Shown: positions 1 through 64,000 of the stretch, in pieces
Layout: the number at the start of each line of letters is the position of its first letter
Position numbering within the stretch: the first letter of the stretch is position 1
Source: Oscillospiraceae bacterium
GTDB lineage: Bacteria > Bacillota > Clostridia > Oscillospirales > Oscillospiraceae
DNA: 64,000 bases
Assembly (NCBI GenBank): GCA_015067995.1
Contig: SVLJ01000002.1
Coordinates: forward strand, 124,001 to 188,000
Direction: 5' to 3'
Notes under the pieces: generated by a model
The model's input: the letters and a program-made list of their open reading frames with translations, nothing else
Told to the model about the DNA's origin: nothing
The model's database searches: none
Position numbers and translations under genes: made by a program

Positions 1-784
1 CGTCGAAGCGATTCAGAACTTCCTCTTCGCGTCCATAGGCCCGGATGCTTTTCTGGCCGGAGAGCATTTCCTCCACAAAACCATTGAGCTCGCCCAGCTT
101 GGCGCTGCGGCGGCGGAAGAGGGGGCGTACCTTTCTGGTGATCCAGCGGGTAAAGAGAATGGTCATGGGGATGGTGACGCAGAAGATCAGCGTCAGCTTC
201 GGCGCAATGGAGAGCATCATGCCGAAGGATACCACCACAGTGACGATGCTCTGGAGGAACTGCAGGACGTCCGAAGAAAGAGACTGGTTTACGGTGTCCA
301 CATCGTAGGTAATGATGCTGATGATGTCGCCGGTCTGATACTTGTCAAAGAAGCCCACCGGCAGGGTGGTGAGGTTTTCAAAGATATCGTGACGCATCTG
401 TTTGGAGATGGATCGTGACATGCGGATGACCACCACGTTGAGAAGGTAGGTCAGGGCGGAGGAGGCCACGTAGAAGATGCCCATCAGAGCCGCGCAGCGG
501 AACACGATGCTGAAATCCACATTGCCGGGGCCCACAATGGCGTTGATGGCCTTGCCGGAGAGCTTGGGGCCGTACAGAGCCAGCAGGCTGGAGGTCAGGG
601 ACAGGCACAGTGCCAGCAGCAGAAGTCCGCGGTTGCGGCCCATGTATTTCCACAGGCGCAGCAGCAGTGCGCGGGTATTCAGCTTCTTGTGCTCAAATTT
701 GCGTCGGTCGCCGCTCATCTCGTCCCGGGCCATGCGGCGCATCATGCCGCCGCCGCCACCGATCAGGTTGGGATTGTTTGCCAT
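1..784 (-). CDS. ABC exporter subunit, membrane domain (partial)
   Basis: Reading leftward from ATG at 784, 261 codons stay open to the window edge, so the C-terminal ATPase domain is missing. The N-terminus has a glycine-rich MANNPNLIGGGGG stretch and then the type I exporter membrane domain, ending in the coupling-helix region (SAKLGELNGFVEEMLSGQKSIRAYGREE begins it; typical of MsbA/BmrA-like exporters). The start overlaps the stop of the upstream exporter gene (TGATG), so the two are translationally coupled. They most likely form a heterodimeric multidrug or lipid exporter of the BmrCD/EfrAB type. Substrate is unknown. The presumed catalytically complete ATP site would be in this subunit, because its partner has a degenerate one; that part lies outside the window. 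Confidence 0.88.
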   Translation of the reverse strand, partial: MANNPNLIGGGGGMMRRMARDEMSGDRRKFEHKKLNTRALLLRLWKYMGRNRGLLLLALCLSLTSSLLALYGPKLSGKAINAIVGPGNVDFSIVFRCAALMGIFYVASSALTYLLNVVVIRMSRSISKQMRHDIFENLTTLPVGFFDKYQTGDIISIITYDVDTVNQSLSSDVLQFLQSIVTVVVSFGMMLSIAPKLTLIFCVTIPMTILFTRWITRKVRPLFRRRSAKLGELNGFVEEMLSGQKSIRAYGREEEVLNRFD

Positions 785-2502
785 CAGACCGCCTCCTTTC
801 CTTCGCCCATCTGGGTCTCGGCGATGATCCGGTACTCCTCGCAGGAGCGCATCAGTTCATCGTGATTGCCGGCGCCGATAACCTGACTGTCGGAGATCAC
901 CAGGATCAGGTCGGCGTGACGCAGGGAGCTGATCCGCTGTGCCACCACGACAGTGGTGGTGTCGCGGTAGTTTTTCCGCAGTGCCTGACGCAGGCGGGAG
1001 TCTGTCTGGTAATCCAGTGCGGAGGAGGCATCGTCCAGAATCAGGATCTCGGGATTGGCTGCCAGCGCACGGGCAATGAGCAGACGCTGCTTCTGACCGC
1101 CGGAAAGGTTGTTGCCGCGGATGACCACTTCCGCATCCATGCCGCCTTCCTTTTCGGCGATGAATTCTGCCTGTGCGTCTTCTGCGGCGCGGGCGAGGTC
1201 TTCATCGGTGAGTTCGCGGAAAAAGCGGATGTTGCCTGCGATGGTGCCTTCCGTTACGAAGTCGTTCTGGAACACCACACCGAATTTCTTCCGGAAGGTA
1301 TCATAGGGGATGGTGCGGATGTCCTGCCCGTCAATGAGGACGGTGCCGGAATCCGGATCATACAGCCGCAGCAGCAGATTGAGAATGGTGGATTTGCCGG
1401 AGCCGGTGGGGCCGAGAATGCCAAGGGTCTGGCCGTGCTCCAGACGGAAGCTGAGATCATCGATATTCCTGCCGATGCCGGTATAGGAGAAGCTGACATT
1501 CCGGAACTCAATGTGAGGCGCGTTGGCCTCCGCTTCCTCGGCGGGCCGGATCACCAGATCCTCCGGCAGATCCATCACCTCGGAGATCCGTCTGGCGCTG
1601 GCAGCGCCCTTGAACCACATGACGAACATGCGGGTGATGGCCAGTGTGGAGTTGAGGATCATGGTGAAATACTGCAGGAATGCCACGATGACGCCGTTTT
1701 CGATGGCACCGCTGTTGACGCGGAAAGCACCGATGAGAACCACCAATGTCAAACCCAGATTCAGCGTCAGGGAGGTGCTGGGATTGGTGATGGCGGTGAT
1801 GACGCCGGCCTTCTGATCCACGGCGGTGTATTCACCGTTGACGGCGTGGAAGCGCTGCTTTTCGTATTCCGTCTTGCTGAGGGCCTTGATGACCCGGATG
1901 CCGGTGATGTTTTCCTGCACGGTGCGTACCACGCGGTCCAGAATCGTCTGCTGCTTGGTGTACAGCGGCATGCTGGCTTTGGTGACCATGAATACCACGG
2001 CGGCGATGATGGGCAGCATGCCCAGCAGCACCAGAGCCAGTGTTCTGTCCATGCTCAGCGTCATGGCGATGCCGCCGATCATCAGGCTGGGGGCGCGGAC
2101 ACCCAGACGCTGGGTGCGGGCCAGCAGCTGATTGACGTTGTAGGTATCGGAGGTAAGGCGGGACTGCGCGGATGCCACAGTCAGCTCATCTACCTGCCGG
2201 GAGGAAAGACTCTGCAGCTTCTCGAACAGATCGTGGCGGATCGTCCGGGTGATCTTGCCGGAGCTGATGGCGCTCATGCGGTTGGCAAGCACGTTGCAGC
2301 CGAAGGCGAACGCCGCGCACAGCAGCATCATGCCGCCCACTATGTAGATGCCCCGCAGATCACCTGCAGGAACCTTGTCATCCAGCATGATCTCCATGAG
2401 ATAGGGAATGGTCAGCTCTGCCATGGCGGCAATCAGCTTGATGGCCACCGTCAGGAAGATATACCCCCAGTATGGGTGTATGTACTGCTCAAGCTTTTTC
2501 AA
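784..2502 (-). CDS. ABC exporter subunit with degenerate ATP site (BmrC/TM287-like)
   Basis: 572-residue fused membrane/ATPase half-transporter. Residues 1-300 form the six-helix exporter domain. The ATPase domain follows, with Walker A GPTGSGKST near 363, signature LSGGQKQR near 467 and Walker B LILDDASSALD near 486. The residue after the Walker B aspartate is Asp instead of the catalytic Glu, the hallmark of the degenerate half of heterodimeric exporters. The start is TTG at 2502: the nearby ATG at 2510 is out of frame, and AAAGGAGG (2511-2518) sits 8 nt from the TTG. It is translationally coupled to the second half-transporter. Role inferred as drug, peptide or lipid efflux; the substrate cannot be told from sequence. 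Confidence 0.92.
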   Translation of the reverse strand: MKKLEQYIHPYWGYIFLTVAIKLIAAMAELTIPYLMEIMLDDKVPAGDLRGIYIVGGMMLLCAAFAFGCNVLANRMSAISSGKITRTIRHDLFEKLQSLSSRQVDELTVASAQSRLTSDTYNVNQLLARTQRLGVRAPSLMIGGIAMTLSMDRTLALVLLGMLPIIAAVVFMVTKASMPLYTKQQTILDRVVRTVQENITGIRVIKALSKTEYEKQRFHAVNGEYTAVDQKAGVITAITNPSTSLTLNLGLTLVVLIGAFRVNSGAIENGVIVAFLQYFTMILNSTLAITRMFVMWFKGAASARRISEVMDLPEDLVIRPAEEAEANAPHIEFRNVSFSYTGIGRNIDDLSFRLEHGQTLGILGPTGSGKSTILNLLLRLYDPDSGTVLIDGQDIRTIPYDTFRKKFGVVFQNDFVTEGTIAGNIRFFRELTDEDLARAAEDAQAEFIAEKEGGMDAEVVIRGNNLSGGQKQRLLIARALAANPEILILDDASSALDYQTDSRLRQALRKNYRDTTTVVVAQRISSLRHADLILVISDSQVIGAGNHDELMRSCEEYRIIAETQMGEGKEAV

Positions 2503-2556
2503 GAGTGCATCCTCCTTTGCATCCTGCGATGAGGTGTTTGTTCGGAAAGAAACATT

Positions 2557-2584
2557 ATATTATGCATATTTTGCCACAAATCAA
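2557..2584 (-). promoter_or_regulatory. Putative promoter of ABC exporter operon
   Basis: Minus-strand TTGATT (2579-2584), 16-nt spacer, TAATAT (2557-2562). An overlapping TATAAT (2554-2559) would give a 19-nt spacer. It lies about 55 bp upstream of the TTG start. The rest of the 2503-2748 gap holds a possible plus-strand -10 (TATAAT 2670-2675) for the next gene. Confidence 0.45.
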
Positions 2585-2748
2585 GGGGGGTGTAAAGCAT
2601 TTTGAAGAAAACAAAAACATATGTGCAAAAAAATGTTTTTGTTGCTTTCTGTCGGAAACTGGTATATTCTATAATGATGCCTCCTTGTTTGCATCGGGAG
2701 CAGGGAAAACGCAGACTGCATGGAATTGCTGACGAAAAGAGAGTGTTT

Positions 2749-3891
2749 ATGAACCGAAAATTTAAATTGTCCACGGCGCTGGACATTGACGATCTGCTGA
2801 TGGAATGCATTCCCTATGCCATCCGTCTTGCCAATGAAAAGTATCGGTTTGATCCTCCGCTTACCATTTACGAGGTGGATCGCTGGGGAAAGCTGGGGAC
2901 TCGGGCGGATGTGATCTTTGAATTCTTCCAGGACCCGGCGTTTTACGAAAACCAGCCGGTGATTCAGGGTGCAAAGGAGTTCGTGCACAAGCTGTCCCAG
3001 ATGACGGAAGTGTTTGTATCTACATCGGTCTATCCGGAGTTTATGAGCCTCCGTGCCCGGCGCATTCTGGAGGAGTTTCCGGAGATCCCGCAGGATCATA
3101 TTTACATGGGCTCCCGCAAGGACAAAATTGATGTGGATATCCTGTTTGACGACGGTATGCACAATGTGTTTGAGTCCAAGGCGGCCTATCCGATTCTGAT
3201 GCGCAGACCCTGGAACAATCAGGCCACCGGTATGCTGGCGGTGAATACCTATGATGAATTTCTGAAGCTGGTGGAAATCATTGCCGACAGCTATCAGAGC
3301 AAGCCGGAGCGATACAGCCTGAGCCGCCCCGGTGTGGTGGTGCTGGTAGGCCCCACCGGCAGCGGGAAGACCGATATTGCACGGGAGCTGCTCAAGCAGA
3401 CAGATTGCTTTGAAAAGCTGAGGAGCTATACCACCAACCGTGCTGCCGGTCAGCAGGATGACGGCTGGTATCACTATGTCTCGGAGCATGAATTCCGAAA
3501 CATGCATGAAAACGGTGAGCTGTTCGAGTCCACCACCTATGCCCATCATTTTTACGGCTCCCGGAAATCGGATGTGGAGGAGATCCTGGCAAAGGGACGC
3601 CACGTCCTGACGGTCATGGATATCTGCGGCGCCATGGCGCTGAAGACGCATTTTACCAATGTGATCACCATCTATGCCAAGCGTGACAAGAAGGACCTGC
3701 TGACCTCCATCGTGGAACGGGATATGCCCACGGAGGATAAGGTCAACCGCCTGCTGGCGATTGAAGGCGAAAAACAAAATGCAGAGATCTGTGACTACGT
3801 TGTGAAGGTGGATTCCTGTGAGCAGGCGGCGCGGGAGATCTGCCAGAGCCTGCGCATTGCGCCGGCGGCAGAGGAGAGGGGAAAGCTGTAA
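2749..3891 (+). CDS. 5'-deoxynucleotidase-like domain fused to guanylate-kinase-like domain
   Basis: 380 residues starting at ATG 2749; an upstream in-frame extension to 2602 lacks a ribosome site and is AT-rich, so it was left out. Residues about 1-190 resemble the HAD-fold NT5C 5'(3')-deoxyribonucleotidases: motif I ALDIDD (Asp12, Asp14), STS motif II, and ILFDDG motif IV near 134. Residues about 198-375 resemble guanylate kinase: P-loop GPTGSGKTD at 201-209, then LRSYTTNR, ELFEST, HFYGSRKSDVEEIL and VLTVMDICGAM, which align with GMP-binding and lid elements. It would act on nucleoside monophosphates, but whether either active site works is unproven. The last base of the stop codon starts the PHP gene. 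Confidence 0.75.
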   Translation: MNRKFKLSTALDIDDLLMECIPYAIRLANEKYRFDPPLTIYEVDRWGKLGTRADVIFEFFQDPAFYENQPVIQGAKEFVHKLSQMTEVFVSTSVYPEFMSLRARRILEEFPEIPQDHIYMGSRKDKIDVDILFDDGMHNVFESKAAYPILMRRPWNNQATGMLAVNTYDEFLKLVEIIADSYQSKPERYSLSRPGVVVLVGPTGSGKTDIARELLKQTDCFEKLRSYTTNRAAGQQDDGWYHYVSEHEFRNMHENGELFESTTYAHHFYGSRKSDVEEILAKGRHVLTVMDICGAMALKTHFTNVITIYAKRDKKDLLTSIVERDMPTEDKVNRLLAIEGEKQNAEICDYVVKVDSCEQAAREICQSLRIAPAAEERGKL

Positions 3892-4745
3892 TGGTGGACC
3901 TGCATGTCCATTCCGTGTTTTCCGACGGAACGCTGACGCCTGCGGAGCTGATCGCTCTGGCGCGGAAAACCGGCGTCACCGCTGTAGCGCTGTGTGATCA
4001 CAATACCGTAGCCGGACTGCCGTCGTTTCTGGCTGCGGCGGAGGGCAGCGGCGTAGCGGCAGTGCCCGGAGTGGAGTTTTCCACCGATTACCGGGGACGT
4101 GAAGTGCATATCCTCGGCCTGTTTATCCGGCCAGAGGACTATGGCGCGGTGACGGCGCTGCTGGACGAAATGCTGGAGCGGAAGGAGAGGAGCAGCATCG
4201 CTCTGTGTGAAGCGCTGAACAAAGCGGGCTTCTCTCTGCACTATGCCGCCATCAAGGCAGGAACGGCGGACGGCTATGTGAATCGGGCGGTAATCGCTGC
4301 AGAGATGGTGCGCAGCGGCGTATGTACCAGCGTGGCAGAGGCGTTTTCCCAGTGGCTCTCTCCCGCGCGGGGCTATTACCAGCCTCCGGAGCGGCTGAAT
4401 GCGCTGGAGGTGATCCGATTCATCAAGTCCATCGGGGCGGTGGCCGTACTGGCACATCCCTTTCTGGCAATGGAGGAGGGGGAACTGCGGACGTTTCTGA
4501 AAGAAGCGGTCTGCGCCGGTCTGGATGGAATGGAGACCATGTATCCTCTGTTTGATGACCATACCACGCGGCTGGCAGGGGAAATCGCCGACGCATTTGG
4601 CCTGCTGCACAGCGGCGGCAGTGATTTCCACGGAGCAAATAAGCCGGATATTCGATTGGGAACCGGCAGAGGAACGCTGTGTGTTCCTGAGAAAATTGTG
4701 ACAGATTTGGAGCACAGGCGGAAAGAAACGGCGAAGAAACATTGA
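3891..4745 (+). CDS. PHP-domain phosphoesterase (YciV/TrpH type)
   Basis: 284 residues. Metal-binding PHP motifs are present: DLHVHSVFSDG at residues 3-13, CDHNTVAG near 36, PGVEFST near 59, AHPF near 187 and SGGSDFHG near 244. Members of this family cleave short 5' phosphorylated oligonucleotides or 3',5'-nucleoside bisphosphates (RNase AM/TrpH). The start overlaps the previous stop by one base, after GGAGAGGGG, so it is co-expressed with the nucleotidase-kinase fusion. This fits a small nucleotide-turnover operon. Exact substrate is an inference. Confidence 0.85.
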   Translation: MVDLHVHSVFSDGTLTPAELIALARKTGVTAVALCDHNTVAGLPSFLAAAEGSGVAAVPGVEFSTDYRGREVHILGLFIRPEDYGAVTALLDEMLERKERSSIALCEALNKAGFSLHYAAIKAGTADGYVNRAVIAAEMVRSGVCTSVAEAFSQWLSPARGYYQPPERLNALEVIRFIKSIGAVAVLAHPFLAMEEGELRTFLKEAVCAGLDGMETMYPLFDDHTTRLAGEIADAFGLLHSGGSDFHGANKPDIRLGTGRGTLCVPEKIVTDLEHRRKETAKKH

Positions 4746-4835
4746 AAATGCGGTTTTTTGTGGAAATCTATCCGAAGATATGTTATTATCAAAAATTGGG
4801 GTTTGATAGCCGATTGGATACGGAGCGTTGAAAAC

Positions 4836-5597
4836 ATGAATTACGACTTACAGAAAGCTGGCATGTGGAAACGGGCGGCGGCATGGATGTTTGACGGGAT
4901 CCTGCTGGGGATTCTGGCGGTGGCCTTTGGTTTTCTTTTGTCCGGCCTGCTGGGATATAACAGATACAGTGATGCACTGGATCGTTCCTATGCAGAGTAT
5001 GAAACAGAATATGTTGTCGAATTTGATATTACGCAGGAAACATATCTGGCCATGACGGATGCGCAGCGGCAGAGCTATGATGCTGCTTATCAGGCGTTAA
5101 CGGCAGACGAAGAGGCCATGCATGCGTACAATATGGTGTTGAATCTGACGCTGATCGTCACCACCGTGGGAATCCTGCTGGCTTTTCTTCTGTGGGAGTT
5201 TCTGATTCCGCTGCAGCTGGGCAGTGGGCAGACGCTGGGAAAGAAGATATTCGGACTCGGTCTGATCCGCAATGACGGCGTGCGGCTGAATGCGCTGCAG
5301 CTGTTTACCCGTACGGTTCTGGGGAAATACACCATTGAGACCATGATCCCGGTATATATCCTGCTGATGATCTTCTGGGGAACCATGGGTCTGGCGGGCA
5401 CGCTGATCCTGCTGGCGATTCTGCTTGCTCAAATCGTTTCTATGACCATGACACGTACCAATTCTGCCATTCATGATCTGATGGCGGGAACCGTGGTGGT
5501 GGACATCGCCAGTCAGATGGTCTTCCACAGCACGGAGGAGCTGATGGCGTTCCAGAAGCAGCTCCATGCGGAGCGGGTCTCCCGGAGCAGATCGTAA
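4836..5597 (+). CDS. RDD family membrane protein
   Basis: 253 residues from ATG 4836, chosen because GGAG lies 10 nt upstream and the earlier in-frame ATG (4758) adds an unrelated stretch. The RDD signature is visible: KRAAAWMFDGILLG near the N-terminus, then two helix regions separated by a charged extracytoplasmic loop of about 55 residues, GQTLGKKIFGLGLIR, and further helices to about 220. RDD proteins are small membrane proteins, some linked to ion or solute transport; function here is unknown. It follows the PHP gene after 90 bp and may have its own transcript. Confidence 0.8.
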   Translation: MNYDLQKAGMWKRAAAWMFDGILLGILAVAFGFLLSGLLGYNRYSDALDRSYAEYETEYVVEFDITQETYLAMTDAQRQSYDAAYQALTADEEAMHAYNMVLNLTLIVTTVGILLAFLLWEFLIPLQLGSGQTLGKKIFGLGLIRNDGVRLNALQLFTRTVLGKYTIETMIPVYILLMIFWGTMGLAGTLILLAILLAQIVSMTMTRTNSAIHDLMAGTVVVDIASQMVFHSTEELMAFQKQLHAERVSRSRS

Positions 5598-5610
5598 AAT
5601 AGAAAAATCC

Positions 5611-5649
5611 AAGGCAGGCGCGCCTGCCTTGCACTCTGCGGCAGCAGAG
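5611..5649 (+). terminator. Two adjacent hairpins after RDD gene
   Basis: A perfect 20-bp palindrome (5611-5630, AAGGCAGGCG/CGCCTGCCTT) is followed at once by CTCTGC-GGCA-GCAGAG (5634-5649). There is no T tract, so this could be a weak terminator, an mRNA-stability element or a regulator site for the ABC importer operon that starts at 5723. Confidence 0.4.
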
Positions 5650-5722
5650 CGCAAGGAAAACTACTTTTCATCGAAAATGAAGAAATCAACATAAATCTTG
5701 AGAGACAGAGGAAGGGATTCGT

Positions 5723-6826
5723 ATGAAAGTTGTCCTGCAAAACCTGACAAAAATCTTTCCAAGCCGGGATAAGAAGGCCGGCAAGGAGGTCGTTGCCGTC
5801 AACGACTTCACCTTCGAGATTCCTGATGGAAAGCTGATCGGTCTTCTGGGCCCCTCAGGCTGCGGCAAGAGTACTACGCTGTACATGATCAGCGGCCTGC
5901 AGAAGCCCTCCAGCGGCAGGATCTTCTTTGGTGACGATGATGTTACCGAGCTGAGCACGGAAAACCGCGGCATCGGTCTGGTATTCCAGAACTACGCACT
6001 CTATCCCCATATGACGGTAAAGCAGAACATCCTCTTCCCCCTGCAGAACCTGAAAGGCGCAGATCGTCTCAGCAAGGAGGAAATGCTCACCCGTGCCTAT
6101 GAGGCTGCAAAGCTTGTGCAGATCGACGAGCTGATGGAACGCAAGCCCAGTGAACTGTCCGGCGGTCAGCAGCAGCGCGTGGCCATTGCCCGTGCACTGG
6201 TGAAGATGCCCCGCGTTCTGCTGCTGGACGAGCCCCTCAGCAATCTGGATGCCCGTCTGCGCCTGCAGACCCGCGAGGAGATCCGCCGCATCCAGAAGGA
6301 GACCGGTATTACCACCGTGTTCGTCACCCATGATCAGGAGGAAGCTATGAGCATCTCCGATATGATCGTGGTGATGAAGCTGGGCGTCGTTCAGCAGATC
6401 GGCAAGCCTCAGGAGGTCTATGAGGATCCCGCAAACCTGTTCGTTGCCAAGTTCCTGGGCACGCCGCCCATCAACGTGCTGGACGGCAGAGTGCAGGGCG
6501 GTAAGGTTTACATCGGCAATGATGCTATTTTGGAGGTCTCCGGCGTTGCCGATCAGGATGTGATCGTCGGTATCCGTCCCGAGGGCTTTGAACTGAATGA
6601 AAACGGTGCGCTGCACTGCCAGCTCAGCAACGTGGAGGTCATGGGCCGCGACGTCAGCGTGGTTTCCACCAATCCCGCCTCCCAGAACCCCTTCATCCGT
6701 TCCATCATTGATGCAGACAAGCGGTTGGATCTGGGCAAGCAGACTGTCAGCTATAATGTGAAGCCTCACAAGGTATTCCTGTTCCACAGGGAGACCGAGG
6801 AGCGGATCCGTTACGAGGTGAAGTGA
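5723..6826 (+). CDS. Carbohydrate-type ABC importer ATPase (MalK/UgpC family)
   Basis: 367 residues. Walker A GPSGCGKST at about 43-51, Q-loop QNYALYPHMTV, signature LSGGQQQR near 145, Walker B LLLDEPLSNLD near 166 and H-loop VFVTHDQEEA near 203. The C-terminal part (IRPEGFEL onward) is the OB/TOBE regulatory domain of the MalK/UgpC/MsmK group. It energises the two permeases just downstream (1-bp and 16-bp gaps). The ORF starts at ATG 5723 behind GAGGAAGGG. It is the first gene of an operon running to 13496. Confidence 0.95.
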   Translation: MKVVLQNLTKIFPSRDKKAGKEVVAVNDFTFEIPDGKLIGLLGPSGCGKSTTLYMISGLQKPSSGRIFFGDDDVTELSTENRGIGLVFQNYALYPHMTVKQNILFPLQNLKGADRLSKEEMLTRAYEAAKLVQIDELMERKPSELSGGQQQRVAIARALVKMPRVLLLDEPLSNLDARLRLQTREEIRRIQKETGITTVFVTHDQEEAMSISDMIVVMKLGVVQQIGKPQEVYEDPANLFVAKFLGTPPINVLDGRVQGGKVYIGNDAILEVSGVADQDVIVGIRPEGFELNENGALHCQLSNVEVMGRDVSVVSTNPASQNPFIRSIIDADKRLDLGKQTVSYNVKPHKVFLFHRETEERIRYEVK

Positions 6827-6827
6827 T

Positions 6828-7772
6828 ATGGTTGACAGCAAACAGCAATGGAAAGCCTGGCTTTATCTGGCACCGGCCATCATCCTGCTGCTGGTGTTTA
6901 CAGTCTGGCCCATCTTCAATACCGTCCGGATGGCATTTCTGGAAAACTACAGCGGCCTGAAGGCGGCTGCGGGAATGCAGTTCACCTTCGGCATCGGCAA
7001 TTTCCTGAAGGTTCTGGAGTATCGGCGTTTTCTGCAGTGCCTGAAGAACACCTGTCTCCTGTGTGTCCTGACGGTGCCTATCTCCACCATTCTGGCGCTG
7101 CTTATCGCCGTGGCGCTGAATTCCATCAAGTTCCTGCAGAAGGGTCTGCAGACGGTCTTTTTCCTGCCTTATGTTACCAACTCCATCGCCATCGGCATGG
7201 TTTTTGCGGCCATGTTCAACGTGGTGGGCTCCTTCTACGGTACGGAGAATGAGCTGGTGGTTACGGCAGGCATCATCAACAATGTCATCGAGTTTTTCGG
7301 CGGCAGCCATATCAACTGGATCAACTACGGCTCCACATACGAGGCCAATATGTTCGTCATGGTGGTTTATATCGTATGGAATGCGCTGCCCTTTAAGATT
7401 CTGGTGCTGCTGGGCGGCCTGCAGAGCATCAACAAGCAGTACTATGATGCCGCCAAGGTGGACGGCACGCCCCGCAGAAGAGTGTTCACCCACATCACGG
7501 TGCCGCTGCTCTCTCCCATGCTGGCCTATGTCATCATCACCGGCTTTATCGGCGGCTTCAAGGAGTATACCAGCATCGTCGGTATCTTCGGAGAAAACAT
7601 GGGCCCCCCGGATGACGCAAAGCGCCTGAACACCATGGTGGGCTTCATTTATGACGCGCTGGAAACCAACAGTCAGGGCCGTGCCAGCGCCGCCGCCCTG
7701 ATCCTCTTTGGCATCATTCTTGTGGTGACTCTGATCAACAATCAGGTCAGCAAGAAGCGCATCCACTATTGA
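6828..7772 (+). CDS. ABC importer permease, MalF/UgpA type
   Basis: 314 residues, six or seven hydrophobic segments. The N-terminus KQQWKAWLYLAPAIILLLVFTVWPI is typical of MalF-like sugar permeases. The cytoplasmic EAA loop YYDAAKVDGTPRRRVF near 205 contacts the ATPase. It begins one base after the ATPase stop, in a tight operon. Partner of the MalG-like permease and the binding lipoprotein downstream. Confidence 0.93.
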   Translation: MVDSKQQWKAWLYLAPAIILLLVFTVWPIFNTVRMAFLENYSGLKAAAGMQFTFGIGNFLKVLEYRRFLQCLKNTCLLCVLTVPISTILALLIAVALNSIKFLQKGLQTVFFLPYVTNSIAIGMVFAAMFNVVGSFYGTENELVVTAGIINNVIEFFGGSHINWINYGSTYEANMFVMVVYIVWNALPFKILVLLGGLQSINKQYYDAAKVDGTPRRRVFTHITVPLLSPMLAYVIITGFIGGFKEYTSIVGIFGENMGPPDDAKRLNTMVGFIYDALETNSQGRASAAALILFGIILVVTLINNQVSKKRIHY

Positions 7773-7788
7773 TGGGAGGTGCTGTATC

Positions 7789-8676
7789 ATGTCTGGAAAA
7801 GTCACAATGCAGGAAAAGGATATGCAGCAGGTCTCCGCACAGCAGAGGATCGTGAAGTTTGCAGTCAAATGCATGGTGTATCTGTTTCTGATCATCATGG
7901 CTGTGGTGGTTTTATTCCCCTTCTACTGGATGATCATCTCATCCTTGAAAAGCCTGACGGAATACCGCCTCAGCGTGCCTACCTTCTGGCCCCAGAAGAT
8001 CATGCTCAGCAACTATCTGGAGGCATTCACCACCGCCAGCCTGGGACGGCTGTTCCTGAACACCATGTATGTGGGCGTGGTATCCACGCTGCTGTCTCTG
8101 GTGATCACCATCCTCTCGGCTTTTGCATTTGCACGTCTGGAGTTCAAGGGACGTGAGACGCTGTTTGCGTGTCTGCTGGCCACCATGATGATCCCCGGCG
8201 AGCTGTTCACCATCACCAACTACTCCACCGTTACCCAACTGGGCTGGATGAATACCTATACGGTTCTGATCGTGCCGTTCCTGGTCAGCGTGTTTTACAT
8301 TTTCCTGCTGCGCCAGAACTTCATGCAGATTCCCAATGAGCTGTATCTGGCTGCCAAGGTGGACGGCAGCGGCGACCTGAAATACCTGTGCAAGGTCATG
8401 ATCCCGCTGTCTCTGCCCACGCTGATCTCCATCACCATCCTGAAGATGATGGGTGCATGGAACTCCTACATCTGGCCCCGACTGGTGGCCAACGACGAGG
8501 CACACCGCATGATCACCAACGGCCTGCGCAACGCCTTCACCGAAACCACAGGCGATGTCAACTATCCCGTGCAGATGGCCGCCGTGGCACTGGTCTCCGC
8601 TCCGCTGTTCCTGGTATTCGTGTTCCTCCGGAAGTATATCATGGCCGGTGTCAGCCGCAGCGGCATCAAGGGTTAA
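7789..8676 (+). CDS. ABC importer permease, MalG/UgpE type
   Basis: 295 residues with six transmembrane segments. The EAA loop ELYLAAKVDGSGDLKYLCKVMIP lies near 183-205 (about, split between helices), and VLFPFYWMIISSLK is the typical first-helix region. GGGAGGTG upstream supports the ATG at 7789. Together with the MalF-like protein it forms the translocation pore. Substrate is set by the binding protein and is unknown; sugars, polyols or glycerol-3-phosphate are all possible for this family. Confidence 0.93.
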   Translation: MSGKVTMQEKDMQQVSAQQRIVKFAVKCMVYLFLIIMAVVVLFPFYWMIISSLKSLTEYRLSVPTFWPQKIMLSNYLEAFTTASLGRLFLNTMYVGVVSTLLSLVITILSAFAFARLEFKGRETLFACLLATMMIPGELFTITNYSTVTQLGWMNTYTVLIVPFLVSVFYIFLLRQNFMQIPNELYLAAKVDGSGDLKYLCKVMIPLSLPTLISITILKMMGAWNSYIWPRLVANDEAHRMITNGLRNAFTETTGDVNYPVQMAAVALVSAPLFLVFVFLRKYIMAGVSRSGIKG

Positions 8677-8739
8677 GCGGCAGCACGCAAGTCTGCCTTT
8701 AACAATAAAAAAAGGAAGCAATAAGAAAGGAAGTACACT

Positions 8740-10212
8740 ATGAAGAAGAGAATCACTGCACTTCTGCTGGCAGCCGTTCTGGTAATGAGCCTGCTGGCAG
8801 CCTGCGGCGGTCAGCAGCCTTCTGCCAGCAGCAAGCCTGACGGCAGCGACGAGACTCCCGCAGATCCCTCTACCTCCGCCCAGACTGTGGGCAACTTTGC
8901 CGTTCCCGAAGGCGGCTATGACGGCAGCGCCGTGACCATCAAGTTCTACAACACCATGGGCGCCAATCTGCGTGCCGTTCTGGACGCCTACATCGTGGAG
9001 TTCAACAAGCTTTACCCCAATATCACCATCGAAGTGACTCAGGTGGGTAACTACGATGATGTCCGCGATCAGATCTCCACCGAGATCACCGTTGGCAACC
9101 AGCCCCACATCGCTTACTGCTATCCCGACCATGTGGCCCTGTACAACCTGGCCAAGGCTGTCACCACTCTGGACAGCATGATCGACAGCAAGATTGAGGT
9201 CAAGCGTGCTGACGGCAGCACCGAGATCCTGGGTCTCACCGATGAGCAGAAGGCTGACTTCATCGAGGGCTACTACAACGAAGGCAAGCAGTACGGCGAC
9301 GGCCTGATGTACACCATGCCCCTGTCCAAGTCCACTGAGGTTCTGTACTACAACAAGACCTTCTTCGAGGCCAACAACATCTCCGTTCCCACTACCTGGG
9401 ACGAGCTGGAAGCTGTCTGCGCCAAGATCAAGGCCATCGATCCCAAGTCCATCCCTCTGGGCTATGACTCTGAGGCCAACTGGTTCATCACCATGTGCGA
9501 GCAGTATAAGTCTCCCTACACCAGCGCTTCCGGCGACCACTTCCTGTTCGACAACGATCAGAACCATGCCTTCATCAAGAAGTTCAACGAGTGGTATCAG
9601 AAGGGTTATCTGACCACCCAGACCCTGTACGGCGGCTATACCTCCGGCCTGTTCACCGCCACCAACGGCATCAAGAGCTATATGTCCATCGGCTCCTCTG
9701 CAGGCGCAACCCACCAGCGTCCCGCTGCCGGTGCTGACGGCTCCTATCCCTTCGAGGTTGGCATCGCCACCATTCCTCAGGTGGATGCCTCCAATAAGAA
9801 GGTCATCTCTCAGGGTCCCAGCCTGTGCATCTTCCAGAAGAGCAATCCTCAGGAAGTTCTCGCTTCCTGGCTGTTCGTCAAGTATCTGACCACCACCGTG
9901 GAGTTCCAGGCTGAGTTCGGCATGGCCTCCGGCTATGTTCCCGTTCTGAAGTCTGTTGGCGAAAACGCTGTTTACGCCGACTTCATCAAGAGCGCTGACG
10001 GCGGCAACTTCATCTCCGCCCTGTCCGCAAAGGTCTGCCTGGAGCAGGAGAGCGCTTACTACACTTCTCCCGCCTTCAATGGCTCCTCCACCGCACGTGA
10101 TCAGGTCGGCTCTCTGCTGACCAAGTGCCTGCCCATGACTGGCAGCAACATCGATGCACAGATCGACAAGGCTTTCCAGGACGCCATCGACGAGTGCGAG
10201 TACAACACCTGA
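8740..10212 (+). CDS. Extracellular solute-binding lipoprotein of ABC importer
   Basis: 490 residues. A lipoprotein signal ends in SLLAAC (Cys22), then a Ser/Asp/Pro linker and a family 1 solute-binding fold (VTIKFYNTMGANLRAV, YNKTFFEANNISVPTTWDEL). AAAGGAAG precedes the ATG. It captures the substrate outside the cell for the two permeases. Codon use is strongly biased to C-ending codons (ttc, aac, atc, ctg), stronger than in neighbouring genes, suggesting high expression. The fold resembles both sugar binders and UgpB; the sequence alone does not decide. Confidence 0.92.
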   Translation: MKKRITALLLAAVLVMSLLAACGGQQPSASSKPDGSDETPADPSTSAQTVGNFAVPEGGYDGSAVTIKFYNTMGANLRAVLDAYIVEFNKLYPNITIEVTQVGNYDDVRDQISTEITVGNQPHIAYCYPDHVALYNLAKAVTTLDSMIDSKIEVKRADGSTEILGLTDEQKADFIEGYYNEGKQYGDGLMYTMPLSKSTEVLYYNKTFFEANNISVPTTWDELEAVCAKIKAIDPKSIPLGYDSEANWFITMCEQYKSPYTSASGDHFLFDNDQNHAFIKKFNEWYQKGYLTTQTLYGGYTSGLFTATNGIKSYMSIGSSAGATHQRPAAGADGSYPFEVGIATIPQVDASNKKVISQGPSLCIFQKSNPQEVLASWLFVKYLTTTVEFQAEFGMASGYVPVLKSVGENAVYADFIKSADGGNFISALSAKVCLEQESAYYTSPAFNGSSTARDQVGSLLTKCLPMTGSNIDAQIDKAFQDAIDECEYNT

Positions 10213-11606
10213 TGATTTTCAAAAGGATGAACAGATTTTTATCAGCCATCCTGTCCCTTACCTTACTTCTGACTGTGCTGGCCGGATGCAGCGGGCAGAA
10301 TCCTCCCGCCGCATCTTCCGCGCCGTCCTCCGCGCCTGTGTCCTCTGAACCCGCCAAACCGACGGAAACGCCTGCCGCGGGTACGGTGGACTATGCAGCC
10401 ACTTTGAAGCTGGACATGTCCACTGCCACCGCGAAGACAGAAGTCACCGTCAAAACCTATATTGACGGCGATACCACTCACTTTCATGTGCCTGATGAGG
10501 TGATGAAAAACGGCGTGCTGAAAGCCAGATTCCTGGCCATCAACACACCGGAATCCACCGGCAAGATCGAGGAATACGGCAAAGCGGCTTCCCGGTTTAC
10601 CAAAGAGAAGCTGTCTGCCGCCACCTCCATCATCCTTGAGTCGGATACCGAAGGCTGGAATGCCGATTCCACCGGAGACCGCTACCTGGTCTGGGTGTGG
10701 TACAAAACAGCGGAGATGTCCGACTATCGGAATCTGAACGTGGAGATTCTGCAGAACGGTCTGGCCATTGCCAACAGCTCCGCCAACAATATTTACGGCG
10801 ACGTCTGTATGGCAGCGATCCGTCAGGCCAGAGAGCAGAAGCTGTATGTCTATTCCGGAACGCCTGATCCCGACTTCTATTATGGTGAGGCCATTGAGCT
10901 GACCCTGAAGGAGCTGCGTACCAACATTGAAAGCTACAGCGGTATGAAGGTTGCCTTCAGCGGCATCATCTCTGCCAACAGCGGTACGCAGGGCGTCTAC
11001 ATCGAGGATTACGACGCCGAAACGGATCTGTACTACGGCATTTACATCTATTACGGCCACAACCTCACCGGCACAGGCCTGGATGTACTTACGGTAGGCA
11101 ACGAGGCGCGGATCGTGGGCTCTGTCCAGTATTATGAGGGCGGCGGTACCTGGCAGGTTTCCGACCTGTCCTACCGCCTGATGAAGCCCAACGATCCCAA
11201 CAACGTTCAGAAGCTCAGCGGCGGCCACAGCGCCTCCTATCGGCTGACAGACCCCGATACCTTCGTCAACGGCGAGGTTTCCATCCGGACGGAGGATAAG
11301 ACCGTTACCGCGCCCTATGCGGCGATGGTGCTGGGGACTTCCGTGGAGATGAAGAATCTGCAGGTGACGGATATCTACACCACCACCAACGAAGACAGCT
11401 CATCCAGGGGTGCCATGACGTTGATCTGTCAGGCGGGCGGTGTTCCTGTCACTGTGCGCACTGCCGTTCTGCTGGACGCTGACAACCAACTTATCACAGA
11501 GGATGCTTATGCCGGAAAGGTCATTGATGTGAAGGGCATCGTCGATTATTTCGACGGCGCGTATCAGATCAAAGTATTTTCTGCCAACAACATCACTATC
11601 CATTAA
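10212..11606 (+). CDS. Lipoprotein with staphylococcal-nuclease-like domain
   Basis: 464 residues, start ATG 10212 overlapping the previous stop (TGATG). A lipobox TVLAGC gives Cys26. Residues about 75-225 match the SNase (thermonuclease) domain: YIDGDTTHF, LKARFLAINTPES, EYGKAASRFTKEKL, GDRYLVWVW and LNVEILQNGLAIA. The Asp of the usual RLLLVDTPE motif is Asn here, while the Arg, the Glu and the later GDR Arg are kept. The C-terminal 240 residues look like OB-fold-type beta domains (VAFSGIISANSG, IVGSVQYYEGGGTWQV). Likely a surface-anchored nuclease or nucleic-acid-binding protein. Its place inside an importer operon is unusual. Confidence 0.75.
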   Translation: MIFKRMNRFLSAILSLTLLLTVLAGCSGQNPPAASSAPSSAPVSSEPAKPTETPAAGTVDYAATLKLDMSTATAKTEVTVKTYIDGDTTHFHVPDEVMKNGVLKARFLAINTPESTGKIEEYGKAASRFTKEKLSAATSIILESDTEGWNADSTGDRYLVWVWYKTAEMSDYRNLNVEILQNGLAIANSSANNIYGDVCMAAIRQAREQKLYVYSGTPDPDFYYGEAIELTLKELRTNIESYSGMKVAFSGIISANSGTQGVYIEDYDAETDLYYGIYIYYGHNLTGTGLDVLTVGNEARIVGSVQYYEGGGTWQVSDLSYRLMKPNDPNNVQKLSGGHSASYRLTDPDTFVNGEVSIRTEDKTVTAPYAAMVLGTSVEMKNLQVTDIYTTTNEDSSSRGAMTLICQAGGVPVTVRTAVLLDADNQLITEDAYAGKVIDVKGIVDYFDGAYQIKVFSANNITIH

Positions 11607-11630
11607 ATACAAAGAGAAGGAGCCATACTC

Positions 11631-13496
11631 ATGAAAAAGCTGATTGCTGCTCTGCTGGCTCTGGTTTTGTGCTTCGGCCTCATGGCCTGCGGCGCTGACG
11701 GCCAGACCAGCCAGCCTTCTTCCACTCCCGCTGCATCTACCCCTGCAGCTTCCACTCCCACTGAGCCTGCTGTCCCCGCTCCCACGGCCGAGGACTATTT
11801 GGCTGACGCCAGAGCCTATGTCCGCGCCATGTACAAGGACAAGGCCGGCAAGGTCATGCGTGACTTTGACGTGGTTTCTCTGGTGAAGATCGGCGAGTTC
11901 ACCTATGACATCGAGTGGACCACCGACGCTGCCGCAGAAAATGTCAAGATCGCGGCGCCCGCCGACAACAAGGTCAGCATCGACATCAACGAGAAGCCCG
12001 GCGAAGAGGATCTGGTGTTCACCCTGACCGCCACTCTGAAGGCCGGCTCCAAGACCGAGAGCACCACCTTTGAGTACTATGTGCCCGGCACTCCCGCCAA
12101 GACCGGCGGCCCCGTGTTTGTGGATGCTCCCGCTGTGGGCAGCACCTATAAGTTCGCTCTGACCCAGGCCGAGCTGGGCAAGGTCCTGTATTTCACCGGT
12201 GCCATGAGCGGCAACTATCTGGCCACCTCCGAGGACCCCACCAAGGCTGTTGACGTCACCATCGAGGAAGTGGACGGCGGCGTGCGTCTGTTCTTCATGG
12301 ACGGCGAGACCAAGACCTACATCGACATCCACGAGTATACCGCAGGCAAGGCCGGTGTCCGCCTGACCGCCGAGCCCACCGCCACCTTCGTCTGGAACGA
12401 GGAGTGCAAGGTCTACACCGCCAACGTGGCCGGCGCTGACCGTTATCTGGGCACCTACAACACCTACAACACCATGTCTGCCTCCGAGATCAAGTACATC
12501 GCCGGCGACAATCTGGCTAAGATCGGTGTTTCTCAGTTCCCCGCAGGCTTCTGCACCGTCTCTTATCAGATCAAGGCCGTTGAGGGCCAGCCTGCTGTCG
12601 GCACCTCTGCCAAGTTCTATCTGACTCAGGCTGAGCTGGGCAAGACTCTGTTCTTCACCGGCGCCATGAGCGGCAACTATCTGGCCACCTCCGATGATGC
12701 CACCAAGGGCGTTGACGTCACCATCGAGGAGGTCGACGGCGGCTTCCGTCTGTTCTTCATGGACGGCGAAACCAAGACCTACATCGACATCCACGAGTAT
12801 GCCGAGGGCAAGGCCGGCGTCCGTCTGACCGCCGAGCCCACCGCCACCTTCGTCTGGAACGAGGAGTGCAAGGTGTTCACCGCTGAGGTGGCCGGCGCAC
12901 CCCGTTATCTGGGCACCTACAATACCTACAACACCATGTCCGCCTCCGACGTCAAGTACATCGCCGGTGACAATCTGGCCAAGATCGGCGTTTCCCAGTT
13001 CCCCGCCGGTTTCGGCACCATGGTATACAATTTCACCGCAGCTGAGGGCCAGCCTGCAGCCGGTACCTACAAGTTTGCTCTGGAGCAGGCTGAGCTGGGC
13101 AAGACCCTGTTCTTCGCCGGTGCTATGAGCGGCAACTATCTGGCCACCACCGAGAACGCCGGCGCTGCTGCCGACGTGACCGTTGAAGAGGTTGACGGCG
13201 GCTTCCGCTTCTTCTTCATGGACGGCGAGACCAAGATGTACATCGACATCCACGAGTATGCCGAGGGCAAGGCCGGCGTCCGTCTGACCGCTGAGCCCAC
13301 CGCCACCTTCGTCTGGAACGAGGAGTGCAAGGTGTTCACCGCAGAGGTGGCCGGTGCATCCCGCTATCTGGGCACCTACAATACCTACAACACCATGTCC
13401 GCCTCCGATATCAAATACATCGCCGGCGACAATCTGGCTAAGATCGGTGTTTCTCAGTTCCCCGCAGGCTTTGGTACTGCAGCTCCCGCTATCTGA
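11631..13496 (+). CDS. Lipoprotein with three long tandem repeats
   Basis: 621 residues. Lipobox GLMAC gives Cys20, followed by a Ser/Ala/Thr/Pro linker and a unique region to about 165. Then come three tandem copies of about 153 residues starting near 174, 328 and 481. Each holds KF-LTQAELGK-L-F-GAMSGNYLAT, EEVDGG-R-FFMDGETK, AGVRLTAEPTATFVWNEECK, RYLGTYNTYNTMSAS and YIAGDNLAKIGVSQFPAGF. I do not recognise a named family. The pattern suggests a surface beta-rich ligand-binding or adhesive module. Repeats are near identical at DNA level, implying recent duplication or ongoing homogenisation. Codon bias is strong, as in the binding protein. Confidence 0.8.
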   Translation: MKKLIAALLALVLCFGLMACGADGQTSQPSSTPAASTPAASTPTEPAVPAPTAEDYLADARAYVRAMYKDKAGKVMRDFDVVSLVKIGEFTYDIEWTTDAAAENVKIAAPADNKVSIDINEKPGEEDLVFTLTATLKAGSKTESTTFEYYVPGTPAKTGGPVFVDAPAVGSTYKFALTQAELGKVLYFTGAMSGNYLATSEDPTKAVDVTIEEVDGGVRLFFMDGETKTYIDIHEYTAGKAGVRLTAEPTATFVWNEECKVYTANVAGADRYLGTYNTYNTMSASEIKYIAGDNLAKIGVSQFPAGFCTVSYQIKAVEGQPAVGTSAKFYLTQAELGKTLFFTGAMSGNYLATSDDATKGVDVTIEEVDGGFRLFFMDGETKTYIDIHEYAEGKAGVRLTAEPTATFVWNEECKVFTAEVAGAPRYLGTYNTYNTMSASDVKYIAGDNLAKIGVSQFPAGFGTMVYNFTAAEGQPAAGTYKFALEQAELGKTLFFAGAMSGNYLATTENAGAAADVTVEEVDGGFRFFFMDGETKMYIDIHEYAEGKAGVRLTAEPTATFVWNEECKVFTAEVAGASRYLGTYNTYNTMSASDIKYIAGDNLAKIGVSQFPAGFGTAAPAI

Positions 13497-13506
13497 GCTT
13501 ATATAG

Positions 13507-13545
13507 AAAGAACGTCCGCATCGATACGATGCGGACGTTCTTTTT
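13507..13545 (+). terminator. Rho-independent terminator of importer/lipoprotein operon
   Basis: A 17-bp stem AAAGAACGTCCGCATCG / CGATGCGGACGTTCTTT with loop ATA, followed by T tract. Symmetry also lets it serve convergent surE from the other side. Confidence 0.9.
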
Positions 13546-13550
13546 GCAGC

Positions 13551-14273
13551 TTACAGACCACGATCCTTCAGTGTCTGGTAGACACGCATATCGGCCCGGC
13601 AGATGGTCATGGGGGTGATGGATATGTACCCGTGGAGAGCGGCGTCGGTATCCAGCGTATCGTCGTTGCTGTCCACCCAGACGGACTTGCCCCGGGGACG
13701 GTACAGATCATTTCCCACAGGAAAGAAGTCGTCGGAATAGTAGGGGCCGCCCTGGAGGGTGATCCGGATATCCCTGGGATCGGCGGGGATGTTGACGTTG
13801 TACAGATCGTTCAGCGCCAGCAGGTCATACTGCCGGATAAAGGCAAAGACTTCGTCCAGATGCGCCGTGGCGTTGTGATAGTATTCCGGCGGCGTGGACA
13901 GTGCGATGGCCTGAACACCGAGATTGACGGCTTCGCAGGCTGCGCCTACCGTGCCGGAATACATGGTGTCACTGCCTAAATTCAGACCGCGGTTGACTCC
14001 GGAGATCACCAGATCAAAGGAGAGCCTCAGACCAAGGATGGCGAAGCGGACGCAGTCGGCAGGCGTGGAGTCCACCGTCCAGACGGTGAAGCCCGGTTCC
14101 AGCTCCACCTGTTTTGCCTCGAAGGCGCGATGGAGCTCAATGCCGTGGCTTTTGCCGCTCTGTTCAAATTTCGGTACAACTGCGGTTACTTCGCCGAGGC
14201 AGCGGCACCAGCGGATCAGCGGCAGCAGCTGCTCGGCATTTACGCCGTCATCATTTACGATAAGGATTCTCAT
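13551..14273 (-). CDS. surE: 5'/3'-nucleotidase SurE
   Basis: 240 residues. It starts MRILIVNDDGVNAEQ with the metal-binding Asp8-Asp9 pair. SGVNRGLNLGSDTMYSGTVGAA near 90-111 supplies further metal and substrate residues of the SurE fold. It removes phosphate from nucleoside monophosphates. The start overlaps the stop of the upstream DHH phosphoesterase by 4 nt, so it is the last gene of a three-gene operon for short oligonucleotide and nucleotide breakdown. Confidence 0.95.
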   Translation of the reverse strand: MRILIVNDDGVNAEQLLPLIRWCRCLGEVTAVVPKFEQSGKSHGIELHRAFEAKQVELEPGFTVWTVDSTPADCVRFAILGLRLSFDLVISGVNRGLNLGSDTMYSGTVGAACEAVNLGVQAIALSTPPEYYHNATAHLDEVFAFIRQYDLLALNDLYNVNIPADPRDIRITLQGGPYYSDDFFPVGNDLYRPRGKSVWVDSNDDTLDTDAALHGYISITPMTICRADMRVYQTLKDRGL

Positions 14274-15259
14274 AGCCAGCCCTCGTTGTTTTCCTTATAG
14301 TTCTTCACGTGGGCGTCGGCGTCCCGCAGCAGGGCGTCAATTTCCTCGCGGCCGTAGAGAGTGGCGCCGCTGGCGGAGGCATGGCCGCCGCCGCGGTATT
14401 TCTCCGCAATGCTGTTGATGTGGACAAAGCGGGAGCGCAGACGCACCCGAATGGTGTTTTGCTCGTCGCCGGTTTCGATGAAGGCGATCCAGCAGATGCA
14501 GCCACGGATGGAGTCCAGATTGCCGATGACGGCGCTGGCCTGTTCCAGAGAGAGACCGAATTCCTTCTGCATGTCACAATCCACAAAAATGTAGGCAACG
14601 CCGTTTTCCGTGATCTGCATTTTCTGATAGATGTGAGCCTTGAATTTCAGATACTCAAAGGCTTCCAGATACAGCCGGGCATACAGCGTCTCGGTGTCCA
14701 CACCCACATCCAGCAGGATGGCGGCATGACGCAGGGTGTCGCCATCCACATCACTGTAGCGGAAGCGGCCGGTGTCTGTTACCATGCCGGTATAGAGATA
14801 GGTGGCGGCCTCGGAGTCGATTTTCAGCTGATCACGGAAAGCACTGTAAAACTTCACCACCATCTCACAGGCGGAGGATTTCTCCTCCTCCACCCAAATA
14901 TAGCTGCCGTAGTTTTCCAGCGGGATATGGTGATCGATCTTCACCAGTTCTTTGCAGAGGGTATACTTCTTGTTGGAAATGCGGCTTTCCGAAGCGGTAT
15001 CCAGCACGATGCCCAGAGCGTCGGCGTACAGATCGTCTGCAACGGGCTCGTCCTCAGGCCCCATAAAGTCCAGATACTTTGCCAGATCCTCATCGATGAG
15101 GTAAACTTCCTTTTCCGGCCATGTCAGCTGGATGATGCGTTTGAGGCCCTTGGTAGCGCCCACGCAGTCACCGTCGTTGCGGATATGGCGGAAGAGCATG
15201 ATGCGGTCATACTCCTTGATCTTTTCCAGAATGGTGGTCATGATCTCTAAATTTTTCAT
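14270..15259 (-). CDS. DHH-family phosphoesterase (NrnA-like), paralogue 2
   Basis: 329 residues. DHH-DHHA1 layout: RHIRNDGDCVGATKG near 22 (motif I), LDTASESRI near 88, KIDHHIPLENYG near 110 (DHH) and GGGHASASGATL near 292 (DHHA1). NrnA-type enzymes degrade nano-RNA and pAp, and some cleave pApA from c-di-AMP. It overlaps surE and the upstream paralogue by 4 nt each. Motif I has Asp-Cys-Val where DAxG is usual, so it may differ in activity from its neighbour. Confidence 0.88.
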   Translation of the reverse strand: MKNLEIMTTILEKIKEYDRIMLFRHIRNDGDCVGATKGLKRIIQLTWPEKEVYLIDEDLAKYLDFMGPEDEPVADDLYADALGIVLDTASESRISNKKYTLCKELVKIDHHIPLENYGSYIWVEEEKSSACEMVVKFYSAFRDQLKIDSEAATYLYTGMVTDTGRFRYSDVDGDTLRHAAILLDVGVDTETLYARLYLEAFEYLKFKAHIYQKMQITENGVAYIFVDCDMQKEFGLSLEQASAVIGNLDSIRGCICWIAFIETGDEQNTIRVRLRSRFVHINSIAEKYRGGGHASASGATLYGREEIDALLRDADAHVKNYKENNEGWL

Positions 15260-16197
15260 AATGCTTCTCCTATGAGTTCATCCAGATCCTTCAGCATACC
15301 GGCAACGGCTTCCCGGTCGGTAAGTGTAGCACCGCAGGCCTTGGCGTGACCGCCGCCGCCGTATTTCACGGCGATGGGATTAACATTCAGCCCGGCAGAG
15401 CGCAGTTCGCACAGAATGCCTTCATCGGTTTCGGTGAAATTCACCCAGATCTCCACGCCCTTCAGGTCGGCCATGGTGTTGACCATGCCCCGGGAGGCGG
15501 TGAAGGTATCCAGTCCCAGCTGATCCAGCTCTTCCTTCGTGGTGTAGATATACGCTACATTGCGGGGGGTGAACTGCGCTTTCAAAACAAACTGTGCCCG
15601 CAGCTGCTTGCTTTCGATGGTCTCCGCGTAGAGGTTGCGGAAGATTTGCTCCGTGGAAAAATCCTGTTCCCGCAGGAAAGCGGCCAGCCGGAAAGTACGG
15701 GCGGAGGTGGCGTCGTAGCGGAAACGGCCGGAATCGGTGACAAGGCCGGTATAGAGTGCGCGGGCTGCATCGTTATTCAGCCGCAGACCGCACTCCATGG
15801 CAAACTGCGTAATCAGGCCGCAGCAGCTTTCGTAGCTGTCATCGGTGATTTCGAGGTCTGTAAATTTCCCCTGATAAATGTGGTGGTCAAAGCGTACGGT
15901 GACGGCAGCCGTTTTCCATCGCTCATCGCTGATGAGCAGTGGGGAGGAAATGTCCAGCACAATGGCCAGAGCGTTTTGATACGTACTGTCCGGGATGCTG
16001 TCCATCACAGAACCCTCCATAAAGCTCAGATACCCGGCGTCGTCGCCCACGGTATAGACAGTTTTTCCCGGGAAGTTTTCCAGAAGCAGATGCTTCAGGC
16101 CGATCTGACTGCCCAGCGCATCGCCGTCGGGGCGGGTATGACGGTGAATGATAATGGTGTTGTATTCCCTGATTTTTTGCAGTATGGTTTGAAACAT
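15256..16197 (-). CDS. DHH-family phosphoesterase (NrnA-like), paralogue 1
   Basis: 313 residues, first gene of the operon, with AAAGGGG upstream of ATG 16197. Motifs RHTRPDGDALGSQIG near 19, LDISS near 84, FDHHIYQGKF near 103 and GGGGHAKACGATL near 280 are all canonical. Likely nanoRNase/pAp phosphatase. The tandem arrangement with a second DHH protein and SurE suggests stepwise oligonucleotide to nucleotide to nucleoside degradation. Which paralogue is true NrnA is not decided by sequence, though this one keeps the classic DGDALGS motif. Confidence 0.9.
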   Translation of the reverse strand: MFQTILQKIREYNTIIIHRHTRPDGDALGSQIGLKHLLLENFPGKTVYTVGDDAGYLSFMEGSVMDSIPDSTYQNALAIVLDISSPLLISDERWKTAAVTVRFDHHIYQGKFTDLEITDDSYESCCGLITQFAMECGLRLNNDAARALYTGLVTDSGRFRYDATSARTFRLAAFLREQDFSTEQIFRNLYAETIESKQLRAQFVLKAQFTPRNVAYIYTTKEELDQLGLDTFTASRGMVNTMADLKGVEIWVNFTETDEGILCELRSAGLNVNPIAVKYGGGGHAKACGATLTDREAVAGMLKDLDELIGEAL

Positions 16198-16302
16198 GGG
16201 GCGTCCCCTTTCTGGGTGGGCGTGATTCCTTGCATTTGGAAACGACAGCCGCTATACTGAAGATGCGCAAAGCGATATGCTTTGCAAGGATTGCGTTTTA
16301 AC

Positions 16303-16331
16303 ATTTTAGTATATCATAAACGGCGTGCCAA
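16303..16331 (-). promoter_or_regulatory. Promoter of DHH-DHH-surE operon
   Basis: Minus strand: TTGGCA (16326-16331), 17-nt spacer, TAAAAT (16303-16308). It lies about 105 bp upstream of the first DHH start. Confidence 0.7.
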
Positions 16332-16362
16332 GTAAAGCTTTTTGCGGAGCGGGAGGGTTTGT

Positions 16363-17205
16363 ATGGATAAGCTGATGATCGTGGACGGCAGCAATCTGCT
16401 GTTTCAGATGTTTTACGGGATGCCTGCCAGAATCGTCAATGCGCGGGGACGTGCCATCCAGGGGACGCTGGGCTTTGTAGGAGCACTTCTGAAGATGGTT
16501 CGCATGGTTCAGCCTACCCACATGGCAGTCCTGTTTGACGGAGAATACGTCAGTTCCAGAACAGAATTAAACCCGGACTATAAGGGAAACCGTGTGGACT
16601 ATACGCAGATGGCAGAGGAGGATACACCCTTTTCTCAACTGCCGGATATTTATGCCGCGCTGGATTGTCTGGGAATCTGTCATCGTGAGACAAGCGTATG
16701 CGAGGCAGATGACTGGATCGCCGGCTACGCAAGACAGTATGGCCGGGAGATGGAAGTTGTTATCGTCTCGCAGGACAGCGATTTTTTCCAGCTGATCACA
16801 GAGCGTGTGAGCATCCTGCGCTACCGCGGAGAAAAAACGGTGATTTGTACGCCTGATTATCTCCGACAAAAGTTAGCGGTTGCACCGGAGCAATACGCTG
16901 CCTTCAAATCTCTGACCGGCGACACCGCCGATCATATCCGCGGCGTAGATGGGATCGGGCCGAAGACGGCCGCTGCCCTAATGGAGCAGTTCGGCGATCT
17001 GGACATGCTGCTGTCCAACGCGGAGCAGATCCGCAGGCCGTCTGTCCGCAAGGCGGTGCGGGAACATGCGGAGCGAATTCGCAGAAATTACCTGCTGATC
17101 TGTCTGGAAGGGGAGGGTATCCTGCCCTTTGCGCTGGAGGAATTGTGCTGGAAGTATTCGGGAATGACCACCATCGAGGTGCTGAAAAAGATCGGTGTTC
17201 GATAA
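16363..17205 (+). CDS. 5'-3' exonuclease (FEN/PolI N-domain family)
   Basis: 280 residues. ATG 16363 is chosen because GGGAGGG (16351-16357) sits 5 nt upstream; an in-frame TTG at 16342 has none. The FEN fold is clear: MIVDGSNLLFQMFYGMP at the start, AVLFDGE near 62, CEADDWIAG near 112, VSQDSDFFQL near 134, and the helix-hairpin-helix DHIRGVDGIGPKTAAALMEQFG near 192-213. These carry the conserved metal-binding acidic residues. It probably acts in flap removal, RNA primer removal or DNA repair, as a stand-alone relative of the PolI exonuclease domain (Xni/ExoIX-like). Confidence 0.9.
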   Translation: MDKLMIVDGSNLLFQMFYGMPARIVNARGRAIQGTLGFVGALLKMVRMVQPTHMAVLFDGEYVSSRTELNPDYKGNRVDYTQMAEEDTPFSQLPDIYAALDCLGICHRETSVCEADDWIAGYARQYGREMEVVIVSQDSDFFQLITERVSILRYRGEKTVICTPDYLRQKLAVAPEQYAAFKSLTGDTADHIRGVDGIGPKTAAALMEQFGDLDMLLSNAEQIRRPSVRKAVREHAERIRRNYLLICLEGEGILPFALEELCWKYSGMTTIEVLKKIGVR

Positions 17206-17211
17206 AACAAA

Positions 17212-17247
17212 GGGAGCGGACGCAGCTGTCAGCTGTGTCCGCTCCCT
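17212..17247 (+). terminator. Bidirectional terminator between exonuclease and trmO
   Basis: Stem GGGAGCGGACGCAGC / GCTGTGTCCGCTCCC. The minus-strand side is followed by TTTGTTTTATC, so it serves trmO best; on the plus strand there is no T run. Confidence 0.75.
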
Positions 17248-17262
17248 CGGAAATTTTCTGTG

Positions 17263-17955
17263 TCAATTGCCGGATTCATGCTCAATAGAAAGGACTGTAA
17301 GGCAGTTTGCATTTACAGAGAAACGGACATTGTATCCGGCGAAACGGAGGCCGTATACCCGTTCCGGATCGTTCTGATAGTGGGGACGGGGGTCGTTGGC
17401 CAGCACGCCCAGCAGAGCCTGCTGCCGCTCTAAGGAAAGGGAAGTCAGCAGCTCTGGAGCGCAGTGGACTTCCAGTTGTGCGTCGGCCTCGCCGCCGGTC
17501 CAGCCGCCGACGGCGTCGGGGCGGCAGTCAGCGTAGGGGAGGTAGGGCTTGATGTCGTAAATGGGCGTTCCGTCCAGCAGATCTGCGCCTGCCACTCGGA
17601 TCACCGGCCCACGATCTCTGGTATGCTCCACACCCACAAGGCGGACGCAGGAGAGACCAATGGGATTGGGACGGAAGGGAGAGCGGGTGGCAAAGACTCC
17701 CATGCGGGTGTTTCCGCCCAGACGGGGAGGACGGACGGTGGGACTCCAGCTTTCCCGAACCGCTTGCGAGAATTCCCAGATCAGCCAGAGATGAGAGAAG
17801 CCTTCCAAACCGCGGAGTGCGGCGGCGCTGCGATAGGACGGCTCAAAAACAATTTCCGCCTGCAGCTCATCCACCAGACCGCTCTGGCGTGGGATGCCGA
17901 ATTTTTCAGGGAAGTCGCTGTGAATACGGGCAATGACCTGCAGGGTTCGTTCCAT
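17263..17955 (-). CDS. trmO: tRNA t6A37 N6-methyltransferase TrmO
   Basis: 230 residues. ATG 17955 is preceded by AGGAAG; the longer ORF upstream to 18126 overlaps the promoter and was rejected. TrmO/TsaA features: VIARIHSDFPEKFGIPRQSGLV at the N-terminus, GLEGFSHLWLIWEF near 54, TRMGVFATRSPFRPNPIGLS near 86-105 and LLDGTPIYDIKPYLPYAD near 134. It methylates N6 of threonylcarbamoyladenosine at position 37 of tRNA using SAM. The C-terminal extension DPRPHYQNDPERVYGL is standard. Confidence 0.95.
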   Translation of the reverse strand: MERTLQVIARIHSDFPEKFGIPRQSGLVDELQAEIVFEPSYRSAAALRGLEGFSHLWLIWEFSQAVRESWSPTVRPPRLGGNTRMGVFATRSPFRPNPIGLSCVRLVGVEHTRDRGPVIRVAGADLLDGTPIYDIKPYLPYADCRPDAVGGWTGGEADAQLEVHCAPELLTSLSLERQQALLGVLANDPRPHYQNDPERVYGLRFAGYNVRFSVNANCLTVLSIEHESGN

Positions 17956-17989
17956 GGTGTGCTTCCTTTCTCTGGGGATGATCTTCTTC

Positions 17990-18018
17990 ATCATATCGTC
18001 ACCGGCGGAGGATGTCAA
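17990..18018 (-). promoter_or_regulatory. Promoter of trmO
   Basis: Minus strand: TTGACA (18013-18018), 17-nt spacer, TATGAT (17990-17995), about 35 bp upstream of the trmO ATG. Confidence 0.85.
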
Positions 18019-18043
18019 GAAAGTGCGTCGGCAGAGCTGCTGC

Positions 18044-18082
18044 AAAAAAACTCCCTCCGTGGAATTGTGATCACGGAGGGAG
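18044..18082 (-). terminator. Terminator of radical SAM gene
   Basis: Minus-strand hairpin CTCCCTCCGTG / CACGGAGGGAG followed by TTTTTTT (18044-18050). It separates this gene from trmO. Confidence 0.85.
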
Positions 18083-18088
18083 AAAGAT

Positions 18089-18973
18089 TTAGGCCCGTTC
18101 CAGCCAGCGCAGGTCGTAGGGTTCAAAAACGACTTTGCGGTAGGCCTCCATATCCATCATCACGCCGGTCCAGTCGGAATGAATGTCGCCGTTCTGTTTG
18201 ATGAGGATGTCGTAGAGAATGTCGTACGTAACACCGTCTGCCGGGTCTGTCTCGGTGATGGTGGAGTAGGGCAGGGTCTTGTGATAGGTCAGCTCCATGC
18301 CCTTGTAATCAAAATGGAAGCCGCAGCGCATACGGCAGCCGTCCAGTCCGGTGTAGCGGGCGATCTTCCGCAGATCCGCCAGAATCCGGTCGTTTTCCTG
18401 ATCGTACAGATTCTCCGGTGTGGTGGCGGTGTAGTCAAAGCGGAACTGGATGTTGGCGCCGGGAATGGGGAGGAACCGTTCCAGATAGGGAACGATCTGC
18501 TGTGCAGGATAGTTCTTGTACAGCACACAGTTGATGCGGAAGGGAACCGCCAGCCGGGAAAGCAGCGCATCGTTGGATTCCACCACATAACGCTGCATGT
18601 GGCGGGAAACGTTGATACAGGTGATCTTTCCACGGTTGTGCCGGGTAAATTCCACGATATCCTCCTCGGACTGACACTGGGATACCGGGAGGGTGGTGTT
18701 GATGTATACCCTGTGAGTAGCGGGGATACAGTCCAGCATCCGCTGCAGGGAATTCAAATCGGCAAAGGGCTCGCCTCCGGTGAACACAAAGTCGCATTCC
18801 GGAGTGATAGAGTCCATGACGGCGATACTTTCGCAGATTTTGTCTGCGGAGAAGCCTGTCAGATCGGCATATTCGCCTTTATTGATACAGAAAGGGCAGT
18901 GGTTGCCGCAGTCGTAGGGGACGAAGACAGTCACTGTGGCACCGCCCTGTCGGGTCTTGTAGGGATGTTTCAT
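18089..18973 (-). CDS. Radical SAM protein
   Basis: 294 residues. The [4Fe-4S]/SAM site is CGNHCPFC, Cys22-x3-Cys26-x2-Cys29. FTGGEPFADLNSL near 65 is the GGE motif that binds SAM, and VYINTTLP near 94 fits a beta strand of the TIM barrel. There is no obvious C-terminal auxiliary cluster. Substrate is unknown. The gene is monocistronic, with promoter at 19035-19063. The mobile cassette at 19080 lies just upstream of that promoter and may have displaced upstream control sites. Confidence 0.88.
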   Translation of the reverse strand: MKHPYKTRQGGATVTVFVPYDCGNHCPFCINKGEYADLTGFSADKICESIAVMDSITPECDFVFTGGEPFADLNSLQRMLDCIPATHRVYINTTLPVSQCQSEEDIVEFTRHNRGKITCINVSRHMQRYVVESNDALLSRLAVPFRINCVLYKNYPAQQIVPYLERFLPIPGANIQFRFDYTATTPENLYDQENDRILADLRKIARYTGLDGCRMRCGFHFDYKGMELTYHKTLPYSTITETDPADGVTYDILYDILIKQNGDIHSDWTGVMMDMEAYRKVVFEPYDLRWLERA

Positions 18974-19034
18974 ATGTGATCGGCCTTTCAGGGGTAGTGG
19001 ATCGCATTACCTGCGAATACTGGTACAACCATTT

Positions 19035-19063
19035 ATTGTAAAGGATATTTTTACGGGGGTCAA
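19035..19063 (-). promoter_or_regulatory. Promoter of radical SAM gene
   Basis: Minus strand: TTGACC (19058-19063), 17-nt spacer, TACAAT (19035-19040). The target-site duplication of the inserted cassette begins 9 bp upstream of the -35 box. Confidence 0.8.
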
Positions 19064-19071
19064 GAGAAAAA

Positions 19072-19079
19072 GCAGGATT
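19072..19079. repeat. Target-site duplication, left copy
   Basis: GCAGGATT immediately outside the left inverted repeat, identical to 20246-20253. Confidence 0.9.
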
Positions 19080-19104
19080 TGATATAGTTGAAAATTATCT
19101 TGAT
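19080..19104 (+). repeat. Left terminal inverted repeat of cassette
   Basis: 25 bp, beginning TGATATAGTTG and ending ATCTTGAT. It matches the reverse complement of 20221-20245 at all 25 positions; identity stops exactly at both borders. Confidence 0.95.
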
Positions 19105-19144
19105 GGTCAAGAGCCTTGTTATAACAACCTATTCTGATGTAGAA

Positions 19145-19176
19145 ACTCCTGCTCCGTTGCAGAGCAGGAGTTTTAT
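19145..19176. terminator. Terminator inside cassette, after hydrolase gene
   Basis: Stem ACTCCTGCTC / GAGCAGGAGT with 7-nt loop. Plus-strand side is followed by TTTATTT; the minus-strand side by TTTCT. It would stop hydrolase transcription before it leaves the element. Confidence 0.75.
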
Positions 19177-19202
19177 TTAGCAATTCAACAAATTGGAATT
19201 TA

Positions 19203-19946
19203 TCAGTCTTCAATTATCTCTCGAATTTTATTTGCATAGTCTTTTCCTTGGTTTATGGAAAACTCACCATGGTACAACCCGGGAAGGATTTGCAATATGC
19301 TCTCTTGCAATGCTTGATGAATGACTTTGGCGGACTTTTGCATTGCGTTCTTTTCTTTTCCTCCGACAAATACATAAACCTTTGCGGTACACTTCTTTAT
19401 AGATTCCTTTAAGGAATATAACGAATTTGCCTGCAAAAAGGCAATCATATCTTTCTTGGATATGGCACAAGTATCTTTAAAATAATGGTCAAATAAATCG
19501 GATTTAATTTTAAGCGACTTGAATTGCAGTTTAGAAAACCAGTTGTACTGTATTAATCCATAACAAGTTCCAAATGCAGGCGCAATCATAGAATGCGTTA
19601 GTTTTGAGGGTATAACCAACGCACTTTCAATAATGGCATAATTACAAATATCGTTGCGTTGTGACAAAATCTCCAGTAAAATCTGTCCACCTAAAGATAA
19701 ACCACCAATTAGAAAAACAGAGCCTCCCAAATGTGTATCAATAAAGGTGATGATTTCAGCAGCATTATCTGCTATGGTTGTAAAAGGTTTATCACTTTCT
19801 GCGTGGCCATCCAATATTGGCAGGATTATATGATAATCATCTTGAAGAGAGTTTGCTACTTCTTCATAATTCCACCATGACAAACCGCCTCCGTGCAAAA
19901 GAAGAATTATGTTGTCGTTTTCTTTTCCGTATTCAACATAACGCAA
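19203..19946 (-). CDS. Alpha/beta hydrolase, passenger gene of cassette
   Basis: 247 residues, start TTG 19946 behind AGGTGA; no in-frame ATG is near. Oxyanion motif HGGG at 18-21, nucleophile elbow GGLSLGG with Ser84, and a plausible catalytic His226 in GLYHGEFS. DGHAESD near 46-52 is typical of the family. Codon use is AT-rich (aaa, tta, att), quite unlike every neighbour, which points to horizontal acquisition. Substrate is unknown; hydrolases of this type act on esters, lactones or peptides, and some detoxify antibiotics or signals. It has its own promoter and terminator within the element. Confidence 0.85.
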   Translation of the reverse strand: MRYVEYGKENDNIILLLHGGGLSWWNYEEVANSLQDDYHIILPILDGHAESDKPFTTIADNAAEIITFIDTHLGGSVFLIGGLSLGGQILLEILSQRNDICNYAIIESALVIPSKLTHSMIAPAFGTCYGLIQYNWFSKLQFKSLKIKSDLFDHYFKDTCAISKKDMIAFLQANSLYSLKESIKKCTAKVYVFVGGKEKNAMQKSAKVIHQALQESILQILPGLYHGEFSINQGKDYANKIREIIED

Positions 19947-20077
19947 TCTCTTTCACCTCGCTTACAAATTCTTATTTGTCTAAGTGTTTAATTCATTTCT
20001 AAATAAAAATAGTTCTAATTGTCCAGTTTATTCTTATATCTGTGCAAAAACTATCGAATATTCCAAATCACACCTGA

Positions 20078-20119
20078 ATTATAGCATATCTTTGCTCGTT
20101 TGTCTCATTCCAAGAATGA
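20078..20119 (-). promoter_or_regulatory. Promoter and possible operator of passenger hydrolase
   Basis: Minus strand: GAGACA (20101-20106), 17-nt spacer, TATAAT (20078-20083). A perfect dyad TCATTC-CAA-GAATGA (20105-20119) touches the -35 box and could bind a regulator. The leader to the TTG is about 125 nt. Confidence 0.6.
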
Positions 20120-20220
20120 AATTTACAGTTTAGAGTGGCTGGTGTGATATATCCTCAACAAAAACACATTTTATCTTTTTTGAACTTTAAAACTGTGCAG
20201 GATTACAAAACGAAACCCCA

Positions 20221-20245
20221 ATCAAGATAATTTTCAACTATATCA
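20221..20245 (-). repeat. Right terminal inverted repeat of cassette
   Basis: 25 bp, perfect inverted copy of 19080-19104. The gap 19947-20315 otherwise holds the hydrolase promoter, a third GCAGGATT (20197-20204) and the ridA terminator. Confidence 0.95.
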
Positions 20246-20253
20246 GCAGGATT
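20246..20253. repeat. Target-site duplication, right copy
   Basis: GCAGGATT immediately outside the right inverted repeat. Confidence 0.9.
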
Positions 20254-20257
20254 CTCT

Positions 20258-20295
20258 GATAAAAAGGAAACAGCCTGTACCGGTATGGTACAGGC
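20258..20295 (-). terminator. Terminator of ridA
   Basis: Minus-strand stem GCCTGTACC / GGTACAGGC (20273-20295) followed by TGTTTCCTTTTTATC. Confidence 0.75.
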
Positions 20296-20315
20296 CGTTG
20301 GCAATGGAATTGGGA

Positions 20316-20687
20316 TCAAACCTCGGCGATGAGCTCCACTTCCACCAGAACGTTCTTGGGCAGGGTCTTGACTGCCACGCAGGAGCGTGCGGGTTTCTCG
20401 GTGAAGTAGCGGCCATAGATCTCGTTGAAAGCGGCGAAGTCACCCATGTCAGCCAGGAAGCAGGTGGTCTTCACCACGTTGGTGAAGTTGGTACCCGCAG
20501 CCTCCAGCAGAGCGCCGAGATTCTGCATGACCTGTTCGGTCTGGGCAGCGATATCCTCGCCAACCACAGTGCCGGTAGCGGGGTCCAGAGGCACCTGACC
20601 GGAGGTGAAGAAAAAGCCGTTGGAAATGTAGCCCTGAGAGTAGGGGCCGATGGCGGCGGGAGCCTTGTCGGTATAAATACGCTTCAT
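20316..20687 (-). CDS. ridA: RidA family enamine/imine deaminase
   Basis: 123 residues, the usual length. [28 protein letters not shown] is the RidA N-terminal signature. [25 protein letters not shown] and the catalytic-arginine motif [20 protein letters not shown] follow. RidA hydrolyses reactive enamines and imines made by PLP enzymes such as threonine dehydratase. AAAGGAGAA precedes the ATG. Monocistronic. Confidence 0.95.
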
Positions 20688-20737
20688 ATGGTTTCTCCTT
20701 TTGCGCAGCCGAAGATCCGGCTGAATATGATACTAAT

Positions 20738-20766
20738 AAGATACCGTTAAAGGGCACAAAAGTAAA
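20738..20766 (-). promoter_or_regulatory. Promoter of ridA
   Basis: Minus strand: TTTACT (20761-20766), 17-nt spacer, TATCTT (20738-20743). Confidence 0.65.
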
Positions 20767-20810
20767 GAGTCATCTTTCCAAAAAATTTACAAACACGGTA
20801 TCGAATCCTG

Positions 20811-20819
20811 TGTTATACT
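20811..20819 (+). promoter_or_regulatory. Extended -10 promoter of yihY operon
   Basis: TG-T-TATACT (20811-20819) is an extended -10. TTTACA at 20786 is too far (22 nt) for a normal -35, so the extended element probably compensates. Confidence 0.55.
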
Positions 20820-20932
20820 ATGGACTGGAAAAGTTTTCGATTTTTTTGCGTAAGACTTCTGTTTTTCCGCTTACCGGCACATACTATCCAGAAAGGACGC
20901 GGCAGCAGGCGGCGTCGGATGGGAGATCGTGC

Positions 20933-21856
20933 ATGGGTGAAAGGGAATTCCTGCCGGGACGGGTATGCGGCGTGCTGCGGGGCGCCTATCTGATGTTGCG
21001 CCGCTATCTGGGACACGGCGTGGCTGTTCAGGGTGCAGCGCTGGCGTTTTATTTGCTGTTCACCATGTTTCCGCTGATGGTATTTCTCAGCTCGCTGCTG
21101 GGTCTGTTGCATCTGGAGAAGACGGAGCTCCTGCAGGGGCTGACGCAGTTCCTGCCGAAGGAAGTGCTGGATTTTGTCATGACGTATCTGGATTACGCGG
21201 CGAATCATTCCAGCGTACGTCTGCTGCTGTTTGGCTTGTTTTTCTCCCTGTATTTTCCCATGCGTGCCACCAACAGTCTGATGCGGGCGGTGCGTACCGC
21301 ATACCATCTGGGACCGCCGTTGGCGCCTGCACGGCATCTGTTCCGCACGCTGCTGTATACCATGATGCTCATTGTTGCCATGGTAGTGACGCTGACACTG
21401 ATGACGGCGGGACGGCGGCTGCTGGAGTATGCTGCAGATGAACTGGGCCTTCCGCGGGAGCTGGCGGTGCTGTGGCAGTGGCTGCGCTTTCCGGTTACGG
21501 CGCTGGTGATGTATTTTGCTCTGTTTCTCCTGTATGCCATGGCGCAGGACGGGCGTCAGCCTATGCGCAATCTATGGCCGGGTGTTCTGGCTGCGCTGCT
21601 GGGCTGGATGGTGCTTTCGGCACTGTATTCCGTCTATGTAGACTATATTGCGTCCTATTCGCTGCTGTACGGCTCGGTGGGAACGGCGGTGGTTCTGCTG
21701 ATGTGGCTGTACCTGACGGCGGTGACGCTGATTCTGGGAGCGGAGCTGAACGGGACACTCATTGCTCTGCGCCGTGAACGGGATGGCGCGGGAGACCTTC
21801 CGTTTTCAAAAAAAGTGCAACAACAGGCGGCACGAAGCCGCAGGAAAGGAACATAA
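20933..21856 (+). CDS. YihY/BrkB family inner-membrane protein
   Basis: 307 residues from ATG 20933, with GGGAG 7 nt upstream; the longer ORF to 20810 covers the promoter. Six hydrophobic segments are visible, with the family motif GAALAFYLLFTMFPLMVFLSSLLG near 40, LFFSLYFPMRATNSLMRAVRTAY near 104 and SYSLLYGSVGTAVVLLMWLYLTAVTLILGAELNG near the C-terminus (given in parts across helices). Function of this family is unresolved; it was once called ribonuclease BN in error. First gene of a four-gene operon. Confidence 0.9.
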   Translation: MGEREFLPGRVCGVLRGAYLMLRRYLGHGVAVQGAALAFYLLFTMFPLMVFLSSLLGLLHLEKTELLQGLTQFLPKEVLDFVMTYLDYAANHSSVRLLLFGLFFSLYFPMRATNSLMRAVRTAYHLGPPLAPARHLFRTLLYTMMLIVAMVVTLTLMTAGRRLLEYAADELGLPRELAVLWQWLRFPVTALVMYFALFLLYAMAQDGRQPMRNLWPGVLAALLGWMVLSALYSVYVDYIASYSLLYGSVGTAVVLLMWLYLTAVTLILGAELNGTLIALRRERDGAGDLPFSKKVQQQAARSRRKGT

Positions 21857-21859
21857 AAT

Positions 21860-23086
21860 ATGCAGGAAAAAATGAGAGAGTATGCCCGGCTTCTGGTGCG
21901 GGTGGGACTGAATGTGCAGAAGGGACAGACGTTGGTGATTTCCTCGCCGGTGGAGTGTGCCTGGTTTGCCAGAATGTGCGCGGAGGAAGCCTATGAGATC
22001 CCCTGCCGCGAGGTGGTGATGAACTGGACGGACGATGCCATGGCGCGGATGAAGTATCTCCACGCCGATGAGTCTGTCTTCGACAACGTTCCTCTGTGGC
22101 GTCGGCATTTCTACAACGATTATGCGCTGGAGGGAGCCGCCTATCTGGCCATCTCCGCCAGTGATCCGGAAAATCTCAAGGGTGTGGATACTGGCCGTGT
22201 GGTGCGGGCGCAGCAGGCATCCGGCTGTACACTGAAGGATTTTGACCGTCTGCAGATGTGCGGCGGATTCCCCTGGTGCATTGCATCCATCCCCATTCCC
22301 AGCTGGGCAAAGCGTGTGTTCCCGGAGCTGCCGGAGGCGGAGGCCATGGAGCGGCTGTGGGACGCTATTCTGCGCTCTGTCCGCGTCACCGGTGACGGCC
22401 GTGCGGTGGAGAAGTGGCAGGAGCACATTGCAACGCTTTCTGCACGTCTGGAGAAGATGAACGGCTTCAACTTCAAATCCCTCCACTATACCAATTCTCT
22501 GGGCACGGACCTGACGGTGGAGCTGCCGGAGGGCCATGTCTGGGAGGCGGGCAACGATGTGACCCTGTCCGGCCAGACCTTTATCGCCAATATTCCCACG
22601 GAGGAGCTGTTTACCGCGCCTCTGAAAACCGGCGTCAACGGTGTGGTGTATTCCTCCATGCCGCTGGTGGACAGCGGCAACATCATCGACGGCTTCCGCT
22701 TTACGGTGAAGGACGGCAAGATCGTGGAGGCAGAGGCAAAGCAGGGCGAAGAGTACCTGAAGGCTGCCATCAGCGTGGACGAGGGCGCATCCTACTTCGG
22801 AGAAGTGGCGCTGGTGCCCTATGACAGCCCCATTTCCAATCAGAAAATCCTGTTTTACAATACCCTGTTTGATGAAAATGCGGCCTGTCACATTGCCTTC
22901 GGCGAGGCGTATCCCTGCCTGAAGGGCGGCCATCAGATGGACAAGGAAGAGCTGAAAAAGCACGGACTGAACGACTCTATCACCCATGTGGACTTCATGA
23001 TTGGCACAAAAGATCTCTCCATCGTGGGAACTACCCATGACGGACGGGAGATCCCCGTGTTTACGGAGGGCAACTTTGCCTTCTGA
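21860..23086 (+). CDS. M29-family aminopeptidase
   Basis: 408 residues. Landmarks of M29 (AmpS/AmpT) are MREYARLLVRVGLNVQKGQ at the start, LHYTNSLGTDLTVELPEGH near 208, the metal-binding E in NIPTEELFTAP near 250, and HMDFMIG-type HVDFMIGTKDLSIVG near the C-terminus. These cobalt/zinc enzymes release N-terminal residues in the cytoplasm. It begins 3 nt after the yihY stop and is followed by the hexapeptide-repeat gene after 24 nt. Confidence 0.93.
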   Translation: MQEKMREYARLLVRVGLNVQKGQTLVISSPVECAWFARMCAEEAYEIPCREVVMNWTDDAMARMKYLHADESVFDNVPLWRRHFYNDYALEGAAYLAISASDPENLKGVDTGRVVRAQQASGCTLKDFDRLQMCGGFPWCIASIPIPSWAKRVFPELPEAEAMERLWDAILRSVRVTGDGRAVEKWQEHIATLSARLEKMNGFNFKSLHYTNSLGTDLTVELPEGHVWEAGNDVTLSGQTFIANIPTEELFTAPLKTGVNGVVYSSMPLVDSGNIIDGFRFTVKDGKIVEAEAKQGEEYLKAAISVDEGASYFGEVALVPYDSPISNQKILFYNTLFDENAACHIAFGEAYPCLKGGHQMDKEELKKHGLNDSITHVDFMIGTKDLSIVGTTHDGREIPVFTEGNFAF

Positions 23087-23110
23087 GACCAAAGACAGGA
23101 GACGAAAGAA

Positions 23111-23620
23111 ATGGCATATCCCCTCAGAAAGACAGATGATGATGTACTGATCGCAGAGGGTGCCGTAGTGGCGGGTGACGTGACGCTGGGAAAAGGTGTC
23201 AGCGTGTGGTATCATGCGGCTATCCGGGGCGATCAGGGCGCCATTGCCATCGGAGACAACACCAACGTGCAGGAGTGTGCGGTGATCCATGAACGAACCA
23301 CCATCGGCAGAGACTGCACCATCGGACACGGCGCCATTGTGCACGGATGCACTGTGGGCGACAACACGCTGATCGGCATGGGTGCCATTGTGCTTACCGG
23401 CGCCCGCATTGGGCGGGACTGCATCATCGGTGCAGGATCGCTTGTGACCGGCAGAATGGATATTCCGGACGGCTCCATGGTGTTGGGTAATCCCGGAAAG
23501 GTCATCCGTCCGCTGACAGAGGCGGAGGTACAGCTCATCCGGGACTCCATGGAGGAGTATCTGGAAATGGCACGGTGGTACCGGCAGGGCGGGCGTGAAC
23601 CGCTGGACGAGAGAAAGTAG
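23111..23620 (+). CDS. Gamma-carbonic anhydrase-like hexapeptide protein
   Basis: 169 residues of left-handed beta helix built from hexapeptide turns (GDVTLGKGVSVWYHAAIRGD, IAIGDNTNVQECAVIH, TIGHGAIVHGCTVGDN). His residues at VIHE, IGHGAIVHG match the trimer zinc site of YrdA/PaaY-type proteins. Family members are carbonic anhydrases or of unknown catalytic role. It sits in operon with M29 peptidase and an AI-2E-type permease. Confidence 0.9.
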   Translation: MAYPLRKTDDDVLIAEGAVVAGDVTLGKGVSVWYHAAIRGDQGAIAIGDNTNVQECAVIHERTTIGRDCTIGHGAIVHGCTVGDNTLIGMGAIVLTGARIGRDCIIGAGSLVTGRMDIPDGSMVLGNPGKVIRPLTEAEVQLIRDSMEEYLEMARWYRQGGREPLDERK

Positions 23621-23628
23621 GCGCTGCT

Positions 23629-24840
23629 ATGGAATGGACACGGAAAAATGTGCTGCTGGTGGTGCTGGCGGGTGTGGCGGCCTATGTGGGCCTGCAGAAC
23701 CTGGGCGCACTGACGGGCGCTCTGCATTGGCTGGTGGATATGCTGTTCCCCTTTGTGCTGGGCAGCGCCATCGCGTTTGTACTGAATGTGCCTATGCGGG
23801 CCATCGAGCGGGATCTCTTCCCCAAGACCAGAGGGATGGAAAAACTGCGCAGACCTCTGGCATACATCCTGACGCTGGTGTTTGTGATCGGCGTGCTGAC
23901 CTTGGCAGGACTGGTGATTGTCCCCGGCATCACCGATGCCTTTGCGCTTCTGCGTGATCAGATCCCCGCTGCGCTGCAGCGGGTTCAGGAGCAGCTGGAT
24001 TCGCTGGGTGCGCTGCTTCCCTGGCTGGGAGAGGTGATCGCAGATCTGAACATCGACTGGGCGCAGCTGTCCCAGAAAGCGCTGGTTGTGCTGCGTGATC
24101 TCAGCGGTCGGCTGCTGTCCTCAGGCAGCGGTATTGTGGGGGATGTGGTCAGCGGAGTTGCCACCTTTGTCATCGCCTTTATTTTCAGTATTTACATCCT
24201 GCTCCAGAAGGAAAAATTGGCCCGGCAAGGCCGCCAGTGTCTGTATGCTCTGCTTCCGAGATCGGCGGCGGAACGTGCAGTCAGCGTGTTTACACTGGCG
24301 GAGCAGACCTTCTCCGGCTTCCTGTCGGGACAGTGTCTGGAAGCGGTGATCTTGGGCGGTATCTTTGTGCTGGTGCTGAGCATCCTACGGATGCCCTATG
24401 TGCTGCTCATCGGCGTTCTGATCTCCCTGACCGCTCTGATTCCCGTGGTGGGTGCATTTATCGGCTGCGTGATTGGTGCGCTGCTCATTGCCATCAGCGA
24501 TCCCATGCAGGCCCTGCTGTTTGTGGCGGTGTTTCTGGTGGTGCAGCAGTTGGAAAACAATCTCATTTATCCTCAGGTGGTGGGGTCTTCTGTGGGGCTG
24601 CCTTCCATCTGGGTGCTGGCGGCAGTCACTGTGGGCGGCAGCCTCATGGGTGTTGCCGGTATGCTGGCTTTTATCCCGCTGTGCTCTGTGGCCTATGCAC
24701 TGTTTCGTGATTTTATCAAGCGGCGGCTGAAGGAACGGGGCATCGGGCCCGAGGTGTGGGATCGGCGTGCGCCTGTCGCAGCCGCGGCAGAAAAACCGAA
24801 GCCGACACCGGTAAAGAAAAAGCACAAAAAGAAAAAGTGA
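23629..24840 (+). CDS. AI-2E/YtvI-type transporter family protein
   Basis: 403 residues, eight predicted membrane segments. ILRMPYVLLIGVLISLTALIPVVGAFIGCVIGALLIAI (written here as the central hydrophobic block near 248-290) and the QLENNLIYPQVVGSSVGLP motif near 308 define the family. The C-terminal tail is Lys/Pro-rich and cytoplasmic. Members include AI-2 exporters and Na+/H+ antiporters; the role here is unknown. Last gene of the yihY operon. Confidence 0.9.
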   Translation: MEWTRKNVLLVVLAGVAAYVGLQNLGALTGALHWLVDMLFPFVLGSAIAFVLNVPMRAIERDLFPKTRGMEKLRRPLAYILTLVFVIGVLTLAGLVIVPGITDAFALLRDQIPAALQRVQEQLDSLGALLPWLGEVIADLNIDWAQLSQKALVVLRDLSGRLLSSGSGIVGDVVSGVATFVIAFIFSIYILLQKEKLARQGRQCLYALLPRSAAERAVSVFTLAEQTFSGFLSGQCLEAVILGGIFVLVLSILRMPYVLLIGVLISLTALIPVVGAFIGCVIGALLIAISDPMQALLFVAVFLVVQQLENNLIYPQVVGSSVGLPSIWVLAAVTVGGSLMGVAGMLAFIPLCSVAYALFRDFIKRRLKERGIGPEVWDRRAPVAAAAEKPKPTPVKKKHKKKK

Positions 24841-24843
24841 GCG

Positions 24844-24875
24844 AATCAGGCGTCGTCAGCGGCGCCTGATTTTTC
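24844..24875. terminator. Bidirectional terminator
   Basis: AATCAGGCG / CGCCTGATT followed by TTTTCTG on the plus strand. It overlaps the last codons of the convergent gene. Confidence 0.8.
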
Positions 24876-25565
24876 TGTCTCATCCAGAGGAAAGGGAGAT
24901 ACACAAAGGCCGCTGCAAAACGGAATGGAAAAGACGGGGATCCCTTCCGATGCCGGGGCGATGGTATACATCTGCCAGAAAAAGCAGAAGCTGTCCGGTG
25001 TTATGTAGAAATTGCTGCGATTCCATGTGCGCTTCATCGCTTGCGGCCATGATTCGGCGTAACGGGAAAGTCCGGCATTTTCCTGACGACGGATCTCATC
25101 GGCTGCCGTGCGCAGAAGAAGTTTCCGCAGAAACGTGCGGCGCGGGAAAAAGGCTGTGGCCGGCAGCGGATAACCAGTCTGCAGATCCCATGTGTCGCCC
25201 CGGCGCAGTACCAGTGTTCTGCCGCCGGTGAATTCCTGACTGTCGGTGAACAGACTCAGTATGCCGGCTTCGTTGCAGGTGACCTGATACGTGAGACGGG
25301 CTGTATATTGGGGCAGGGGAGCGCTGTCCGCCAGTGCCTGACGGCAGTCCGCTGCTGCCTTGGGAGCAAGCCAGTTTTCACAGTAACGCAGATAACTGCG
25401 CCTTTGCAGCTGGTAAAAGCGTTCGATGCGCTGACGGATGCGGCAGTCAGGCGATATGGGACAGGGCAGGGAAATGTCTGCCCGAAGCACGGGAATCCCG
25501 TCCGCCGTCCATTCCCGTTGGGCGGAGAGAGTCTCGATTTCCAGACACTGGCTGCAGTTTTTCAT
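24846..25565 (-). CDS. DUF3298-like protein
   Basis: 239 residues. The second ATG (25565) is taken as start because GGAGG lies 8 nt upstream; the first (25574) is only 3 nt away. The C-terminal third (EFTGGRTLVLRRGDTWDLQTGYPLP, NFYITPDSFCFFWQMYTIAPASEGIPVFSIPF, in parts) matches the DUF3298/RsiV-type domain, where a beta-rich module follows. Two Cys near the N-terminus (NCSQCLEIE) are unusual. No signal peptide or membrane helix is seen, so a cytoplasmic location is likely. Function unknown. Confidence 0.7.
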   Translation of the reverse strand: MKNCSQCLEIETLSAQREWTADGIPVLRADISLPCPISPDCRIRQRIERFYQLQRRSYLRYCENWLAPKAAADCRQALADSAPLPQYTARLTYQVTCNEAGILSLFTDSQEFTGGRTLVLRRGDTWDLQTGYPLPATAFFPRRTFLRKLLLRTAADEIRRQENAGLSRYAESWPQAMKRTWNRSNFYITPDSFCFFWQMYTIAPASEGIPVFSIPFCSGLCVSPFPLDETEKSGAADDA

Positions 25566-25647
25566 TGAATGCACCTCCGTTTATGTCAGCCTATGCCGCA
25601 AAGAAGAAATGGTACCGTGAGAAAAACAAGAAAAGTGCAAAAGGGTC

Positions 25648-25676
25648 TTTACTTTCGCAAAGTAAAATGGTAGTAT
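25648..25676 (+). promoter_or_regulatory. Palindromic operator over yerC promoter
   Basis: A perfect dyad TTTACTTT-CGC-AAAGTAAA (25648-25666). Its first half doubles as a -35 (TTTACT), with TAGTAT 17 nt downstream (25671-25676). Position suggests autoregulation by the TrpR-like product downstream. Confidence 0.5.
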
Positions 25677-25727
25677 ACAACTATATTCGTGCTTTACTGC
25701 GTGAAATAAACATGAAGAGGTGCACAC

Positions 25728-26033
25728 ATGGTCAAGATCGGTAAAAAGGAAAAGAACGGTGAACTCTATAAGGCGATCCTTCTTTTGAAGGACGAGCAGG
25801 AGTGCTATGACTTTTTTCAGGATCTCTGCACGGTGTCTGAACTGAGATCCATGGAGCAGCGTTTTGAAGTGGCGTCGCTTCTGGAAGAGGGCATGATCTA
25901 TAACGACATTCTGGAGCGCACCGGTGCATCCAGTGCCACCATCAGCCGCGTCAACCGGTCCTTGAGTTACGGTACCGGCGCATATGCGACGATTTTTGAG
26001 CGCCGCAAGCAGATGGAGCAGGAGCAGGAATGA
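25728..26033 (+). CDS. YerC/YecD family TrpR-related protein
   Basis: 101 residues, the normal family length. DLCTVSELRSMEQRFEVASLLEEGMIYNDILERTGASSATISRVNRSL contains a TrpR-like helix-turn-helix; the whole is helical. AAGAGGTG precedes the ATG. A putative DNA-binding repressor with unknown effector, overlapping the following methyltransferase by 4 nt, which it may co-regulate. Confidence 0.93.
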   Translation: MVKIGKKEKNGELYKAILLLKDEQECYDFFQDLCTVSELRSMEQRFEVASLLEEGMIYNDILERTGASSATISRVNRSLSYGTGAYATIFERRKQMEQEQE

Positions 26034-26782
26034 GCAGCTATGAGGCACTGGCCGGTGCCTATGATGGCCTGATGCAGGATGGGCTTTACCGGAAACGGGC
26101 AGACTATCTGCAGCGGCAGTTCCAGCGGAGCGCCATTCCTGTGCGCTCCGTGCTGGATCTGGCTTGCGGAACCGGTACCATTGCCTGTATGTTGGCGGAA
26201 AAAGGGTATACCGTCACGGCTACCGACGGCTCCGAGGAAATGCTGACGGAGGCGGCACGGAAAGCGGCTGACCTGAAGGCGGATCAGCCGCCGTTTTTTC
26301 TGCACCAGAGCATGCCGCGGCTGCGTCTTGCAGAGCCGGTGGACGCAGTGGTATCCACCCTGGATTCTCTGAACTATCTTACGCGGCCCGGCGATGTGCA
26401 GGAGACCTTCCGCCGGGTGGCAAAGTACCTCAAGTCCGGAGGACTGTTTATTTTTGATGTGAACTCCCCGTATAAGCTGCGCCGTATGGACGGTCAGATG
26501 TATACGGATGAAACGGAGGACAGCTTCTGCGTCTGGCGCACAACGTTTTCTGAGAAAACCAGGGTCTGCACCTATTGGGTGGACCTCTTTCAGCGTGTCC
26601 GCGGGGATTCCTGGCGCCGCAGCTATGAGGAGCACCGGGAACGCGCCTGGGAAGAGGCAGAGCTGCGGGAGTGGCTGGCAGCCGCCGGATTCTCCCGGGT
26701 CAAGGTCACAGGCGATCTGAAAATGTCGCCGCCCAAACCGGATGAGGACCGGTGGATATTTCACTGCGTGCGGGACAGATGA
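26030..26782 (+). CDS. Class I SAM-dependent methyltransferase
   Basis: 250 residues. SAM-binding motif I VLDLACGTGTIACMLAEKG near 40-58, acidic loop TATDGSEEML near 64, VDAVVSTLDSLNYL near 104 and GGLFIFDVNSPYK near 138. This is the YqeM/UbiE-like group; the substrate is not known. ATGA overlap with yerC couples translation. Confidence 0.9.
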   Translation: MSSYEALAGAYDGLMQDGLYRKRADYLQRQFQRSAIPVRSVLDLACGTGTIACMLAEKGYTVTATDGSEEMLTEAARKAADLKADQPPFFLHQSMPRLRLAEPVDAVVSTLDSLNYLTRPGDVQETFRRVAKYLKSGGLFIFDVNSPYKLRRMDGQMYTDETEDSFCVWRTTFSEKTRVCTYWVDLFQRVRGDSWRRSYEEHRERAWEEAELREWLAAAGFSRVKVTGDLKMSPPKPDEDRWIFHCVRDR

Positions 26783-26813
26783 GCCCTGCTGAGAAAAAAA
26801 GGAGAAATTCTAC

Positions 26814-27698
26814 ATGGCAGATCAGTTGGTAAGAGCCATTACAACCGATGGCATGGTAAAAGCCACGGCAGTTTCCACCCGGGAACTGACAGAGCGCGCC
26901 CGCCAGATCCATCGTACCCTGCCGGTGGCAACCGCAGCGCTGGGACGTACGCTGGCGGCAGCCTCCATGCTGGGCAACGCGTTGAAGGGCGATGGAGCCA
27001 GCGTTACGCTGCAGATCCGCGGCGGCGGCCCTCTGGGCAATGTGCTGGTGGTATCGGATAATGAAGGCAATGTCCGTGGCACGGTGGACAATCCTGCACT
27101 GGATATTCCTCTGCGTCCCGACGGAAAGCTGGATGTGGGCACGGCGGTGGGAACGGACGGTACGCTGACGGTGATCCGTGACCTGAATATGAAGGAGCCC
27201 TATGTGGGCAGCGTGCAGCTGCTCTCCGGTGAGATCGCCGACGATCTGGCATCGTACTTTGTGGAATCCGAGCAGATCCCTTCTGCATGCGGCTTGGGTG
27301 TACTGGTGGACCGTGACCAGAGCGTCCGCTGTGCCGGCGGCTATCTCATCCAGTTGCTGCCCGGTGCCGATGAGGATACCATCATCAAGGTGGAGGGCGG
27401 CGTGCTGGCGGCAGGTGCCGTGACCGGGATGCTGGATCAGAATCCGGATCCGGAAGCGATGCTGCGGACGATCCTTTCTGATTTTGAGGTGGAGATCCTG
27501 GAGAAGAGTCCCATCGAATATCGCTGTGACTGCAGCCGCGAGCGGATGGAGCGCGCACTGATCAGCCTTGGCCCGGATGAGTTGGAAAGCCTCATTGAAG
27601 AGCAGGGAGATGCGGAATTGAGCTGCCGTTTCTGCGATCAAAAGCAGTATTTCACCAAAGAACAGCTGCTTGATCTGCTGAAAAATATGCGAAAATAA
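26814..27698 (+). CDS. hslO: Hsp33 redox-regulated holdase
   Basis: 294 residues. N-terminal MADQLVRAITTDGMVKATAVST and GDGASVTLQIRGGGPLGNVLVVSDN are typical Hsp33. The C-terminal zinc/redox switch has CDC near 241-243 and CRFC near 274-277. Under oxidative stress these cysteines form disulfides and activate chaperone function. Transcribed with yerC and the methyltransferase. Confidence 0.96.
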   Translation: MADQLVRAITTDGMVKATAVSTRELTERARQIHRTLPVATAALGRTLAAASMLGNALKGDGASVTLQIRGGGPLGNVLVVSDNEGNVRGTVDNPALDIPLRPDGKLDVGTAVGTDGTLTVIRDLNMKEPYVGSVQLLSGEIADDLASYFVESEQIPSACGLGVLVDRDQSVRCAGGYLIQLLPGADEDTIIKVEGGVLAAGAVTGMLDQNPDPEAMLRTILSDFEVEILEKSPIEYRCDCSRERMERALISLGPDELESLIEEQGDAELSCRFCDQKQYFTKEQLLDLLKNMRK

Positions 27699-27725
27699 CA
27701 AAAGTAAAAATATTTGAAAAAGTGG

Positions 27726-27754
27726 TTGACAGATCTGGGTTGGTTTAGTATAAT
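27726..27754 (+). promoter_or_regulatory. Consensus promoter of tRNA cluster
   Basis: TTGACA (27726-27731), 17-nt spacer, TATAAT (27749-27754). Both boxes are exact consensus. Confidence 0.95.
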
Positions 27755-27786
27755 AACCTTCGCCGTCTGATGAGAGCGGCGAGCTT

Positions 27787-27863
27787 GGGAGCATAGCTCA
27801 GCTGGTTAGAGCACCTGCCTTACAAGCAGGGGGTCACTGGTTCGAGTCCAGTTGTTCCCACCA
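27787..27863 (+). tRNA. tRNA-Val (TAC)
   Basis: Acceptor GGGAGCA/TGTTCCC, anticodon stem CCTGC-CTTACAA-GCAGG with anticodon TAC, T loop TTCGAGT. CCA is encoded. Confidence 0.97.
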
Positions 27864-27874
27864 CTTTTGCAAAT

Positions 27875-27951
27875 GGCCCGGTAGTTCAGTTGGTTAGAAC
27901 GCTAGCCTGTCACGCTAGAGGTCGACGGTTCGAGCCCGTTCCGGGTCGCCA
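27875..27951 (+). tRNA. tRNA-Asp (GTC)
   Basis: Acceptor GGCCCGG/CCGGGTC, anticodon arm CTAGC-CTGTCAC-GCTAG, discriminator G, CCA encoded. Confidence 0.97.
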
Positions 27952-27954
27952 TTT

Positions 27955-28030
27955 GCCCAGATAGCTCAGTTGGTAGAGCAGTAGACTGAAAATCTACGTG
28001 TCGCTGGTTCGACTCCGGCTCTGGGCACCA
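27955..28030 (+). tRNA. tRNA-Phe (GAA)
   Basis: Acceptor GCCCAGA/TCTGGGC, anticodon arm GTAGA-CTGAAAA-TCTAC, CCA encoded. Confidence 0.97.
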
Positions 28031-28033
28031 TTT

Positions 28034-28109
28034 GCGGGCATAGCTCATCTGGTAGAGCGCCACCTTGCCAAGGTGGAGGTAGCGAGTTCGAGCCTCGTTG
28101 CCCGCTCCA
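28034..28109 (+). tRNA. tRNA-Gly (GCC)
   Basis: Acceptor GCGGGCA/TGCCCGC, anticodon arm CCACC-TTGCCAA-GGTGG, CCA encoded. Confidence 0.97.
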
Positions 28110-28110
28110 A

Positions 28111-28140
28111 AGAATGCCCACACGTTCGTGTGGGCATTCT
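28111..28140 (+). terminator. Hairpin ending tRNA Val-Asp-Phe-Gly operon
   Basis: Perfect 13-bp stem AGAATGCCCACAC / GTGTGGGCATTCT with GTTC loop. No long T tract, so it may be a processing or stability hairpin. Confidence 0.6.
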
Positions 28141-28156
28141 GCATCGAAAATAAATG

Positions 28157-28184
28157 TGGACTTTTCCGGAAAGCCGCATATAAT
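28157..28184 (+). promoter_or_regulatory. Promoter of tRNA-Cys
   Basis: TGGACT (28157-28162), 16-nt spacer, TATAAT (28179-28184), 14 bp upstream of the tRNA. Confidence 0.75.
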
Positions 28185-28198
28185 ATAGATGTACCCGT

Positions 28199-28273
28199 GG
28201 TGACATAGCCAAGTGGTAAGGCAAGAGTCTGCAAAACTCTCATTCCCCGGTTCAAATCCGGGTGTCACCTCCA
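28199..28273 (+). tRNA. tRNA-Cys (GCA)
   Basis: Acceptor GGTGACA/TGTCACC, anticodon arm AGAGT-CTGCAAA-ACTCT, discriminator T, CCA encoded. Confidence 0.96.
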
Positions 28274-28275
28274 GC

Positions 28276-28308
28276 AACCCCCGTAGTCGAAAGACTGCGG
28301 GGGTTTTT
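28276..28308 (+). terminator. Terminator of tRNA-Cys
   Basis: AACCCCCG-TAGTC-GAAA-GACTG-CGGGGGTT followed by TTTT. The remaining gap to 28552 holds a second hairpin (28311-28327) and an open frame without a start up to TAG 28460, with no recognised gene. Confidence 0.9.
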
Positions 28309-28552
28309 CGGCTTCCGGTACGGAAGCGGACCGGAAACGGGAATACCGGCATCGGAAGAAGCTGGAAGAGACATATCAAATGCTGTATGTGGAAAAGCCT
28401 GAATTGCTGTTGGTGAAGGACATTTGTTCGGACGATTCTCCACCAGAGACAGAGGGATAGTAAGAGACAGAGATCAATAACAACGCAGGTGCGCCGCCCT
28501 GCGCGCCGCATACTCCCTGTTTCAAAAAATCCATATGGTTTCGGTATTTCCA

Positions 28553-28581
28553 TTTACAAAGTGCAGGGATTTGCGTATAGT
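28553..28581 (+). promoter_or_regulatory. Promoter of SGNH hydrolase gene
   Basis: TTTACA (28553-28558), 17-nt spacer, TATAGT (28576-28581). Confidence 0.8.
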
Positions 28582-28630
28582 GAAAGCAAATACAGCAAGC
28601 ATTTTTTACATGAGAGAGGATGGGAAAGAA

Positions 28631-29296
28631 ATGGCAAATAAGATCCGAATTGTCTGTTACGGGGATTCCAACACATGGGGTTACGATCCGGAAACCAAGC
28701 GCCGCCACGATGACGATGTCCGCTGGACCGGCCGTCTGCAGAATCTGCTGGGAGACGGCTATCAGGTGGTGGAGTGCGGCATCAACGGCCGGACGGCAGC
28801 TCACGACGAGCCTTTCCGCGACTGCCGCAACGGCAGCAAGGGCCTTGGCTACAGTCTGCTGGAGAGCAGCCCGTTGGATCTGCTGATCATCTGCATCGGC
28901 ACCAACGACCTCAAGTATGAGGACACCGCGGCGGCGATGGGACGCGGCATCCGTATGCTGCTGCGCACAGCGAAGCACTCCGGCCTGCTGAACACCTTCG
29001 ATACCTCCGTCTTCCGGGGCGGCAAGGAGAGAATCCTGCTGATTTCTCCCATTCATATCGGGAAGGAGCTGGATGAGAAGTTCCCGGACAGCATCCTCAA
29101 GGGGAAGCATGAGCTGTCTCTCCGGTTCGCGGAGATCTATGAGCCCATCGCCAAGTCCTGTGGCGTGGAGTTCCTGAACGGGGCACAGTATGCCGAGCCT
29201 TCGGAGGCGGATTGCCTCCACATGGATGCGGAGAACCATCGGAAGTTTGCGGATGCTGTGTACCGGAAGGTGCGGGAAATGTTTGAGGCCGACTGA
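28631..29296 (+). CDS. SGNH/GDSL hydrolase
   Basis: 221 residues from ATG 28631, placed just after GGGAAAG; an alternative ATG lies at 28610. Catalytic blocks: GDSNTWG near 13 (Ser nucleophile), GINGRT near 48 (block II Gly), GTNDLKYED near 86 (block III Asn) and DCLHMDAENH near 196 (Asp-His pair). Esterase/lipase or carbohydrate-deacetylase activity is expected; no signal peptide, so intracellular. Monocistronic with a clear terminator. Confidence 0.9.
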   Translation: MANKIRIVCYGDSNTWGYDPETKRRHDDDVRWTGRLQNLLGDGYQVVECGINGRTAAHDEPFRDCRNGSKGLGYSLLESSPLDLLIICIGTNDLKYEDTAAAMGRGIRMLLRTAKHSGLLNTFDTSVFRGGKERILLISPIHIGKELDEKFPDSILKGKHELSLRFAEIYEPIAKSCGVEFLNGAQYAEPSEADCLHMDAENHRKFADAVYRKVREMFEAD

Positions 29297-29323
29297 GCGC
29301 GCCTCTGCGACTGCGCCCCTCAG

Positions 29324-29359
29324 ACTGCCTGTAACCAATCGTGGTTACAGGCAGTTTTT
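29324..29359 (+). terminator. Terminator of SGNH hydrolase gene
   Basis: ACTGCCTGTAACCA / TGGTTACAGGCAGT followed by TTTTT. Confidence 0.92.
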
Positions 29360-29400
29360 GCCGAAATTTGATAAAATATGTTAAAAATTGCGGTTCCTGG

Positions 29401-29429
29401 TTGACAGAGGCGGAATGGGTTGATATGAT
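29401..29429 (+). promoter_or_regulatory. Promoter of degV
   Basis: TTGACA (29401-29406), 17-nt spacer, TATGAT (29424-29429). Confidence 0.88.
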
Positions 29430-29492
29430 GGATAACGAAAATCACGTGACGGGTTTTTCAAAAACCTGTTTATAAAAAGGGGTCGCATACTT

Positions 29493-30329
29493 ATGGTTCG
29501 CATCGTATCCGATACTTCGACGCTGTACTCTACAGCCCAGGCGAAGGAGGCCGGCTTTGCCGTGTCTCCGCTGTCTGTTACCATCAATGGGGAAACATAC
29601 CGTGAGTTTGACGAGATCAGCTCCGAAGATTTTGTTGGCATCATCCGTCAGGGGCATCTTCCTGTCAGCAGCCAGCCTGCCGTTGGCGAGGTGCTGGAGC
29701 TGTATGAGGCATATGCGGAGGACGAGATCGTCAACGTTGCCATGGCGGCAGGTCTGTCCGGTACTTACGACAGTGCTGTGGCGGCTGCTGAGTTGTGCGA
29801 GAACAAGAGCGGCATTACGGTGATCAACAGCCGTACCCTCTGCGGCCCTCATCGGTATCTGGTGGAGAAGGCCGTGGAGTGGGCGAAGAAGGGGCATTCC
29901 GCAAAGGAGATCAAGGCTCGGCTGGAAGCTAAGATGGACACGGCAAAGAGCTTTCTGATGCCTGCAGACTTTGAATATCTGCGCCGTGGGGGACGCCTGT
30001 CTCCGCTGGTATCCTATGTGGGCAAGGCGGCCAGTCTGGTGCCGGTGATGACCCAGACGGAGGACGGCCGGCGACTCACCATTGCCGGTATCCGGCGCGG
30101 TTTTCCTCAGGGTGTTAAGTTTGTGAGCAAGGCACTGAGCAAGCTGGGCGTTGGCGACGGATGGCGTGTGTATATTTCCCATGCTGATGCAAAGCAGATG
30201 GCAGAGCATGCCTGTCAGGAGCTGCGGGCGGCAATTCCCAATGCCGCGTATGAGATTCTCTCTCTGAGCCCGGCGTTTATTACCCAGGGCGGACCCGGCT
30301 GCGTGGCCATTCAGGCGATTGAGGCTTGA
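29493..30329 (+). CDS. DegV family fatty-acid-binding protein
   Basis: 278 residues. DegV fold: VRIVSDTSTLYS at the start, SSEDFVGIIRQGHLPVSSQPAVGE near 47-70 (lipid-head contact Ser/Thr motif), INVAMAAGLSGTYDSA near 80 and GGRLSPLVSYVGKAASL near 166. Such proteins (FakB) bind fatty acids and present them to the FakA kinase for phospholipid synthesis; no fakA is in the window. Neighbouring glycerol-3-phosphate genes make a link to membrane lipid supply plausible, but this is inference. Confidence 0.93.
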   Translation: MVRIVSDTSTLYSTAQAKEAGFAVSPLSVTINGETYREFDEISSEDFVGIIRQGHLPVSSQPAVGEVLELYEAYAEDEIVNVAMAAGLSGTYDSAVAAAELCENKSGITVINSRTLCGPHRYLVEKAVEWAKKGHSAKEIKARLEAKMDTAKSFLMPADFEYLRRGGRLSPLVSYVGKAASLVPVMTQTEDGRRLTIAGIRRGFPQGVKFVSKALSKLGVGDGWRVYISHADAKQMAEHACQELRAAIPNAAYEILSLSPAFITQGGPGCVAIQAIEA

Positions 30330-30375
30330 TAAATCCAGCGGCAGGTTCATCGTGTTGTTTGTTGAAAAATTTCTC

Positions 30376-30404
30376 TGGACATACGGCGGATTATCCGGTA
30401 TAAT
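30376..30404 (+). promoter_or_regulatory. Promoter of glp oxidoreductase operon
   Basis: TGGACA (30376-30381), 17-nt spacer, TATAAT (30399-30404). It drives a leader of about 140 nt before the first start codon. Confidence 0.85.
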
Positions 30405-30472
30405 GCAAAAAAAGGCAGTATGTTGTGCTTCGCTCTGCCGCCTGAAATAGGGTATATTGCATTATGAGTAAG

Positions 30473-30527
30473 AGAGCTATGCAAAAGAGATACAGGCGAC
30501 TGTGTCTTGTTTGCGTAGCTCTTTTTT
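30473..30527 (+). terminator. Leader terminator, proposed GlpP antitermination target
   Basis: A 13-bp stem, AGAGCTATGCAAA (30473-30485) with TTTGCGTAGCTCT (30510-30522), ends in a T tract between promoter and first gene. The same AAGAGAGC (30470-30477) and apical TACAGG (30491-30496) recur in the glpP leader at 61675-61694. In Bacillus, GlpP with glycerol-3-phosphate prevents termination in glp leaders; the same control is inferred here. Confidence 0.8.
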
Positions 30528-30548
30528 GTGTTGAAGGAGAGAAATTTT

Positions 30549-31985
30549 ATGTATGATGTAGTGATCGTAGGTGCCGGCGTGGTAGGCTGTGCGGCGGCAC
30601 GGTATCTATCCCGGTATCAGCTTCGGGTCTGCGTTCTGGAAAAGGCGGAAGATGTCTGCTGCGGCACCTCCAAGGCCAACAGTGCCATTGTGCACGCCGG
30701 CTTTGACGCGGTGCCCGGCAGCAATAAAGCAAAGTACAATGTCCGCGGCAATGCCATGATGGAGGGGCTGAGCCGTGAACTGGATTTTCCCTTCCGGCGC
30801 AATGGCTCTCTGGTGCTTTGTTTTCAACAGGGGGATATTCCGCGTTTGGAGGCGCTTTGTGAGAACGGTGCGAAAAACGGTGTTCCCGGCCTGCAGATCC
30901 TGACCGGTGATGAGGCGAGAGCGCTGGAGCCCGCACTTTCCGATTCCGTAGTGGCAGCGCTCTGGGCGCCCAGCGGTGGTATTGTCTGTCCCTTCAACCT
31001 GACCTATGCGCTGGCAGAGAATGCGGCGGCCAACGGTGTGGAGTTTTTCTTTGACACGGAGGTGCAGAGCGTTTCCCATACCGATTCCGGCTTTTTGCTG
31101 AAGACCGGCAAGGGCAGCTTTGAGACACGGTTGGTGATCAATGCCGCAGGCGTCATGAGCGATCTGCTGCACAATCAGGTCTGCGCGGAGCAGGTGAACA
31201 TTGTGCCCCGCCGCGGCCAGTATTGTCTGTTTGACAAGTGTGACGGCAATTTGGTGTCCCGAACCATTTTCCAGCTGCCGGGCAAAATGGGCAAGGGCGT
31301 TCTGGTGACGCCTACCGTCCACGGGAATCTGCTGGTGGGCCCCACGGCTGAGGATATTCCGGAGCGGGACGGCACCAATACCACTGCTGCCGGATTGGAA
31401 ACGGCACTGTCTACCGCTGCGCTCAGCGTACCAAATCTTCCGGTGCGGGATGTCATCACTTCTTTCGCCGGACTGCGCGCACATATCGTAAGAGAAAATG
31501 TGGATTTTCTGGTAGGGGAGAGCGTCGAAGGCTGGTTTGACCTTTGTGGTATCGAGTCTCCCGGCCTGTCTGCCGCTCCTGCTCTGGGTCAGGATGCTGC
31601 GGATTGGGCGGCAGGAAAGCTGCAGGCTGCCGAAAAGGCAGACTTTATCCCCACCCGCAAGGGAATCGTGGATTTGCGCGCGCTCTCTATGGAGGAACGC
31701 AGAGAATATATTGCGCAGGATGCTGCTTACGGAAATATCATCTGCCGCTGTGAGGAGATCAGCGAGGGCGAGATCGTGGATGCCATCCGCCGTGTGCCTG
31801 GTGCAAAGTCACTGGACGGCGTGAAGCGCCGTACCCGCGCCGGCATGGGGCGCTGTCAGGGCGGCTTCTGTGCCCCCCGTGTCATGGAGATTCTGTCCCG
31901 TGAGCTGGGCGTTTCTCCCACTGAGCTGACCAAGTCCGGCGGTGCATCCAGACTGCTTTCCGGCAAGACAAAGGAGGTTTTCTGA
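30549..31985 (+). CDS. FAD-dependent glycerol-3-phosphate dehydrogenase-like (GlpA type) with BFD-like iron-sulfur domain
   Basis: 478 residues from ATG 30549, behind GAAGGAG. FAD-binding GAGVVGCAAARYLSR near 8, then a DAO-type oxidoreductase fold with GLRAHIVREN and GIESPGLSAAPALGQ near 345. The C-terminal 70 residues hold CRCEE and GRCQGGFC, a bacterioferritin-ferredoxin-like [2Fe-2S] site. This matches the anaerobic GlpA architecture found in Clostridia, oxidising glycerol-3-phosphate to dihydroxyacetone phosphate. Overlaps the next gene by one base (TGATG). Confidence 0.88.
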   Translation: MYDVVIVGAGVVGCAAARYLSRYQLRVCVLEKAEDVCCGTSKANSAIVHAGFDAVPGSNKAKYNVRGNAMMEGLSRELDFPFRRNGSLVLCFQQGDIPRLEALCENGAKNGVPGLQILTGDEARALEPALSDSVVAALWAPSGGIVCPFNLTYALAENAAANGVEFFFDTEVQSVSHTDSGFLLKTGKGSFETRLVINAAGVMSDLLHNQVCAEQVNIVPRRGQYCLFDKCDGNLVSRTIFQLPGKMGKGVLVTPTVHGNLLVGPTAEDIPERDGTNTTAAGLETALSTAALSVPNLPVRDVITSFAGLRAHIVRENVDFLVGESVEGWFDLCGIESPGLSAAPALGQDAADWAAGKLQAAEKADFIPTRKGIVDLRALSMEERREYIAQDAAYGNIICRCEEISEGEIVDAIRRVPGAKSLDGVKRRTRAGMGRCQGGFCAPRVMEILSRELGVSPTELTKSGGASRLLSGKTKEVF

Positions 31986-33238
31986 TGGAGCGCTTTGATA
32001 TTATCGTCATCGGCGGCGGCCCTGCCGGCCTTGCCGCAGCTATCGCCGCGAAAAAGCGTGGCACAGAGCGGGTTCTCATTCTGGAACGTGACCGCGAACT
32101 GGGCGGTATTCTGAACCAGTGTATCCACAGCGGCTTTGGCCTGCATACCTTTGGCAAGGAACTCACCGGCCCGGAGTACGCCGCTGCATTCATTGAACAG
32201 ATTGTGCCTCTGGGTATTCAGGTGCGGCTGAACACCATGGTGTTGGACATCTCTCAGGAGTTGGTGGTGACCTGCACCAGCCGAGCCAACGGACTGGAGC
32301 AGCTCCGAGCAGACGCCGTTGTGCTGGCTATGGGCTGCCGTGAGCGTTCCAGGGGTGCGCTGAATATTCCCGGTTTCCGCTGCGCAGGCATTTATTCTGC
32401 CGGCGCTGCCCAGCGCCTTGTGAATATGGAAGGCCTTATGCCCGGTCGCGAGGCGGTCATCCTCGGTTCCGGCGACATCGGCCTGATCATGGCCCGCCGC
32501 ATGACCATGGAGGGTGCAAAAGTCAAGGCGGTGGCGGAGGTGCTGCCGTATTCCGGTGGTCTGAAGCGGAATATTGTCCAGTGTCTGGACGATTTTGATA
32601 TTCCTCTGAAGCTCAGCCATACCGTGGTGGATATTCACGGCAGAGAGCGTCTGGAGGGTGTTACTATTGCTGAGGTAGATGCTGCACGGAAGCCCATTCC
32701 CGGCACGGAGGAGTACATTTCCTGCGATACGCTGCTGCTTTCCGTGGGCCTGCTGCCGGAGAACGAGCTGACCCGTGCAGCCGGTATTGAGATCGATCGG
32801 GTCACCGGCGGCCCAGTGGTTTCCGATGACTTTTCTACCTCGCTGCCCGGCGTCTTTGCCTGCGGCAATGTGCTCCATGTTCACGATCTGGTGGACTTCG
32901 TTTCCCGGGAAGCGGAGCGTGCCGGCGAAAGTGCTGCGGAGTATGTGCTGGGCAAGCAAAAGGGACAGCGGGAGATTGCCCTTCGCGGCACGGGCGGTGT
33001 GCGCTACACTGTGCCGCAGCGCATTTGTGTGGACAGCATGCCTGACTCTCTCACGGTGCGGTTCCGTGTGGCAGAGCCCATGCGGGATCGCAGCATTGCC
33101 GTTTATTGCGGCAAGCAGCGGCTTCTGCAGAAAAAGAAGCGTGTCCTGGCACCGGGCGAAATGGAGTTTGTGATCATTAAGCGTGACAGCATTCCCGCTG
33201 ACGCAAAAGAAATCGTTGTGTGCATTGAGGAGGATTGA
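31985..33238 (+). CDS. NAD(P)/FAD-dependent oxidoreductase (GlpB-like partner)
   Basis: 417 residues. N-terminal FAD motif IGGGPAGLAAAIAA near 8, second dinucleotide motif ILGSGDIGLIMARR near 158, FACGNVLHVHDLVDFVSREAERAG near 294 closing the FAD site, and a small C-terminal domain. In Clostridia this protein is encoded next to the GlpA-like enzyme and a DUF1667 protein, and probably passes electrons from glycerol-3-phosphate oxidation. The electron acceptor is not known. Confidence 0.88.
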   Translation: MERFDIIVIGGGPAGLAAAIAAKKRGTERVLILERDRELGGILNQCIHSGFGLHTFGKELTGPEYAAAFIEQIVPLGIQVRLNTMVLDISQELVVTCTSRANGLEQLRADAVVLAMGCRERSRGALNIPGFRCAGIYSAGAAQRLVNMEGLMPGREAVILGSGDIGLIMARRMTMEGAKVKAVAEVLPYSGGLKRNIVQCLDDFDIPLKLSHTVVDIHGRERLEGVTIAEVDAARKPIPGTEEYISCDTLLLSVGLLPENELTRAAGIEIDRVTGGPVVSDDFSTSLPGVFACGNVLHVHDLVDFVSREAERAGESAAEYVLGKQKGQREIALRGTGGVRYTVPQRICVDSMPDSLTVRFRVAEPMRDRSIAVYCGKQRLLQKKKRVLAPGEMEFVIIKRDSIPADAKEIVVCIEED

Positions 33239-33241
33239 TCT

Positions 33242-33604
33242 ATGGAACGTGATCTGACTTGTATTGGCTGCCCCCTCGGCTGTGCGCTGCATGTTTGGTG
33301 GGAAGGGGATGTGGTGACCGTCACCGGCAATACCTGTCCCCGCGGTGCGGCCTATGGCCGCACGGAGTGCACGGCTCCCGTCCGCCGGTTTACCGGCACA
33401 GTGGCTCTGCGCGGAGGTGTTCTGCCGGTGGTTTCCGTCAAGACCCGGGAGGACGTCCCAAAGGATGCTGTTTTCGCCGTGGCGGAAGCGGTGAAGACGC
33501 TGAGCGTGGAAGCGCCTGTCTCCATCGGCGATGTGATTTGTGAGGATATTGCCGGAACGGGCGTGGCATTGGTTGCTGCAAAAAATGTGGCCCGTGCCGT
33601 ATAA
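33242..33604 (+). CDS. DUF1667 protein
   Basis: 120 residues. DLTCIGCPLGCALHV near the N-terminus with three Cys, and GNTCPRGAAYGRTE near 30 gives a fourth, so a metal or iron-sulfur centre is likely. The C-terminal part has VSIGDVICEDIAGTGVALVAAKNV. DUF1667 regularly follows the two FAD enzymes and may be the small third subunit of the complex. Three-nt gap to the upstream gene. Confidence 0.88.
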   Translation: MERDLTCIGCPLGCALHVWWEGDVVTVTGNTCPRGAAYGRTECTAPVRRFTGTVALRGGVLPVVSVKTREDVPKDAVFAVAEAVKTLSVEAPVSIGDVICEDIAGTGVALVAAKNVARAV

Positions 33605-33636
33605 TACCAGGTATCGAACCATTTGGAGGTCGTAAC

Positions 33637-34362
33637 ATGGATACATACAAGATTACAGCATGCAAGCCCTGTATGATCGCCCACAGAGGACTCAGCGGTC
33701 TGGAGCGGGAGAATACCTGCGCGGCCTTTGTGGCGGCGGGCAATCGCAGCTATTACGGCATTGAAACCGATGTGCATCGTACGGCAGACGGACAGTATGT
33801 GATCATCCATGACGATACCACCACCCGTGTCACCGGTCAGGAGCTGGTGGTGGAGGAGACGGATATGGCCACGCTGCGTCAGCTGCGGCTCTTGGATGTG
33901 GGAACCGAGCTGCCCCGAGGCGATCTGTGTCTGCCGACGCTGGATGAATATATCTCCATCTGCAAAAAGTATGAGAAGGCGGCGGTCCTGGAACTGAAGA
34001 ACCGTATGCCTGATGAGGCGGTGTGGGAGATCGCGGAGATCGTCGCCGACCACGGTTATATGGAAAACACCGTTTTCATTTCCTTCAGTCTGGACAATCT
34101 CATTGCCCTGCGGGCAAAATATCCCCGGCAGAAAGCGCAGTATCTGGTGAGTAAGATCAACGATCCGAAGGCGCTGCTGGAGACGCTGAAGGCTCACCGG
34201 CTGGATCTGGATGCAAAGCATACCGCACTGACCAGAGAGCTGGTGGAGCAGCTGCATGCCGAAGGAGTGGAAGTAAACGTCTGGACGGTGGATACGCCGG
34301 AGGATGCTGCCCGGGTGATGGCCATGGGCGTGGACTATATTACCAGCAATATTTTGGAGTGA
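33637..34362 (+). CDS. Glycerophosphodiester phosphodiesterase
   Basis: 241 residues. GDPD signatures: AHRGLSGLERENTCAAF near 15 (catalytic His-Arg, Glu-Asn), GIETDVHRTADGQYVIIHDD near 43 with metal-binding Glu/Asp and second His, LELKNR near 116, and VNVWTVDT near 213. It releases glycerol-3-phosphate from glycerophosphodiesters, feeding the dehydrogenase encoded just upstream, so the operon makes metabolic sense. GGAGGTCGTAAC precedes ATG. Confidence 0.93.
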   Translation: MDTYKITACKPCMIAHRGLSGLERENTCAAFVAAGNRSYYGIETDVHRTADGQYVIIHDDTTTRVTGQELVVEETDMATLRQLRLLDVGTELPRGDLCLPTLDEYISICKKYEKAAVLELKNRMPDEAVWEIAEIVADHGYMENTVFISFSLDNLIALRAKYPRQKAQYLVSKINDPKALLETLKAHRLDLDAKHTALTRELVEQLHAEGVEVNVWTVDTPEDAARVMAMGVDYITSNILE

Positions 34363-34417
34363 CGGCGGGGATATGGCCTGCGGTTTTGCTGCCATACTAT
34401 CGCTGAGGTGAGAAACC

Positions 34418-34591
34418 ATGGATATCGGGCACGAATCTCGTCCTATTCCCGAATTTTCCGGAGAGCCGTGGGAGCCGGAGCGTCCCATCCCCGAGGGGAT
34501 CTATCCGGTCGTTGACACGGACCTGGCCAGAGACAATCTGGAGAATGATATTCCCGCCGCCGATCTGGAGGATCTTGGTGGGAGACCGTAA
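34418..34591 (+). CDS. Small acidic protein, 57 residues
   Basis: ATG 34418 lies 7 nt after GAGGTG. The product begins MDIGHESRPIPEFSGEPWEP and ends DIPAADLEDLGGRP; it has no Cys or membrane helix and is rich in Pro, Glu and Asp. I do not recognise it. The ribosome site, its position right after the diesterase and the terminator that starts at its stop codon argue for a real gene. It may be intrinsically disordered. Confidence 0.55.
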   Translation: MDIGHESRPIPEFSGEPWEPERPIPEGIYPVVDTDLARDNLENDIPAADLEDLGGRP

Positions 34592-34593
34592 TG

Positions 34594-34633
34594 AAAAAAG
34601 AACTGCCTGCCTGTGTGCCGGCGGTTCTTTTTT
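34594..34633 (+). terminator. Terminator of glp operon
   Basis: AAAAAAGAACTGCC / GGCGGTTCTTTTTT with 12-nt loop, U-rich end. Confidence 0.9.
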
Positions 34634-34647
34634 CATGCTGCAGACAG

Positions 34648-34676
34648 TGGACGAACACGGGCTTTTGTGTTAGAAT
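34648..34676 (+). promoter_or_regulatory. Promoter of HerA-like ATPase gene
   Basis: TGGACG (34648-34653), 17-nt spacer, TAGAAT (34671-34676). Confidence 0.65.
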
Positions 34677-34708
34677 CGTGCCAGAAGTGAGCAGGAGGGA
34701 TTCCGTTT

Positions 34709-36256
34709 ATGTATATGCATGATATTCATAAGATCTGGCTGGCTACCGGCGGGCAGCCCATCTATCTGGAGCCGTCCATGACGAACCGCCACGGACTGAT
34801 TGCAGGTGCTACCGGCACCGGTAAGACCGTCACTTTGAAGGTGCTGGCAGAGTCCTTCAGCGATATGGGTGTGCCGGTATTTCTGGCAGATATCAAGGGT
34901 GACCTCAGCGGTATGTGCGAGCCGGGCAGGGAAAACAAGCATATCCGCCGCAGCATCGACACCATGGGCATTGAAAGGTTTGACTATACCGACTATCCCG
35001 TGGAATTCTGGGATGTCTACGGCGAGAAGGGACTGCCGGTGCGCACCACCATTTCTGAGATGGGGCCGGAGCTGCTGAGCCGGCTGCTGGGTCTCAACGA
35101 TACCCAGAGCGGTGTGCTGCGTATCGTGTTCCGGGTTGCCGACGATCAGGGCCTGCTGCTGGTGGATCTGAAGGATCTGCGCAGCATGGTTCAGTATGTG
35201 GGAGACCACGCCAAGGACTATAAGCTCACCTACGGCAATATTTCCTCCCAGACGGTGGGGGCCATCCAGCGCGCCCTTCTGGCGCTGGAGGACGAGGGCG
35301 GTGACATCTTTTTCGGTGAGCCGGCTCTGGAACTGGCGGACTGGATGGACTGGACGGAGGATGGCCGCGGTGTTATGAACATTCTGGAGTGTCAGAAGCT
35401 GTTCCAGCATCCGCTGCTGTACGGTACGTTTTTGCTGTGGATGCTCTCCGAACTGTATGAGCTGCTGCCGGAGGCGGGCGATCTGGACAAGCCAAAGCTG
35501 GCGTTCTTCTTTGACGAGGCGCATCTGCTGTTCAAGGATGCACCCAAGGCGCTGGTGGAAAAGGTGGAACAGGTGGTGCGCCTGATCCGTTCCAAGGGCG
35601 TCAGCGTGTGGTTTATCACACAGAATCCCACCGATCTGCCGGACAGTGTTCTGGGGCAGATCGGCAACCGCGTGCAGCATGCTCTGCGGGCATACACCCC
35701 CAATGACCAGAAGGCGCTGCGTGCCGCGGCACGCTCCTTCCGTGTGAATAAGAGCTTCAACACCGAGGAGGCACTGCAGGCTCTGGGCGTGGGTGAGGCA
35801 CTGGTTTCTGTGCTGGATGAAAAGGGTGTCCCCACCATCGTGGAGAAGGCCGGTATCCTGCCGCCTCGAAGCTCCATGGATGCGGTCGGCGATGAGGTCA
35901 TTGCCGAAGTGGTAGAGTCCAGTCCCCTGTATGAAGGCTATTTTGAAACGGAGGATCGGGAGTCCGCCTATGAAGTTCTGGAGGAGATCCGGGAAGAAGA
36001 GGCTGCCGCAGCTGAAATGGCGGAGCGCAGAGCGGAATGGGAGAAGGCTTATAAGACTGCTGCCAGACGCACAACCAGCCGCAGCGGCGGTACGCGGCGT
36101 ACCACTACCCGCAAGACCACCGCGAAAAAGAAAACCACATCCTCCCGGAAGCGTCAGAGCGCCTTGGAAAAGACGGTGAATTCCGCTGCCAACACCATCG
36201 GTCGGGAATTGGGAAAGAGACTGGTTCGCGGTATTTTTGATACGCTGAAACTGTAA
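34709..36256 (+). CDS. HerA/FtsK-like ATPase (DUF853, YjgR family)
   Basis: 515 residues. [25 protein letters not shown] near 26-50 includes Walker [11 protein letters not shown] near 60; [10 protein letters not shown] near 266 is Walker [31 protein letters not shown] near 302-331 (in parts) is a typical HerA/DUF853 sensor region. The last 80 residues are Arg/Lys/Thr-rich and suited to nucleic-acid contact. Cellular role of YjgR proteins is unknown; a DNA-translocation function is inferred from the family. AGGAGGG precedes the ATG. Confidence 0.9.
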
Positions 36257-36278
36257 TCGCATTGGGAAAGAGTTATAC

Positions 36279-37685
36279 ATGGAAAAACGGGTTCCGGAAA
36301 AACTGAACAGAGAAATGATCGCTGTGATCCTGACGCTGGCATGGCCCACTATGCTGGAACAGCTGCTGCAGACGGCGGTACAGTATATCGACACAGCCAT
36401 GGTGGGCGCGCTGGGCACACAGGCCACGGCTGCCGTGGGTGCCACCAGTACGGTGAACTGGCTGGTGGGTATTTCTCTGCAGGGATTGAGTGTAGGGTTT
36501 CTGGCGTTCATCTCCCGCGCCTGCGGTGCAGGCGAGCCGCTGAAGGCGCGCCGCGCCTCGGGACAGGCGGTGCTGGTGGCGCTGGTGGTGGGTGTGCTGG
36601 TCATGGCGGCAACGCTGTCTCTCAGCGGCGAGATCCCGGTCTGGATGCAGGTGGATGTGGAGATCCGCGCTCTGGCATCCCGGTATTTCTTTACGCTGTA
36701 TACAGCGATCCTGTTCCGTACAATGCTGATTGTTTTCGGTACGGTGCTGCGTGCGGCGGGGGATACCAGAACGCCGCTGAAGGTCAACGCAGCGGTCAAT
36801 CTCATCAACGTGGTGCTGAACTTCTGCTTCATTTATCCCACCAGAACCGTGGTGTTGTTGGGCAAGGAACTCCTGATCCCGGGCATGGGATGGGGCGTTA
36901 CCGGTGCGGCGGCAGCCAGCGCACTGGCATTTACGGCGGGCGGTATTGCCATTACTGTGGCTCTGTGGCGACATCCTGTGGTATCTCCCAAGGGCGTGGG
37001 CATTCGACCGGATCTCCAGATCCTGCGCCCCTGCATGAAGGTGGCGCTGCCCAATATGCTGCAGAGATTTGGTACTTCGCTGGGTTACGTGGTGTTTGCA
37101 TCCCTGATCAATTCGCTGGGTGATGTTTCCACTGCGGCGCATACCATCGCCAACACGGTGGAGTCGGCGTTCTTTATCCCCGGCTACGGTATGCAGACTG
37201 CCACTGCCACCCTGATCGGCAATGCCTACGGAGCCGGAGACCGGAAGAGAATGAAGGATCTGAGCGCTATGGTCATTCCCATGGAGGCCGTTCTGATGAT
37301 CCTCTCCGGCGGGTGCCTGTTTGCGGCGGCGCCTGCGCTGGTGGACATTTTTTCAGACAGTCCCGATGTGATCTCGCTGGGTACCACCGTGCTGCGGATG
37401 GTGGCGTTATCGGAACCCTTCTTCGGCATCACCATCATTGTGGAAGGCATGATGTACGGCGTTGGCAAAACAAAACAGCCCCTTGTTTACAATGTCACTT
37501 GTATGTGGATGGTGCGGATCCTGGGTACATTCATCTGCATTCACTGGCTGGAAATGGGACTGGTATCCGCATGGGCCTGTATGATCGCCCATAATATGGT
37601 GCTGTTTGTTTTGTATATGCTGACTTATCTGCAGGGGACGTGGAATCCCCTGCGGGAAATGGCGGAAAGGGTGGAGAAATCATGA
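36279..37685 (+). CDS. MATE family efflux transporter
   Basis: 468 residues, twelve hydrophobic segments in two halves. LAWPTMLEQLLQTAVQYIDTAMVGALG near 14 and the second-half counterpart VALPNMLQRFGTSLGYVVFASLIN near 250 mark the pseudo-twofold MATE fold; PGYGMQTATATLIGNAYGAGD near 303 is a family motif. Exports cationic drugs or metabolites with Na+ or H+. The stop overlaps the next start by 4 nt. Confidence 0.95.
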   Translation: MEKRVPEKLNREMIAVILTLAWPTMLEQLLQTAVQYIDTAMVGALGTQATAAVGATSTVNWLVGISLQGLSVGFLAFISRACGAGEPLKARRASGQAVLVALVVGVLVMAATLSLSGEIPVWMQVDVEIRALASRYFFTLYTAILFRTMLIVFGTVLRAAGDTRTPLKVNAAVNLINVVLNFCFIYPTRTVVLLGKELLIPGMGWGVTGAAAASALAFTAGGIAITVALWRHPVVSPKGVGIRPDLQILRPCMKVALPNMLQRFGTSLGYVVFASLINSLGDVSTAAHTIANTVESAFFIPGYGMQTATATLIGNAYGAGDRKRMKDLSAMVIPMEAVLMILSGGCLFAAAPALVDIFSDSPDVISLGTTVLRMVALSEPFFGITIIVEGMMYGVGKTKQPLVYNVTCMWMVRILGTFICIHWLEMGLVSAWACMIAHNMVLFVLYMLTYLQGTWNPLREMAERVEKS

Positions 37686-38386
37686 AGCAGCGCTATCATC
37701 TGCTGGATATGGTGCGGGGCATCTGCATCATTCTGGTGGTGTGGTATCATATCCTGTATAACCTCAGTGAGATCTTCGGCGGTGAATATGCCTTTTTCCG
37801 CTCTGGCGGGATGAACAACTTCCGGGACGGCTTTGTGGGCGTGCTGATGGTGCTGGCGGGCATTTCCTGCAGCCTGACCCGCAGCAATCTGCGGCGGGGT
37901 ATTCGGACGCTGGCAGGCGGCCTGTTGATCACTGCGGTCACCGCGGCGGTCATGCCGGGACAGCTGATCACCTTCGGCATCCTGCACTTTTTCGGCTGCT
38001 GCATGCTGCTGTACGCAGCGGCGCACCGCCTGCTGGAGAAGGTGCCTGTCATGTTCGGCGCAGCGGTAAGCTTCCTGCTGTATTTCATGACCCGGAATCT
38101 GTATTCTGTCGTGACAGGCGTGCCCCGCAGCTTCCTGCTGTTTGCGCTGGGCTTCCGGACGGGACATTCCTCGGCGGATTATTATCCTATGATCCCGTGG
38201 ATATTTCTGTTTCTGGCCGGCGGCTTTCTTGGCAGACTGTTTGCCCGGGGCACGGTGCCGGATGTTTTCCAAAAAGATCCGGTTCCCGCACTGTCGTGGC
38301 TGGGGCGGCACACCATGATCATCTACCTGCTGCATCAGCCGGTGGTCTACGGTGCCATGGCGCTGTATTTTTCGCTGATTAAATAA
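37682..38386 (+). CDS. Membrane protein, DUF1624/HGSNAT-like acyltransferase family
   Basis: 234 residues, ATG 37682 overlapping the MATE stop. RYHLLDMVRGICIILVVWYHILYNL at the N-terminus is the DUF1624 (heparan-alpha-glucosaminide N-acetyltransferase-like) signature, with Asp, Arg and His in helix 1. Seven to eight hydrophobic segments follow, ending LGRHTMIIYLLHQPVVYGAM, like other membrane acyltransferases. Function not known; pairing with a transporter may mean surface-sugar modification or export. Confidence 0.8.
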   Translation: MKQRYHLLDMVRGICIILVVWYHILYNLSEIFGGEYAFFRSGGMNNFRDGFVGVLMVLAGISCSLTRSNLRRGIRTLAGGLLITAVTAAVMPGQLITFGILHFFGCCMLLYAAAHRLLEKVPVMFGAAVSFLLYFMTRNLYSVVTGVPRSFLLFALGFRTGHSSADYYPMIPWIFLFLAGGFLGRLFARGTVPDVFQKDPVPALSWLGRHTMIIYLLHQPVVYGAMALYFSLIK

Positions 38387-38393
38387 ACAATGA

Positions 38394-38426
38394 GGGCTCT
38401 TCGCTTTTTCGGCGAAGAGCCCTTTT
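38394..38426 (+). terminator. Terminator after MATE operon
   Basis: GGGCTCTTCGC / GCGAAGAGCCC with TTTT tail. Confidence 0.92.
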
Positions 38427-38434
38427 GTCATGTG

Positions 38435-38638
38435 TTACAGTCCGTTGACGATGTTGACGGGCAGGGATGCCGCGAAGTCCGGCATATAGGCCTCGTAACG
38501 ATGGCAGTCACTCGGATCGATGATGTTTTCCATAGGCACGCCTTACTTCTTTTTCAGCGGACAGCCGGCGTTACCAGCACTGTCAGCATGGGACGGAGAC
38601 CCTCGCCGCGAAGCGGGAAGGATGGCAAATGCATGTGT
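38435..38638 (-). other. Spacer with possible gene remnants or dispersed repeat
   Basis: No convincing gene. On the minus strand, a 32-codon frame from ATG 38533 to TAA 38435 has no ribosome site. The frame running on past the stop of the upstream PHP gene stays open to TAA at 38543 and reads RRGSPSHADSAGNAGCPLKKK in parts. I have an impression that sequence of this kind recurs in intergenic DNA of related genomes, but cannot check it here. Confidence 0.3.
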
Positions 38639-39553
38639 TCATTTTCTGCAGTGGACGGAGATATATTCCGCCAGACGGGCACAGGCAGACAGTGGGATCT
38701 GATGCTCCAGTGTTTCAAAGGCGGCCTGGGCATGGTAATCGCTGCCGGCGGAGGGCATCAGATCATATTCCTCTGCCATGGCCGCCAGTCTGTCCCGGAT
38801 ATGGAGGGGATAGCGGCCGTACTCCACCTCCATGGCGGCGGCGCTGCCGGCCAGAGCTTTGAACTGCCGCACCAGCCGCAGATTTTCCTCCTCCGACAGC
38901 TGGTAGTAATAGAGATGCGCCAGTACCGGTACGCCCCCTGCGGCCAGAATGGCATTCACCGTTTTTTCCAGCGAGGCATATTGCAGCGGGTTCTTCACAT
39001 AGGCCAGCCGCTGGCCGAAAGCCCCCAGATAGACGTCGAAGGCCTCTTCGATGTTTTTGACATAGCCCCGCTCCACCATGGTTTTGGCCAGATGCATCCG
39101 CCCGATGTGGCGGCTGTCGGGGTTGGCGGAGCGGAGGGTATCATAGGTGCCGATGTCGATACCATAAACAGCCAGCTTTTCCAGCAGCGCGTTGATATAG
39201 GGGCGGCGGTCCGTCTGGCTGCGGCCCAGCACATCCATCATTTGGGGATGCTGCGGGTCAAAGCAGAGGGCCACCACATGCAGCTCCACATCACGTCCGT
39301 CGGCGGTGGTGTAGAGGCAGCTGACCTCCGCGCCCCGCACCAACCGGATGGAGGGGAACTGCGCCTGCAGTTCCGGAAGGTCCGGCGGAGTGATGTTATG
39401 ATCGGTCAGGGCCAGCACGCCGATACCGGCGTCTGCAGCCTGCCGCAGCAGCTCTTCGGCGGTGAGCTTGCCGTCGGAGCGTTTGGTATGGGTGTGCAGA
39501 TCGATATATGGGCCTGCGGAGTTGGGCATAGGGGAAAGGGTGTGTCCCAACAT
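38639..39553 (-). CDS. PHP-domain phosphoesterase, second copy
   Basis: 304 residues from ATG 39553, which follows AGGAGGT; the longer frame to 39616 runs into the promoter. Motifs: YIDLHTHTKRSDGKLT near 17, LTDHNIT near 49, RGAEVSCLY near 74, LAHLYYY near 212 and SAGSDYHAQ near 271, as in the YciV/TrpH group. Probably hydrolyses 3',5'-nucleotides or short oligonucleotides. It differs from the paralogue at 3891 by having Leu instead of Pro after the AH dipeptide. Confidence 0.85.
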   Translation of the reverse strand: MLGHTLSPMPNSAGPYIDLHTHTKRSDGKLTAEELLRQAADAGIGVLALTDHNITPPDLPELQAQFPSIRLVRGAEVSCLYTTADGRDVELHVVALCFDPQHPQMMDVLGRSQTDRRPYINALLEKLAVYGIDIGTYDTLRSANPDSRHIGRMHLAKTMVERGYVKNIEEAFDVYLGAFGQRLAYVKNPLQYASLEKTVNAILAAGGVPVLAHLYYYQLSEEENLRLVRQFKALAGSAAAMEVEYGRYPLHIRDRLAAMAEEYDLMPSAGSDYHAQAAFETLEHQIPLSACARLAEYISVHCRK

Positions 39554-39587
39554 GGGAGTACCTCCTGAGGGATGATTCGTTGCGCAC

Positions 39588-39616
39588 AGTATAGCAGAAA
39601 GTCCGGTAATGCGCAA
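39588..39616 (-). promoter_or_regulatory. Promoter of second PHP gene
   Basis: Minus strand: TTGCGC (39611-39616), 17-nt spacer, TATACT (39588-39593). Confidence 0.75.
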
Positions 39617-39617
39617 G

Positions 39618-39651
39618 AAACGGGCAGCCTTGCAATTAAGACTGCCCGTTT
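39618..39651 (-). terminator. Terminator of merR-rdd gene
   Basis: Minus-strand stem AAACGGGCAG / CTGCCCGTTT then TTTCTTG; 14-nt loop. Confidence 0.7.
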
Positions 39652-39661
39652 GGCGATGGTT

Positions 39662-41110
39662 TTATGTGTTCTCGGGAAGACGGTAGAGCCGGAAGGTGAA
39701 GGTGTATTCCTTCCCCAGAAACGTACCTGTGGAGTCCAGCCGCTCACCGGTCAACTCCGCGGTGTAGACCATATGGCAGTGATAGATGTCCTGTTCCAGC
39801 GTGCCTATCCGAAAGGCGGACAGCTCGTTGGCCCAGTTCTGAGAGCTGGCAGGCGCCCAGAGGGGAGCGTCTGCCCATGCGAAGGACATGATGGCCAGCT
39901 GGATGGCCTCCATTCCCTCACCGTCGGTATTACGGCCGTAGATGTTGAACATCTCGCGGGTATAGGCGATTTCCGTCAGGATGCCGTTCTCTTCCGAAAA
40001 TGTAAACTCCAGATTCTTGTTGTTGTCCAAATCGATGACAACCGTGCCGTAGCCGGTGTCGTATTTGCTGACAAAAGTACCGTCTGTCTGCAGGATCAGG
40101 TCGTCCGCGCCCATATACCTGGCCTGACGGTTGTAGTTCTCCACGAATTCCTCTACGGTCAGATCGCCGCGGTTAAGAGGCATCATGGGGATCAGTGCGA
40201 CAAAGATAAACGTAACCGCAAAATGAGCGGCCTCCACAGCAATGTACCGGGCGGGATGCCACCAGCGGAGATCGCTGACGACGATGGTTACATCCTCGTC
40301 CCACTCCGCGCCCTCGCCGTCGGAGACGGCTTTGTAGGACTTCCACAACCGGTAGAGATTGTAGAAGGGGATGGTGAGACCTTCGCCTTTCGCGAACACG
40401 GAGAAGGAGCGCCATACGGCTTCTTCAAAGGTCAGCAGCCGTCCGTTGATGTGTTCCAGTCGGATGCCCAGAAGCCATTTGCCCGGTGTAGTGCCCCAAC
40501 GGGAGAGACACAATGCTTCCAGCGGGATCAGAATCAGCCAGCCGAGAAGTCCAAGAAGCCACTCCGGAAGACCGTTGAGATTGGCGACATTCACATGAAA
40601 TACCAGTGCCAGAATCAGATAGATCACCAGCGTGACCAGCGAGAGATCCATAGCGCGGGCAAAATAGCGCCGCCACGGGCAGCGTACCGGCTCCACCCGG
40701 TCGCTTTCCGGCACGTTTGCGCGAACGCCTGACGGCAGCCGCAGCGTTTGATCGTAGGTGTTCAGATACCGCTGGGCGTCCAGCGTGGGGAAGGAGGCTC
40801 CGTCCTGCCGCATCTCTGAGCAGACACGCTCTGTGGCGTCCAGTTCCCGGCGTTCATCGCCGATGGATGCCAGCCGCCGTGCCAGCGCGTCATCCAGAGC
40901 GGTGTCTCCATCCTTCAAGGAGCGGATCGCGTCCAGCGAAAAGCCCAGCCGCCGCAGCAGCTTGATCTTCAGCAGAAGCTGCAGATCGTCTTCGCTGTAA
41001 TCCCGGTAGCCGTTTTCGCGGCGCTGGGGATTCAGAAGCCCCTCCCGTTCATAAAAGCGGATGTTGGTGCGATCCAGCCCTGATTTTCGTTCCATTTCCT
41101 GTATGGTCAT
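39662..41110 (-). CDS. Membrane-bound MerR-family regulator fused to RDD domain
   Basis: 482 residues. Residues 1-70 are a MerR winged helix (MTIQEMERKSGLDRTNIRFYEREGLL, ENGYRDYSEDDLQLLLKIKLLRRLGFSL), then a helical linker to about 140. Residues 145-310 are an RDD membrane domain: WRRYFARAMDLSLVTLVIYLILALVF, then SRWGTTPGKWLLGIRLE and further helices. Residues 315-482 form a soluble domain after the last helix, probably outside the cell (DLTVEEFVENYNRQARYMGADDL). The layout suggests a one-component sensor that binds DNA from the membrane. The promoter at 41157 has MerR-type geometry, implying autoregulation. Confidence 0.85.
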   Translation of the reverse strand: MTIQEMERKSGLDRTNIRFYEREGLLNPQRRENGYRDYSEDDLQLLLKIKLLRRLGFSLDAIRSLKDGDTALDDALARRLASIGDERRELDATERVCSEMRQDGASFPTLDAQRYLNTYDQTLRLPSGVRANVPESDRVEPVRCPWRRYFARAMDLSLVTLVIYLILALVFHVNVANLNGLPEWLLGLLGWLILIPLEALCLSRWGTTPGKWLLGIRLEHINGRLLTFEEAVWRSFSVFAKGEGLTIPFYNLYRLWKSYKAVSDGEGAEWDEDVTIVVSDLRWWHPARYIAVEAAHFAVTFIFVALIPMMPLNRGDLTVEEFVENYNRQARYMGADDLILQTDGTFVSKYDTGYGTVVIDLDNNKNLEFTFSEENGILTEIAYTREMFNIYGRNTDGEGMEAIQLAIMSFAWADAPLWAPASSQNWANELSAFRIGTLEQDIYHCHMVYTAELTGERLDSTGTFLGKEYTFTFRLYRLPENT

Positions 41111-41156
41111 GTGTAAAACTCCTTTCTTGGGGCGGTTTCCTGCTTGATTTTATGAT

Positions 41157-41187
41157 AGCATAAGGTGTGTACCTTGTGAACAGTCAA
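41157..41187 (-). promoter_or_regulatory. MerR-type promoter with operator in 19-bp spacer
   Basis: Minus strand: TTGACT (41182-41187), 19-nt spacer, TATGCT (41157-41162). The spacer holds the dyad AAGGT-GTGT-ACCTT (41162-41175). An over-long spacer with a central dyad is diagnostic of MerR-controlled promoters. Confidence 0.85.
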
Positions 41188-41195
41188 GAGTTTTT

Positions 41196-41238
41196 TGCTC
41201 AAAAAATAAAAAAGATAAAGGCCGCATAGGCGGCCTTT
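41196..41238 (-). terminator. Terminator of UPF0173 hydrolase gene
   Basis: Minus-strand AAAGGCCGC / GCGGCCTTT (41217-41238) followed by TATCTTTTTTATTTTTTG. Confidence 0.92.
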
Positions 41239-41268
41239 GTAATGGGAGAGTACTTTATAGCGGTTCTG

Positions 41269-41931
41269 TCACAGAACAATGCTGTCTCCGGGGTTCAGAA
41301 CCTCAGCGGCAAAACCGGCTTCTCTGGCGGATGCGGCGAAAGCGTGGGGGTCCTGCTGGATGGCAGGGAAGGTGTTGTAGTGCATGGGGATGGTCAGAGC
41401 GGGACGAATCATTTTCATTGCCCGCAGGGCGTCTCGGGGACCCATGGTATAGAAGTCGCCGATGGGCAGGAGGGCAACATCGATGTTTTCCTCATCCAGC
41501 AGCGCCATGTCTGCCATCAGCGCCGTGTCACCGGCGTGATAGATCTTCTTTCCGCCCATTTCGATCACAAAGCCGCAGGCAAGGCCACCGGCAACGCCGC
41601 TGCCGTGGATGGCGGGGAAAATTTTGATGCTGCCGAAAGGCATGGCCGCTGTTCCACCCAGATTTCCGCCCATGGCTTTGATACCGGCAGGACGATAGAC
41701 AGCGCCTGCCAGATCCACGGTACAGAACACCTTTGCGCCGGTACGTCTGGCGATCTCCACAGAGTCGCCGATATGATCGCCGTGACCGTGGGTGACACAG
41801 ATGAAGTCGGACTCTACCTCGTCGGCCTTTGCGGCAGCCAGGGGATTGCCGGAGAGATGGGGATCGATGAGCACCTTATGCGTGCCGTCATCCAGCAGGA
41901 AACAGGCGTGTCCCAGGAAAGTCAGTTTCAT
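41269..41931 (-). CDS. UPF0173 metallo-beta-lactamase-fold hydrolase
   Basis: 220 residues from ATG 41931 behind AAGGAG; the longer frame covers the promoter. MKLTFLGHACFLLD at the start, THGHGDHIGD near 47 (HxHxDH metal site), GSGVAGGLACGFVIE near 108, YHAGDTALMADMALL near 131 and PMHYNTFP near 186 provide the dinuclear metal ligands. UPF0173 (YtkL) proteins are of unknown substrate. Monocistronic. Confidence 0.92.
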   Translation of the reverse strand: MKLTFLGHACFLLDDGTHKVLIDPHLSGNPLAAAKADEVESDFICVTHGHGDHIGDSVEIARRTGAKVFCTVDLAGAVYRPAGIKAMGGNLGGTAAMPFGSIKIFPAIHGSGVAGGLACGFVIEMGGKKIYHAGDTALMADMALLDEENIDVALLPIGDFYTMGPRDALRAMKMIRPALTIPMHYNTFPAIQQDPHAFAASAREAGFAAEVLNPGDSIVL

Positions 41932-41979
41932 GTCGATGGCTCCTTTCAATTTTCGGAAAGCGTTTGTTTTGATGATCCG

Positions 41980-42008
41980 ATTATACCATTTGCCGCAGTG
42001 GGTGTAAA
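41980..42008 (-). promoter_or_regulatory. Promoter of UPF0173 gene
   Basis: Minus strand: TTTACA (42003-42008), 17-nt spacer, TATAAT (41980-41985). Confidence 0.88.
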
Positions 42009-42035
42009 TCCCGGAAACAGGCAGAGATTTTCTTC

Positions 42036-42064
42036 TTTGCATTCTGCGCGGTTCGTGGTATGCT
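42036..42064 (+). promoter_or_regulatory. Promoter of XRE-HD gene
   Basis: TTTGCA (42036-42041), 17-nt spacer, TATGCT (42059-42064); it is divergent from, and almost touches, the UPF0173 promoter. Confidence 0.65.
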
Positions 42065-42090
42065 AAGCGGGAAGAAAAGAGGTGGTGAGC

Positions 42091-42933
42091 ATGGGTTACA
42101 TGGAAATGAGAGTGCGGATTGCCGCGCGGCGCAGAGAGCTTGGCTTGACGCAGGCGCAGCTGGCGGCACAGCTGAAGCTTACCCCTCAGTCGGTGAGCGC
42201 GTGGGAACGTGGAAAGACCGTACCGGAGGCGGAGCGGCTGGAGGAACTGGCAGCTGCACTGCAGATCTCTGTATCGTCGCTGCTGGAAGGGACGGTTCCC
42301 ATGCCCTCTGCGGATGATGCAGGACGTATGGACGATGTGGAGCGTATGCGCGCAAAGATCGAAGCTTTCGCCGTGAAAAACGGACTGGAGCAGACCCGCA
42401 GAGCGTTATCCTGCGCCATAGAACAGCACAGCGGACAGTATCGGAAAGGGATCGGGGAAGTGCCGTATGTGGTGCATCCTATGGATATGGTTTGCCATGC
42501 CATTGCGCTGGGCATTCAAGAGGATGCCGTGCTGGCTGCGGCACTGCTCCACGATGTCTGTGAGGACTGCGGCGCTGCTCCGGAGACGCTGCCGGTGGGG
42601 AAACAGATACAGGATACTGTAAGGTTGGTTACCTTTACACAATATGCGGAAGAAGGATGGGAGGCGGCAAAGGAACGTTACTATGCCGCCATCCGCACCA
42701 GCCGGGAGGCTATGCTGGTGAAGCTGCTGGATCGCTGCAACAATGTTTCCGCCATGGCAGATGCCTTCGCCAGAGAAAAGCTGCGCAGCTATATTGAGGA
42801 GACCCGCAGATATGTTCTGCCGCTGGCACAGTTGCTGCGGCAGCAGGATGCGGGACTGGAGAGTGCGTTGTATCTTTTGGAATACCACATCAGCAGTGTG
42901 ATTTTTTCCGTGGAGGCCATGCTGGGCAGATGA
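42091..42933 (+). CDS. XRE helix-turn-helix fused to RSH-type HD hydrolase domain
   Basis: 280 residues; ATG 42091 lies 8 nt after AGAGG (GTG 42082/42085 are alternatives). Residues 5-62 are an XRE DNA-binding domain (RRRELGLTQAQLAAQLKLTPQSVSAWERGK). Residues about 110-275 match the HD domain of RelA/SpoT-type hydrolases: VPYVVHPMDMVCHAIALG, VLAAALLHDVCEDCG with the His-Asp pair, and MLVKLLDRCNNVSAMAD, the conserved KLaDRxxN motif. It could hydrolyse (p)ppGpp or a related nucleotide and bind DNA. No synthetase domain is present. Activity is inferred only. Confidence 0.8.
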   Translation: MGYMEMRVRIAARRRELGLTQAQLAAQLKLTPQSVSAWERGKTVPEAERLEELAAALQISVSSLLEGTVPMPSADDAGRMDDVERMRAKIEAFAVKNGLEQTRRALSCAIEQHSGQYRKGIGEVPYVVHPMDMVCHAIALGIQEDAVLAAALLHDVCEDCGAAPETLPVGKQIQDTVRLVTFTQYAEEGWEAAKERYYAAIRTSREAMLVKLLDRCNNVSAMADAFAREKLRSYIEETRRYVLPLAQLLRQQDAGLESALYLLEYHISSVIFSVEAMLGR

Positions 42934-42940
42934 AACAGGA

Positions 42941-42980
42941 AACCCGGGACATCCTTGTGGGATATCCCGGGTTGCTTTTT
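42941..42980. terminator. Terminator between XRE-HD gene and arcC
   Basis: AACCCGGGACATCC / GGATATCCCGGGTT then GCTTTTT on the plus strand; convergent genes share it. Confidence 0.85.
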
Positions 42981-42988
42981 GCTTTTGA

Positions 42989-43912
42989 TTACTGCTGAAC
43001 GGAAGTACCGGTGGTGCCGGCGATGCCTTCGCGGGCCTTTTCCAGCAGGGTGATGAGTGCCATCCGACCGGGAGCGGATTCCGCAAACTGCACGGCGGCG
43101 CGTACCTTGGGCAGCATGGAGCCGGGAGCGAAGTGCCCCTCAGCCTCGTACTGGCGAGCCTCTGCGGGAGTCAGGCGATCCAGCCACTTCTGATCGGGCT
43201 TGCCGAAGTTGATGGCGACCTTTTCCACTGCGGTGAGGATAATGAGGGCATCGGCGTTGAGGGTTTCTGCCAGCAGCTCGGAGGCGAAGTCCTTGTCGAT
43301 GACTGCGTCGGCAGCCAGCAGACGGCCATCCTCGGAAGCGTAGACGGGAATGCCGCCGCCGCCGCAGGCGATGGGCACGCAGCCGCCGCTCAGCAGTGCG
43401 CGGACGGTGTCGATCTCAACGATGGCCATGGGCTTGGGAGAAGCCACGCAGCGGCGCCAGCCTCTGCCGGCGTCCTCCATAACGTTAACACCGGTCTTCT
43501 GCAGTTCCAGGGCCTGCTCTTCGGTCATAAAGGAGCCGATGGGCTTGGTGGGCTTCTGGAAGGCGGGGTCCTGCAGATCCACCTGCACCTGTGTCAGAAC
43601 GGTGGCCACCGGCTTGCTGATGCCGCGGTCCTGCAGCTCGGCGCTCAGTGCGTTCTGCAGGTCGAAGCCGATATATCCCTGACTCATGGCGGTGCAGGTG
43701 GCCAGAGGAATGTAGGGCTTATTGGGGTCTGCGTTCATAGCCAGATTGATCATTCCCACCTGAGGACCGTTGCCGTGGGCTACGATCACCTCGTGGCCGT
43801 CCTGAATCAGATCTGCAATGGCCTTTGCGGTTTCCCGCACGGCGGTTTTCTGCTCGTTCAGCGTGTTTCCCAGTGCGTTGCCGCCCAGTGCAATGACAAT
43901 GCGTTTGCCCAT
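42989..43912 (-). CDS. arcC: Carbamate kinase
   Basis: 307 residues. RIVIALGGNALGN at the start, VAHGNGPQVGMIN near 44, WRRCVASPKP near 151, PIACGGGGIPVY near 178 and KDFASELLAE near 203 are the amino-acid-kinase family landmarks of ArcC. It makes ATP from carbamoyl phosphate, usually from arginine, agmatine, citrulline or purine breakdown. No arcA or arcB is adjacent. AAAGGAG precedes the ATG. Confidence 0.96.
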   Translation of the reverse strand: MGKRIVIALGGNALGNTLNEQKTAVRETAKAIADLIQDGHEVIVAHGNGPQVGMINLAMNADPNKPYIPLATCTAMSQGYIGFDLQNALSAELQDRGISKPVATVLTQVQVDLQDPAFQKPTKPIGSFMTEEQALELQKTGVNVMEDAGRGWRRCVASPKPMAIVEIDTVRALLSGGCVPIACGGGGIPVYASEDGRLLAADAVIDKDFASELLAETLNADALIILTAVEKVAINFGKPDQKWLDRLTPAEARQYEAEGHFAPGSMLPKVRAAVQFAESAPGRMALITLLEKAREGIAGTTGTSVQQ

Positions 43913-44029
43913 AATTGATTACTCCTTTTATTGAAATATTAAAAATATCACCTTAATGAGTGGTATTGTTGGTAATAATGCAGAGAATATTCCGGAAGTT
44001 CTGCTGCTTCGGACTGCCTGTCTCTGCGC

Positions 44030-44058
44030 TTGCAAAAATGAGATTGTCCCTTTATAAT
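44030..44058 (+). promoter_or_regulatory. Promoter giving a probably leaderless mRNA
   Basis: TTGCAA (44030-44035), 17-nt spacer, TATAAT (44053-44058). The ATG at 44065 lies 7 nt after the -10 box, where transcription should start. Confidence 0.8.
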
Positions 44059-44064
44059 GGAATC

Positions 44065-45477
44065 ATGAGAAAGAAGAGAATAATTTCCATCCCCGCCACC
44101 AATGTGCTGGTGGTATTGTCGGCGCTGTGCGCAGTCTGTTCGGCAGTGGTGCGTATCGTCTGGGCCTGCAGGGAGGACGCGATCTCCCGCCCGACGCTCT
44201 GGCTCCAAGTCTACCTGCCTATCGCAGCAGCACTGTGGTTCGCGCTGATGCTGTTTACCTCCGCAAAAGACCGCCTGTACCGTACGGCGGTGCCGCTCTG
44301 GTTGGGCTGCATCTACTTTGCCGTTCGGGCCTTTACACTGGATACCGTGCTGCATACGGTGCTATGCCTGTGCCTGTATGCATTGGTGGCCGTGCTGTAT
44401 ACCGCCACCGTCATGGGAGCCATCCCCACGGCAAAGCTGCTGTGGCTGGCATTCGGACTGCCGCTGGCCTATCATGTGCTCATTGAGCACCGTATCAGTG
44501 GGCCGACCGGAGGCTGGCTGGCGGAATCCTCCGTCCTGCTGATCATGGCAGCGCTGCTGCTGGCGTCCCTCGCCATGAAGGTGCGTCCGGCAGAGGAGGG
44601 GGAGTATGTGAAGCGGTTCGGTGACCGTAACGATGGCCGCCGCCTGCGGAAGCTGTCACCCATTTTCGCGGTGTCGCCGTATTTGATGAAGACCCGCAAC
44701 ACATCCCAGAACTTTATCCGGGACAGTGTGGAGATCACCAATTTGGAGAAGTACATCGCTGCCAAGCGCAAGGCGGGTCTGAAAAATTTCGGCATCCTCC
44801 ATGTGTGGCTGGCGGCCTATGCCCGAGCCTGTGCCCGGTATCCCGGTCTGAACCGGTTTATTGCCGGACAGAAGATATATTCCCGCGGCAGGACGCTGGA
44901 GGTCAACATGACCATCAAGAAGGAGATGAGTACCGAGTCTCCCGATACGGTGATCAAGGTAGAGCTGGATCCTGCGGATACTGCGGAAGATGTTTACAAC
45001 AAATTTAACATCCGGGTGCAGGAAGTGAAGGATGCGCCGCTGGACAGCGGATTCGACAATCTGGCCGGTGCGCTGAATTTCATTCCCGGTCTGCTGCTGA
45101 AATTTGTGGTATGGGTGCTGGAGGCGCTGGACTATTTCGGCTGTCTGCCCCGCTGGCTGACTAAGCTCAGTCCCTTCCACGGCTCGCTGTATATCACCTC
45201 AATGGCATCTCTGGGCATCCCGCCCATCTACCATCACCTCTATGACTTCGGCAACGTGCCGGTGTTTGTCTCCTTCGGCAAGAAGCGCCATGCCTATGAG
45301 ACTCAGAGGGACGGCACAGTGGTTTTCCGCAAGTATGTGGATGCCTGCTATGTCACCGATGAGCGTATCGTGGACGGCTTTTATTTTGCCTCTGTGCTTC
45401 GCTACATCCACAACCTCATCCACGATCCCGCGCAGCTGGATATTCCGCCGGAAGAAGTACGGGAAGATCAGGAATAA
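44065..45477 (+). CDS. Membrane-anchored 2-oxoacid dehydrogenase E2/CAT-like protein
   Basis: 470 residues from ATG 44065. An earlier in-frame ATG (44038) lies inside the promoter. Residues 1-165 hold five or six hydrophobic segments. Residues about 195-470 resemble the E2 acyltransferase/chloramphenicol-acetyltransferase fold: NFIRDSVEITNLEKYIAAKR, LKNFGILHVWLAAYARACARYPGLNRFI (in parts), PFHGSLYITSMASLGIPPIYHHLYDFGNVPVFVS and VTDERIVDGFYFASVLRYIHN. The E2 catalytic motif is DHRxxDG; here the His is Glu (DERIVDG near 433-439), so normal acyl transfer is doubtful. No lipoyl domain or other dehydrogenase subunit is nearby. Confidence 0.75.
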   Translation: MRKKRIISIPATNVLVVLSALCAVCSAVVRIVWACREDAISRPTLWLQVYLPIAAALWFALMLFTSAKDRLYRTAVPLWLGCIYFAVRAFTLDTVLHTVLCLCLYALVAVLYTATVMGAIPTAKLLWLAFGLPLAYHVLIEHRISGPTGGWLAESSVLLIMAALLLASLAMKVRPAEEGEYVKRFGDRNDGRRLRKLSPIFAVSPYLMKTRNTSQNFIRDSVEITNLEKYIAAKRKAGLKNFGILHVWLAAYARACARYPGLNRFIAGQKIYSRGRTLEVNMTIKKEMSTESPDTVIKVELDPADTAEDVYNKFNIRVQEVKDAPLDSGFDNLAGALNFIPGLLLKFVVWVLEALDYFGCLPRWLTKLSPFHGSLYITSMASLGIPPIYHHLYDFGNVPVFVSFGKKRHAYETQRDGTVVFRKYVDACYVTDERIVDGFYFASVLRYIHNLIHDPAQLDIPPEEVREDQE

Positions 45478-45493
45478 CGGGATCCCCAACAGA

Positions 45494-45531
45494 AAAACCG
45501 CTGCTTTCTGTTTACAGAAGGCAGCGGTTTT
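45494..45531 (+). terminator. Terminator of E2-like gene
   Basis: AAAACCGCTGC...GCAGCGGTTTT with an extended upper stem CTTTCTG/CAGAAGG. Confidence 0.9.
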
Positions 45532-45536
45532 GTAGC

Positions 45537-45754
45537 CTTCATAAACATTAAGGCATTACTTGCTGTTTGCGCAGCATCGGCGGCAAATGTGAGGATACGG
45601 ATGAAATTGTCGATCGCAACGTTTGCGCGGATAATTATAACACCAAGTTTTTCGATTTTCAACAGCGGATACGGCAGTTCGAGGCGGAAGTTTTGAACAA
45701 TTTTTGTTCCTTCGATGACTTCCGCCCTTTTGCAAACTTCATAAAACCTTAAGG
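45537..45754. repeat. Pair of imperfect direct repeats 200 bp apart
   Basis: CTTCATAAACATTAAGG (45537-45553) and CTTCATAAAACCTTAAGG (45737-45754) bracket a gene-poor segment ahead of the two-component operon. Both strands of the segment have long open frames (plus 45567-45752; minus about 45490-45757), neither with a ribosome site. It may be a remnant, or the repeats may be regulator sites. Confidence 0.45.
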
Positions 45755-45813
45755 AATTTCCAGCTTTTTTGTTAATCGCTGCCGGAGTATGATGAGCATC
45801 AGGGAGGGACGCT

Positions 45814-46518
45814 ATGTATAACATTCTGATTTGTGATGATGAACAGGACATTGTCAATGCATTGAAAATCTATCTGACCAGCCCGGAGCTGAATCTGTAT
45901 GAAGCCAATACCGGTGTGCAGGCACTGGAGTTGCTGGAACGGGAGGATATCCATCTGGTGCTGATGGATGTTATGATGCCGGAGATGGACGGCATTACCG
46001 CCATGGTGGAGCTGCGCCGGCACAGCAATGTGCCCGTGATCCTGCTGACGGCAAAAAGTGAGGATACCGATAAGATCCTCGGCCTCAATGCCGGTGCGGA
46101 TGACTATATCACAAAACCCTTCAACCCTGTGGAGGTGACGGCCAGAGTGCGCTCCCAGCTGCGGAGGTATCTGCTGCTGGGCAGTCGTGTGGAACGAGCG
46201 GCACAGGAGCATTTTGTCATCGGCGGCATTGAGATGGATGACGCCGGAAAGCAGGTGCGGCTGGATGGAGAACCGGTGGCGCTGACGCCCACAGAATATG
46301 AAATTTTAAAACTGATGATGGCGAATCCCGGACGGGTGTTTTCCCCTAAGGAGATATACCGTCAGGTATGGAAGGACGAGCCTCTGGGCTGTGACAATAC
46401 GGTGGCGGTCCACATTCGCCATCTGCGGGAAAAGCTGGAGATCAATCCGGCGGAGCCGCGGTATCTGAAGGTGGTCTGGGGACAGGGCTACAAGATGGAG
46501 AAAGGAGTGCGCTCATGA
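45814..46518 (+). CDS. OmpR-family response regulator
   Basis: 234 residues. Receiver domain 1-118 with acidic pocket Asp8-Asp9, phosphoacceptor Asp52 in LVLMDVMMPEMD, Thr in LLTAKSE near 80 and Lys in ADDYITKPF near 102. The winged-helix output domain (LTPTEYEILKLMMANPGRVFSPKEIY, NTVAVHIRHLREKLEINP) fills 130-234. Very similar in layout to VanR-type regulators. GGGAGGG precedes the ATG; 4-nt overlap with the kinase gene. Confidence 0.95.
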   Translation: MYNILICDDEQDIVNALKIYLTSPELNLYEANTGVQALELLEREDIHLVLMDVMMPEMDGITAMVELRRHSNVPVILLTAKSEDTDKILGLNAGADDYITKPFNPVEVTARVRSQLRRYLLLGSRVERAAQEHFVIGGIEMDDAGKQVRLDGEPVALTPTEYEILKLMMANPGRVFSPKEIYRQVWKDEPLGCDNTVAVHIRHLREKLEINPAEPRYLKVVWGQGYKMEKGVRS

Positions 46519-48251
46519 GGGAAGTGCTGGAGACAAACGTGGAAGAAACTGAAATCGAGCCGCGGGAGATGCCGGAAAAGCCTGCTGAAAAAAGAAAACG
46601 AATCCCTCTGACTCATCGCATATCTGTAAAGGTGATTGCCTTTATTATGCTGATTTTTTCGGCGATAACAGCGACAGCCGGTGTTGCTGCGGCACTGGTG
46701 ATGATGGATGAGGGAATTTACATCACAGCGGAGAAGACATACCGGGAGAACATCTTTCAGAATCTGACCACAGAGGATATGCGGCAGGATTGGTACTGGA
46801 TAGCCAGTCGGTGCATCACGCTGGCCTATCTGCTGCGCTACTGGATCTATGCCATCATTGCCGGGGCTGTACTTTTGGCGGTGCTTTGCTTTGTGTTTTT
46901 GATGTGTGCATCCGGACGCCGGGCCGGATGCGATACACCGCAGCCGGGCTGGGGGACCTGGGTGCCGGTGGATGTGTTGGTGCTGGCAGTCATGACGGTT
47001 GTGCTGATGCTGGCATACTGGTGTGAGGAAGCACTGTTTTTCCATTCGGACTGGAAGCAGATGGTAACTTATGGTATTTCCTGCCTGCTGCTGGGGATCG
47101 TGACCGTTGGTTTCTGTATGAGTATGGCATTGCGATTCAAACTGGGGCAGTGGTGGAAAAATTCCGTGGTATGGTATTGCCTGCATATTTGCCGTCGGAT
47201 TCTGGAAAAAGTATGGCGTGTGACAAAGAAAACGGCAAGCGGCTGCGCGGCGCTTCTGCAGGGGATACCTCTGGTTTGGAGGACGGCGGTTGTTTTTGCG
47301 TTGATCTGCGTGGCGGAACTGATGGTGCTATTGTCCAGCTACCATGTCAGAAGTGTGCTTTCCCTCTGGCTGCTGACACGGCCTCTGGCCTTTGCGGTGA
47401 TTGTGATTGTCGCCCTGATGCTGCGCAGACTGCAGAAGGGTGGAGAGGCACTGGCGGCCGGCGAGCTGGAGCATCAGGTGGATACAAAATGGCTTTTGGG
47501 AGATTTCCGAAAGCACGGGGAAGACCTCAACCGCATCGGCGAAGGAATGAGTGTTGCCGTGGAGCAGCGGATACGTAGCGAACGGATGAAGACAGAGCTC
47601 ATTACCAACGTTTCCCACGACATCAAGACGCCGCTGACCTCCATCATCAACTATGCTGATCTCATTGCTCAGGAGCCTTGTGAAAACGAGAAGATCCATG
47701 ATTATGCCGCCGTGCTGCACCGTCAGTCGGAGCGGCTGAAGCGGCTGCTGGAGGATCTGGTGGAGGCGTCCAAGCTTTCGGCCGGGAATCTGGAAGTGCA
47801 GCTGGCGCCCTGTGAAGCGGGGGTTTTGCTGACGCAGGCGGCGGGGGAGTATGCCCGGCGTTTGACAGAGCAGCAGCTGACGCTCGTCACCAGCCAGCCG
47901 GAACAGCCGGTACAGATTATGGCAGACGGCCGTCGGCTGTGGCGTGTCTTTGACAACCTGATGAGCAACATCTGTAAGTATGGGCAGAGCGGCACCCGCG
48001 TCTATCTGACGCTGGAGGAAAAGAACGGGCAGGCGGTGATTACCTTCCGCAATACTTCCCGGGAACCACTCAACCTCTCGGCGGATGAGCTGATGGAGCG
48101 GTTTGTCCGGGGCGATGCTGCCCGCAGTGCCGGCGGCAGCGGACTGGGGCTGTCTATCGCCCGCAGTCTGACGGAACTGCAGCGCGGTACCATGGAGCTG
48201 ACGGTGGATGGTGACTTGTTCAAAGTGGTGCTGCGATTCCCTCTGATTTGA
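46515..48251 (+). CDS. Sensor histidine kinase with multi-helix membrane input domain
   Basis: 578 residues. A charged 35-residue N-terminus precedes six or more membrane helices (about 40-65, 115-135, 150-170, 185-210, 255-275 and 280-305), with a loop of about 50 residues outside. A HAMP-like linker leads to the HisKA domain with phosphoacceptor His368 in NVSHDIKTPLTSIINYADL. The ATPase domain has N-box DNLMSNICKYG and G-box GGSGLGLSIARSL. It partners the regulator just upstream. The signal is unknown; candidates include cell-envelope stress. Confidence 0.93.
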   Translation: MREVLETNVEETEIEPREMPEKPAEKRKRIPLTHRISVKVIAFIMLIFSAITATAGVAAALVMMDEGIYITAEKTYRENIFQNLTTEDMRQDWYWIASRCITLAYLLRYWIYAIIAGAVLLAVLCFVFLMCASGRRAGCDTPQPGWGTWVPVDVLVLAVMTVVLMLAYWCEEALFFHSDWKQMVTYGISCLLLGIVTVGFCMSMALRFKLGQWWKNSVVWYCLHICRRILEKVWRVTKKTASGCAALLQGIPLVWRTAVVFALICVAELMVLLSSYHVRSVLSLWLLTRPLAFAVIVIVALMLRRLQKGGEALAAGELEHQVDTKWLLGDFRKHGEDLNRIGEGMSVAVEQRIRSERMKTELITNVSHDIKTPLTSIINYADLIAQEPCENEKIHDYAAVLHRQSERLKRLLEDLVEASKLSAGNLEVQLAPCEAGVLLTQAAGEYARRLTEQQLTLVTSQPEQPVQIMADGRRLWRVFDNLMSNICKYGQSGTRVYLTLEEKNGQAVITFRNTSREPLNLSADELMERFVRGDAARSAGGSGLGLSIARSLTELQRGTMELTVDGDLFKVVLRFPLI

Positions 48252-48311
48252 ACCGGTGTAATTCTGCCGGAACCGGGCATACTGACTCCATCTTGCAAAG
48301 GAGCTGATACC

Positions 48312-48746
48312 ATGATCGAACAGGATACCATAAAATTGCTGCGAGAGTGCGATGCGGGCATTAAAATGGGCGTGGCTTCCATTGACGATGTGCTGCAATA
48401 TGTCAAGGGCGAATCTCTGCGGAAATATCTGACGGAGTGCAAGCGGGAGCATGAGGTGCTGAAGGAAGAGGTACAGGTCCTGCTGGACAAGTACCACGAT
48501 GACGGCAAGGAGCCCAACCCCATTGCCAAGGGCATGAGCTGGATGAAGACCAATATGAAGCTGGGCATGGACATGTCCGACGGTACCATCGCCGATCTCA
48601 TGACCGACGGCTGCAACATGGGCGTCAAGTCCCTGAACCGCTACCTCAATCAGTATGAAGCCGCGGACGAGAAGTCCAAGGATATCGCCAAGCGGCTCAT
48701 CAATCTGGAGGAGCGGCTGACCATCGACATCCGGCAGTTTCTATAA
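48312..48746 (+). CDS. DUF2383-like four-helix protein
   Basis: 144 residues, almost entirely helical, AAAGGAGCTGATACC before the ATG. DTIKLLRECDAGIKMGVASIDDVLQYV and GTIADLMTDGCNMGVKSLNRYLNQYEAADEKSKDIAKRLINLEE (in parts) recall DUF2383/ferritin-like bundles, but the match is loose and no clear metal site is visible. Cytoplasmic. It follows the two-component genes by 60 bp and may be controlled by them. Confidence 0.55.
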   Translation: MIEQDTIKLLRECDAGIKMGVASIDDVLQYVKGESLRKYLTECKREHEVLKEEVQVLLDKYHDDGKEPNPIAKGMSWMKTNMKLGMDMSDGTIADLMTDGCNMGVKSLNRYLNQYEAADEKSKDIAKRLINLEERLTIDIRQFL

Positions 48747-48754
48747 AAAAACAG

Positions 48755-48785
48755 ACGTCCCGGGAGAATAGCTCTCCCGGGACGT
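48755..48785. terminator. Bidirectional terminator
   Basis: Stem ACGTCCCGGGAGA / TCTCCCGGGACGT. The minus-strand side is followed by CTGTTTTTTT, the plus-strand side by GCTATTTT. Confidence 0.9.
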
Positions 48786-48791
48786 GCTATT

Positions 48792-49535
48792 TTACAGTTT
48801 GGAGATGAAGTCCAGCACCAGCTTACCCAGCACACTGTCGCCATTCTCGTCCTTGGCCATGATGTACCAGCAGTGCTTGCCCTCCAGCACCTGATGGGTG
48901 ACGGTGGACATGTCGTACTTGAAGTGCCGCAGGGTGGACAGCACCAGCATGGTCTGCTCGTAGCGGCTGGCGATGTCGTTGTCGCAGACTACAAAGTGCA
49001 TGGGAGGATAGGAGGGAGCCTTGCCGATGTGATAAAGCGGTGCGGCGTCATCCACCACCACGCAGCGGGAATCGACGCCCCGCTCACGAAGCACGTTGAA
49101 ATGGGTGGTGGGCTGTCCGGCGTCATGGAAGTAGCCTGCGATGGCGTCTGCGGGCAGCTTGTAGGGCGCCAGCCAGCGCTTGTCGAAGCACAGCATCATG
49201 GAGGCATAGCCGCCGGCGGAGCTGCCGCCGACGAACAGCTTTCCGTTGGCGCCATAGTCGGGAATGTTTTTGTGTGCCCATGCCACTGCCGCGGCGGAAT
49301 CCCGGATGTAGTCGGGATAAACAGCCTCCGGATACATCCGGTAGCCCAGGCAGACAACGCCGATGCCATGGTCGGCCAGATACGCCGCCATGACGCTGCC
49401 GAAGGTCTTGTCACGTGCCTCAAAGCCACCGCCGTGGATGTATACGAAGGTGGGGAAGTCAGTGGTGTCGGGGAGATATACGTCCAGCAGCTGCGCGGGA
49501 TGGACGCCGTAGGAAATATTTTCGATAAGCTTCAT
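48792..49535 (-). CDS. Alpha/beta hydrolase, BD-FAE/esterase type
   Basis: 247 residues. HGGGFEARD near 34 forms the oxyanion hole, GGSSAGGYASMM near 103 is the nucleophile elbow, and His near 226 (LEGKHCWYI) completes a triad. No signal peptide. This is the carboxylesterase/acetyl-esterase group. GGAGG lies 10 nt before ATG 49535. Substrate unknown. Confidence 0.88.
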   Translation of the reverse strand: MKLIENISYGVHPAQLLDVYLPDTTDFPTFVYIHGGGFEARDKTFGSVMAAYLADHGIGVVCLGYRMYPEAVYPDYIRDSAAAVAWAHKNIPDYGANGKLFVGGSSAGGYASMMLCFDKRWLAPYKLPADAIAGYFHDAGQPTTHFNVLRERGVDSRCVVVDDAAPLYHIGKAPSYPPMHFVVCDNDIASRYEQTMLVLSTLRHFKYDMSTVTHQVLEGKHCWYIMAKDENGDSVLGKLVLDFISKL

Positions 49536-49641
49536 ATGCTCTGCCTCCTGTGATGCAAATTTAGCAGTGTACCATAGTCTACCATACTTTCTGGGAAAAA
49601 GCGACAGAAACTTTTGCTGGAAGGCCTGCCAGGAATTGCAT

Positions 49642-49670
49642 TTGCAAAATGGTTACAAAACGGTTACAAT
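49642..49670 (+). promoter_or_regulatory. Promoter of micro-ORF/LysM-CAP transcript
   Basis: TTGCAA (49642-49647), 17-nt spacer, TACAAT (49665-49670). A direct repeat GGTTACAA (49651-49658 and 49662-49669) covers the spacer and -10. Confidence 0.75.
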
Positions 49671-49716
49671 CATACCTGTCTTCGCGGGACAAATACTTAC
49701 TGAGGAGGTCAACCAA

Positions 49717-49782
49717 ATGTGCAACTTTGATTGCGGCATGATCTGGCAGATCCTCTGCCAGCTGTTCAATACCGGCTGTTGA
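49717..49782 (+). CDS. Cysteine-rich 21-residue micro-ORF in leader
   Basis: ATG 49717 sits 9 nt after GAGGAGG, one of the best ribosome sites in the window. The peptide has Cys at positions 2, 6, 14 and 21 (starts MCNFDCGMIW, ends FNTGC). It is too short for most gene finders. It could be a regulatory leader peptide for the LysM-CAP gene downstream, a tiny membrane-active or metal-binding peptide, or a modified-peptide precursor. No maturation enzyme is adjacent. Confidence 0.55.
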   Translation: MCNFDCGMIWQILCQLFNTGC

Positions 49783-49792
49783 AAAGCGTTGG

Positions 49793-49870
49793 GAAACCGA
49801 TGAGACCGATGCACGGTTTCGGTCTCTCCATGGCTGCGGGGGTCTTGCGGGGCCTCCGCATTTTATTTTT
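49793..49870 (+). terminator. Attenuator-like alternative hairpins and terminator
   Basis: GAAACCG (49793-49799) can pair with CGGTTTC (49814-49820), or GAGACCGA (49802-49809) with TCGGTCTC (49819-49826); the two pairings exclude each other. A third stem GCGGGGG/CCTCCGC (49836-49859) is followed by ATTTTATTTTT. It lies just 20 bp before the LysM-CAP gene. Confidence 0.6.
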
Positions 49871-49889
49871 AAATAGGAGGCTGATTGTT

Positions 49890-50489
49890 ATGAAGAAAGC
49901 ACTTGCCCTGTGTGCGGCGGTGACGACCGTACTGGCCTGTACAATGACTGCGTCCGCTCTGTCCCATACGGTGGTTCGCGGCGACACAATGTGGAAGCTG
50001 GCGGTGAAATACGAGGTGGGCACACAGGAGATCATCGACGCCAATCCCCAGATCCAGAACCCGGATCTCATCTATCCCGGTCAGCAGCTGACCATCCCGG
50101 AGCTGGACACCACGGTGGCGTCCTTTGAAAAGGAAGTGATTCGTCTGGTGAACGAGCAGCGGGCGAAGCACGGACTGCAGCCTCTGCGGGAGAACTGGGA
50201 GCTGTCCCGGGTGGCACGCTTTAAATCTCAGGACATGGTGGATCGCCGGTATTTTTCCCATGCCAGTCCCACCTATGGAACGCCCTTTCAAATGATCCGT
50301 GCCTTTGGCCTGTCCTACCGCACCGCCGGTGAGAACATTGCTTACGGACAGCGGACGCCGCAGGCTGTGGTGAATGCGTGGATGAATTCCTCCGGCCACC
50401 GCGCCAATATTCTGAGTACCTCCTATACGCAGATCGGCGTGGGATATGTGGCTGACGGTCACTACTGGACACAGATGTTCATTGGGTAA
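49890..50489 (+). CDS. Secreted LysM and CAP (SCP/YkwD-like) domain protein
   Basis: 199 residues. Signal peptide 1-23 (KKALALCAAVTTVLACTMTASA, in parts), LysM domain about 25-68 (SHTVVRGDTMWKLAVKY, DLIYPGQQLTIP), CAP domain about 80-199 (VIRLVNEQRAKHGL, HASPTYGTPFQMI, GENIAYGQRTPQAVVNAWMNSSGHRANIL, IGVGYV). It resembles SafA/YkwD spore-coat and wall-associated proteins. LysM binds peptidoglycan; CAP function is unclear. AGGAGG precedes ATG 49890. Confidence 0.92.
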   Translation: MKKALALCAAVTTVLACTMTASALSHTVVRGDTMWKLAVKYEVGTQEIIDANPQIQNPDLIYPGQQLTIPELDTTVASFEKEVIRLVNEQRAKHGLQPLRENWELSRVARFKSQDMVDRRYFSHASPTYGTPFQMIRAFGLSYRTAGENIAYGQRTPQAVVNAWMNSSGHRANILSTSYTQIGVGYVADGHYWTQMFIG

Positions 50490-50502
50490 TATGTACGCAG
50501 AA

Positions 50503-50530
50503 AAACGGCACGGAATTCTCCGTGCCGTTT
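50503..50530. terminator. Shared convergent terminator
   Basis: 12-bp perfect stem AAACGGCACGGA / TCCGTGCCGTTT with ATTC loop, between convergent genes. Confidence 0.8.
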
Positions 50531-50532
50531 GA

Positions 50533-51441
50533 TCATTGCAATACTTCTGTGCAAAAGTCTTTCACCAGACTGTGGTAGCGTGGGGTGTCCTTCATGTAGC
50601 TGATTCCATGACCGGCCTCCGGGAAGGTATAGCGCCGTATGGCGGGATTGGCAGCCTGTATGTCGGCGCTCATGGAACAGGGAACAAAGCGGTCGTCCTC
50701 GCCGTGGATGATCATGATGGGGATGGATGTGTTTTTCACGGCTTCGACTGCTGTGTGCTCCGTCAGGGAAAAGCCGCCGAACAATCTTGCGGCAGCCCGG
50801 ATAAAGGGCATGGCCAGCGCAGGCGGATACTTCATGTCTCCGCAGACCTTGCGGATGATCTCGCATGGAGAGGAATAGGGCGAGTCGGCGATGATGCCCC
50901 GGACATTGTCGGGGAGACCCACGTCGGCGGCCATCAGAACGGTGGCACCGCCCATAGAGATGCCGTAGAGCAGGATGGGAATGTCCCGGCCAAACCGCTC
51001 CACACCCCAGCGGACCCAGTCCAGACAGTCCTGTCGTTCCCGGATGCCGAAGGTGATGGTGTGCCCGTCGCTTTCCCCGTGTGCCCGCTGATCCACCAGC
51101 AGAACATTGTGCCCCTGCTCCATTGCCAGCCGCGCGCCGCCGCAGAAATCCCGGATGGAGGTGCTGCGGTAACCGTGGAAGCAGATAGCGAGCGGTGCGC
51201 CGTTGTCGTGGTGATAGTAGCGGGCGGACAGCCGCATTCCCGCCCGTGAGGTGATGGTTACCTTCTGACAGGGGACGGCGGCCATATCGCGGATCATGGC
51301 GCGCATGACCTCCCGCTGCTGCTGGTACTGCTGACCGGAGGGAATGTTGTAAATGTTGTCCTGCGTTTTGTCCGGCGATAGGAAGGCGATACGGTAGCAG
51401 AAAAAGGTGATGGCAAGGCAGAGAAGCGCCGCCATCGCCAA
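50533..51441 (-). CDS. Membrane-anchored alpha/beta hydrolase
   Basis: 302 residues from ATG 51441. The true start may be slightly upstream at a non-ATG codon: a stop 36 nt before the ATG leaves only a few codons, and AGGATGAGG lies there. An N-terminal helix MAMAALLCLAITFFCYRIAF anchors it. The hydrolase core shows CFHGYRST near 87, DQRAHGESDG near 117, YGISMGGATVLM near 158 (Ser nucleophile), HGEDDRFVP near 246 and EAGHGISY near 279. Similar to YfhR/FrsA-like peptidases-esterases. Last of three minus-strand genes. Confidence 0.85.
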   Translation of the reverse strand: MAMAALLCLAITFFCYRIAFLSPDKTQDNIYNIPSGQQYQQQREVMRAMIRDMAAVPCQKVTITSRAGMRLSARYYHHDNGAPLAICFHGYRSTSIRDFCGGARLAMEQGHNVLLVDQRAHGESDGHTITFGIRERQDCLDWVRWGVERFGRDIPILLYGISMGGATVLMAADVGLPDNVRGIIADSPYSSPCEIIRKVCGDMKYPPALAMPFIRAAARLFGGFSLTEHTAVEAVKNTSIPIMIIHGEDDRFVPCSMSADIQAANPAIRRYTFPEAGHGISYMKDTPRYHSLVKDFCTEVLQ

Positions 51442-51505
51442 AAGGAGCAGAATGGTTATAGTGCCTCATCCTTTCCACATATGGAGCGTAAAAATCAAGA
51501 GCGGT

Positions 51506-52375
51506 TTACTCGATGGTGATCAGCTCGTACTCCCGGCTGCCCAGCCCCAGTGCGGCGGCGGCTTCGATGGTGTGAACGCCGTTGCGGCTTTCGATGCGCT
51601 CCAGCAGGTGTGCCTGACCGGGATCGTCCTTGGCGGCATACACCAAGTCCAGACAGGCCTGATCGATGGCCACAGGGTCCAGAGAGGCCAGAACACCGAT
51701 ATCCTTCATGCAGGGATCCTCGGCCACGGCACAGCAGTCGCAGTCTACGGACATGTTGGCCATGACATTGATATAGGCGATCTTGTTTTCGAAGAACTCC
51801 ATGACAGAACCGGCGGCGTCTGCCATGGATTCCAGAAAGCTGTTACGATCTGAGGTCCAGAATTCCTCCGGCTTGCCGACACCGTGAATATAGGCCTTGC
51901 CGTAAGCGGAAGCCACGCCGATGGAAAGCTGCTTCAGCGCGCCGCCGTAGCCGCCCATGGGATGGCCCTTGAAGTGGGAGAGCACCAGCATGCTGTCATA
52001 GTTGGTGATGTTCTTGCCCACGAAGTTTTTCCGGATGCACTTGCCATTGGGAATGGCCAGTTCCAGATCGGGACCTTCCGCATCCAGCAGATCCACATCA
52101 AAGCTGGTGTTCCAACCATGCTGACGCAGGGTATAGAGATGCTTGGCAGTGGTGTTGCGTCCGCCGTCGTAGGCGGTGTTGCATTCCGTCACCGTGCCGC
52201 CAACCTGATCAATGACAGGCTTCCAGAAAGCGGGACGCAGGAAGTTCTGGTTGCCGGGTTCGCCGGAGTGTACCTTGATGGCGACCTTGCCGGTGAGGGG
52301 CGCGTCCAGCAGCTGATAGAGTTTCAGAACGGTTTCGGCGGAAATGCAGCGGGAGAAATATACCTTGGATTTCAT
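51506..52375 (-). CDS. DUF362 protein
   Basis: 289 residues. VAIKVHSGEPGNQNFLRPAFW near 31, NTAYDGGRNTTAKHLYTLRQHGW near 66, VLSHFKGHPMGGYGGALKQLSIG near 131 and DCDCCAVAEDPCMKDIGVLASLDPVAIDQACLDLV (in parts) near 212 define DUF362. The Cys cluster DCDCC is striking, but no ferredoxin-type CxxCxxC pattern is present in this member. Function unknown; family members are often linked to iron-sulfur or redox systems. It follows a nitroreductase gene by 37 bp. Confidence 0.88.
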   Translation of the reverse strand: MKSKVYFSRCISAETVLKLYQLLDAPLTGKVAIKVHSGEPGNQNFLRPAFWKPVIDQVGGTVTECNTAYDGGRNTTAKHLYTLRQHGWNTSFDVDLLDAEGPDLELAIPNGKCIRKNFVGKNITNYDSMLVLSHFKGHPMGGYGGALKQLSIGVASAYGKAYIHGVGKPEEFWTSDRNSFLESMADAAGSVMEFFENKIAYINVMANMSVDCDCCAVAEDPCMKDIGVLASLDPVAIDQACLDLVYAAKDDPGQAHLLERIESRNGVHTIEAAAALGLGSREYELITIE

Positions 52376-52412
52376 ATTGTATGCCTCCTGTTGTGTTCGG
52401 ATGAATGTGTGA

Positions 52413-53147
52413 TTACAGCCGGAAAGTGCCGATATAGGCGTAGCCCTTTTTGCTGGGCGGCTGTGCTGCGGAGAAGAAGCGGAAGCTTTTCGGACAGGAA
52501 AGATAGAGGTGTGCCAGAGCGATGCCCATGTCGATGCGGTTCATTTTGCCAAGGACAGTTTGCTTCAGGAGCCCCTGAAGGGCACAAAACGCATGGATGT
52601 CTTCGCCATCATGGATAAAATACCATGGCTGACTGTTGACGGAGGATGGGGCCAGCCGCGCCGGCTCCAGGCGGATGTCCTCCTGATCGCTGATCTCACG
52701 GAGCGTTTTGCGCCGGAACTCTGCGGTGCTGCTGCGAAGCGGTGCGCCTTTGGGATGTCCGAAGGCGATCATAATGACGAACTGCAGGCCGTCTGCTTCC
52801 TGAGGTGCGCTGCTGCCCCGAGGATCCAGCTTTCCCATGCCCAGCCAGCAGGTTCCCAGACCCAGTGACTGGATAAACAGTTCTGCCTGCTGGAACAGAA
52901 ACCCTACATTTTCCGGCGCAAGAGGCAAATCTTCGGTAAAGATGGCCACATAGTGCGGCGTTTTCCACGGTAGAATACAGCGGACGGAATCAATGCCGAT
53001 GATCTCTGCACGGACACGGATACCCGGAACCAGCGGACGGCAGTGTGCGATGAAGTCGCGGATTTGCTGCAGCTCTGCCTCGGCTGCAGGCTCCATGGTA
53101 AAGCTGCGGGTGGTTTTGCGGCGATGGATGAGTTCGGCCGGTTCCAT
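52413..53147 (-). CDS. Nitroreductase-family protein (TM1586 type)
   Basis: 244 residues from ATG 53147, with AAAGGAG 7 nt upstream (TTG 53150 is an alternative). IHRRKTTRSFTMEP near 8 binds FMN phosphate, and the duplicated half LAPSSVNSQPWYFI near 168 is the family motif. GLGTCWLGM near 95 and MGIALAHLYLS near 208 line the dimer. Likely FMN-dependent reductase; the substrate is unknown. First gene of a three-gene minus operon. Confidence 0.85.
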   Translation of the reverse strand: MEPAELIHRRKTTRSFTMEPAAEAELQQIRDFIAHCRPLVPGIRVRAEIIGIDSVRCILPWKTPHYVAIFTEDLPLAPENVGFLFQQAELFIQSLGLGTCWLGMGKLDPRGSSAPQEADGLQFVIMIAFGHPKGAPLRSSTAEFRRKTLREISDQEDIRLEPARLAPSSVNSQPWYFIHDGEDIHAFCALQGLLKQTVLGKMNRIDMGIALAHLYLSCPKSFRFFSAAQPPSKKGYAYIGTFRL

Positions 53148-53176
53148 CAAAGCACTCCTTTGTATTGATTACTTAA

Positions 53177-53209
53177 CAGCAGAATACCGCATTCTGCTGC
53201 TGATTGCAA
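53177..53209 (-). promoter_or_regulatory. Promoter and dyad operator of nitroreductase operon
   Basis: Minus strand: TTGCAA (53204-53209), 17-nt spacer, TATTCT (53181-53186). A perfect dyad CAGCAGAAT-ACCGC-ATTCTGCTG (53177-53199) overlies the -10 and spacer. The rest of the gap to 53364 shows no gene. Confidence 0.7.
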
Positions 53210-53364
53210 GGGCAGAGGAAAAGAAAGGAATTGGCATGCTGCGGCGATAAGCAGGGATGATAGCGGCCTTCATGACAGAAAATATCACCGAAGCAAAGGA
53301 GAAGGAGAATGGAAATTTTGGCTCAGAAACCATCGAAAACCTTGAATTTTTTCCGAAAATCCAA

Positions 53365-53393
53365 TTTACAAGTGTATGTTTTTTTGCTATAAT
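53365..53393 (+). promoter_or_regulatory. Promoter of CofE-like gene
   Basis: TTTACA (53365-53370), 17-nt spacer, TATAAT (53388-53393). Confidence 0.9.
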
Positions 53394-53463
53394 GCTAAAG
53401 TTAGAAAAGATATGAGACACGATCAAAGTTGTGTTATCTGAATTTTAAAGGGAGTGTTCCATT

Positions 53464-54657
53464 ATGAGTCGTATGGTCGGAACTGTTTCCAGAGGTATTC
53501 GTGCACCCATCATCCGTGCCGGTGAAGATCTGGCCGCCATCGTTACCGATTCTGTGCTGGCAGCCGCTGCTGACGGCGGATTTGCTATTCGTGAGCGTGA
53601 TATCGTGGCTCTGACGGAGTCCATTGTGGCTCGCGTTCAGGGAAACTATGCTTCTGTGGATGATATTGCCGCCGATGTCCGCGCCAAGCTGGGCGGGGAA
53701 ACTATCGGTGTGATCTTCCCCATTCTCAGCCGCAACCGTTTTGCCATCTGCCTGCGGGGCATTGCCAAGGGCGCCAAGAAAGTGGTGCTGATGCTCAGCT
53801 ATCCCTCTGATGAAGTGGGCAACCATCTTGTCAGCCTGGATGCCATTGATGAGAAGGACGTGGATCCCTATCGTGATGTACTGTCTCTGGAGAGGTATCG
53901 TGAGCTGTTTGGCTACGAGAAGCATCCCTTCACCGGCGTGGACTATGTGGAGTATTACGAATCCCTGATTCGGGAGAGCGGTGCAGAGGTGGAGATTATC
54001 TTCGGCAACGATCCCCGTGCCATTCTGAAGTATACCAAGAACGTCCTGTGCTGTGACATTCATACCCGTGCCCGTACCAAGCGCATCCTGAAGGCTGCCG
54101 GTGCTGAGCGCGTTTGCGGTATGGACGAGATCCTGAATGCTCCTGTTGGCGGCAGCGGCTACAATGAGAAGTACGGTTTGCTGGGCTCCAATAAGGCTAC
54201 GGAGGATCAGGTGAAGCTGTTCCCCCGGGATTGTCAGGATCTGGTGGAAGATATCCAGAAGCGTCTTCTGGAAGCCACCGGTGCCAGAGTGGAGGTCATG
54301 GTCTACGGTGACGGCGCATTCAAGGATCCCGTGGGCAAGATCTGGGAGCTGGCCGACCCCGTGGTTTCTCCCGCATATACCTCCGGCTTGGAGGGAACGC
54401 CCAACGAGCTGAAGCTGAAGTATCTGGCGGACAACGAGTTCAGCCACCTCTCCGGTGATGCTCTGAAGGATGCCATCAAGGGCAAGATTCAGGAAAAGGA
54501 CGACAATCTGGTGGGTCAGATGGCTTCCGAGGGCACCACGCCCCGCCGCCTGACCGATCTGATCGGCTCTCTGTGCGACCTGACTTCCGGCTCCGGCGAC
54601 AAGGGTACTCCCATTGTCTATATTCAGGGCTATTTCGACAACTATACCACCGAATGA
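53464..54657 (+). CDS. Coenzyme F420-0:L-glutamate ligase-like (CofE family) protein
   Basis: 397 residues. TVSRGIRAPIIRAGEDLAAIV at the start, DIVALTESIVARVQGN near 46, PILSRNRFAICLRGIAKGAKKVVLMLSYPSDEVGN near 86-120 (in parts), MVYGDGAFKDPVGKIWELADPVVSPAY near 279 and KDDNLVGQMASEGTTPRRLTDLIGSL near 343 match the F420 ligase family. The known enzyme adds glutamates to F420 with GTP. No other F420 gene is in the window, so this is probably a related amide ligase with another substrate. Confidence 0.85.
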   Translation: MSRMVGTVSRGIRAPIIRAGEDLAAIVTDSVLAAAADGGFAIRERDIVALTESIVARVQGNYASVDDIAADVRAKLGGETIGVIFPILSRNRFAICLRGIAKGAKKVVLMLSYPSDEVGNHLVSLDAIDEKDVDPYRDVLSLERYRELFGYEKHPFTGVDYVEYYESLIRESGAEVEIIFGNDPRAILKYTKNVLCCDIHTRARTKRILKAAGAERVCGMDEILNAPVGGSGYNEKYGLLGSNKATEDQVKLFPRDCQDLVEDIQKRLLEATGARVEVMVYGDGAFKDPVGKIWELADPVVSPAYTSGLEGTPNELKLKYLADNEFSHLSGDALKDAIKGKIQEKDDNLVGQMASEGTTPRRLTDLIGSLCDLTSGSGDKGTPIVYIQGYFDNYTTE

Positions 54658-54665
54658 TTTTTCTG

Positions 54666-54696
54666 AAAACACGCCGCAGCTGCGGCGTGTTTTTTG
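54666..54696 (+). terminator. Terminator of CofE-like gene
   Basis: AAACACGCCGCAG/CTGCGGCGTGTTT followed by TTTTG. Confidence 0.93.
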
Positions 54697-54723
54697 TATA
54701 CAGAGGTTTCCTGCAAAAACGGA

Positions 54724-54751
54724 TTGACAATCCGCAGAAACAGCATATAAT
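54724..54751 (+). promoter_or_regulatory. Promoter of DSD1-like gene
   Basis: TTGACA (54724-54729), 16-nt spacer, TATAAT (54746-54751). Confidence 0.88.
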
Positions 54752-54807
54752 TAAATACAATTTAACTACTTGAGACGATGTATTGCGTCAAACAGGGAGG
54801 AACTGCC

Positions 54808-55926
54808 ATGAAGATTCGTGAAATGGCCACGCCGGCGATTCTGCTGGACATGGATGCGCTGGAGCGCAATATCAGTAACTATCAGAATATGTGTGACCTT
54901 TACGACAAGGAAATGTGGCCCATGGTGAAGACCCACAAGTCTCTGACCATTGCCAAAATGCAGGCGGAGGCCGGAGCCTCCGGATTTCTGTGCGGCACGC
55001 TGGATGAGTGTGAGGCGTTGTGCGAGGCGGGGCATCGGAATCTGATGTATGCGTATCCCGTTGCCAGTGCCGCTTCTGTGAAGCGGGTCATTGAGCTGAG
55101 CCGCAAGTGTAATTTTATCATCCGTCTGGATACTGTGGAGGCTGCGGAGATCGTGGATGCTGCTGCCCGCGAAGCGGGCGTGATCATCCGGTATACGATC
55201 ATTGTGGACTGCGGTCTGCATCGGTTCGGTGTTGCACCGGACAAGGTGGAGGAGCTGGCAGCCAGACTGGCTGCCTTTGAAAACCTGGAGCCCATGGGCA
55301 TTTCCACCCATCCCGGCGCCGTGTATGCTGCGGAGGAACCCGGACAGGTGCCCATCTATGTGGAGGCGGAGACTGGCGCACTGGCGATCGCCGCAGAGGG
55401 CATGCGCGAAGCCGGTATTGAGCCGGAGATCATCTCCAGCGGTTCCACGCCTACCTTTGCACTGTCCATTGACGACCCCAATATTGGAATCTACCATCCA
55501 GGCAACTACGTGTTCAACGATTGCATCCAGATGTCCAACGGCAGCGCCAAGGAAGAGGATTGCGCGCTGACGGTGCTGGCTACGGTGATCTCTCATCCGT
55601 CTGAAGAGCTGTTCATCTGCGACGCCGGCGCCAAGTGTCTGGGACTGGATCAGGGCGCTCACGGAAATTCTGCCATCGTGGGCTTTGGCCGTGTCATCGG
55701 ACATCCTGAGCTGATTGTCAGCGGTCTGTCCGAGGAGGTTGGCAAGCTGAAGGTGAAGGAAGGGGAGACCACTGCGCTGAAGGTGGGCGATCAGATCCGC
55801 ATGATCCCCAACCATTCCTGCTCTACCGCCAACCTTACCGATCATTACATCGCTGTGCGCGGCGAGGACGTGGAAGGCACCATCCGGGTGGATATTCGCG
55901 GAAACCGCTGCAACTGGGAATTCTGA
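54808..55926 (+). CDS. DSD1-family PLP enzyme (D-threonine aldolase / D-serine dehydratase like)
   Basis: 372 residues from ATG 54808, which follows GGGAGG. TPAILLDMDALERNI near 8, PLP lysine in MVKTHKSLTIAK near 40, VDCGLHRFGVAP near 133, SSGSTPTF near 211 and the metal-binding IPNHSCSTANL near 334 with His and Cys. These are the marks of the alanine-racemase-fold DSD1/DTA family, which cleaves D-threonine or dehydrates D-serine. The substrate is not decided by sequence. The XRE-cupin regulator encoded convergently may control it. Confidence 0.9.
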   Translation: MKIREMATPAILLDMDALERNISNYQNMCDLYDKEMWPMVKTHKSLTIAKMQAEAGASGFLCGTLDECEALCEAGHRNLMYAYPVASAASVKRVIELSRKCNFIIRLDTVEAAEIVDAAAREAGVIIRYTIIVDCGLHRFGVAPDKVEELAARLAAFENLEPMGISTHPGAVYAAEEPGQVPIYVEAETGALAIAAEGMREAGIEPEIISSGSTPTFALSIDDPNIGIYHPGNYVFNDCIQMSNGSAKEEDCALTVLATVISHPSEELFICDAGAKCLGLDQGAHGNSAIVGFGRVIGHPELIVSGLSEEVGKLKVKEGETTALKVGDQIRMIPNHSCSTANLTDHYIAVRGEDVEGTIRVDIRGNRCNWEF

Positions 55927-55936
55927 GGAAAATGAA

Positions 55937-55974
55937 AACGCATCCCGAACCGCCAGGTTCGGGATGCGTTGTTT
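55937..55974. terminator. Terminator shared by DSD1-like and XRE-cupin genes
   Basis: AACGCATCCCGAACC / GGTTCGGGATGCGTT with GCCA loop then GTTTC. Confidence 0.88.
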
Positions 55975-55985
55975 CTGGAAGCGAG

Positions 55986-56537
55986 TTACAGACCGGGGAA
56001 GGTGATGGCGAACACGAGGACAGCGGGCTTTTCGCTGTTGTTGAACCAGGCGTGCTTCACCAGCGGCGGAATACGGATGCTGTCTCCCGCATGGAAGTGA
56101 ATGGGAGAATCATCCAGATGCAGCGTCATTTCGCCTTCCAGCAGCAGGGCTACTTCTTCGCCCTTGTGTGCCATGTTGGAATCCGTAGTGGAATGGCCGG
56201 GTTGCAGCGTCATGGTATAGAAGGAGAGGGCGCTGGCCGTGTCCGGCGTCAGCAATTCATAATCCACACCGCCTTCAATGATGTGGCGGCGGTTTTCCGG
56301 ATGCACAAGGCCGTTGGGATGAGGAGCCTCTGCTGCCATAAAAATGCGAAACAGGGGTACGTCCAGTACGGCGGAGATGGAGCGCAGCGTATTCAGTGAT
56401 GGATTGGCCAGATCGCGCTCAATCTGGCTGAGCATGGAGGAGGTGATGCCGACCTTCTCGGCCAGTGCCTTCAGCGTAATGCCCTGCAGCTGGCGATAGT
56501 GCCGGATTCGCTGGCCAATATTTACGTTGTGATCCAT
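55986..56537 (-). CDS. XRE-cupin transcriptional regulator
   Basis: 183 residues from ATG 56537 with AGGAG upstream. HTH at about 5-60 (NIGQRIRHYRQLQGITLKALAEKVGITSSMLSQIERDLANPS, in parts). Cupin barrel at about 105-180 (MTLQPGHSTTDSNMAHKGEEVALLLEGEMTLHL, HAGDSIRIPPLVKHAWFN). This matches the PuuR/SutR class, in which the cupin senses a small metabolite. It is encoded between the DSD1-like enzyme and an M18 aminopeptidase, so amino-acid metabolism is a likely target. A dyad upstream suggests autoregulation. Confidence 0.93.
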   Translation of the reverse strand: MDHNVNIGQRIRHYRQLQGITLKALAEKVGITSSMLSQIERDLANPSLNTLRSISAVLDVPLFRIFMAAEAPHPNGLVHPENRRHIIEGGVDYELLTPDTASALSFYTMTLQPGHSTTDSNMAHKGEEVALLLEGEMTLHLDDSPIHFHAGDSIRIPPLVKHAWFNNSEKPAVLVFAITFPGL

Positions 56538-56581
56538 ATTCCAAATTCTCCTGCTTTCCATGAATGAATTTCATGATTTAA

Positions 56582-56599
56582 CTCTATGTTACCATAGAG
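56582..56599. promoter_or_regulatory. Dyad operator upstream of XRE-cupin gene
   Basis: Perfect CTCTATG-TTAC-CATAGAG. On the minus strand it overlaps a likely -10 (TAACAT) with TTGCTA 18 nt upstream, so binding would block the regulator's own promoter. Confidence 0.6.
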
Positions 56600-56716
56600 C
56601 GCAGGGAAATAGCAATCCCGAAGTGGATAAAAAAGCGCAATTTTTGCTATTATTTTCGATAAAAACTGTTTTTTTGAGCAATATAGAGGAACAGCGCGAT
56701 GACATTTTCCAAAAAC

Positions 56717-56745
56717 TTGATTTTTTACTGCGTTTTGGATATGCT
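56717..56745 (+). promoter_or_regulatory. Promoter of M18 aminopeptidase gene
   Basis: TTGATT (56717-56722), 17-nt spacer, TATGCT (56740-56745). Confidence 0.75.
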
Positions 56746-56777
56746 GTTACTATCTCAGCGTGAAAGAGAGGGCAATT

Positions 56778-58082
56778 ATGGAAAATACAACTGTCCGGCG
56801 GCTGATGAAGTATCTGGATGCCAGCCCCAGCTGCTATCATGCAACAGAGAATCTAAAAAAGCGTTTGTTGGATAGCGGGTATCAACTGCTTCGAGAATCT
56901 GAAGTTTGGAAATTGCAGCACGGTGGAAAATACGTTGTGATCCGCAACGACTCGTCACTGATTGCATTCCGTATTCCGGCGGAAGTTACCGGTGGATTTA
57001 TGATGGCGGCGGCTCACAGCGACTTTCCTGCGCTGAAGCTGCGGGAAGCGACAGAGACAGAGTCCGGTGGAACGCTGGTGCTCACCACGGAGCCGTATGG
57101 CGGCATGATCTTCTCCTCGTGGATGGATCGGCCCTTGTCGGTTGCCGGACGTGTGATGACGGATGAAGACGGCTGTCTGCGAACTCGGCTGGTAAACGTG
57201 GACCGGGATCTGCTGGTGATTCCTAATGTTGCACCCCATATGAATCGTAGCATCAATGATGGTGCGGCTCTGAAACCCAATGTGGATCTGCGTCCCGTGA
57301 TGGGAACTGCCGATGACAAAGGGAAACTCCGGGCGATGGTAGCAGAAGCCGCCGACGTGAAGGAAGAGGATATCCTGTCCTCTGAGCTTTTCCTGTATCC
57401 GCGTATTCGCGGGACGCTGGTGGGAGCGGAGGAGCAATACATTCTGTCTCCCCGTCTGGATGATCTTCAGTGTGCATTTACCTGTACAGAAGGATTTCTC
57501 CGTGCTGCGGAAAGCCGCAGCATACCGGTGCTGTGCGTGTTCAACAATGAGGAAGTGGGAAGCGGGACACTGCAAGGCGCCAATTCCGACTTTTTGGGCA
57601 ATGTGCTCAAGCGGATCAGTCAGGCGATGGGCCGTACAGAGGAAGCCCATCTGGCGGCTCTGGCAGAGAGCTTCATGGTATCGGCGGATAACGCACATGC
57701 CGTGCATCCAAATCATCCTGAATATGCGGACGTGAATGAAAAGGTGACCATCAACGGCGGTGTGGCGGTGAAGTTTAACGCCAACCAGAAGTATTCTACG
57801 GATGCCGTTTCTGCCGCGGTCTTCCGTCGGATCTGCCGCATGGCAGATGCGCCGGTTCAGTCCTACAGCAACCGTGCGGATATGCCGGGCGGTTCTACCC
57901 TGGGCAACATCAGCATTACAAGGGTTTCGGTGCCGACGGTGGATGTGGGCTTGCCCCAGTTGGCCATGCATTCTGCCTGTGAACTGGCAGGTGTGGAGGA
58001 TACTGAGCATATGGCGCGGATCATGGAAATTTACTTCTCCTGCACGCTGCGCCGTGCTGCGGACGGCGGTATTCTGCTGTAA
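56778..58082 (+). CDS. M18-family aspartyl aminopeptidase
   Basis: 434 residues from ATG 56778 behind GAGAGGG. Zinc and catalytic motifs: AAAHSDFPALKL near 77, NDGAALKPNVDLRPV near 160, SPRLDDLQCAF near 224, FNNEEVGSGT near 259 and VSADNAHAVHPNHPEY near 301, with C-terminal MHSACELAG. These dodecameric enzymes remove N-terminal acidic or other residues from peptides. Divergent from the XRE-cupin gene. Confidence 0.95.
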   Translation: MENTTVRRLMKYLDASPSCYHATENLKKRLLDSGYQLLRESEVWKLQHGGKYVVIRNDSSLIAFRIPAEVTGGFMMAAAHSDFPALKLREATETESGGTLVLTTEPYGGMIFSSWMDRPLSVAGRVMTDEDGCLRTRLVNVDRDLLVIPNVAPHMNRSINDGAALKPNVDLRPVMGTADDKGKLRAMVAEAADVKEEDILSSELFLYPRIRGTLVGAEEQYILSPRLDDLQCAFTCTEGFLRAAESRSIPVLCVFNNEEVGSGTLQGANSDFLGNVLKRISQAMGRTEEAHLAALAESFMVSADNAHAVHPNHPEYADVNEKVTINGGVAVKFNANQKYSTDAVSAAVFRRICRMADAPVQSYSNRADMPGGSTLGNISITRVSVPTVDVGLPQLAMHSACELAGVEDTEHMARIMEIYFSCTLRRAADGGILL

Positions 58083-58102
58083 ACAACGGATAAATATGGA
58101 AT

Positions 58103-58134
58103 TACCCCCGGAGAATGATCTCTCCGGGGGTAAA
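58103..58134. terminator. Hairpin between convergent M18 and DtxR-like genes
   Basis: TTACCCCCGGAGA / TCTCCGGGGGTAA. No T tract on either strand beyond the stem's own ends. Confidence 0.7.
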
Positions 58135-58147
58135 TGCATTCTGCGGC

Positions 58148-58522
58148 TCAGTGATCTTCTGCTTTCTCAAGGAATGCCAGAATACAGCGATAGGTCTCGT
58201 CGCTGAGACTATGCTCCATTTTGCAGGCGTCCTCTGCGGCGGTTTCTTCGGATACGCCCATCAGCTGGAAGAGGCGTGTGATGGCGGTATGCCGCTGGTA
58301 AACCTGAGAAGCGATGGCCATGCCGCTGTCCGTCAGGGTCAGCGTTCCGTCTTCCGCCATACAGACGTGGCCGCTTTCCCGCAGCTTTTTCATGGCAATG
58401 CTGATACTGGGCTTGGAATACCCCAGCTCATTGACAATATCAATGGAACGGACCTGCCCCAATCGTTTTTGCAGGACCAGTATGGATTCCAGATAGTCTT
58501 CTGCGGATTGATGAATAGCCAT
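58148..58522 (-). CDS. DtxR/MntR-family metalloregulator, short form
   Basis: 124 residues from ATG 58522 behind AAAGGAGG; the frame further upstream is not used. HTH: HQSAEDYLESILVLQKRLGQVRSIDIVNELGYSKPSISIAMKKLRE (in parts), then the dimer/metal domain GVSEETAAEDACKMEHSLSDETYRCILAFLE with Cys, Glu and His positioned as in MntR/TroR. No SH3-like third domain. It presumably senses Mn or Fe and represses transport genes outside this window. Confidence 0.9.
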   Translation of the reverse strand: MAIHQSAEDYLESILVLQKRLGQVRSIDIVNELGYSKPSISIAMKKLRESGHVCMAEDGTLTLTDSGMAIASQVYQRHTAITRLFQLMGVSEETAAEDACKMEHSLSDETYRCILAFLEKAEDH

Positions 58523-58736
58523 GGAGAAGTCCTCCTTTTCTGTGGAATGCTCTGCGTTGTCTTCTGCCATGTTACCATAAGTACCGAGGATTGCCAAGGG
58601 GGTTTCGGCAGAAAGACGCAAAGAGCTGGGAACAGGCAGAACGGCTGATTTCGCTCATATATCGTCCTGCGGGAAGCAGTGAGCAATAGTTAAGCAATAG
58701 CGAATCCCTTTTTCAAACAGTTACCCTGGAAAAGTT

Positions 58737-58773
58737 AAAAAAAGACCTGAAATCGCAAGATTTCAGGTCTTTT
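58737..58773 (-). terminator. Terminator of tRNA-Ala
   Basis: Minus-strand AAAGACCTGAAATC / GATTTCAGGTCTTT with seven Ts. Confidence 0.93.
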
Positions 58774-58848
58774 GGTGGAGATAAGCGGGATCGAACCGCT
58801 GACCTCTTGACTGCCAGTCAAGCGCTCTCCCAGCTGAGCTATACCCCC
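58773..58848 (-). tRNA. tRNA-Ala (GGC)
   Basis: Acceptor GGGGGTA / TATCTCC with two G-U pairs, anticodon arm CTTGA-CTGGCAG-TCAAG, T loop TTCGATC, CCA encoded. It is separate from the other tRNAs and has its own promoter. Confidence 0.96.
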
Positions 58849-58882
58849 GAATGTTCAGGCCTGTTGGCCTCGAACAATGGAT

Positions 58883-58911
58883 ACTATATCAGAACAAAAT
58901 GTGTTTGTCAA
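58883..58911 (-). promoter_or_regulatory. Promoter of tRNA-Ala
   Basis: Minus strand: TTGACA (58906-58911), 17-nt spacer, TATAGT (58883-58888). Confidence 0.92.
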
Positions 58912-59041
58912 CACCTATTTTTGCTTTTTTGAAAAAATTTGAGGGATGTTTAGATACCTCCGGTATTTTACGCATGAGATGTGTCAACATGGATGGAGGT
59001 GCATTCAGGGATCGGTTGCGGAGCGAGCGATAGAAGGAGTA

Positions 59042-59070
59042 TTGCAATGTTTCTGCGTGTGGGATATACT
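59042..59070 (+). promoter_or_regulatory. Promoter of fumarase operon
   Basis: TTGCAA (59042-59047), 17-nt spacer, TATACT (59065-59070). A hairpin TTCCACACG / CGTGTGAA (59084-59105) lies in the leader. Confidence 0.8.
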
Positions 59071-59147
59071 ATAAAATTGAAACTTCCACACGTGTTCGTC
59101 GTGTGAAAGACAAGTGGGATCGCGTCAGATTCCGAAGGAGGAGCGCT

Positions 59148-59990
59148 ATGAGAGAATTGCCTGTAGCACGCATTACGGAGGCGGTGGAACGGCTTTGTAT
59201 GAACGCCTGTTATCATCTTCCTGCCGATGTCAAGGATGCGGTGGAGCGCTGTCGTGCCTGTGAAGATGGCGCCATTGCGGCAACCGTTTTGGACCAGATC
59301 ATTGAGAACTATCGAATCGCGGACCGCGAGAATGTGCCGATCTGTCAGGATACCGGTATGGCCTGTGTGTTTTTGGAAATTGGTCAGGATGTCCACTTGG
59401 TGGGCGGTGACCTTTCTGAGGCTGTTCACGAAGGCGTTCGCCGCGGCTATGTCAACGGCTATCTGCGTAAATCTGTAGTGTCGGATCCTGTGCGCCGTGG
59501 AAACACAGGTGACAATACGCCTGCTATGCTGTATACAGAAGTCGTTCCGGGCGATCGCGTGAAAATTACCGTGGGTCCCAAAGGCTTTGGCAGTGAGAAC
59601 ATGAGTGCCATCCGGATGTTCAAGCCGTCTGCGGGATTGCAGGGAATCCGTGACTTCATTCTGGAAACGGTGGAAAATGCGGGAGCGAATCCCTGCCCTC
59701 CTGTTGTGGTGGGCGTGGGAATCGGCGGCACCTTTGACAAGGCGGCTCTGCTGGCGAAAAAGGCGCTGATGCGACCGTTGGATATCCGGAATTCGGATCC
59801 GTTCTATGCGGAGCTGGAGGTAGAGATGCTGGATAAGATCAACGAGCTGGGAATCGGGCCTCAGGGGTTTGGAGGCAAAACCACGGCCATTGCTGTCAAC
59901 ATCGAAACGCTGCCCACCCATATTGCGGGTATGCCTTGCGCCATCAATATCAATTGCCATGCCACACGCCATCAGACGGAGGTTCTGTAA
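59148..59990 (+). CDS. Class I fumarate hydratase (or L-tartrate dehydratase) alpha subunit
   Basis: 280 residues from ATG 59148 behind AAGGAGG. VPICQDTGMACVFLEIG near 63 and GFGSENMSAIRMFKPSAG near 146-163 (in parts) carry active-site residues. Cys in ICQDTG, in NPCPPVVVGVGIGGTFD and in MPCAININCHA could provide [4Fe-4S] ligands. With the beta subunit it interconverts fumarate and malate, or dehydrates tartrate. Split alpha/beta enzymes are usual in anaerobes. Stop abuts the next start. Confidence 0.94.
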   Translation: MRELPVARITEAVERLCMNACYHLPADVKDAVERCRACEDGAIAATVLDQIIENYRIADRENVPICQDTGMACVFLEIGQDVHLVGGDLSEAVHEGVRRGYVNGYLRKSVVSDPVRRGNTGDNTPAMLYTEVVPGDRVKITVGPKGFGSENMSAIRMFKPSAGLQGIRDFILETVENAGANPCPPVVVGVGIGGTFDKAALLAKKALMRPLDIRNSDPFYAELEVEMLDKINELGIGPQGFGGKTTAIAVNIETLPTHIAGMPCAININCHATRHQTEVL

Positions 59991-60554
59991 ATGGAAAAGT
60001 ACATCACGCTGCCCTTAACAGAAGAACTGGCCAAAACTCTTCATGCTGGCGATACGGTGTATCTTACCGGTGAACTGTATACATCCCGGGATGCGGGACA
60101 TAAGCGCATGTGCGAAGCATTGGCGCGGGGAGAAGCACTGCCCTTTGATCCGATGAATGCGACTATCTATTATGTGGGCCCTGCACCGGCAAAGCCCGGT
60201 CAGGTGATCGGCTCTGCAGGCCCCACCACCAGCGGACGGATGGATGCCTATGCGCCAACGCTGCTTTCGGTTGGCGCGCGGGGAATGATTGGAAAAGGCG
60301 ACAGGCTTCCGGAAGTAGTGGAGGCCATGAAGAAGTATACGGGCGTTTATTTTGGTGCCATTGGCGGCGCGGGTGCGCTGCTGGCAAGATGCATTCAAAG
60401 GAGCGAACTCGTCGCCTATGAGGATCTGGGGGCAGAAGCTTTGCGCAGACTGTATGTGAAGGATATGCCTGTGACGGTGATCATCGATTGCTATGGCGGC
60501 AACCTGTATGCATCCGGCCGGGCGGCATATCTGGCGGAACGCCGGAGAAAATGA
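59991..60554 (+). CDS. Class I fumarate hydratase (or L-tartrate dehydratase) beta subunit
   Basis: 187 residues starting directly after the alpha stop. VYLTGELYTSRDAGHKRMCEAL near 24, YYVGPAPAKPGQVIGSAGPTTSGRMDAYAPTLL near 61-93 (in parts), GARGMIGKG near 96, FGAIGGAGALLA near 122, and AYEDLGAEALRRLYVKDMPVTVIID near 142. This is the C-terminal swivelling domain of class I fumarases as a separate subunit. Confidence 0.95.
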   Translation: MEKYITLPLTEELAKTLHAGDTVYLTGELYTSRDAGHKRMCEALARGEALPFDPMNATIYYVGPAPAKPGQVIGSAGPTTSGRMDAYAPTLLSVGARGMIGKGDRLPEVVEAMKKYTGVYFGAIGGAGALLARCIQRSELVAYEDLGAEALRRLYVKDMPVTVIIDCYGGNLYASGRAAYLAERRRK

Positions 60555-60592
60555 AAAAAGCGGCTTCGCACAATTGGACGGAGCCGCTTTTT
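60555..60592 (+). terminator. Terminator of fumarase operon
   Basis: AAAAAGCGGCT...AGCCGCTTTTT. The gap 60593-60768 beyond it shows no recognisable gene. Confidence 0.9.
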
Positions 60593-60768
60593 ATAGTACA
60601 GCGGGTTAGAGTGCAATCAGTGAGGCAGCGGCAGGATTTGCCATCAGAGCTGCAGAATCCAGCAATACATGGTCGCTTACACAGAAACAGCTGTTATGCA
60701 GAGTGGGCTGTTTTCGCCCTTTCCGCAGCCAACGTGATACATATTGGGTGCAACCTGCGGACGGCTGC

Positions 60769-60796
60769 TTGCTTTTTTGCGGAAATGTAGTAGAAT
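60769..60796 (+). promoter_or_regulatory. Promoter of EstA-like esterase gene
   Basis: TTGCTT (60769-60774), 16-nt spacer, TAGAAT (60791-60796). Confidence 0.65.
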
Positions 60797-60832
60797 GGGA
60801 CAAGATTAATTGTAAAGAGGGAGGCTGTATTC

Positions 60833-61615
60833 ATGGCTTTTCTGGAGCTTCACTATTATTCTAAAGCGCTTGATAGAGCGGTTACGGTGAATGTCGTTTT
60901 GCCGGAGCGGGTTAAGACGGATCCGGCGGCAGGTATTCCTGACGGTTCGTATAAAACGGTATACCTTTTTCACGGCTTGAGCAGTGACTACAGTGCATGG
61001 ATGCGCAGAACCAATATTGAGCGATATGCCGCGGAGTATAACATTGCTGTGGTGATGCCAGATGTGGCCAGAAGCTGGTACAGCAATACCCAGTACGGCG
61101 CGAATTACTTTACGTTTGTGTCGGAAGAGCTGCCTGCGGTTTGCCGCGGATATTTTAAGGATATGTCCGACAAACGCGAGGATAACTATGTTGCAGGCCT
61201 TTCTATGGGAGGATATGGCGCGCTGAAGGTTGCGCTGCGTTGTCCTGAGCGGTTTGGCGGCTGTGCGGCATTGTCCGGTTCTCTGGATATTACCCGTGAG
61301 GGAAGAGAGGTCAATCTGCCTGAGTGGAGAAGTATCTTCAATTTCCGGATGGAAGAGCCGTCGGAGCTGAAGGGAACGGAGCATGATATTTTCTCGCTGG
61401 CACAGAAAAATGCTGCTGCGGGATTGCTGTTCCCGAAGCTGTATATGTGGTGCGGAACAGAGGATGCATTGATCCGGATAAATCGCAAGTATCACGATTT
61501 GTTGACGGAACTGGGAGTAGATCACCGCTATGAAGAGTCGGAAGGTGACCATAGCTGGAAATGGTGGGATCTCCACATTCAGGATGCTCTCCGCTATCTG
61601 CTGAAAGAGGACTGA
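60833..61615 (+). CDS. Esterase, tributyrin-esterase/EstA-like
   Basis: 260 residues. LFHGLSSDYSAWMRRTNIERYA near 45 (oxyanion), AGLSMGGYGALKVAL near 121 with nucleophile Ser near 124, Asp near 211 in GTEDAL and His near 240 in EGDHSWKWWD. The S-formylglutathione hydrolase/EstA family acts on short-chain esters; FaeB-like feruloyl esterases are related. GGGAGG precedes the ATG. No signal peptide, so cytoplasmic. Confidence 0.92.
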   Translation: MAFLELHYYSKALDRAVTVNVVLPERVKTDPAAGIPDGSYKTVYLFHGLSSDYSAWMRRTNIERYAAEYNIAVVMPDVARSWYSNTQYGANYFTFVSEELPAVCRGYFKDMSDKREDNYVAGLSMGGYGALKVALRCPERFGGCAALSGSLDITREGREVNLPEWRSIFNFRMEEPSELKGTEHDIFSLAQKNAAAGLLFPKLYMWCGTEDALIRINRKYHDLLTELGVDHRYEESEGDHSWKWWDLHIQDALRYLLKED

Positions 61616-61634
61616 TGGCAGGACTGCGGTATGC

Positions 61635-61663
61635 TTGACAGATGCGCTGCAGTTTGCTATATT
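61635..61663 (+). promoter_or_regulatory. Promoter of glpP
   Basis: TTGACA (61635-61640), 17-nt spacer, TATATT (61658-61663). The transcript starts only a few bases before the leader terminator. Confidence 0.88.
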
Positions 61664-61672
61664 AAAATAAGA

Positions 61673-61720
61673 GCAAGAGAGCGGAATGTACAGGGTGTAT
61701 TCTGCTCTCTTGCCTTTTTT
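61673..61720 (+). terminator. glpP leader terminator, proposed autoregulatory GlpP target
   Basis: Stem of about 18 bp (61673-61690 with 61696-61713, including G-U pairs), loop CAGGG, then CTTTTTT. It lies between promoter and glpP and shares AAGAGAGC (61675-61682) and TACAGG (61689-61694) with the glp operon leader at 30470-30496. Confidence 0.8.
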
Positions 61721-61745
61721 GCAATGTCTGAAAGGTGGATGCGGA

Positions 61746-62309
61746 TTGCTGAAGATAAAAGAACTCCTGATGGATGCGCCCATCATTGCTGCGGTGAAGG
61801 ATGGCGCGGGACTGCAGAAGGCGCTGGAATCCGACTGTAAGGTGATTTTTCTGCTGTACGGAACGATTCTGAATATAGACACACTGGTGCGGCAGGTACA
61901 AAGCTGCGGGAAGCTGTGTGTGGTACACATTGATCTGGTGGATGGCCTCAGCAACCGGGATATCGCTGTGGATGGACTGGTGAAGCTCTGCAATCCGGAT
62001 GGGATCATTTCCACACGGGTGCCGCAGATCCGCCGGGCACAGCAGCTGGGAATCCTTGCGATCCAGCGCACATTTATGCTGGATTCCATTTCTCTGCAGA
62101 ACCTGCTGACGCAGATTGAGAGCCACAGGCCGGATTTCATTGAAGTCCTTCCCGGAATTATCCCGGGGGTGATTCGGGAGATCACGGAAAAAACCACTAT
62201 ACCGCTGATCGCGGGCGGATTAATCCGCAGTAAGCAGGATGTGATTCAGGCGCTGCAGGCAGGCGTCATAGCGGTGTCTACCACATGCCGGGATGTCTGG
62301 CAGATGTGA
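61746..62309 (+). CDS. glpP: Glycerol-3-phosphate-responsive antiterminator GlpP
   Basis: 187 residues from TTG 61746, chosen because AAGGTGG lies 7 nt upstream and residue 1 then matches the family length (about 190). LLMDAPIIAAVKDGAGLQKALESDCKVIFLLYGTILNI (in parts), HIDLVDGLSNRDIAVDGL near 58, DGIISTRVPQI near 85, and EVLPGIIPGVIREIT near 132 are GlpP signatures. With glycerol-3-phosphate it binds leader RNA and prevents termination. The nearest target, the glp oxidoreductase operon, is at 30.4 kb; its own gene seems to be a second target. Confidence 0.94.
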   Translation: MLKIKELLMDAPIIAAVKDGAGLQKALESDCKVIFLLYGTILNIDTLVRQVQSCGKLCVVHIDLVDGLSNRDIAVDGLVKLCNPDGIISTRVPQIRRAQQLGILAIQRTFMLDSISLQNLLTQIESHRPDFIEVLPGIIPGVIREITEKTTIPLIAGGLIRSKQDVIQALQAGVIAVSTTCRDVWQM

Positions 62310-62319
62310 GAGGTGCGAA

Positions 62320-62895
62320 ATGCATATACTTTGGGATTTTGACGGTACACTGATGGATACCTATCCTGCCTATGCAAGAACCTTCAAACAAGCGCTGGAT
62401 GTGCCGCAGTCGGAGGAGGAGATCTTCTCGCTGCTGAAGGTTACTTTTGGGCATGCCTTTCAAGCCCTCGGTCTCAGCAGAGAACAGATTGAGCGTCTTC
62501 GTTTTCTGGAACGTCGGTTGGAGCCGGAGGAATTCAAACCGTTTCCTGATGTGGAAAAGGTGCTGGCTGCGGCGGAGCTCAATGTGATCATGACCCACAA
62601 AAATCGGGATGGAGCGCTGAAAATCCTGAGGGCGCATGGACTGGAAAAATACTTTACAGAAATTGTCACAGCGGATGATGGATTTCCACTAAAGCCTGAT
62701 CCTGCCAGCTACCGGTATCTGCACGAAAAATACCGTCTGGATTTGGCGGTGGGCGACAGGGAACTGGATATTCTGCCGGCCAAGGCCATCGGAATCAAAA
62801 CCTGTCTGTTTCAGAACCATACCCCGGGTGCAGATTATTATGTGGACAGCTATGAGAATTTCTTTTCCGTCGTGGGACGAAAGAACGATGTATGA
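62320..62895 (+). CDS. HAD-family phosphatase (phosphoglycolate-phosphatase-like)
   Basis: 191 residues from ATG 62320, which follows GAGAGGTG. Motif I LWDFDGTLMDT at 4-14, motif II IMTHK near 97, motif III lysine LKPDPASYRYL near 131 and motif IV VGDRELDILPAKAIG near 148. A small cap domain lies between. Probably dephosphorylates a small metabolite, possibly glycerol phosphate or phosphoglycolate given the glpP neighbour, but this is inference. Close behind glpP (10 nt). Confidence 0.9.
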   Translation: MHILWDFDGTLMDTYPAYARTFKQALDVPQSEEEIFSLLKVTFGHAFQALGLSREQIERLRFLERRLEPEEFKPFPDVEKVLAAAELNVIMTHKNRDGALKILRAHGLEKYFTEIVTADDGFPLKPDPASYRYLHEKYRLDLAVGDRELDILPAKAIGIKTCLFQNHTPGADYYVDSYENFFSVVGRKNDV

Positions 62896-62912
62896 ATACA
62901 GGAGGAACTGAA

Positions 62913-64000
62913 ATGGCAAAGACTTCTCTGATCGCAACGGGCGATGTGTTTATTACCCGGAGACTGGGTGCCAACGGTTATGACGGTTTCGAGGAAGTGG
63001 CGGAGATCATTCGCGCACATGATGTGGGTTTTACCAATCTGGAAATGACCTTCCATGATGCCGAAGGCTTTCCTGCTGCAGAGAGCGGCGGTACCTGGGC
63101 CATGATGGAACCCGCTGCGCTGGACGATGTGCAGCGTTACGGCTTCAATATTTACAATACCGCCAACAACCATTCCGGAGACTACGGTACTGGCGGCGTT
63201 CTGGCCACCATCAGGCATTTGAAGGAGCGTGGCATGGTATTCTCCGGTACCGGCGCCAATCTGGCAGAGGCATCCCGTCCCTGCTATCTGGATACGAAGT
63301 ATGCCCGTGTGGCGCTGATTTCTGCAAGCGCCTCCTTCCATGCGGCGGAGGCTGCCGGCAGCCAGAGCCCCGATCTCCCCGGCCGTCCGGGACTGAACCC
63401 CCTGGGTACTGTCAAGCGGTATCATGTGGATCCAGAGACCTTCCGCTCTCTGGAGGAGATCGCCTACAAGCTGGGCATTCACTCCTCCCAGAGCGCCAGC
63501 ATCAAAAATGGCTATACCAGTCCTCCGCCGGAAGGCACCTTCAAGTTTGGCGCCGAGAACTTTGTCATGGATACGGAGAACTTTCAGGAGACCAGACCCG
63601 CTCCCGGGGATATGAAGCGGATCGCGGCAGAGATCGAAGAGGCCAAAAAGCAGGCGGATATCGTGCTGGTGAGTATCCATGCACATGCAGCCAAGGCGCT
63701 GTGCCCTCAGAATATCCCGGCAGAATTTCTGGAGACCTTTGCCCGTGCCTGCGTGGATGCCGGTGCGGACGCCATCCTGGGTCATGGTCCCCATGAGCTC
63801 CGCGGCATTGAGATCTACAAGGGCAAGCCTATTTTCTACAGCCTCGGCAACTTCATCTTCCAGACCGAGACGGTGTCTACCCAGCCGGTGGATGCCTATC
63901 TGAAGAAAGGAATGCCGGCGGATACCAAGGTGGGTGCTTATATGGCCAACCGCAGCGCCAACGGCACCCGCGGTTATGGCACCCAGAAGCCCATCTGGAA
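62913..64000 (+). CDS. CapA-family (metallophosphatase-like) protein, partial
   Basis: Starts at ATG 62913 after AGGAGG and runs open to the window edge (362 codons). SLIATGDVFITRRLG near 5, TNLEMTFHD near 42, FNIYNTANNHSGDYG near 77, VSIHAHAA near 253, DAILGHGPHELRGIEIYKGKPIFYSLGNFIFQT (in parts) near 287. This is the poly-gamma-glutamate CapA/PgsA metallophosphoesterase fold, but without a signal peptide, so it is probably cytoplasmic and not a capsule enzyme. The C-terminus is missing. Confidence 0.9.
   Translation, partial: MAKTSLIATGDVFITRRLGANGYDGFEEVAEIIRAHDVGFTNLEMTFHDAEGFPAAESGGTWAMMEPAALDDVQRYGFNIYNTANNHSGDYGTGGVLATIRHLKERGMVFSGTGANLAEASRPCYLDTKYARVALISASASFHAAEAAGSQSPDLPGRPGLNPLGTVKRYHVDPETFRSLEEIAYKLGIHSSQSASIKNGYTSPPPEGTFKFGAENFVMDTENFQETRPAPGDMKRIAAEIEEAKKQADIVLVSIHAHAAKALCPQNIPAEFLETFARACVDAGADAILGHGPHELRGIEIYKGKPIFYSLGNFIFQTETVSTQPVDAYLKKGMPADTKVGAYMANRSANGTRGYGTQKPIW

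Follow-up and report, generated by a model that had tools for sequence, protein, structure and literature searches.

The window, i.e., a stretch of 64,000 nucleotides from an Oscillospiraceae bacterium (assembly GCA_015067995.1, contig SVLJ01000002.1, positions 124,001 to 188,000), holds what are probably two nested mobile layers: a transposase-free outer element and, inside it, an expression platform with an exchangeable promoterless cassette. The outer element, delimited by 25-bp inverted repeats and an 8-bp target duplication, would presumably be moved in trans by a transposase not seen here; as a platform it would supply promoter, recombination site and terminator to a promoterless cassette of a single gene. 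The cassette, probably circular, would enter by site-specific recombination of the platform site AAATAAG|AATTTG with its own site AAATTCC|AATTTG. The crossover is placed somewhere inside the shared AATTTG; an exchange within this hexamer would leave the platform spacer at the left junction and the cassette spacer at the right one, matching what attI-cassette-attC gives in integrons. The inserted gene would be read from the carrier promoter. Boundaries, one gene in different carriers, different genes at one site and arrays were established by comparison of sequences, almost all of them from MAGs and uncultivated viral contigs.

The perfect 25-bp inverted repeats described in the first-pass annotation were confirmed (25/25 bp; L end, 19080..19104, plus strand; R end, 20221..20245, minus strand), as was the 8-bp direct repeat GCAGGATT on each side (19072..19079, left, and 20246..20253, right; no strand), assigned as the target duplication of the outer element. 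When up to 3 mismatches were allowed, the arm was found in 2 copies in the window vs 0/100 shuffles, and these are its only two places in the own genome (G000; 2,307,910 bases, 40 contigs, 91.62% complete). The element lies wholly inside a contig of 208,637 bases. It is AT-rich, as had been stated (GC 34.3% for 19080-20245 vs 55.6% for the window), and the hydrolase gene stands alone in it, with no transposase; the other open reading frames inside are short and overlapping. Three copies of GCAGGATT had been claimed; 19072-20253 has four, including internal ones at 19820-19827 and 20197-20204. The window contains 9 copies vs 3.35 expected, a number reached by 1/100 shuffles. In related right ends the copy at 20197 is replaced by GCAGAATT, and it is therefore taken as chance; the suggestion that it may be a trace of an earlier event was dropped, and the internal copies in general were taken as chance.

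Of the expression signals proposed for the gene, a TATAAT box (20078..20083, minus strand, read by eye, ca. 100 bp before the platform site) and a terminator-like hairpin behind the cassette (19143..19173) are present; both lie outside the hydrolase boundaries and belong to the carrier, so that the promoter and terminator are not the gene's own. TATAAT is present in the R end of SIG489 as well, and a similar hairpin is found there in the same place. The putative "operator", palindrome TCATTCCAAGAATGA (20105..20119, by eye), has related, non-identical versions in the R ends of RGIG7195 and SIG544; none was seen by eye in the R end of SIG489. Elsewhere in the window, two adjacent open reading frames of 329 and 313 aa (14270-16197, minus strand), DHH-type phosphoesterase-like by eye, form a possible tandem duplication.

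The repeats, whose confinement to this one place would have spoken against a mobile element, do occur elsewhere: the 25-mer is present in five other MAGs (SIG489, SIG544, SIG652, SIG660 and RGIG7195), where, as predicted, the same ends go with different passengers. In 300 sampled genomes of the family (own included) the arm was found, exact, in one other genome (G207). Search with the outer 20-mer gave 10 loci in genome contigs; seven were assigned to the element family because sequence past the 20-mer is also common to them, namely L007 and L012 (SIG489), L011 and L014 (SIG544), L009 (SIG652), L013 (SIG660) and L015 (RGIG7195, matching G207). L008, L010 and L016, with no match past the 20-mer, were dropped as chance. 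The order-level search added four 3-mismatch arm matches (L024, L026 and L027 among those listed) beside the exact ones. The L end consists of the repeat, then a GGTCAGC-like stretch and CCTTG; in the R end, the repeat is followed by a stretch containing CTGCACAGTTTT.

The 8 bases outside the L end in SIG489, GACAAAGT, are the reverse complement of those outside its R end; the corresponding 8-mers in SIG544 are TTTGTATA and TATACAAA. Judged by sequence, GACAAAGT (SIG489) and TATACAAA (SIG544) are 8-bp duplications, each read across two contigs. The content is the hydrolase in the window vs a kinase in SIG489; the R ends of SIG544 and RGIG7195 carry genes whose starts we take to be sigma-factor-like, and an inward open reading frame beginning MDRYRELS occurs at the L ends of SIG544, SIG652 and SIG660, cut off after ca. 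8 residues. The contigs of the relatives all stop 126-467 bp inside the element, as would be expected for a sequence repeated in its metagenome. Since the same ends occur with other genes, in two cases with 8-bp duplications, the reading of the first-pass annotation as a mobile insertion cassette, i.e., transposase-free with inverted repeats and an 8-bp duplication, is taken as right for the outer layer; it does not extend to the hydrolase, which is itself a separately exchanged unit.

The insertion sequence with matching ends that had been expected was not found: among the own genome and samples of 300 genomes of the family and 394 of the order, none showed a transposase-bearing element with such ends. 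The own genome is 91.62% complete in 40 contigs, and therefore its unassembled part may hold the partner element. Comparison of the whole element with 60 relatives recovered the own copy, 278 bp at 68% in G033 and 34 bp in G011, and no second element; a distant blastn search of plasmids and phages gave no match. The 20-mer of the repeat was absent from viral contigs and the ends of the related elements from plasmids; two weak end matches in one Synechococcus phage were taken as chance. An empty-site allele, likewise anticipated, did not appear: the left-flank gene is present in 57/61 genomes of the genus (own included), ridA adjoins it in 0/29 non-self loci, and the flank differs past the insertion point, so that these loci speak neither for nor against the insertion.

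The inner layer is a single-gene cassette of 776 bp (19195..19970, minus strand), running from AATTTG to AAATTCC and delimited by homology breakpoints. It carries the alpha/beta hydrolase gene (19203..19946, minus strand; 247 aa, TTG start as listed; PF00561, 1.6e-12). In front of the gene lies the attI-like platform site AAATAAG|AATTTG (19965..19977, minus strand) and directly behind its stop the attC-like cassette-end site AAATTCC|AATTTG (19189..19201, minus strand), with the hairpin ca. 20 bp further on. Comparison shows the hydrolase to be a unit exchanged on its own between sites that mark its boundaries, the promoter and terminator being the carrier's. Homologs were found in 11/391 genomes of the class (match at 1e-60, own included) and 13/400 of the family (match at 1e-90, own included). 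The closest, L040 and L041, were aligned over 783 and 791 bp (87.5% and 87.7%) in unrelated surroundings; their homology to the window extends from GAATTTG to AAATTCCAATTTG or a variant of it, or up to 8 bp beyond. The sites of the L030 hydrolase (70%) are related yet different, and no clear site was seen by eye at L042, L043 or most of the more distant homologs. A protein search of viral contigs gave no relatives of the hydrolase. The protein database holds 7,234 of them; among the clusters listed, the longest contig is shorter than 3 kb in 98/120 (a count made without control). A detoxifying function, as had been suggested for the enzyme, was not borne out, every NCBIfam match being far below cut-off. 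At L031, L032 and L033 (G828, G927 and G993), hydrolase homologs (57-58%) near contig ends are flanked on either side by AAATTACAA-like repeats, which may mark a second boundary system related to this one.

Kinase, HEAT-like, VOC and GNAT genes are bounded in the same way as the hydrolase, in differing surroundings. For the SIG489 kinase, 21/300 family genomes match (own included); the best match, 92% over 75 residues, is a copy at G000:C2 in the window's own genome; the same sites bound it on either side, and its neighbours are a kinase-like cassette in inverted orientation and a HEAT-like gene represented by its 3' end. The HEAT-like gene was found further at G000:C14, G000:C29, G064:C15 and G064:C32. 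G000:C2 (kinase) and G000:C29 (HEAT-like) agree in every one of the 70 bases that precede the site, and L041 (hydrolase) and L092 (kinase) have a common flank behind the site and different genes. The units are single genes without promoter, some in arrays with a promoter before the first unit (exceptions with promoters of their own: L211 and G111:C26); by eye, several platforms have a TATAAT-like box ahead of the site and a hairpin following the unit. Passengers with Pfam matches comprise the hydrolase, an AAA_18 kinase, a dNK-like kinase, DUF169, HEAT_2 (below cut-off), a Lactamase_B fold, Glyoxalase_2, HTH_3 with zinc ribbon, GNAT and a methyltransferase; membrane proteins also occur, and the lipoprotein of L211 has no Pfam match. 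Behind the site of the MBL-fold cassette of L153 (G111:C29), the sequence resembles, by eye, part of an IS1595-type transposase gene. Searches for an empty platform of the predicted form AAATAAC|AATTTG gave one unconvincing match in 30 genomes and seven unconvincing viral matches; L131, once considered as such, was withdrawn as the end of an array, and neither a circular cassette form nor an empty platform was identified.

Searches for the boundary sites were made in the same 30 genomes; these were selected with known carriers included, and the counts are therefore no measure of prevalence. AAATTCCAATTTG, searched exactly, gave 17 matches in 7 genomes vs 2 for the backwards pattern; in 10/17 the stop codon of an open reading frame of ca. 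60 aa or more is at most 10 bp away, and one (G125) is a site before a hydrolase, on the other strand. AAATAASAATTTG gave 12 matches in 4 genomes vs 1 for the control; 11/12 are AAATAAG, with a gene start within ca. 35 bp in 10 of these 11. Alignment of loci judged cassette-bearing gave a consensus of approximately GAYAAATAAG|AATTTG for 21 distinct left sites, chosen on this basis from 66 distinct left-site contexts, and RAYAAATTCC|AATTTGTCGA for 32 distinct right sites; site length is ca. 13-16 bp. The units start some 10-35 bp ahead of the start codon, and in 10/17 places their end follows the stop immediately. The distinction between left and right types is not strict: AAATAAG can close a unit too, as at G064:C15, and the units with their own promoters in L211 and G111:C26 begin at AAATTCC|AATTTG.

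Breakpoints were read from 14 aligned pairs of the same gene, 12 with the 3' side and 9 with the 5' side on both members. On the 3' side the alignment ends in the site or up to ca. 9 bp beyond in 12/12 pairs; on the 5' side it starts at the site or within ca. 10 bp in 5/9, continues into similar promoter sequence in 3/9 (kinase L091/L247, kinase L091/L012 and HEAT L121/L143) and starts inside the gene in 1/9 (GNAT L238/L270). The GNAT gene of L270 (MT838768.1, ca. 630-1110), 78% identical to the phage cassette gene, has changed ends: TCGGAAGTTG in front and CGACTTCC|TGTTTGTC behind. By eye, the departures from the usual site seem to go hand in hand at the two ends, as they might if both were recognised as a pair.

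In viral contigs the 16-mer GAYAAATAAGAATTTG gave 67 loci, most of which look like chance; 7/67 have a right site (≤1 mismatch) within 2.6 kb. L238 and L211 represent the same locus behind a peptide deformylase gene (PF01327), occupied by one GNAT unit in L238 and by a lipoprotein unit and an HTH unit in L211; with L193 and L245, which have other contents behind the same deformylase end, four phage contigs show four contents. L268 has the right flank of L238/L211 with yet another gene before it. The kinase of L247 has 93% protein identity to the copy in the window's genome. Its platform (L247, 1387-2187) lies between two similar terminator hairpins; in the relatives L274, L275, L278 and L304 a single hairpin stands there and the platform is missing.

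Serine recombinases matched at 6/7 viral loci with paired sites vs 4/60 unpaired left-site loci (Fisher 1.4e-5), and the four unpaired ones look like cassettes cut by contig ends. The domains are Resolvase, Recombinase and Zn_ribbon_recom; the best NCBIfam model for the second recombinase is CcrB (1e-34, far below cut-off), and as the CcrA, CcrB and CcrC models all match far below their cut-offs, the proteins are not assigned to Ccr. In the reverse test, the best 80 of 552 second-recombinase loci had a site with 0-1 mismatch at 5 and with up to 2 at 9; 4 of these 5 lie on contigs that the site searches had already turned up. No such recombinase was found in the bacterial cassette regions L141-L160. 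Search with PF00589 gave 37 tyrosine recombinases in 7 carrier genomes, with no clear candidate and none shown to be IntI. One of them, common to G000 and G064, was set aside, as it resembles the integrase of a larger element: in L167 (G000:C20) and L187 (G064:C20) it is 85.6% identical across two genera and has the same two kinds of neighbour genes, beside what is presumably a conserved chromosomal gene; it is probably the integrase of a shared integrated element. Neither the cassette recombinase nor the transposase of the outer element was identified in the material analysed; we infer the enzyme, as we do the circle, the crossover point and the movement of the outer element in trans.

The mobile insertion cassettes (MICs) of the Bacillus cereus group have inverted repeats, a target duplication, a passenger gene and no transposase. 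The window element resembles them in all four respects and differs in that no partner IS was found, in its 8-bp duplication, in its ends TGATATAG and in a passenger that is itself exchangeable. An ordinary MIC, in which homologous or illegitimate recombination occasionally replaces the passenger and the inner motifs are leader and trailer, would by its outer element alone account for what was first observed, and the 3/9 alignments passing the 5' site into promoter-like sequence agree with it; it is nevertheless unlikely, since the unrelated hydrolase, kinase, HEAT-like, VOC and GNAT genes have the same sites, also far from any outer element, the hydrolases L040/L041 and kinases L091/L247 stand in carriers without the 25-bp repeat, and no further exact or 3-mismatch repeat was found in G000 and none in the sequences shown for other carriers. 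That the whole is an artefact of MAG assembly or binning is highly improbable: the records are indeed mostly MAGs or uncultivated viral contigs, and the contigs of the other outer elements break off inside them, but the window element is complete within its long contig and the same units and ends recur in separate assemblies and viral contigs (for the kinase, in G000, SIG489, G111 and L247). In Xer-driven dif modules, gene units are bounded by short inverted sites and the enzyme acts in trans. The present units are like them in this arrangement; site sequence and spacer seem unlike those of known dif sites.

The tandem Ccr-like serine recombinases beside the phage arrays might drive cassette exchange, in cis within phages and in trans on chromosomes. 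Their association with paired sites, their domains and the CcrB model as best match point this way, and as tandem large serine pairs with CcrB, CcrC and CcrA matches below cut-off they recall the SCC system (CcrA/CcrB); SCC differs in that it forms large islands vs one-gene units here, and here the recombinase lies outside the unit and the link of enzyme and site is putative. We consider this assignment doubtful. The reverse test recovered few sites, the siteless relatives (L274, L275, L278 and L304) are without the whole platform, the bacterial regions L141-L160 have no such recombinase, and the site types differ at the palindrome centre, a misfit with a simple 2-bp overlap there; moreover, phage integrase genes are common on such contigs, and the comparison group was unmatched for habitat. 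Less probable still is a true integron with an IntI-type integrase, divergent attC sites and clusters without integrase. The logic is the same: promoterless single-gene units, arrays, a promoter before the first unit, and a platform-type left and cassette-type right junction, in the order attI-unit-attC; phages with integron sites have also been described (PMC9892861). The crossover core of integrons given there is G|TTRRRY; the present sites are ca. 13-16 bp long with AATTTG in its stead, all 21 left and 32 right sites having G|AATTTG or C|AATTTG and none the core in this form. With units that begin so close to the start codon and, in 10/17 places, end right after the stop, there would seem to be no room for a long folded site at the 5' end. 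No integrase gene was found beside the chromosomal platforms read here, and the platforms occur in many places, one of them inside a transposon-like element.

The preferred reading remains that of two nested layers, and a wider one is put forward tentatively, at slightly less than an even chance: a gene-capture system of gut-type Clostridia and their phages, separate from integrons, with very short palindromic sites, scattered platforms (one transposon-like), a common pool of single-gene cassettes (hydrolase, kinases, GNAT, VOC, MBL-fold and membrane proteins) and a recombinase acting in trans. No description of such an exchange system was found in the open-licence literature searched (preprints excluded); it may be described elsewhere. 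The sites are short and exact, and the idea is therefore directly testable. The textbook means of capturing and expressing single genes in bacteria is the integron, which is generally rare in Clostridia. If true, the system would be a new channel of gene flow, with a second pool of single-gene cassettes that has other sites and is common to gut-type Clostridia and phages, and this pool may explain the 7,234 relatives of the hydrolase, many of them on short contigs.
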